The notes beneath the pieces are model-generated. The model was given only the letters and a program-made list of their open reading frames with translations. It did not search any database and was not told where the DNA came from. 23,947 nucleotides of DNA from a virus: the IMG/VR virus record IMGVR_UViG_3300007540_000105, positions 1-23,947 of that record; one strand, written 5' to 3'. Of the stretch, positions 1 to 23,947 are shown one piece after another. Within the stretch, counting starts at the first letter, position 1; each line of letters starts with the position of its first letter. The translations under genes and the position numbers were made by a program.

Positions 1-1
1 A

Positions 2-1330
2 ACTGCTGGTTATGGATGGGGTACGGGTACTTGGAGCAGGGATGCTTGGGGGTTAGGCTCCAGCAGTCCAATATATTTCCCCCAGCGAGATTGGTGGCTT
101 GATAATTCCGACAACGGCTTGGTGGCGGCTCCACGGGGTGGGGCCATATATTATTGGGCGCGGGGGGCTTTAACAGACCCCGGAACATCATTGGGCACCA
201 AGGCGGTTTCTTTGTCTTCGCTAGCTACCGCGGCAGGCTTCAGTGCTAGCGCGGTCCCCGCTAAGGTTACCCAAATACTGGTATCGCAGAACGACAAGCA
301 CCTACTAGCCTTCGGCGCGGTGCCCTTCGGTTCGACTGATACGGCAGATTTTGACCCGCTGCTTATCCGGTGGGCCGACCAAGACACGCCAGAAGACTGG
401 ACGCCTTCGGTTACGAACACCGCTGGTGATTTGAGGGTTTCCCGTGGCTCTATGATAGTGCGCGCTCTACCCACACGGCAGGAAATCTTGGTGTGGACTG
501 ACAGCACCCTCTACGGCCTCCAGTTCTTGGGCACCACAGATGTTTTTGGGCTACAAGAATATGCTAGCAACATAACCATAATGTCCCCCCGTGCTTGCAT
601 AACTGCGGGTAGTGTCGTGTATTGGATGGGTAATCGGAAATTTTACACGTACACCGGCCAAGTGCAGACATTGGAAAGTTCAGTATCGGACTACGTGTTT
701 GACGATTTCAATTTTGGGCAGCAAGAGCAAGTTATCTGCGGAACCAATGAAGCGTGGGATGAAATTTGGTGGCATTATCCTAGCGGGTCTTCCAGTTGGA
801 ATGACCGGTATGTGGTCTATAATTATGTAGAACAGGTCTGGTACTACGGCACTATGGGTAGGACCGCTTGGCTTGATACGGCTGTGCGAGGAAATATCCT
901 TTCCGCGACAAGTGATTGGGATGGGACCACTGTAAGTAATAGTAAGATATACAACCAAGAAGACGGTCTTGATGCTGACGGCGCGGCAATGAACAGCTAT
1001 ATACAGTCGAACGACTTCGACCTTGCTGACGGCGAGGATTTCATGCTGACCAAACGGATTATTCCTGACTTACGGTTCGACGGTTCCACCGCTGCTACTC
1101 CCACGGTGGATTTGGAGATACGCCCACGGCGCTCTCCGGGTAGTTCGTACCAGAATGACCCCGCTGATACACAGGATGTTATAGAAGCCTCTGCTGATAT
1201 ATACACAGAACAGGTGTTCATCCGCGCTCGTGCACGGCAGATGGCACTGAAAGTAGCATCAAACACACTCGGTGTGCAGTGGAGCCTCGGTGCGCCACGA
1301 CTAGATGCACGGTTATCGGGTAGGCGGTAA
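2..1330 (+). CDS. Tail nozzle/hub or head-tail stopper-like structural protein (5' partial)
   Basis: The frame is open from base 2, so the gene runs off the left edge and at least 442 residues are visible. The TTG at 119 is an internal codon, not a credible start. The visible start is rich in Gly, Trp and Tyr (YGWGTGTW, then YFPQRDWWLD). Next come beta-strand-like repeats with motifs such as WTPSVTNTAGDLRVSRGS, ILVWTDSTLYGLQF, VVYWMGNRKFYTYTG and RYVVYNYVEQVWYYG, then a C-terminal block with TKRIIPDLRFDG. This pattern matches the beta-propeller-like tail nozzle/stopper proteins of podoviruses (P22 gp10-like stabilisation or T7 gp12-like proteins) as I recall them, which would place it at the portal-distal end of the tail. 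Its stop overlaps the next start (TAATG), so the two are translationally coupled. Function is inferred from pattern and gene order; the exact family is not settled. Confidence 0.72.
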   Translation, partial: TAGYGWGTGTWSRDAWGLGSSSPIYFPQRDWWLDNSDNGLVAAPRGGAIYYWARGALTDPGTSLGTKAVSLSSLATAAGFSASAVPAKVTQILVSQNDKHLLAFGAVPFGSTDTADFDPLLIRWADQDTPEDWTPSVTNTAGDLRVSRGSMIVRALPTRQEILVWTDSTLYGLQFLGTTDVFGLQEYASNITIMSPRACITAGSVVYWMGNRKFYTYTGQVQTLESSVSDYVFDDFNFGQQEQVICGTNEAWDEIWWHYPSGSSSWNDRYVVYNYVEQVWYYGTMGRTAWLDTAVRGNILSATSDWDGTTVSNSKIYNQEDGLDADGAAMNSYIQSNDFDLADGEDFMLTKRIIPDLRFDGSTAATPTVDLEIRPRRSPGSSYQNDPADTQDVIEASADIYTEQVFIRARARQMALKVASNTLGVQWSLGAPRLDARLSGRR

Positions 1331-1785
1331 TGGCACTAGTAGGCTTTAAAGCTCCTCCATTACCGCTGGCCCCAGCGGACTATAACAAAGCACAACAGGA
1401 CCAGCTTATCCGTGCGCTACAGCTATATTTTAACCGCCTTGATAGCCTGACACCACAAGCAGCGAACTCCTACACGGCGGATGCGTTTTATGGTGGTTCT
1501 TTTATTGCTACTTCTGAAACTTTTACCGCTAGCGGTGCGGTGGCTGTGGGTATTAGTTATGTATTGGGCGACGCTACAGCGGGCGCTGTGACTATTACCC
1601 TACCCTTAGTAGCTCAATCAGTTGGTCGCGCTATTACAATTAAGAAGACTGACAGCACAGGAAATACAATTACTATAGATGGTAATGGGTCTGAAACAAT
1701 AGACGGAGCCACTACTGTAGCGATCAGCACACAATATGGAGTAGTGTCTGTATATTGTGACGGTGTAGTATGGTGGGTTGTTTGA
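1330..1785 (+). CDS. Small tail/fibre-type structural protein
   Basis: This 151-residue protein has two parts. Residues 15-40 form a helical segment (ADYNKAQQDQLIRALQLYFN) of the kind seen at the N-terminus of small podovirus head-tail or fibre-base proteins. Residues 60-151 form a beta-rich module with GAVTITLPLVAQSVGRAIT, IKKTDSTGNTITIDGNGSE and TIDGATTVAISTQYG. That module recurs in many phage tail-fibre and spike proteins as a strand-rich C-terminal domain ending in an aromatic (here VVWWVV). The ATG shares its A with the stop of the preceding nozzle-like gene. A 70-base gap follows. A role in adhesion or tail decoration is inferred; nothing in the sequence identifies a receptor or enzymatic activity. 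Confidence 0.62.
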   Translation: MALVGFKAPPLPLAPADYNKAQQDQLIRALQLYFNRLDSLTPQAANSYTADAFYGGSFIATSETFTASGAVAVGISYVLGDATAGAVTITLPLVAQSVGRAITIKKTDSTGNTITIDGNGSETIDGATTVAISTQYGVVSVYCDGVVWWVV

Positions 1786-1855
1786 TAAAGTGAGTTGTTC
1801 CCTTGGCGGCGTTTTCATACTATAAGCGTAGCCACAAGATAGATAGGAATCATAC

Positions 1856-3625
1856 GTGAACGAACAATCCTCCCCATATCACGGCATGGCGCAGCAGATT
1901 CAGTCACGGGGCCGTGGCGAAGATTCCATGCTGATCCACATGACCCCCAACGAGATTAACAGTCTTCAAGGGTTGGCCATGGCGCATGGAGGCTCACTCA
2001 CGATTAACCCTGATACGGGTCTTCCAGAGGCTGGGTTCTTGTCTAGTATTCTCCCTATGGTAGCAGGTGGATTGCTTGCAGCCACGGGAGTCGGTGCGCC
2101 TCTTGCTGCTGCTATGGTAGGTGGAGGCACTGGGATACTTACTGGTGATCTTAACAAAGGCCTTATGGCTGGCCTCGGTGCCTTCGGTGGCGCGGGTCTA
2201 GCTAGTGGTCTTGGCGCAGGTAGCACCCTCCTAGGAGGCAATGCTGGGGGTATTCTTGGCAGTAACTCTGGTATGTTTGGGGCAAATATGGGCGCGGGCG
2301 CAGCCACTACGGGCGCAGCCACTACGGGCGCAGCCACAGGAGCAGCCGCAGGCGCAGTTCCGGGCGCAGCCGCAGCCCCAATCAACCCGCTAACAGGGGC
2401 ACCACAGATTATGGGTGGTGCAGCAGATGCTGCGCTAACCGCTCCAATGTCCGGTGCGAACGTGACGGGACAACTCGCCGCTATGCAGGGCGGGGCTATG
2501 CCGGGGGCAGGAGGATTTATACCCCCAGTTAATCCAATGACAGGTGCCGCACAGGGTATGGCTACGGCTATGCCTTCAGCGCCCTCTGCTGCTAGCCTAG
2601 CGCCACAAATGACTGCGGGCGCGAACGCCGGTATGGCTAATGTGTCTGCGCCCCAAGGGGGATTCCTCAGTAAATTTGGTGACGCCACGCGTATTGCAGA
2701 CAGTGGTATGCTGAAGAACGCTGGGCCTATTATGGGTGGTTTGGGTGTCCTAGGAGGCGTTAGTGGCGCTTTGGAACAGGATTATAAATCTCCTGAGAAG
2801 GAAAACAAATATCCTTACGAGGGTCCTTATCTCCCGAAGGATCGTGGTTATACAGAGCGTAATCCAATGGCCACTTCGTCCGAACAAATGTGGTTCCAAA
2901 ACCCTAACGCTGGTTACTATGGCTCCCAGAACCCCCCCGAGGGGTACGCTGGTGGTGGCGAAGTAGACCACGGGTTCTCTCAAGTATCAATGGCGTCCCC
3001 CATTGGCGGCGCTGGAGGGTATGGAGGATATGGCGGCTTCGGGGGTATGGACGTTACGAGTGGGGGCGGGGGGCTTGCAGCGATGATACAGCAGGCCATG
3101 CAAAAGCAGGGGGGCGGCCCGACAGGCCCAACCCCTTCGCCACAGGCGCAAGCGCAACCGCAGATGCCTCCGCAGGGGCAGCAGAACCCGTTCAGCTTTA
3201 ATAACGTCCCGAACCCAAACAACCTTCAGGCACCTGACTGGCATAAACAAGCCATGCAGGGTGGTGGGCAGCAGCCAGTGGGCCTACAGGACGACTCCTT
3301 TGTAGTTGATGCACGCACGGTATCCGAATTGGGCAACGGTAGTAGTGGTGCAGGGCAGGAGTTCCTATCTCGTTACGGCGGTATGCCCGTTAGGGGCCGC
3401 GGCGATGGGGTCAGCGATGACGTACCCGCGAGCATTAACGGTAACGCACCAGCCAGAGTGGCCCGTGATGAAGTAATCTTCTCCCCTAACTCCGTTAGGA
3501 TGATGGGTGGGGGCAACGTGGAAAAAGGTGCGAACAAACTGTACGCCCTGATGGATAAAGCGCAGAAGTCCCGCCAGAAAGCCAAGCGCGGCCACGATAG
3601 CAAACTGACCCAGAGGGCGATGTAA
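1856..3625 (+). CDS. Gly/Ala-rich virion protein with duplicated C-terminal motif
   Basis: This 589-residue protein starts at a GTG preceded by AGGAA (1845-1849) at good spacing. Residues 21-40 (GEDSMLIHMTPNEINSLQGL) and 41-60 match a conserved N-terminal block that I recall from uncultured marine phage structural proteins. Residues 61-100 are hydrophobic and Gly/Ala-rich, followed by a long low-complexity Ala/Gly/Thr/Pro region (to about residue 265), a GGGEV motif near residue 367, and a Pro/Gln-rich stretch. The C-terminus carries two related 25-30 residue segments, at about 479-507 and 538-567, each with the pattern D..(F/V)....V...(L/M)G.G....G...L. It sits between tail and ejection-type genes and ends in a TAATG overlap with the next gene. 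A virion or ejection role is inferred from position and composition; no enzymatic motif is visible. Confidence 0.65.
   Translation: MNEQSSPYHGMAQQIQSRGRGEDSMLIHMTPNEINSLQGLAMAHGGSLTINPDTGLPEAGFLSSILPMVAGGLLAATGVGAPLAAAMVGGGTGILTGDLNKGLMAGLGAFGGAGLASGLGAGSTLLGGNAGGILGSNSGMFGANMGAGAATTGAATTGAATGAAAGAVPGAAAAPINPLTGAPQIMGGAADAALTAPMSGANVTGQLAAMQGGAMPGAGGFIPPVNPMTGAAQGMATAMPSAPSAASLAPQMTAGANAGMANVSAPQGGFLSKFGDATRIADSGMLKNAGPIMGGLGVLGGVSGALEQDYKSPEKENKYPYEGPYLPKDRGYTERNPMATSSEQMWFQNPNAGYYGSQNPPEGYAGGGEVDHGFSQVSMASPIGGAGGYGGYGGFGGMDVTSGGGGLAAMIQQAMQKQGGGPTGPTPSPQAQAQPQMPPQGQQNPFSFNNVPNPNNLQAPDWHKQAMQGGGQQPVGLQDDSFVVDARTVSELGNGSSGAGQEFLSRYGGMPVRGRGDGVSDDVPASINGNAPARVARDEVIFSPNSVRMMGGGNVEKGANKLYALMDKAQKSRQKAKRGHDSKLTQRAM
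2296..2337 (+). repeat. 15-base tandem repeat in Ala/Gly/Thr-rich coding region
   Basis: The 15-base unit GGGCGCAGCCACTAC occurs at 2296-2310 and 2311-2325, followed by a partial third copy (first 12 bases) at 2326-2337. It encodes repeated Gly-Ala-Ala-Thr-Thr in frame. The length is a multiple of three, so copy-number change would not shift the frame. Confidence 0.9.
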
Positions 3626-4092
3626 TGTTGGTAGAGAAAATACCCATGCAGGCGTCCATGGTCCCTAACGAACTAGCAAGGGAACTATGGCCTGATATCG
3701 AGGAATATATAGAGAAGGGCGCTGCCTACTCCGGTGGCCGGTACGAGCCAGAAGATATTCTCGCTCTCGTGGAAACCCTTGGTTATAAACTCTGGATCGC
3801 TTTTGATGGTACTGGTATTAAAGGAGCCGTAGTTACGGGGTTTGTACAATACCCACGCCTGAAGGCTCTGGATATGATGTTTATTGGTGGCGAAGACGGG
3901 CCGGAATGGAAACTACCAATGCTGAACCTACTTAAAAAGTGGGGGGCAGACAACGGCTGCGTGAAGTTAGAAGCTATGGGCCGCGAAGGCTGGGAGCGTA
4001 TGTTCAAGGACGAGGGGGCCAAGCGGCGTTGGCTGGCTTTTGAAATTGATATCGCTCCTGCTGAAGTAGCCAAAGAGAAGGTGGATGTATAA
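3625..4092 (+). CDS. GNAT-like phage protein of unknown role
   Basis: This 155-residue protein is coupled to its neighbours on both sides by TAATG overlaps. Residues 20-60 read like a helical lead-in and first strands (LWPDIEEYIEKGAAYSGGRY, then LGYKLWIAF). Residues 65-90 include GAVVTGFVQYPRLKALDMMF, and residues 103-130 contain KKWGADNGCVKLEAMGREGW. The WA..NGC..(L/I)EA.GR.GW..M....G pattern is what I recall from short phage proteins with a GNAT (N-acetyltransferase) fold. The acetyl-CoA-binding R/Q-x-x-G-x-G/A loop is not obvious, so catalytic activity is doubtful. T7 gp13, from the same genomic position next to ejection-protein genes, is a small protein that has been compared with GNAT folds. 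A similar assembly role here is only an analogy. Confidence 0.58.
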   Translation: MLVEKIPMQASMVPNELARELWPDIEEYIEKGAAYSGGRYEPEDILALVETLGYKLWIAFDGTGIKGAVVTGFVQYPRLKALDMMFIGGEDGPEWKLPMLNLLKKWGADNGCVKLEAMGREGWERMFKDEGAKRRWLAFEIDIAPAEVAKEKVDV

Positions 4093-6401
4093 TGGGCGGA
4101 TCTAAAGCTCCAACAGAGCAACAAGTCACTACTACCACCAGCAATCTGCCGGAGTACGCGGAACCCTATTTCATGAATATGATGGGGGCGGCGCAGGCGA
4201 ACCTTAACCAGCCTTATCAGCCCTATACCGCTGAACGACAGGCGGATTTCAACCCCTACCAGTTGCAGAGCCAGCAGAATGTAATGGGTATGCAGCAGCC
4301 GGGGCAGATGGCTGATGCTTCCAACCTAGCCACTACGGCGGGCTTAGGCGCTCTAGGTGCGGGTCAGTATAACCCATACCAATTCTCTTCCCAGCAAATT
4401 GGCCAGCCCAATCTTAACCAATACCAGATGGGGAGTGTGGGAGGTGTAAACTACCAGAACGCTAGCGCACCGCAGACGGGCGCGGCGCAGACAGGGTATC
4501 AAGCGAATTTGCAGAATATGCAGATGGGCTTGCCCGGAATGGTGAACCCGTCCACGCAGCAGGGTGGCTCTATGCAGGCTGCACAGTCTGGCTATTCACC
4601 TAACCTGCAAAATATCATGATGGGCAATGTGGGCGATGTAAGCGCACAGCAATATGGCTCCCCCCAGATGCAGGGCGGGCAGACTAGCTTTAACCCCAAC
4701 CTGCAACAATACCAGATGGACCAAGCGCAGCAGGTGTCCGGGTTTGGTGTGGACCCTAATGCTACCCCGCAGATGCAGGGTGCGCAGTCTAACTACAACC
4801 CCATGTTGCAGCAGTTCCAGATGCAGCAGCCAGAAATGTTTGGCCAGCAGCAAGCCGACCAGTATATGTCGCCATATATCCAGAATGTGGTGGATACGAC
4901 CAAACGGGAAGCCATAACTGACGCCAAGAAGGGCCAACTTGTAGACGACCTAGGCGCAGCGCGGCAGGGCACCTACGGTGGTTCGCGGCAGCTTCTTGCG
5001 GGGATGGAGCGCGAGCGTGGCCTGAACCAGAACCTGAGTGATATTCAGTATAAAGGCCTCCAAGGGGCGTATGAGAACGCGCAGCAGCAGTTCGAGCGTG
5101 ACCGTGGCGCTGGAATGTCCGCGGACCAGACCAACCTACAGGCACGCCTCGGGGTGCAGGAACTGGGTACGCAGACTGGTATGCAACAATCGCTGGCGAA
5201 TATGAGTTCGCAGCAGCAAGCAAACGTCCAGAACCAAGCGGCGCAGCTACAGAACCAAGGACTTAATGCTGACCAAGCTATGCGCGCTGCACTTGCAAAC
5301 CAACAGGCTGGCTTACAGGTGGGACAGTCTAACTTACAGGCGGCTCTAGGCACGCAAGAACTGGGTGCTAATGTTGGTATGCAGACCGCGTTTGCTAACC
5401 TTGACGCGGGGCAGCAGACTGCGGTGCAGAACCTTGCCGCCAGCCTACAGACGCAGGGGCTTAATGCAGACCAAGCGATGCGCGCTGCACTCGCTAACCA
5501 AGGTGTTGATCTATCAATAGCACAAGGTAATCAGCAGTCGGGCTTGCAGACGCAAGGTTTGCAGACCTCTACTGATATGCAGATGGCGCTGTCTAACATG
5601 GACAGCCAACAGCAGGCGAACGTGCAGAACCTTGCGGCCAACTTGCAGACGCAGGGGCTGAACGCAGACCAAGCGATGCGGGCGGCTCTCTCCAACCAGC
5701 AGGCGCAGTTGTCTACTGGACAGGCGAATTTGGATGCTGGGCTACAAACCCAAGGGCTACAGACGCAGGCAGATATGCAAACTGCGTTTGCCAACCTCGA
5801 CTCCCAATCACAGGCTAATGTGCAGAACCTACAGGCACAGCTACAGACACAGGGCATGAACGCTGAACAGGCGATGCGGGCGGCGCTCTCCAACCAGCAG
5901 ATGCAGTATAATGTCGGCCAGACCAACCTTGGCGCGGCTATGGACACGCAGCAGCTTGGGGCTACCCTTGGCTTGCAGGGGGCGCAGGCTAACCAGCAGG
6001 CAAACCTCGACGCGCAGCGTATGTACGAGCAGTCCCGCCAGTTTGGTGGGGGTCTTGCTATGCAGGGGTATCAGACTGCATTAGACAGCGCCAATAGCCT
6101 AGGCCAGCTTGGCCAAACACAGCAGCAATTAGACCTCCAACGTTACGCCGCGCAACAAGGTGTGGGCGACCAATACCAGCAGGCGCAGCAGACGCAGTTG
6201 GACCAGCAATATGCTGACTTCCTGCGCCAGAGGGATTATAGCAACGAGCAGCTAGGGTATTACAACAACCTGCTCCGCGGCCTCCCTATGACGATGGGGT
6301 CTACGGCAACTACTTACGCTGCACCTACTTCCTTAGCCAGTCAGGTCGGTGGTTTGGGGCTTGGTGGGTTGAGCATGTATAATATGTATCAAGGGGGCTA
6401 A
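4092..6401 (+). CDS. Gln-rich repeat protein, probable internal/ejection virion protein
   Basis: This 769-residue protein has four parts. Residues about 103-250 hold five imperfect ~32-residue repeats centred on (Y/F)..NLQ...M. Residues 257-341 are a conserved core with QYMSPYIQNVVDTTKREA, GTYGGSRQLLAGMERERGL and IQYKGLQGAYENAQQQFERD, a block I associate with marine podovirus internal proteins. Residues 342-638 are 27 consecutive 11-residue repeats. The C-terminus has a helix-rich segment with ADFLRQRDYSNEQLGYYNN and ends in a Gly/Leu/Met-rich tail. It contains no Cys and is very rich in Gln, Ala and Asn. It overlaps the upstream gene by TAATG and is one base from the transglycosylase gene downstream, which supports a shared role in DNA ejection. 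That role is inferred; the repeat architecture is directly visible. Confidence 0.68.
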   Translation: MGGSKAPTEQQVTTTTSNLPEYAEPYFMNMMGAAQANLNQPYQPYTAERQADFNPYQLQSQQNVMGMQQPGQMADASNLATTAGLGALGAGQYNPYQFSSQQIGQPNLNQYQMGSVGGVNYQNASAPQTGAAQTGYQANLQNMQMGLPGMVNPSTQQGGSMQAAQSGYSPNLQNIMMGNVGDVSAQQYGSPQMQGGQTSFNPNLQQYQMDQAQQVSGFGVDPNATPQMQGAQSNYNPMLQQFQMQQPEMFGQQQADQYMSPYIQNVVDTTKREAITDAKKGQLVDDLGAARQGTYGGSRQLLAGMERERGLNQNLSDIQYKGLQGAYENAQQQFERDRGAGMSADQTNLQARLGVQELGTQTGMQQSLANMSSQQQANVQNQAAQLQNQGLNADQAMRAALANQQAGLQVGQSNLQAALGTQELGANVGMQTAFANLDAGQQTAVQNLAASLQTQGLNADQAMRAALANQGVDLSIAQGNQQSGLQTQGLQTSTDMQMALSNMDSQQQANVQNLAANLQTQGLNADQAMRAALSNQQAQLSTGQANLDAGLQTQGLQTQADMQTAFANLDSQSQANVQNLQAQLQTQGMNAEQAMRAALSNQQMQYNVGQTNLGAAMDTQQLGATLGLQGAQANQQANLDAQRMYEQSRQFGGGLAMQGYQTALDSANSLGQLGQTQQQLDLQRYAAQQGVGDQYQQAQQTQLDQQYADFLRQRDYSNEQLGYYNNLLRGLPMTMGSTATTYAAPTSLASQVGGLGLGGLSMYNMYQGG
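4404..4850 (+). repeat. Five imperfect ~32-residue coding repeats
   Basis: Related segments begin at about residues 105 (QPNLNQYQMG), 135 (GYQANLQNMQMG), 167 (GYSPNLQNIMMG), 199 (SFNPNLQQYQM) and 234 (NYNPMLQQFQM) of the Gln-rich protein. Spacings are 30, 32, 32 and 35 residues. Each is followed by a Gly/Pro/Gln-rich linker. The repeats are diverged at the DNA level. Confidence 0.75.
5115..6005 (+). repeat. 27 tandem 11-residue repeats nested in a 66-residue super-repeat
   Basis: From residue 342 to 638 the protein divides without a gap into 27 units of 11 residues. Position 1 is usually Leu or Met, position 7 is Asn in 22 of 27 units, and positions 10-11 are usually small. Example units are MRAALANQQAG, LQVGQSNLQAA and MQTAFANLDAG. 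The segment QTQGLNADQAMRAAL or a close variant begins at bases 5250, 5448, 5646 and 5844, exactly 198 bases (66 residues) apart each time. Confidence 0.92.
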
Positions 6402-6402
6402 T

Positions 6403-8088
6403 ATGGTAGACCAAACAACTTCCTTTGACATGATGCAGCCAGAGACAATCGCCAAGGAATACGGCGGTAGCAAGCAGAAGATAGCCCTAGCGATGCAGCA
6501 AGGGCTTGTTGACCCCACAGCGGGCACGCTGGCGGGGATGTTTATTGACCGTATGCGGTCTGGAGATATGCTAGGACAAGGCGCACCGCCTACTGTAGCG
6601 CAGCAGGTGTTCGCACCGCCGCAGCAGCAGCAGGGTGGGCCTCCGCAACCGGGAGGGCCGGGGGCTATGCCTCCTCAACAAGGCATGGGTGGTCCTCCCG
6701 CGGGTATGGGCGGTCCTCCTCCTGAAGGTGCGGTTGTCGCTCCACCTATGCAGGGGTTGACGGACTTGCCTGTACCCGATCAGATGTTTGATGAAGGGCA
6801 GCCTTCTATGGCTGGCGGTGGGCTGGTTGCGTTTGCTGGCGGCGGTGAGGTAGGCTACGACGCCTTCTACAACGCTATCGTGGGCCAAGAGTCTGGTGGC
6901 CGCTATGGTATAGCTAACGCAGAAGGTTCAGGCGCGATGGGGCTGGGGCAGCAAATGCCAGATACAGTAAAAGCAATCGCCAAACGACTTGGGATGCCTT
7001 ACGATCCGGGCAGGATGGCGGGAGACGACCCTGCATCCAGAGCATATCAGGATAAAATAACCGATTCCGCCGTCAAAGAAGCGTGGGATTATGGCGAGGG
7101 CGACCCCGAACTGGCTGCGAAATATTACTTCGCAGGGCCAGACCAGAGCGGCTGGAAAGGCAAGACCGCGAAGTACGCGAAGGACATAAGCAAACGGCTC
7201 GGACGGCCAGATGAAAAACCCCTTAGCGTTGACCAAGCAGCGACGGGGCTAGGTAGCCTCGAACCCGGAATAGCCAGCGAGTACGTTGACGAATACAGGC
7301 AGATGGTGCCCAGAGATTACACCAGCAGGGATGAACTTATGGCGGCGTTGGCCGCGGAGCGGTCCCCTGAGTCCAAGAAGGCACAGAAGGATCAGGATAT
7401 GTGGTCCATGCTGGCGCAAGTTGGCTTCGGCACGGCTGCGGGCAAGTCTGGTAATTTCCTTACCGATCTTGGCCAAGCGGCTAATGCTGCGCTCCCCGCT
7501 GCGCAAGAAGCCACAGCAGCGCGTAAAGCCTCCGATATGGACACCCTGCGCGCACAGGTTGACCTTGAGGCCAGTGGCAATATGGACCGCGAAAGAGACG
7601 CAGGGATGGGCGTTGACCTGTACAAAACTTCTGTCGATAATCTACTACGCAAAGCGATTGCGGACCAAGAAGAGCAACTTAAACGCGAGGGTATGTTGCA
7701 GGAAGAAATACTTGCGGGGCGTCAGGAACGCGGAGCTACTCTGCGTGCAAGAATCGCGTCAGAGGCTTCCAAACCACAGGTCCAGCGGGCTATGGAAATC
7801 CACTACAACGCTATGCGGAACCGCCAGCGCGGGAATTATAAAACGTATGAAAACCGTGGGGCTGCACCTTTTGGCCTGTTCAAAAAGGACGGTAGGCCAA
7901 AAGCAGATACAGAACTACGAGCCATGGCGCTACAGGCGGCTATAGATCAAGAGACGCAAGCTGAAATTACTGCATATGCAGCTAGACCTAGCCAGCAGGC
8001 GGGTGTTGGTATAGGCGGGTATCTAAACCCTGCCGGTGGGGGTGGTGGTAGCCCACCCTCCCTGTCTTCTTTTGATAAGGGTGACTGA
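6403..8088 (+). CDS. Internal virion protein with lytic transglycosylase (SLT) domain
   Basis: This 561-residue protein starts one base after the previous stop. Residues 1-60 are a helical lead (KEYGGSKQKIALAMQQGLVD). Residues 62-125 are Pro/Gln/Gly-rich linker, and GGGLVAFAGGGEV occupies about 138-150. Residues 151-250 form an SLT-type lytic transglycosylase domain: YNAIVGQESGGRYG carries the expected catalytic Glu163, and GAMGLGQQMPDTVKAIAKRL matches the GxxGLxQ(L/M)MP signature. The domain would cleave peptidoglycan by forming 1,6-anhydro ends and open the cell wall during DNA entry. The rest is helical, with MWSMLAQVGFGTAAGKSGNF and a conserved-looking EATAARKASD segment, ending in a Gly-rich tail. 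In T7 the equivalent domain is part of gp16; here it is on a separate, smaller protein next to the giant one. It overlaps the next gene (TGATG). Confidence 0.82.
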   Translation: MVDQTTSFDMMQPETIAKEYGGSKQKIALAMQQGLVDPTAGTLAGMFIDRMRSGDMLGQGAPPTVAQQVFAPPQQQQGGPPQPGGPGAMPPQQGMGGPPAGMGGPPPEGAVVAPPMQGLTDLPVPDQMFDEGQPSMAGGGLVAFAGGGEVGYDAFYNAIVGQESGGRYGIANAEGSGAMGLGQQMPDTVKAIAKRLGMPYDPGRMAGDDPASRAYQDKITDSAVKEAWDYGEGDPELAAKYYFAGPDQSGWKGKTAKYAKDISKRLGRPDEKPLSVDQAATGLGSLEPGIASEYVDEYRQMVPRDYTSRDELMAALAAERSPESKKAQKDQDMWSMLAQVGFGTAAGKSGNFLTDLGQAANAALPAAQEATAARKASDMDTLRAQVDLEASGNMDRERDAGMGVDLYKTSVDNLLRKAIADQEEQLKREGMLQEEILAGRQERGATLRARIASEASKPQVQRAMEIHYNAMRNRQRGNYKTYENRGAAPFGLFKKDGRPKADTELRAMALQAAIDQETQAEITAYAARPSQQAGVGIGGYLNPAGGGGGSPPSLSSFDKGD

Positions 8089-11000
8089 TGCCGTTTGATG
8101 TTCAAGGTGCCCGTAAAGCCGGATATACAGACGCGGAAATAGCTGCGCATCTTGGCAGTAAATACGGGTTCGACACAGATGGGGCTATCGCTGTTGGGTA
8201 TTCCCCGGCGCAAGTGATTGCGCACCTTGCGAACAAGAAGAAGCCTAAAAAGAAGCCCGAGGAAGAAGACCAAGGCTTCCTGCGTTCCGTTGCCGATAGC
8301 CCTGTTATTATGGCCGAAAGCGCCGCTGGTAGTCTTGCCTCTATCCTAGAGGTATTTGGCGCGGACAACCCTGTGTCCAAGACTTTAGACGACACAGCCC
8401 AATGGTTTAACAGCTTCCGTTCCGCGCAGTCGAAGAAGGACGCCGCGGAGCAGCAGCGCCTGCTGAAAGCAGCAGAAGACAAGGGTATATGGGAGAACGT
8501 AAAAGCTGCGGGTAATGCGATAGGGGTTGCTCCCCTTGATACTCTAGCTATGGTTGTGGGTAGCGCAGCGCCCTACGTTGCCTCTATACTTGGCGGGGCA
8601 GTTGTTGCTGGGGGTGTCGCTGTTGCTGGTGGTACTGGCGTAGTCAAAGGCTCCATTTACGACGCCACAGAAGAAGCACTTATCCAGAACGGTGTTTCCC
8701 CAGAAGAAGCCGCTAAAGCCGCCGATGAAGCCCAGTCCTACACTGGGGAAAACCTAGATATGATTGCCTTGGGTGGTGTTATCGGGGGCATTGCAAACAG
8801 AGTGGGCCTAGAACCTGCGCTGGCTAAATCCATTGGTATACAGGCCGTCAAAAATGCTGTGGCCAAAGGAGCGATTAAGCAGGGCGCGAAAGAATTTGCC
8901 AAAGAAGGCGTGACTGAAGCAGCGCAGGCTGGGCAAGAACAGCTAGCACAGAATTTGGCCCAACAGCGTGTGGGGGTTGATACTCCCCTTTGGCGTGGTG
9001 TGGCTGGGCAGGCAGCGTTTGAAGGTTTGGCAGGTGGTATCCTTGGTGGTAGTGTAGGGGCTAATAATGCTAGAGTAGAGGCGAACAAAGCGAAAGCCAA
9101 AACCAAAACTGGCAAGCGCAGCGCTGCGCAGGAGGCGATAGATGCAGAAGTTGAAGCTATTAGTGACCCAGAAATTGCGGATATTGTCAGAAAATACCGC
9201 AAGGTTGCTGATATACCTATCGCTGATGCAATCCAGCTTGCGACTGCGGAAGTCACCACAAAAAGAAAAAACGCCGCCCGTCCAGCCGCAGCCGACCTCG
9301 CAACCGTTGGAGACACTTTACCAGACGCCGGGAGCGCCGCCGCAGCCCCTGACCCTGCCGGAAGTCTCAACGGCTTTCGCCGTACTGGTCAGCCCGATAC
9401 CGTTGGCGGAGCAGAACCTACCACCGCGCCTAGCAATGTTACAGACGGAGGAGTGGCAACACCTAGCGCACTGGTATCTGGGAGTGAAGCAGGAACAGGA
9501 GCAGCAAACGATACATTAGTCGCGCCCACGCTTACTGCCGAGACGCAAGCTGTAGACGCTGCCGAAGCCACCACTAATGTTAATCTGACACCTGACAAAA
9601 AAGAGCGCGTTGTCGCTGGCCTTGCCACGAAGCCTGAACTTGCTACCGACCCCGCAACGGTAGAGGAAGTTGTGCGTGTCGCGGATGCGCTGCCGCTGAT
9701 AAACCCACTATTAGACGAAACGCCCGCCGATGTGGCGCAGACAACTCTAGCTACGGAGCCTCTAGCTACGAGAGAAAGCGTAGCGCTACCTGATGTGCTC
9801 CCTACGGCTACTACCGAGGCGCAAGTAGACCTTACCGAGCCTGTGTTGGATTTGACCCCCCGCGTGGCCAACGCCAGTACACTGCGCACGGTAGCGGAGC
9901 GTAGAGCGGCGTTTGTCCCTATCGTGGCGCAAGTAGCGCAGGAGGCTGGAGTCGAACTAGACGCACCCACCACTACAACACTAGTGCAGCAGCTAGCGAC
10001 CAAAAAAGGATCAAACCTCGACCCGCGTGAAGCATTGGGCAAGCTGGTTAATATAACCGCCCCCATGCCTGATATCACGCCAGTAGCCGTCGAGGATGCG
10101 CCCATTGCAGAAGCGCCCGCGCCTGTTGAAGCGCCCGCGCCTATTGCGCCAGCCGTCGAGGCTGCGCCTATTACACCCCCAGTAACAACGCCAGAAATAG
10201 CCCCGGCTTTAGAAGCGGCTGCAAACCCCGAAAATGCGCCAGTTCCCGAAGCAGATGTTGTAGCCCCGGCGTTAAATATCAACGAAGAAGCCCCTACGCC
10301 AGTAGCCATAGATAACGCACCACTAGACTCTAATCCTGAGTTTGTAGATGCTGCGCCCGTAGAGGAAGAAGTAGCACCCGCTCCTCTGGACCCCAACCTT
10401 GAGGAACTTTCGTTCCAAGACAAGAAGCGCTTGGCGCTCGACACGTTGAATAATAACCCAGACATTAAAGTGCCTGTGCAGTTCGCCTACGACGAGAAGA
10501 ACAAGAAGTTCCCTTGGAAGATCAACCAACAGAACGCCTTGGGTACGTCGAACACACGTATCATGCAGGATAGCAGCTTCAGCGGCCTTATGCAGCAGAT
10601 TGCTGGCGTGGAAACAGATACCAGTGGTAGAATTAAAAAGGCCCGCAAAGCTGACAGGCAGGCGAAAGCTACCGGTGTGAAGCCTGATTTCCTACGCCCA
10701 GAGGAAGTAGAGACAGGGGCAGATGCAGACCCAGTGCTGACTGATTTCCAGCGCGCTGCCCAAGATTTCACTACGCGCACAGAGGCGCAGTATGGGCCAA
10801 GCTGGGGCATAAGCCCTATGCGTAAGAGCGTCATCCTAGCGGATATCGCTAAGGCTTCGCAGGTAGAAGCCAACAGGACCAAAAATAGGCCTAAATACAA
10901 GCATGATATTGGCAAGAACCTGCTCCCGATAACCAGCAAGTACCAATGGTTTAAGGATTTGGCGGATAAGAAGATTGGCGCAGGCCCAATGGATGAGGAA

Positions 11001-14000
11001 TTGAAAACCCCCCTCTCCCGTGCTTCGCTTAATAAACCCTCCGATGAAGAAATGTCCTCAGAGGTCAAACGCTTGGTCAGGGTTGCTGTAGAGCAGGGGT
11101 CCAGACTGCGCACCCGTGCGGGGGGTAAACCCGCTACGCCTATGTCAGTAGCTGATATAAAGGCCGAGCTTCTCCCTGTGATGCGCAACTGGGACAACAG
11201 CCCCAAACTTGAAGTTGTGGAAGATTACATGTCCCTCCCCGCGGAGGTGCAGGACATACTCGACGGCATGAACGCCACGGACACCACACAGGGTATGATG
11301 CACAAGAATACGTTGTATATTGTGGCCGACAATATCGCCTCCAAAGAAGAGGCAAAGGCTGTGCTGTACCATGAAGCCTTGGGCCATTTAGGGCTGGAAT
11401 TAAGGTTCCAGCAAAAGCTAGGGGAGGTTTTGTCCGACATATACCTAACCAACAAGAAGGTACGGGATGCGGCGGATAAATGGCTGATTGACAACCCTGA
11501 TACCTACAATGGCGCGGAGGACGCGACAGTCCTAGCCACGGAAGAAGTGCTTGCCGGGAGGCAGGAATACGGACCTACTGACGTAGGAGCAATGGCTAGG
11601 TTGGCGGCGGTTGTGCGACAGTTTGGCAGGATGCTGAGTAAAGCCTTCAAACGTATAGTACCCTACACCGATGCTGATGTGCGGGCCATCCTCGCCTCTT
11701 CAGCGAAGGAAGTGACTGGTGGTTATAAGGGCGTTATTGCACCAAATTCCCCCGAGGGTATAGCGATGCGGAAGGCCGCAGCGGCTAATAGCGCTGCGCT
11801 CACAAAGGTACGGGAGTCTGACCTATCTACCAATGGCGGGGCTACGAGTGCTTTGAAAGCCATTGGGGACGCTATCAAGAACGGGCACGACTACAAGAAT
11901 TGGAAACCGGGCATTGAGAAATACGGCAGCCGCTTGTCGTCCGAGAACCTGCAAAAACTTATGATGGCCCTCCCAACTGACGGCATCGTGGGTTGGTATA
12001 GTGATACCTATAAAAAGGTAAGTGGGATGCGGGAGGACACCGACCCCACCCCGCTGGAGCGCCTTAATCGGCTAATCCCCCAAATGACTTCCATGCGTGG
12101 AACAATGGCACGCGCCGCCGGTAAGATGGCAGACAAACTACGTGCGTTTGTTAGCGAGCAGGGGAACGTTGCGCTGGCGGATACGATGCACTTGGCCCGT
12201 GGCAACCGTGTGGACCCCGAGACATTCGGGGATAAAGCATTAGATCAGGTATACGCCGACGACGCCCCTCTCCAGCAGAAGATAAAGAATGGTTCGGGCG
12301 TAAATCTGACCACTCAACAAAAGGCTGGGCACGCTTCTTCAGTAACTGCACGTAAAAACCAAATCAAAGAAGTATATGACGCGTGGAAAACCCTAGGTCA
12401 GCAAGATGGTGGCCATGAAATGTTTGCAGAGGTGCGTGAATACTACTCCACAATGAATAGACTAGAGCGTGCGATGCGGGATAAATATATTCAGGATATG
12501 GATATAGACGAGGATTCCAAGCAGAAGCTACTTGATACTATCCGCAAAGAACAAGAAACCGTTAGCGATGACGATGTAGATGACTCTCTATACCCTAACG
12601 TATACTTCCCATACATGCGGCATGGTAAGTTTTGGCTTAGTATATCTAACCCCGATATGAAGGGCGGGCGTCAGTTTTTCATGTTCGACAGCAGTAAAGA
12701 CCGGAATAAGTACCGTAAGGAACATGCCAAGCAGGTTGGTAGAAGCGCGGAAGACGGTGATTACTTCCGGCAGGGTGAAGACACAGCAGCGATCAAAAAG
12801 AATTTTGAAGAAAATAGCAGTATGTTGCAGGCCCAGTTCGCAATCATAGACAAAATGACGGCCACGGATAACCTCAAATACGACGCCAAGACCTATGGCG
12901 GGAAGCAAGAGGCTGTGGATGCGCTGAAGCAAGACCTGAAGGACGAACTATACCAGACCTATCTGCGCACGCGGCCAGAGGCCTCCCTGCGCAAACGGTA
13001 TATCCATGCGAACAATGTGACGGGTTTTACCAGCGATGTGCTGCGTAATTTTGTCGTGTCTGCGAACCAGTATTCTTCACAGCTAGCGAAGCTGCGGTAC
13101 AGTAAACCCATTGAAGTAGCCATAGAGGAGGCCAACGCCGCGCTGGAAGGTATGCCCCCCTCTATACAGAGCAAGCTAGGGGTAATGACCGACGCAGTGG
13201 CCGCCCGTGCCCGCAAGGTAGTTATGCCGCCCGAGCGCAGCGCTGTTACGTCCGCACTTAGTGAGATATCCTTTGTATGGTTCCTGACCGCACCTGCTAC
13301 TGCCATTATCCAGCTTACTGCTATCCCCATGCGTGTCTTGCCTAGGCTCACCACTGAGTATGGAGAGGTAAAGGGATGGAAGACGCTGGCTAAATTCTCC
13401 GGTGCTTTTTCCATCACGGGAGGGGAGCAGCTTTTCAGTTTGGAGGATTCCCAACTGTTGAGGGATAACCCTATACTGGCCAAGGCGTTCAATACCTTGC
13501 GTGACCATCGGGAGACGTTTGGTACGCTTATCACAGAGGCATTGCGGAACGAAGAAGCCCCGCTAAGTGAAACAAAAAACATGAAGTCCCGCGCTATAAA
13601 GGTAGTGGGCGCAGCGATCTCCGCCACAGAGCGTATGTCTCGCGAAGTAGCAGGGATGGCCACTTTTGAACTAGAGTACGCACGCCTTGGTAAGACGAAA
13701 CCAGACCTTACTCCTGAAGAACGGTTTGAACTGGCTATCGACGCAGCAGCAGATACTGTTAACGCCACTGTCGGTAACTACAGCGAGTTCAATAAGCCAA
13801 CGGTGTTCACGGGGGACATAGGGCGCATGGTGTTCCAGTTCAAAACCTTCTCCGCGATCACATATAAATTCTTCATTGGGGCAGTACAACAAATGGTGAA
13901 GCCATTGAACAAAGGGGACCGTGCCGCCGCGGTACGGGAAATGACAGGGGTGCTGGCTATGGGTTCCCTGTTCTTCGGTGTGACGGGGCTTCCACTATTC

Positions 14001-14882
14001 ACCATGGTTATGTGGCTGATCGACATGGCCCGCGAAATGAACGACGATGACGACGATGACGAGGAAATGCGCCGTCAAAGCCCTTATGGGTCGCACAGCG
14101 CGGAGTATCAGTTCCGTTATGAATGGCTCCCCGAAATGCTTGGGCAAAAGGTAACCGAAGGCGCGGAGTCCACCCGTCTGGTGGACATGCTGCTTAATGG
14201 CCCACTGTCGGAAATGAGCGATGTGAATATTGGGTCGCGTACTAGCTATAACGATATGTGGTTCCGGGATAACTCCCGTGCGGGGGACTCCGCTTTTGAC
14301 TGGTTTGTACACAACACAGTGGGCAACATCCCTGTGCTGTCACTGGCGAGTAACATGAGCCGCGGTGTGGACTATTTTGACAAGGGGGAATACGAAAGGG
14401 GCGTAGAATCTGTAGTCCCTTCCTTCGCGCGTAACACAATGGCGGGTATCCGGTACGCCACTGAGGGGTCCAAGACTAGCGCCGGAGACACTATAATGTC
14501 TGCGGAGGAATTGTCGGACGCTAATATAGCAGCACAGATTCTAGGGTTCCAGCCAACCCGACTGGCGCAAATACAAGAAGAACGTGCGGACAGAAACAAA
14601 CTCGAAGCCAAGGCCGAAGGGAAACGCACAGCACTACTGCGCAGGCTTAACATGGTTAGGACCAGCTACCCTGTGGATAGGGAAAAAGTCATAGATGTTG
14701 TGAAGGAAATGGCTGAATTTAATAAGCAATGGCCTGCCCCAGATATGATTATCACGGAAGAAACGATTGATAAATCCTTCAAGGGCTTCACAGACCGTAA
14801 AGAACTGCAATACCGCGGTAGCATATTCACCAAGAAGGATGCTTATAGAGGTGTCCCCGGCGCTATGCAGGCAGGGGACTAA
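8088..14882 (+). CDS. Giant internal virion (ejection) protein with HExxxH peptidase-like domain
   Basis: This 2264-residue protein has several regions. Two 25-residue repeats lie at 3-47. Residues 146-189 are hydrophobic and Gly/Ala/Val-rich (LGGAVVAGGVAVAGG). A helical region with KEGVTEAAQAGQEQLAQNLA follows. About 400-766 is a low-complexity Ala/Pro/Thr/Glu linker. About 1060-1200 is a zincin-like region with H1095-E-A-L-G-H1100 and a downstream TEE (Glu1152/1153). The next region includes NVYFPYMRHGKFWL (about 1504-1517), as in large multi-domain phage internal or polyvalent proteins. Hydrophobic segments occur at about 1724-1752 and 1953-1981, the second followed by six Asp. Length, position after the transglycosylase gene and hydrophobic segments fit a T7 gp16-like protein that leaves the capsid and helps form a channel across the inner membrane. 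The peptidase activity is unproven. Confidence 0.75.
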   Translation: MPFDVQGARKAGYTDAEIAAHLGSKYGFDTDGAIAVGYSPAQVIAHLANKKKPKKKPEEEDQGFLRSVADSPVIMAESAAGSLASILEVFGADNPVSKTLDDTAQWFNSFRSAQSKKDAAEQQRLLKAAEDKGIWENVKAAGNAIGVAPLDTLAMVVGSAAPYVASILGGAVVAGGVAVAGGTGVVKGSIYDATEEALIQNGVSPEEAAKAADEAQSYTGENLDMIALGGVIGGIANRVGLEPALAKSIGIQAVKNAVAKGAIKQGAKEFAKEGVTEAAQAGQEQLAQNLAQQRVGVDTPLWRGVAGQAAFEGLAGGILGGSVGANNARVEANKAKAKTKTGKRSAAQEAIDAEVEAISDPEIADIVRKYRKVADIPIADAIQLATAEVTTKRKNAARPAAADLATVGDTLPDAGSAAAAPDPAGSLNGFRRTGQPDTVGGAEPTTAPSNVTDGGVATPSALVSGSEAGTGAANDTLVAPTLTAETQAVDAAEATTNVNLTPDKKERVVAGLATKPELATDPATVEEVVRVADALPLINPLLDETPADVAQTTLATEPLATRESVALPDVLPTATTEAQVDLTEPVLDLTPRVANASTLRTVAERRAAFVPIVAQVAQEAGVELDAPTTTTLVQQLATKKGSNLDPREALGKLVNITAPMPDITPVAVEDAPIAEAPAPVEAPAPIAPAVEAAPITPPVTTPEIAPALEAAANPENAPVPEADVVAPALNINEEAPTPVAIDNAPLDSNPEFVDAAPVEEEVAPAPLDPNLEELSFQDKKRLALDTLNNNPDIKVPVQFAYDEKNKKFPWKINQQNALGTSNTRIMQDSSFSGLMQQIAGVETDTSGRIKKARKADRQAKATGVKPDFLRPEEVETGADADPVLTDFQRAAQDFTTRTEAQYGPSWGISPMRKSVILADIAKASQVEANRTKNRPKYKHDIGKNLLPITSKYQWFKDLADKKIGAGPMDEELKTPLSRASLNKPSDEEMSSEVKRLVRVAVEQGSRLRTRAGGKPATPMSVADIKAELLPVMRNWDNSPKLEVVEDYMSLPAEVQDILDGMNATDTTQGMMHKNTLYIVADNIASKEEAKAVLYHEALGHLGLELRFQQKLGEVLSDIYLTNKKVRDAADKWLIDNPDTYNGAEDATVLATEEVLAGRQEYGPTDVGAMARLAAVVRQFGRMLSKAFKRIVPYTDADVRAILASSAKEVTGGYKGVIAPNSPEGIAMRKAAAANSAALTKVRESDLSTNGGATSALKAIGDAIKNGHDYKNWKPGIEKYGSRLSSENLQKLMMALPTDGIVGWYSDTYKKVSGMREDTDPTPLERLNRLIPQMTSMRGTMARAAGKMADKLRAFVSEQGNVALADTMHLARGNRVDPETFGDKALDQVYADDAPLQQKIKNGSGVNLTTQQKAGHASSVTARKNQIKEVYDAWKTLGQQDGGHEMFAEVREYYSTMNRLERAMRDKYIQDMDIDEDSKQKLLDTIRKEQETVSDDDVDDSLYPNVYFPYMRHGKFWLSISNPDMKGGRQFFMFDSSKDRNKYRKEHAKQVGRSAEDGDYFRQGEDTAAIKKNFEENSSMLQAQFAIIDKMTATDNLKYDAKTYGGKQEAVDALKQDLKDELYQTYLRTRPEASLRKRYIHANNVTGFTSDVLRNFVVSANQYSSQLAKLRYSKPIEVAIEEANAALEGMPPSIQSKLGVMTDAVAARARKVVMPPERSAVTSALSEISFVWFLTAPATAIIQLTAIPMRVLPRLTTEYGEVKGWKTLAKFSGAFSITGGEQLFSLEDSQLLRDNPILAKAFNTLRDHRETFGTLITEALRNEEAPLSETKNMKSRAIKVVGAAISATERMSREVAGMATFELEYARLGKTKPDLTPEERFELAIDAAADTVNATVGNYSEFNKPTVFTGDIGRMVFQFKTFSAITYKFFIGAVQQMVKPLNKGDRAAAVREMTGVLAMGSLFFGVTGLPLFTMVMWLIDMAREMNDDDDDDEEMRRQSPYGSHSAEYQFRYEWLPEMLGQKVTEGAESTRLVDMLLNGPLSEMSDVNIGSRTSYNDMWFRDNSRAGDSAFDWFVHNTVGNIPVLSLASNMSRGVDYFDKGEYERGVESVVPSFARNTMAGIRYATEGSKTSAGDTIMSAEELSDANIAAQILGFQPTRLAQIQEERADRNKLEAKAEGKRTALLRRLNMVRTSYPVDREKVIDVVKEMAEFNKQWPAPDMIITEETIDKSFKGFTDRKELQYRGSIFTKKDAYRGVPGAMQAGD
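8094..8228 (+). repeat. Two-copy 25-residue N-terminal repeat
   Basis: Residues 3-22 (FDVQGARKAGYTDAEIAAHL) and 28-47 (FDTDGAIAVGYSPAQVIAHL) align without gaps at a 25-residue offset. Shared positions are FD, GA, GY and AHL. Similar short helical repeats occur at the N-terminus of other large phage internal proteins. Their role is unknown; docking to another virion protein is possible. Confidence 0.8.
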
Positions 14883-14883
14883 G

Positions 14884-14914
14884 GAAAAACCCCCGCCATT
14901 TCTGGCGAGGGTCC
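14884..14914 (-). terminator. Rho-independent terminator for the leftward (minus) operon
   Basis: Bases 14889-14898 (ACCCCCGCCA) pair with 14903-14912 (TGGCGAGGGT) over 10 positions with one mismatch and a 4-base loop. Read on the minus strand, the loop is GAAA and the stem is followed by a run of T (complement of AAAAA at 14885-14889). On the plus strand no T tract follows, so the element is directional. It lies immediately after the late operon's stop and 61 bases beyond the last early gene. Confidence 0.78.
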
Positions 14915-14974
14915 TAGTTCTGAGCAAGTGAACCACACTTAAAGGTAGGAGCAAACTACCGGTGGCCACTATAC

Positions 14975-15175
14975 CTAGATTCTCCATACCCGTAAACCCC
15001 TAATACCATCTACGATCACTACCTTCTGGACCGTCCTGATACGTAGTGACGCTAGGTGGAGTCTAATTTCCCGCCTCACGCGCTTGCAATCAAGGCATGG
15101 AAAGAACAAGTCGCTGCCCTTTTTGAACTTGCTCCACGGTATCTCGTACTGCACTCCTTCAACTATCATCACCAC
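14975..15175 (-). CDS. Small conserved phage protein, unknown function
   Basis: This 66-residue protein overlaps the 3' end of the primase-helicase gene by 17 bases. It can start at GTG (15175) or at the ATG of its third codon (15169). It is basic, with VQYEIPWSKFKKGSDLFFPC (residues 8-27), Cys27 and Cys30, and ends in VVIVDGIRGLRVWRI. The pattern W..F..G..FF(I/V)PCLD....R followed by a terminal G(I/L)RVWR is one I recall from short phage proteins encoded near replication genes. No catalytic motif is visible. The two Cys could bind metal only if paired with another partner. It is the last gene before the minus-strand terminator. Being coupled to the primase suggests a replication accessory, but that is an inference. 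Confidence 0.66.
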   Translation of the reverse strand: MVMIVEGVQYEIPWSKFKKGSDLFFPCLDCKRVRREIRLHLASLRIRTVQKVVIVDGIRGLRVWRI

Positions 15176-17996
15176 CAGCCTGCGCAGTTTCTATGGCATC
15201 ATCAACGTCAAAAAAGTCTGGGTGTCCCCCGTCCAATATCAGGCAGTGGACAGGAGGGTTGCTTATTTTCATACCCTTAGTGACGCGCTTGACCTCTGCG
15301 TCTTTGAATATCCCCTTCGCCTTCAGCAGCTTCAGGGTTTCGGCATAGTCTATCTGATATTCCACACAGTGCTTTTTGAATGGTTTTGTTACGATGTATA
15401 TGTTCTTCGTGTCTGGCTCATAACGTATACGTAGTTCCCCATAGGTAGGGTCAAGCGCCGGAGGGGCGTCCAGCATACTGCGGGCATCTGCATCGCCCTT
15501 GATTACCAACGTGCTTTTGATATTGGAGTTCATGTAATCACCGATAATGCTTACTACGTCCACAACAGGGGCACTGACTTGGCTGCGCATCGTGTCGATC
15601 ATTTCCATTGTGTAATTCAAGATCGGTTTCAAATCCCACGACATTAGGCCACACTTGTCTTGTGCGATCATCCCACCGGCAATGTTGGATGCAGCTACCG
15701 CGGACCATATGCGCTCCCGCTGCGTCAGCCCCAATTCACGGTCAAGGTTCGTCTGCACGCGTCCCACTAGGTCTATGGCTTGCTTCTTATTCTCTACCAG
15801 CCAGCGTATGTATTTAGGACCGGCGTGGCCGTAATTTTGTAGCAACTGGTGATCGAACAACTGTTTGGCTTCTGCTTGGTCTATGGCGTTCACCTGCCGT
15901 ATATGGTACTCAAGCAACCGCATCATTTCACCATCCGCTCCAGTCTTCTTACCACCTAGCTTCTGATAAAATGACGAGTTGGAGGAGCATAGGGCAATTG
16001 TCTGCCAAGAGGTAAGGTTCTGGCGCAGTTCGTTCGTGCTGCCCTTCATACGCTCCTTACCCTTACCCTGCGACACACTGTACGCAAGGGTGGAGAACTC
16101 CCCGTCACTCATATTGGTCATTTCGTCTATGGTGTACGGCAGGTTGTTATAGACACCAAGACGCGTAATCTTCGCGTTCATTGTGTCTTCCTTAATGGTG
16201 CACATCCCTTCGGGGGAGCCGTATACGCTGTTACACATATGCAGAATTGTAGTCTTGCCCGTACCAGAAGTAGGGTAGATCATATTCACGATAGCACCGC
16301 GCTGCCCTGTAAACTTCAGCAGGGGCGAGCCAAACGCCGTCAGGGCTGCAAATGCGTGGGGTTCGAGGCCCGGACGCCCATAGAGGTCAAATACTTCCTT
16401 CCACTTCTCAAACGTGCCCTTGGGGCCGCTATGGGGTATAAGTGGGGCCGTGGTCGTGGAGGGAGGGCTGTTATGGAACCCATCCGCTGCTACTTCCACA
16501 TCACCAATGATAAATTTGGTATCCTTGTCGGCCCACCCAAACTGCACACGCATGTTTTCTCTCCTTCGACTGTTGTTTTGTAAATCGGTTATCATCCGTA
16601 TGATATAGGTTACCAACCATCGGAATTGCTTATCCTCGCAGGCTACCCCTTGGGATGCTAGTACGTCACGCCAATCCCCGTTGCCCTTGATTGCTTTAAG
16701 GGGCACCGTGAACTCCTGCACCCCCTCTGCTGGTAGGTGTAGGCGCATGAGCAATGTCTCACCATCTATGGGGTCGTACATACGCTTCACTACATATAGA
16801 TCGTTACAATATACTAGCCTAGGCTCTGATTCTTCGTCTAGTGCCTCTAACCATATACCGCCCCCCTTGGGCCGCGTGAAACCCCATGGGGGTTCTGGTA
16901 TTTTATATACTATGCCATCTTCCGTTAATTCCCGCTCTTCTTCCGTCGAGGGGACTACGATCTTGCCTAGCTGGATAGGGGTCTTTATCTTGCCCCAATG
17001 CGGGCATGACGGACATATGTTTGGGTTTTCTTGGTCAAATATTGCGCAGCTTTGTGGGCCACCTGTATTGGCGGCTTTTTTGTCTGCGTCCACAGGGTTG
17101 TAGCCGGGGTGGGCTTGAGACAGACTCGTTATCGCCTTGTCACGCTCAATGCACTTGTCTGCTACCGATAGCGCCGCACGCCATAAAGGCTCCGAAAGGG
17201 TGGCGTTGTTGTTTACGCAGTATGTAAGCTGATCGCATCCGTCACCGGCAAGGGTGCGGTCAATGATACGCTTGAAGCTGGTGTCCGTTGCGTCCAGCAG
17301 CTTCTCCCCAAGTTTGGTCTTTCCTCTTGGGGCGTTACCAAACAGGCTGCCCCCTGCCACTGGCGTAGCTACTGAGGCTATCAGGTTCGATATGAAGGGC
17401 GTAGCAAACTCGCTAAGGCTCTGCGGGGTATATTTGTCCTGCATTACCGTTACGTCTCTAGGCGTATCTTCCTTGAAGTTCTTTGTGCCCGGAATACGCA
17501 GGATGCGGGACACTTCAAAGACAGAAGGGTCAATAAGCAGCCCATGTTCCATACATCGGGCCTTTAGCTGCGCCGCTACAGGTTCCCACTGTTCTCTGGT
17601 AGCATCTTCCGCCAACGGCCAATATACGTGAACCCCACCCCCGCTGCTAACAACGATAGGTCTTTTCATACCTACTTCTTTTATGAACCCTCGCAGAGCA
17701 TCTATAGCCTCGTCTTGGGTTGCATAGCCCTTGCCAGCTTTGGCCTTGTCTTCGCCGCAGTCTATGTCTAGCCAGAAAGCACGAAGCGCCTGCACGTTGG
17801 GCTTTGTGCGGCCATCTTTTGTTTTGAATTTTGCGAGGGAGAAGAAAACATTGCGCTTCTGTGCAACCATAGTGGGTACGTAAGCATCCACTTCTGCGCG
17901 GGTCTTGAAAAACTTTTGTACGATGCTACCTTTGATGCTTACTACGCAGAACCACCCTCCGGTGGGCTGCACAATATCCATAAGATCAATAGTCAC
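15159..17996 (-). CDS. Primase-helicase fusion (AEP-type primase plus DUF927/SF3-like ATPase)
   Basis: This 945-residue protein starts at a GTG preceded by GATGGGG at suitable spacing. Residues 70-180 look like an archaeo-eukaryotic primase/polymerase (AEP) core: WLDID with Asp77 and Asp79, SSGGGVHVYW with His123, and VSRILRIPGTKNFK with Arg164/Arg167. Residues 317-333 hold a possible zinc site (Cys317, Cys328, Cys331, His333). The C-terminal half is a helicase-type ATPase with Walker A PTSGTGKTT (Lys581), Walker B YTIDE (Asp624, Glu625) and a sensor-like CSSNSS (about 670-675). The preceding QFGWADKDTKF recalls DUF927 helicases. It should prime and unwind DNA at the phage fork. It follows the HTH gene by 41 bases and overlaps the last small gene. 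Families are assigned from motifs; no polymerase gene is present in the window. Confidence 0.82.
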   Translation of the reverse strand: MTIDLMDIVQPTGGWFCVVSIKGSIVQKFFKTRAEVDAYVPTMVAQKRNVFFSLAKFKTKDGRTKPNVQALRAFWLDIDCGEDKAKAGKGYATQDEAIDALRGFIKEVGMKRPIVVSSGGGVHVYWPLAEDATREQWEPVAAQLKARCMEHGLLIDPSVFEVSRILRIPGTKNFKEDTPRDVTVMQDKYTPQSLSEFATPFISNLIASVATPVAGGSLFGNAPRGKTKLGEKLLDATDTSFKRIIDRTLAGDGCDQLTYCVNNNATLSEPLWRAALSVADKCIERDKAITSLSQAHPGYNPVDADKKAANTGGPQSCAIFDQENPNICPSCPHWGKIKTPIQLGKIVVPSTEEERELTEDGIVYKIPEPPWGFTRPKGGGIWLEALDEESEPRLVYCNDLYVVKRMYDPIDGETLLMRLHLPAEGVQEFTVPLKAIKGNGDWRDVLASQGVACEDKQFRWLVTYIIRMITDLQNNSRRRENMRVQFGWADKDTKFIIGDVEVAADGFHNSPPSTTTAPLIPHSGPKGTFEKWKEVFDLYGRPGLEPHAFAALTAFGSPLLKFTGQRGAIVNMIYPTSGTGKTTILHMCNSVYGSPEGMCTIKEDTMNAKITRLGVYNNLPYTIDEMTNMSDGEFSTLAYSVSQGKGKERMKGSTNELRQNLTSWQTIALCSSNSSFYQKLGGKKTGADGEMMRLLEYHIRQVNAIDQAEAKQLFDHQLLQNYGHAGPKYIRWLVENKKQAIDLVGRVQTNLDRELGLTQRERIWSAVAASNIAGGMIAQDKCGLMSWDLKPILNYTMEMIDTMRSQVSAPVVDVVSIIGDYMNSNIKSTLVIKGDADARSMLDAPPALDPTYGELRIRYEPDTKNIYIVTKPFKKHCVEYQIDYAETLKLLKAKGIFKDAEVKRVTKGMKISNPPVHCLILDGGHPDFFDVDDAIETAQAGGDDS

Positions 17997-18010
17997 AGTG
18001 CAGCCCCATC

Positions 18011-18020
18011 CAATATATTG
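18011..18020. promoter_or_regulatory. 10-base perfect palindrome between HTH and primase genes (possible operator)
   Basis: CAATATATTG reads the same on both strands and sits in the 39-base gap between the HTH gene's stop and the primase start, upstream of its ribosome binding site. It could be bound by the adjacent HTH protein. A palindrome of this length is expected about twenty times by chance in a sequence this long, so only its location makes it worth listing. Confidence 0.2.
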
Positions 18021-18035
18021 TTTGAAAGCCCCTCG

Positions 18036-18269
18036 TCACGCGGAGGCGTTTGATATGAATTTTCGTATTTGCGCAGTATGCTCTTTGCTAGGCTCGAAGG
18101 CCCCACGAAACCATAGGTATATGGTTTGGCGTGAAACACCTAGCGTTGAAGCAGCGTGGTGGACGGGTATGCTTTTTGATATGCACACCCGCCCTAGTCT
18201 TACTCCTAGCTTGGTATCATCAGCTAAGGCATTTTGCGCTACGAGGTTTGTGTCGTAGCCTCTAGCCAT
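18036..18269 (-). CDS. Helix-turn-helix DNA-binding protein
   Basis: This 77-residue protein starts at the ATG that overlaps the stop of the upstream SSB-like gene (TAATG); AGAGGAAA lies about 6 bases before it. A longer start 24 bases upstream would lie inside that gene and is less likely. Residues 33-54 form a helix-turn-helix: SIPVHHAASTLGVSRQTIYL followed by WFRG, with the classic small residue in the turn and SRQT at the start of the recognition helix. A short basic/helical tail follows (PSKEHTAQIRKFI). It resembles small phage regulators in which a GVSR.T(I/V)Y.WF core binds operator DNA. It sits between SSB-like and primase genes, so it may regulate this block or act in replication. 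It has no sensor or dimerisation domain beyond the short tails. Confidence 0.78.
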   Translation of the reverse strand: MARGYDTNLVAQNALADDTKLGVRLGRVCISKSIPVHHAASTLGVSRQTIYLWFRGAFEPSKEHTAQIRKFISNASA

Positions 18270-19246
18270 TAGCTTTCCTCTTCGTCGCCCCAATCTTTAA
18301 GCACTTGGGATAGGTCGCGCTTCTTCGGGGGTTCTGGGGGTGTGGCTTTCTTCTTTTTATTCACCACAGGTTCGGCGTCGTCTTCCGCGCTCTCAAAGAA
18401 GCCAGCGTTGGCAGTTGCCGCTTGCTCTACGGGTTCCTTTGGTATTGGAGCCGGTGCGTCTTCTTCATCGTCAGGCTCTTCCTGCGCTACTGCTGGCTTC
18501 TTGGCCACCTTGTCGGTCTGCGATACTTGCAGGGACACGTAGGACTCTGCTTCTGGCGTCTGCTGCGCTGCGATAACGGCATCAAATTCTGCGTCCGTCA
18601 GGTTCCGCACAGGTTTGAAATTGACCTTCATGGTGGGTGAAGATTTGTCGAAGGACACTCTGGTTACTACCGTATCAGGGCTTTCGTTATGGGCCACCAA
18701 GAATTTCGTGTAGCTTTCAAACGGGTGTGTGTTGCCATCCCCCTTGCCAAACAGCGAAGCCGCAGGGATGTTCATCTGGTACAACTCACCCTCGGGGTCA
18801 CCCATAAGCATGACTGCCAACCTACGGTTGTAGCGGCAAGCGCGTTTTCCAGAACTGCCAGAACCCTTCACGTTTTGTGGGCAGGTAGCACATTTCTTGC
18901 TCTGCGGGTCAGTGGCACCTGCATCTGGTACATCACCAAGGTTAGACCAGCAATCCGGCAGGGTTGCTGCCCCGTTCGGGTCATACGCCGCCTCGTAGTA
19001 GGTGCGCGAAACAGCAGGTAAAGCGTTCACTACGATGATATTGATTTCATCAGCGACAGGGTTGCCGACAGGTTCGCCGTTCACCATACGTTTGAACTGG
19101 TGCTGCGAATTAAGGGCTACGCGGCGCGTGGTGCCCATGCCCTGATTGTCTTTAACCTGCTGGCCTAACGAGGTCAGCTTGCCGGTGCGCTTCGTTGCTA
19201 CTACTGCGCCTTTGTCTTCAAAAATAGTCAGATTGGTATCAGTCAT
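18269..19246 (-). CDS. Probable single-stranded DNA-binding protein with Cys cluster and acidic tail
   Basis: This 325-residue protein starts at an ATG with GAGG six bases upstream. Residues 20-240 appear to be one folded unit. Within it, Cys99, Cys119, Cys122 and Cys137 (contexts LPDCW, KKCATCPQN, KRACRYNRRLAVM) could bind one zinc ion. Strand-like segments follow (GELYQMNIPAASLFG, TMKVNFKPV). Residues 245-310 are a disordered Asp/Glu/Pro/Lys-rich linker, and the end is DLSQVLKDWGDEEES. A disordered linker plus an acidic C-terminal tip is the architecture of phage ssDNA-binding proteins such as T7 gp2.5 and of bacterial SSB, where the tail recruits partners. I recall similar four-Cys proteins in marine phages, usually unannotated. 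The position just upstream of HTH and primase-helicase agrees. The ssDNA-binding role is inferred. Confidence 0.62.
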   Translation of the reverse strand: MTDTNLTIFEDKGAVVATKRTGKLTSLGQQVKDNQGMGTTRRVALNSQHQFKRMVNGEPVGNPVADEINIIVVNALPAVSRTYYEAAYDPNGAATLPDCWSNLGDVPDAGATDPQSKKCATCPQNVKGSGSSGKRACRYNRRLAVMLMGDPEGELYQMNIPAASLFGKGDGNTHPFESYTKFLVAHNESPDTVVTRVSFDKSSPTMKVNFKPVRNLTDAEFDAVIAAQQTPEAESYVSLQVSQTDKVAKKPAVAQEEPDDEEDAPAPIPKEPVEQAATANAGFFESAEDDAEPVVNKKKKATPPEPPKKRDLSQVLKDWGDEEES

Positions 19247-19253
19247 ATTCGCC

Positions 19254-19670
19254 TCACTTGTTGGATGGTTTACGTACTTGGATGGTGTATTTGCGGTCTG
19301 TATTCAAACCTACTGGATGCTTGTCGGGGTGGTCCTCAAGGAACTGCCGCATAGCCCCATTGTTGACGCGCTTTTCCAGCAGGTAGGGGGCGTTATTCTG
19401 CACAATAAATTCGTGCATTGCCTCCCAATCGCTGGCCCAAAACCGTTCAGTAACGCGTCTGGACACTGTACCAACAGGGGTTTTGATACTATCTGCCCCT
19501 AGTCTGTTACACTCGTCCAGCAACGCATTGCTTACGGTTTCAAGGTTCTCTTTGAGTGGTGCTAGCCTTTCCTTCAGGGCTTCTTCCTGTTCGGCTATGC
19601 TAGCGCGTAGGCCTGTATATGCTTTCACAAGTGTCGGCATATCAAGCCCTGTTTCGGGTTCTTCGGTCAT
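19254..19670 (-). CDS. Helical phage protein of unknown function
   Basis: I chose the ATG at 19670 (138 residues) because GGAG lies six bases upstream and because the predicted promoter would start RNA near 19687. An ATG four codons earlier (19682) would be almost leaderless. Residues about 12-56 are strongly helical and charged (SIAEQEEALKERLAPLKENL), likely a coiled coil. The rest has SIKTPVGTVSRRVTERFWAS, a WEAM helix, EKRVNNGAMRQFLEDHP and a final strand KYTIQVRK. The combination of a coiled coil, a (S/T)(I/V)KT..GT strand pair and a terminal VR strand recurs in phage proteins next to ssDNA-binding genes, but I know no assigned function. It lies seven bases upstream of the SSB-like gene, so a partnership in replication or recombination is possible. 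Confidence 0.68.
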   Translation of the reverse strand: MTEEPETGLDMPTLVKAYTGLRASIAEQEEALKERLAPLKENLETVSNALLDECNRLGADSIKTPVGTVSRRVTERFWASDWEAMHEFIVQNNAPYLLEKRVNNGAMRQFLEDHPDKHPVGLNTDRKYTIQVRKPSNK

Positions 19671-19693
19671 AGTTTGCTCCATTGCCTACTCTA

Positions 19694-19720
19694 GTTATAG
19701 ATGATGTTTTACATTGTCAA
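19694..19720 (-). promoter_or_regulatory. Sigma70-like promoter for the SSB/HTH/primase block
   Basis: Read on the minus strand, a perfect -35 box TTGACA (19720-19715) is followed after 15 bases by TATAAC (19699-19694), five of six matches to the -10 consensus. It lies in the 51-base gap directly after the SNF2 gene's stop and directly before the next gene. The 15-base spacer is shorter than the usual 16-18. The start of transcription would be near 19687. Confidence 0.58.
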
Positions 19721-19721
19721 G

Positions 19722-21263
19722 CTAGTTTTCAATCTCCATACGATATAAATCAATTATTTTTTGATGGTTCGCAATATTCCCGTTCAGCATCTTGTACAGG
19801 TGGTCCTCAACAGGACTGCCCTTTATGTGTACGATGGTCATGGGGTTGTGCTGGCCCGGACGGTTTATGCGGGCATTGGCTTGCAGGTAAGTCTCAACGC
19901 TCGTTACTGGGGCGTACCAGATTATTGTGTTTGCTGCCGTAAGGGTAAGGCCATGGGACGCCGCCTGTGGTTGTATCAGCAGCACTTTGGTGCTGTTCCC
20001 CTCCTGAAAGCCTTTCACTATTTCGCTGCGTCGATTAACTGAAACCTTACCGTTGATTATGTCCGACTCCACCCCCGCCTTGTCCAAAGCATTTTTCAAC
20101 AGGTTTATGGTGTGGGTGAAGGGGATGAACACCAAAACCTTATGGCTGCTCTCGTTGATCGCCTCTAACACTACGTTAAGTCTGTTGCTTACATCAAACT
20201 CCATCGTGTCACCATCGTCGGTGTACGCCGCGCCCCCGCTGATCTGGAGCAGTTTGTTTATGTTTGTGGCTGCGTTAATAGAGGTAACGTCTTCACCCCC
20301 GGCGGAGATAAGCATCTGGGTCTTGAGGGTATTGTAATATTTCTGCTGCTGCGGTGTGAGGGGGGCTTCCCGCTCGACTATAGTAACTTCCGGTAGGTCT
20401 AGGCACTGATCTTTTTCAAACCGGATGGCAGGCTGCAAAGCACTATGTACTACGGTATCGGCATGGGCTTTGGGCACCCACTTGAACCGTGTTGCCTTGT
20501 ACATGACTTGATCGCGGAACGCGCCGTAGTATTTAGGTACTCCCTCTGGGTTGACCAGTTTTGCGAGGCCGTAAGCATCTACAGGGCTTTGTGCTGCTGG
20601 CGTACCAGTCAGCATCCACAGCCATGGTATCTTAGCCGCGAGGCGGTTCAACACCTTCCAGCGGGTTGTCTGTGAATTTTTATACGCGCTGGCTTCATCG
20701 ACCACTATCATGTCGAACCCACCCGCAAGGATTTCCTTCTCGACTACGGCTACGCCGTCAGGGTTAATGATTACAAACTCAGCCCCCACGGCAAGGATTT
20801 TCTTGCGTTGGGCTGCGCTCCCATGCGCCACAGAACAGGTCCGGTGCATGGCGAAGGTGAACAGGTCTTGCTGCCACGCTGATTTCATAATGGATAGGGG
20901 GCAGATAACCAGCACACGGCTGATTTCATTCTGCTTCATAAGATAATCTGCGCTCCATATAACTGAAGCGGTCTTGCCAGTCCCCTGCTCGTTGAAGCAG
21001 AACGCACGCTTGCGTATAGACAAGAAGGAGGAAGTGGTGCGCTGGTGGTCGAAGGGGTTAAATTTACCCGTCCAAGTGTAATCCCGCAGCATGGGGGATG
21101 GGGTGTCTGCGTAGCCCAATTCAGCAAGGGCTTTGGCTTCAGGGGTTCCCCAGAAGACAGCGGTTTCACCGCCTCCGATATCCTTATATCTCTTGATCTT
21201 CTTTTTTAGGGCTGACAGGTCCGTGTGCTGGAAGACCAGCGCCTTGTCTTCTACGATTTCCAT
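19722..21263 (-). CDS. SNF2-type superfamily 2 helicase/ATPase
   Basis: This 513-residue protein has the full set of SF2 motifs. FNEQGTGKTAS is motif I with Lys97. VLVICPLSIMKSAWQQD is motif Ia. VVDEASAYKN is motif II with Asp189-Glu190. MLTGTPAAQ is motif III (219-222). QANARINRPGQ is motif VI with Arg465 and Arg468. PFDHQRTTSSFL (about 70-81) is the Q-like motif of SNF2 proteins. It is a compact, two-RecA-domain enzyme with no extra targeting domain, as is usual in phages. It probably translocates on double-stranded DNA, for example to remodel branched or protein-bound DNA in replication or recombination. It follows the small HNH gene by six bases and is separated from the genes downstream by a predicted promoter. 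Family assignment is firm; the biological role is inferred. Confidence 0.9.
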   Translation of the reverse strand: MEIVEDKALVFQHTDLSALKKKIKRYKDIGGGETAVFWGTPEAKALAELGYADTPSPMLRDYTWTGKFNPFDHQRTTSSFLSIRKRAFCFNEQGTGKTASVIWSADYLMKQNEISRVLVICPLSIMKSAWQQDLFTFAMHRTCSVAHGSAAQRKKILAVGAEFVIINPDGVAVVEKEILAGGFDMIVVDEASAYKNSQTTRWKVLNRLAAKIPWLWMLTGTPAAQSPVDAYGLAKLVNPEGVPKYYGAFRDQVMYKATRFKWVPKAHADTVVHSALQPAIRFEKDQCLDLPEVTIVEREAPLTPQQQKYYNTLKTQMLISAGGEDVTSINAATNINKLLQISGGAAYTDDGDTMEFDVSNRLNVVLEAINESSHKVLVFIPFTHTINLLKNALDKAGVESDIINGKVSVNRRSEIVKGFQEGNSTKVLLIQPQAASHGLTLTAANTIIWYAPVTSVETYLQANARINRPGQHNPMTIVHIKGSPVEDHLYKMLNGNIANHQKIIDLYRMEIEN

Positions 21264-21269
21264 ACTTGC

Positions 21270-21524
21270 TCATTTCCCGTTGCGTTTTGCTCTATTCTTG
21301 CTCCGCGAGATTACTTTCAGGTTGCTAGCCTTGTTGGTCCCGCCTTTAGATATCGGCTTCGTGTGGTCTACGTCTTTGCCGTCACCCTTCTTGGCCTTCC
21401 CCGCCTCCACCATCTTGGCTCTGGCAGCGTTGGTTTTGGCCCGCCGCTTCTTGTACACCTCAGTACCGCCGTACTTCTCGTACTCTTTTTTGAAATTACG
21501 GGAAGATTTATCCTTGTATGGCAT
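21270..21524 (-). CDS. Small HNH endonuclease-like protein
   Basis: This 84-residue basic protein has an HNH-type core at its C-terminus: DVDHTKPISKGGTNKASNLK, then VISRSKNRAKR. Asp53-His54 would supply the first metal-proximal His, Asn64 the middle residue and Asn77 the last position (HNN variant). Residues 10-45 are Lys/Arg-rich and helical. The structural CxxC pairs found in many HNH enzymes are absent, so it is a minimal form of the kind common in phages, where HNH proteins nick DNA during packaging or act as homing or recombination nucleases. It starts inside the 3' end of an HNH-like relic upstream and ends six bases before the SNF2 gene. The role here is not determined by the sequence. 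Confidence 0.72.
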   Translation of the reverse strand: MPYKDKSSRNFKKEYEKYGGTEVYKKRRAKTNAARAKMVEAGKAKKGDGKDVDHTKPISKGGTNKASNLKVISRSKNRAKRNGK

Positions 21525-21663
21525 GTTCAGTTACCTTTTTGCACCAGTTAACGAAGTCTTCAGGGGTTAAGTTACCACGAAACTTGTTAATAGCAACGCA
21601 CACTAGCTGCACATTGCCTTTAGTATACGCGCCACCAACATCGCTGCGGTTTCTTTGTCTTGC
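21508..21663 (-). pseudogene. C-terminal relic of a second HNH-family endonuclease
   Basis: Directly after the TGA of the 51-residue gene, the same frame stays open for 51 codons with no ATG. It reads RNRSDVGGAYTKGNVQLVC, then VAINKFRGNLTPEDFVNWC and KKVTEHAIQG. The pattern (D)R.D...GYT.(G/D)N(V/I)QLVC..(I/V)N..(K/R)G.(L/M)(T/S).E(D/E)F..WC is the C-terminal part of phage HNH-type nucleases. The expected N-terminal zinc and catalytic His part is missing, and the DRID motif has decayed. I therefore call it a truncated remnant. It overlaps the start of the intact small HNH gene by 17 bases. Readthrough of the TGA would fuse it to an unrelated protein, and I see no reason to propose that. Confidence 0.55.
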
Positions 21664-21819
21664 TCAGTCATTATAATCTTTCCTATATCTCTTGATCTTA
21701 CCTTCACGCCAGAAATCTACTTCCTGCATTTCTCCGTGGATTATCCAGACTGCTTCCTCTGGTTCCTCCACTTCCAACTCCCTACGTCTACCATCGTAGT
21801 ACATAACAGAAATCAACAT
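21664..21819 (-). CDS. 51-residue phage protein, unknown function
   Basis: The ATG at 21819 has AAGGAG eight bases upstream and follows the nuclease gene's stop by four bases. A GTG ten codons earlier would overlap that gene and has no clear ribosome binding site. The protein starts MLISVMYYDGRRRELEVEEP, continues with EEAVWIIHGEMQEVDFWREG and ends KIKRYRKDYND. It alternates strand-like and charged segments, suggesting a small beta-rich domain. No known motif is visible. Its position in the replication operon is the only functional clue. Confidence 0.6.
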   Translation of the reverse strand: MLISVMYYDGRRRELEVEEPEEAVWIIHGEMQEVDFWREGKIKRYRKDYND

Positions 21820-21823
21820 GCTC

Positions 21824-22495
21824 CTATCTCCTTTGCTTCCAATGCTCACAACTAGTCACAGGGCACCAACCGCATAACCCACTAGTTTTGGGGTTCCATA
21901 CGTCCATCTTGGTACACATTTCCAAATCGTCTAGTTGTTCCTTGAACACAGACAGGTACGCATCGCGGCGGTCCACCGTGTGTTTTCTTGGGAAGAAATC
22001 CTTTGTCACTACATATAGCAGCGCAGACTTAATAACTTCCAAATCCGGGCGAAGAACAAACAACGCACCAGCTAGTAGGTCCAACTGTTTCATGTCGGCG
22101 TACTTGGAATTTTTGCCTGTCTTATAATCTATCAGGTGGGCGGTGGTCCCGTTGATAATGACCAGATCAGCAATGCCCCGATACCACGCGTCTGGGTCGT
22201 CGAAATCACAGGGGGCGTACCCCTCGTCGGTTTTCTTAACCCCCAACTGCAACTCTGGGAACTTGTTCCCCTGTATCTCCTCCAATACGGTTACGAAAGG
22301 AGTGATAACATTAAATTTGTCTGGTATCACGGTGCCATCTTTGATGCGATTTTCCGCAGCCTCATGCACTAGGTTGCCGTAGCGGGCGGCTTCGCCGTAG
22401 CTATCCTTAACATCCTTCGCCACCTTCAGATGGTAATATTTCTTAGGGCACTGATCGAACGTCTTGATAGCACTGTAGGACCAAGGGAAACTCAT
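21824..22495 (-). CDS. Cas4/RecB-like PD-(D/E)XK exonuclease
   Basis: This 223-residue protein has the order of motifs seen in Cas4/RecB-family nucleases. SYSAIKTFDQCPKKYYHLK contains Cys16. GNLVHEAAE has His44-Glu45. RGIADLVII contains Asp110, LIDYKTGK contains Asp123 and Lys125 (the PD-(D/E)XK core), and KQLDLLAGAL is motif IV with Gln137. The C-terminus CGWCPVTSC supplies Cys208, Cys211 and Cys216. With Cys16 these give the four ligands of a Cas4/AddB-style iron-sulfur cluster. It probably resects DNA ends for recombination or replication. No cas genes or CRISPR repeats are nearby, so a phage recombination role is more likely than spacer acquisition. The start ATG overlaps the upstream stop (ATGA). 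Confidence 0.82.
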   Translation of the reverse strand: MSFPWSYSAIKTFDQCPKKYYHLKVAKDVKDSYGEAARYGNLVHEAAENRIKDGTVIPDKFNVITPFVTVLEEIQGNKFPELQLGVKKTDEGYAPCDFDDPDAWYRGIADLVIINGTTAHLIDYKTGKNSKYADMKQLDLLAGALFVLRPDLEVIKSALLYVVTKDFFPRKHTVDRRDAYLSVFKEQLDDLEMCTKMDVWNPKTSGLCGWCPVTSCEHWKQRR

Positions 22496-22650
22496 TCTTT
22501 TTCCCCCGCCATCGCCTTCAAGTGGCCTATCTCCGCATGAAGCGCATCTATCTCGGCGTTTTTGCGGTCTAACTCCTTAACTGCCTCCACCAGCCCAAAT
22601 GTGGCCGATGCGATCAGTATTTTGCGGGTTCCTTCATCCATGGTAGTCAT
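22492..22650 (-). CDS. 52-residue helical protein, unknown function
   Basis: The frame starts at ATG 22650 and ends in an ATGA overlap with the Cas4-like nuclease gene. The sequence is MTTMDEGTRKILIASATFGL, then VEAVKELDRKNAEIDALHAE and IGHLKAMAGEKE. Residues 20-48 follow a heptad-like pattern of Val, Leu, Ile and Ala and are probably a coiled coil. Close coupling to the nuclease start on one side and a 17-base overlap with the membrane miniprotein on the other supports it being a real gene. No family is recognised. Confidence 0.55.
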   Translation of the reverse strand: MTTMDEGTRKILIASATFGLVEAVKELDRKNAEIDALHAEIGHLKAMAGEKE

Positions 22651-22789
22651 CCTCTGTGCTGGCCCATTCCCACGCCCAATTTATATCGCCGTCTTTACGG
22701 CGCGCGCGTAAGATTGCTACCAATATGCAAGCAGCACTAAAGCCTGCGACCAGCAGGGGTGCCAGCCAACCGTTCTCTACGTTCTTCAT
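22634..22789 (-). CDS. 51-residue single-pass membrane protein
   Basis: The frame begins MKNVENGWLAPLLVAGFSAA, continues CILVAILRARRKDGDINWAW and ends EWASTEDDYHG. Residues 8-27 form one uninterrupted hydrophobic helix, followed by RARRK. By the positive-inside rule the tail faces the cytoplasm. TAGAGAAG precedes the ATG closely. It overlaps the DnaA-like gene's end by 53 bases and the next gene by 17. Small one-helix proteins in phage early regions can be inhibitors, superinfection-exclusion factors or holin-like proteins, and none of these is shown here. The clean transmembrane segment flanked by charged tails argues for a real gene. Confidence 0.52.
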   Translation of the reverse strand: MKNVENGWLAPLLVAGFSAACILVAILRARRKDGDINWAWEWASTEDDYHG

Positions 22790-23030
22790 CTTCTCTATAC
22801 CTCTGTATGCCACGGATAACGCTGCTATGGTCTTTGTTCAGGAAGCGTCCGATTTCGGCTACGCCCACCCCGCCCATAAACAATCTATAATACACAGCCC
22901 GCCTAGCCCGTGAAGCCTCTGCGTAACGGCGCGGGCCAAAGATAACACCAACATCCATATGGTGGCGATCAGCAACATTCTGCGTAATCTCCAGCATTTT
23001 ATCCATATCCATTGGCCCGCTGTCCATCAT
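22737..23030 (-). CDS. DnaA domain IV-like DNA-binding protein
   Basis: The ATG at 23030 is preceded by AGAAGGAAG and follows the upstream stop by ten bases, giving 97 residues. A TTG further upstream would lie inside the neighbouring gene. Residues 30-80 resemble the C-terminal DNA-binding domain of the bacterial initiator DnaA: RRYAEASRARRAVYYRL, then VAEIGRFLNKDHSSVIRGIQ. The second piece matches the DnaA signature IGR.(F/L)...DH(S/T)(S/T)V (Asp67, His68, Ser69, Ser70, Val71), which contacts the DnaA box. No AAA+ ATPase domain is present. A stand-alone version could mark the phage origin, compete with host DnaA or act as a repressor. Phages are known to carry such domains, but the role here is inferred. 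Confidence 0.78.
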   Translation of the reverse strand: MMDSGPMDMDKMLEITQNVADRHHMDVGVIFGPRRYAEASRARRAVYYRLFMGGVGVAEIGRFLNKDHSSVIRGIQRYREDEERRERLAGTPAGRRL

Positions 23031-23040
23031 TCTTCCTTCT

Positions 23041-23667
23041 TTAACGGTCAAGTGCATCGGCAAGAACGCGCAGTCTACTCGCTACCATGCTTGAGTCTTG
23101 CCCATTCTCAAGGTCTGTCACTGCGGCGCTAATCATAATAGCAAACGCAGTCTGCCAAGGGGCTATCCTGCCCGTACCCTGCGTTACCCTATGGGCAACC
23201 GCTGCCAAATCCTCTTTCGGCATATCTGGCGTAGGCACAGATATATGCCCTATATGTGGCCGCTGCCCCTTCTCGGCTTCCCAATCCTTGGTTAGTACCT
23301 CTTCAGGAATACCACGTTCTTCGACGGTTCTATGCTTGGCTTTCCTGCGCTTATTATGCTTCTTGTATGTGGTAATTGGCCCGTCCCACTTGCCTTCCTT
23401 TTTCAACGCGATGCGCGCCTTCTTCCTCTCTGCGTATGCAGTGGTGTCGCTCTTCAGGTTGAACGCCTTTTGTGCGGCTTGAGGGCTGGCGTCGGGGTTC
23501 ACCATGAAATAAGCAAACAGCTTCTTGTATATAGGTATATCGTCATTGTTCGGTACAGGGCGGCGGTGCTTGCGCTTCATAATCTGCCCTGCATTGTTTA
23601 ATACATAGTGGCGGCGGTCAAACTTGATGCCGTTGTCTGAGATAATAAAATGTTCTTCTACCTTCAT
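23041..23667 (-). CDS. Basic phage protein, unknown function
   Basis: This 208-residue protein starts at an ATG with GGAG eight bases upstream. The N-terminus (EEHFIISDNGIKFDRRHYVL) looks strand-rich. Residues about 46-90 form a helical region, FAYFMVNPDASPQAAQKAFN then TAYAERKKARIAL, which could be a winged or simple HTH. Residues 77-113 are very basic. The last 55 residues are helical (AAVAHRVTQGTGRIAPWQTA, VASRLRVLADALDR). The charge and the neighbouring DnaA-like gene, ten bases downstream, suggest nucleic-acid binding in early infection. No family is recognised. Confidence 0.62.
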   Translation of the reverse strand: MKVEEHFIISDNGIKFDRRHYVLNNAGQIMKRKHRRPVPNNDDIPIYKKLFAYFMVNPDASPQAAQKAFNLKSDTTAYAERKKARIALKKEGKWDGPITTYKKHNKRRKAKHRTVEERGIPEEVLTKDWEAEKGQRPHIGHISVPTPDMPKEDLAAVAHRVTQGTGRIAPWQTAFAIMISAAVTDLENGQDSSMVASRLRVLADALDR

Positions 23668-23683
23668 GGTATGCTCCTACAGG

Positions 23684-23947
23684 TTACTTCAGGTTGCCAC
23701 CTGACTTCAAAATATCACCACCAAAAACATAGGTGCCGACATGGTTCAAATTGATGAAAGGGTTGGCATGGACCTTTCCACCGTGGGTTTTCCACAACTC
23801 GCAGAAATGGTAATCCTCCGATAGAAGGGCACCAGTTTCGTCGATACTTGTCGCGAAAAATTCATGGGTTAGAGGGTTGGAATACTCACCATCCTCGCCC
23901 TTATGGCTGCTAACGCGGTAGGTAGGTACGTGAGGAATAAGCTGCTC
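23684..23947 (-). CDS. Glycosyltransferase-like protein (5' partial, C-terminal part only)
   Basis: The minus frame is open from the right edge to a TAA at 23686-23684, giving 87 visible residues. It contains EYSNPLTHEFFATSIDETG, LLSEDYHFCELWKTHGGKV and ANPFINLNHVGTYVFGGDI. The pattern SED(Y/F).FC..W...G..(V/I)....(I/F).L.H.G...(F/Y).G is the C-terminal region of GT-A-type glycosyltransferase-like proteins that I recall from marine phages, where the Glu-Asp pair lies near the active site and the later His can bind the metal. The N-terminal nucleotide-sugar domain lies outside the window. It is the first visible gene of the leftward operon. Targets could be DNA, virion or host surface; nothing here decides. 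Confidence 0.6.
   Translation of the reverse strand, partial: EQLIPHVPTYRVSSHKGEDGEYSNPLTHEFFATSIDETGALLSEDYHFCELWKTHGGKVHANPFINLNHVGTYVFGGDILKSGGNLK

Follow-up and report, generated by a model that had tools for sequence, protein, structure and literature searches.

The window analysed here, 23,947 nucleotides of viral DNA (IMG/VR record IMGVR_UViG_3300007540_000105), encodes on its plus strand a protein of 769 residues (4092..6401), recognised by its open reading frame, its relatives and the phrog_4287 match of close homologues. All parts of the chain and the neighbouring cassette genes lie on this strand. An N-terminal domain with an LPEYA..PYF motif (residues 1–48; 4092..4235) is delimited by alignment and contains a helix at residues 24–38 in an AlphaFold2 (AF2) model. 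It is followed by a Q/G/P/Y-rich N-terminal arm (residues 49–256; 4236..4859), which gains 0.49 residue for every residue added to the helix zone. Four arm repeats of ~32 residues with the motif (A/G)(A/G)Q(T/S)x(Y/F) lie at residues 131, 163, 195 and 230 (4482..4859), one per 66-residue module of the downstream array. A conserved core (residues 257–341; 4860..5114), defined by alignment and fixed spacing, runs from QYMSPY through GTYGGSR to AYENAQQQFERDR; the distance from QYMSPY to GTYGG is 36 residues in 99/99 proteins.

Behind the core lies the hendecad zone of 27 units (residues 342–638; 5115..6005), assigned by splitting into 11-mers and by the ladder found in relatives. It comprises module 1 (residues 342–407; 5115..5312), module 2 (408–473; 5313..5510), module 3 (474–539; 5511..5708), module 4 (540–605; 5709..5906) and a terminal half-module of units 25–27 (606–638; 5907..6005). 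The chain ends in a conserved C-terminal domain (residues 646–769; 6027..6398) with EQSRQFG, YxDF and a G-rich end. This part is of fixed length and among the best-conserved regions of the protein; EQSRQFG and YxDF are 61 residues apart in 91 of 92 proteins.

Gene neighbourhood and family identity

Immediately upstream is an acetyltransferase-like gene (3625..4092), annotated as GNAT in the syntenic phage CRP-902; its homologue adjoins in 121 of 181 family loci. An SLT-transglycosylase-like gene follows downstream (6403..8088), and its homologue adjoins in 147 of 178 loci; both counts include some duplicated contigs. The downstream assignment draws on neighbour conservation and on a natural fusion: in MW202675.1 (L200 8974–12531) the family domain, Peptidase_S74 and SLT are joined in a 1185-residue 'internal virion protein D'. 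A third gene (8088..14882), called from its ORF and synteny, encodes a 2264-residue protein in the gp16 position of the ejection cassette, which is presumed to be ejected. The C-terminal third of this large protein matches the giant families phrog_11358 and phrog_10089, 'DarB-like antirestriction'.

The close relative L001 carries terminase (TerL), portal and head genes as well as a separate tail-fibre gene, and a gene for a stabilisation protein (P22 gp10-like) belongs to the gene set of the family. No tail-tube or tape measure family was matched by the ORFs scanned from the head genes to the cassette in L001 and L055, several of which had no match of any kind. Cultured syntenic phages are annotated or named as podophages. 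Together, the stabilisation protein and these podophage names indicate a short tail.

Close short homologues, which align with the window protein over most of its length, match PHROG 4287 'DNA ejection protein' (L013, 4e-16; L024, 6e-30; L027, 1e-17). The label is an annotation; the group includes Sinorhizobium phage phiM5_27, itself a distant homologue, which bears the annotation 'detected in phage particle proteome' and reaches an hhalign probability of 98.7% to the family. The cassette position is also the same. The 392-position profile of PHROG 4287 has no counterpart of the 4.5 hendecad modules and the four arm repeats of the window lineage, which also lacks S74. The window protein itself matches no PHROG profile at E 0.01, probably through dilution of the score by its repeats, and a tblastn search of cultured phages with the entire protein gave no match. 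From homology and gene order, we conclude that the hendecad protein is a predicted ejection-cassette virion protein of a podophage.

An old hendecad array with a strict ladder

Direct splitting bore out the sequence-only reading that residues 342–638 divide without gaps into 27 11-mers, 22 of which carry Asn at position 7; the exceptions are units 2, 8, 14, 20 and 26, exactly every sixth. In 20,000 shuffles of the zone, the Asn count of a column never exceeded 11, and the best column averaged 5.4. The consensus proposed in that reading, (L/M)QT...N..A(A/G), is present as a general form but is looser than claimed: L or M occupies position 1 in 22/27 units, Q position 2 in 16/27, T position 3 in 11/27, A position 10 in 13/27, and A or G position 11 in 13/27. 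In relatives the position-7 exceptions are nearly always Gly, so that the ladder reads NG(NNNNNG)nN. This pattern recurs in nearly all long members, some of which have additional exceptions. By inspection of unit consensus and half-steps, the 66-mer consists of two related 33-residue halves.

No DNA tandem repeat was detected in the hendecad zone. The modules of the window share 59–69% DNA identity, with dS >1.4 or saturated and dN of 0.21–0.35. Judged by this divergence, the repeat is old, and its exact register is therefore not a by-product of recent duplication. Between the window and its nearest relative, L001 (protein 94% identical), dN/dS is ~0.01–0.07 per module.

Zone length changes mostly in whole units

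Relatives were gathered from IMG/VR, and the distance from GTYGG to EQSRQFG was taken in all unique proteins with both motifs. The 22 length classes found are 49, 56, 63, 67, 78, 89, 92, 96, 100, 111, 122, 133, 140, 155, 188, 199, 221, 287, 353, 386, 419 and 485 residues. Seventeen of them equal 1 mod 11 (P ~4e-13 against a uniform null); four of the five remaining classes miss the ladder by 7 residues and one by 3. The arm interval has no such mod-11 effect. The sequence-only reading had held that a ruler or channel role would be favoured if relatives differed by whole 66-residue modules with the register kept. Such changes occur: 89+66k is occupied at every k from 0 to 6, with the window protein at k=4, and the family provides a natural run of lengths, from 0 to 6 modules, between closely related flanks.

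On a maximum-likelihood tree built from the flanking parts, parsimony of lengths with a root of 89 (a root of 63 ties in cost) requires at least 43 changes in zone length, of which 38 are multiples of 11 (20 of 66, 8 of 33, 10 other). With the arm interval as a control on the same tree, 6 of 45 changes are multiples of 11. Whole-unit changes between relatives thus support the earlier suggestion of selection on register. A scan of genome contigs returned three loci.

The N-terminal arm scales in lockstep with the zone

The arm, measured from RxAxF to QYMSPY, was at first treated as a negative control for zone length. It is 76–78 residues long at zone 89 (70 in one protein), 93–94 at 122, 98–99 at 133, 109–110 at 155, 126 at 188, 141–142 at 221, 174–176 at 287, 206–208 at 353, 238–240 at 419 and 270 at 485. 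A linear fit to 72 of 73 proteins gives arm = 33.8 + 0.4897 x zone (slope error 0.0022, r=0.9993), with a residual SD of 1.75 residues over arms of 62–270 residues; 70 of the 72 lie within 3 residues, the two exceptions being L018 (−7) and the 3'-truncated L021. L003, which lies 76 above the line and has a Gly-rich insertion, was left out of the fit.

Shared ancestry leaves the relation intact: independent contrasts of arm and zone correlate at r 0.97–0.997, with the same sign in 45/45 cases for one anchor and 40/41 for the other. Between sister proteins, a difference of 66 in the zone goes with 32 in the arm, or 11 with 6, and the lockstep holds below the size of a module (11 with 6, 33 with 16, 44 with 22). 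A GTFGG subfamily held out of the fit gives a slope of 0.4874 +/− 0.0051 (r=0.9998) at a constant offset of ~+7, and 6/6 of its zone lengths are 1 mod 11. In most members the number of arm motifs equals the number of modules. No coupling to the length of the SLT gene was seen (rho 0.02).

Several proteins depart from the common plan. In L092 and L102 a different 11-mer, SRQFGADFGEK, is expanded at the C-terminal side of the hendecad zone; both obey the lockstep when these units are counted in the zone, a recount made after both had appeared as outliers. The arm of L003 (5995–8682), the sole large positive outlier, is composed of 16–17-residue half-repeats and the Gly-rich insertion of ~75 residues. 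The long distant relatives L180, L182, L191 and L192 (~600–1100 residues) have different anchors and stand outside the lockstep fit.

Why should two arrays in one chain keep step? Unequal crossing-over could by itself yield steps of 66 residues, but arm and zone are separated by a core of fixed length, and no common duplication can couple both. The simplest cause of a ratio that stays constant through some forty changes is that both arrays span the same distance. A straight helix rises 1.5 Å per residue, which would give the arm a rise of 3.06 Å per residue. This value is close to that of an extended or polyproline-II chain and would suit the composition of the arm (6.4% Pro, 9.4% Gly, with Tyr also present). 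The case for a physical ruler rests most strongly on the co-scaling arm, which the sequence-only reading missed. In the open-licence literature we encountered no protein described as having two co-scaling arrays.

Helix geometry and structure prediction

Throughout the family, the hendecad zones contain no Pro in 10,755 residues, as a continuous helix predicts. The AF2 monomer of the window protein has an all-helical zone at low overall confidence (mean pLDDT 55.6, pTM 0.26), and the zone of a k=0 homologue is likewise helical in a model of low confidence (pLDDT 52.9). Both observations favour the helical zone proposed from the sequence. The window model interrupts the helix in each module, near ANL(D/S) and LQTQ, between flanking helices of pLDDT 76–87, and these recurrent breaks count against a continuous helix.

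On an 11/3 wheel, hydrophobic positions form two stripes, 8/1/5 near 0 degrees and 6/10/3 near 160 degrees. Their separation of ~164 degrees explains a peak at 163.6 degrees in the hydrophobic spectrum; this is the second harmonic of 11/3, and a further peak at 98 degrees is the first. For the window zone alone, amphipathicity at 98 degrees is no stronger than in the best shuffle. Asn 7 falls on one polar arc and Gln 2/9 on the opposite one. Position 7, at 229 degrees, thus lies between the two hydrophobic stripes, contrary to the idea of a buried Asn row; the overall interpretation offered by the sequence-only reading is partly supported.

Foldseek/VIA searches with the low-confidence model returned generic long-helix matches only, the best structure matches in BFVD were uncultured phage proteins without names, and PDB sequence searches gave no credible match. 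Two other folds were considered and rejected. A beta-solenoid carrying an Asn ladder might be read from the strongest hydrophobic period, 2.2 residues, but this period is the second harmonic of 11/3, and the Q/A/L-rich composition (V+I 3.6%), the absence of Pro and the AF2 helices oppose such a fold. A long helical hairpin beside a helical arm, with a ratio of 0.5, is disfavoured by the Pro/Gly content of the arm, by steps of 32 rather than 33 and by the single-hendecad steps.

A proposed adjustable rod and its alternatives

The assembly of podophage conduits long enough to cross the envelope, and the control of their length, are understood mainly from a few model phages. We think it probable that this ejection-cassette protein is a rod of adjustable length, a straight hendecad helix with an antiparallel arm, which would most likely serve as a stave of a delivery conduit or scaffold. 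The hendecad zone would form a straight, continuous alpha-helix, 11 residues making three turns, and its two opposite hydrophobic stripes would allow lateral packing of helices into sheets or wide barrels. The chain would run out as the extended arm, turn at the conserved core and return as the hendecad helix. Arm and helix would cover equal distances, which would leave the N-terminal and C-terminal domains next to each other at the same end for any number of modules, each 66-residue module and one 32-residue arm repeat adding ~99 Å. Several staves could then form a conduit or scaffold section of defined length that delivers DNA and partner proteins across the envelope. We give about even chances to the fuller statement that one chain holds two repeat arrays evolving in a fixed metric ratio (66:32, ~99 Å each) as a quantised DNA-delivery rod with its ends joined. 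A straight rod of 53–73 nm, as expected for zones of 353–485 residues, exceeds the typical Gram-negative periplasm, and the conduit role is strained for these long members. The length law amounts to an exact geometric prediction, an arm beside a helix at 3.06 Å versus 1.5 Å per residue and ~10 nm per module, and the lockstep provides evidence, from sequence alone, for a fold that has no confident AF2 monomer model.

Could the rod instead stand outside the particle? A trimeric tail needle or fibre, that is, a coiled-coil appendage of freely variable length with S74-assisted folding in some relatives, would accommodate rods of 50–70 nm. Peptidase_S74, a chaperone domain typical of tail fibres, does occur in the distant relatives L024, L028, phiM5_27 and P0008, and GenBank labels such as 'putative tailspike' and 'tail fiber domain' point the same way. 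The window protein has no S74 match, however, its highly conserved C-terminal part of fixed length is unlike a receptor-binding tip, its gene precedes the cassette transglycosylase and is once fused to it, and L001 has a distinct tail-fibre gene; we regard an appendage as unlikely. Equally unlikely, in our judgement, is an alpha-solenoid in which the modules are short helical hairpins that each bind one arm repeat by sequence, so that the lockstep is stoichiometric rather than metric. The AF2 breaks in every module, the well-scored helices around them and the agreement of motif and module counts speak for such an arrangement. Binding of one repeat per module does not, however, predict steps of 11:6, 33:16 and 44:22 or the behaviour of the L092/L102 11-mer, and no presumed helix start carries a Pro. 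A hairpin layer rises ~10–20 Å, too little for 32 extended residues.

That the protein is the tape measure of a long-tailed phage, with 11-residue helical units setting tail length, seems very improbable to us. Siphophage tape measures do have 11-residue units, which are gained or lost whole, and 11-11-18 patterns have been reported in them (PMC3271669). The hendecad family shares helical 11-residue units and whole-unit length changes with them, and the syntenic CRP-902 protein has 18-residue repeats. Unlike siphophage tape measures, the hendecad family comes with podophage genes, including the stabilisation protein that with the podophage-named syntenic phages suggests a short tail; the L001 and L055 scans yielded no tail-tube or tape measure match. 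It also has no W/F markers, has a co-scaling extended arm, and includes minimal proteins of ~310–370 residues. The hendecad family also links podophage ejection proteins to the unit arithmetic of siphophage tape measures.

Comparison with known delivery proteins

The closest working precedent for the channel suggested by the sequence-only reading is the DNA pilot protein H of phiX174, whose amide-rich hendecad helices form a DNA tube with an amide-lined lumen (PMC7354561). Hendecads and Gln/Asn-rich helices are common to both. H has three hendecads followed by heptads and a fixed length, and forms a decamer of 170 Å for ssDNA (PMC7354561), whereas the hendecad family varies in length. PDB sequence searches with three family alignments gave no match to H (E 1 for one, E 10 for two). 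In the T7 gp14/gp15/gp16 ejectosome, an extended 'molecular tape' contributed by gp16 runs along helical gp15 (PMC8954989). The window cassette resembles it in having three adjacent genes that include a transglycosylase and a giant third protein, and PDB sequence searches gave no match to gp14, gp15 or gp16. In contrast to T7, the tape-like arm and the helix would here share one polypeptide and co-scale.

Further observations

In Roseobacter phage CRP-902, the syntenic gp34 (L031 23465–24907) contains several 18-residue repeats (RFGAEDVMRGQFMEDRQA), and its N-terminal arm has 12-residue repeats (DELLGQYQGATR), a possible second case of paired arrays. Elsewhere in the window, a perfect 15-bp tandem repeat of 2.9 copies (2295–2337) lies within a Gly-rich ORF (1856–3625). 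The gene at the matching position in phage DSL-LC04 carries a tail tape measure annotation, for which PHROG support consists of a short C-terminal motif only. On the minus strand, 15159–17996 encodes a 945-residue DUF927 primase/helicase-like protein; one protein in Pseudomonas phage Rollin matches it at 30% identity over 99%.
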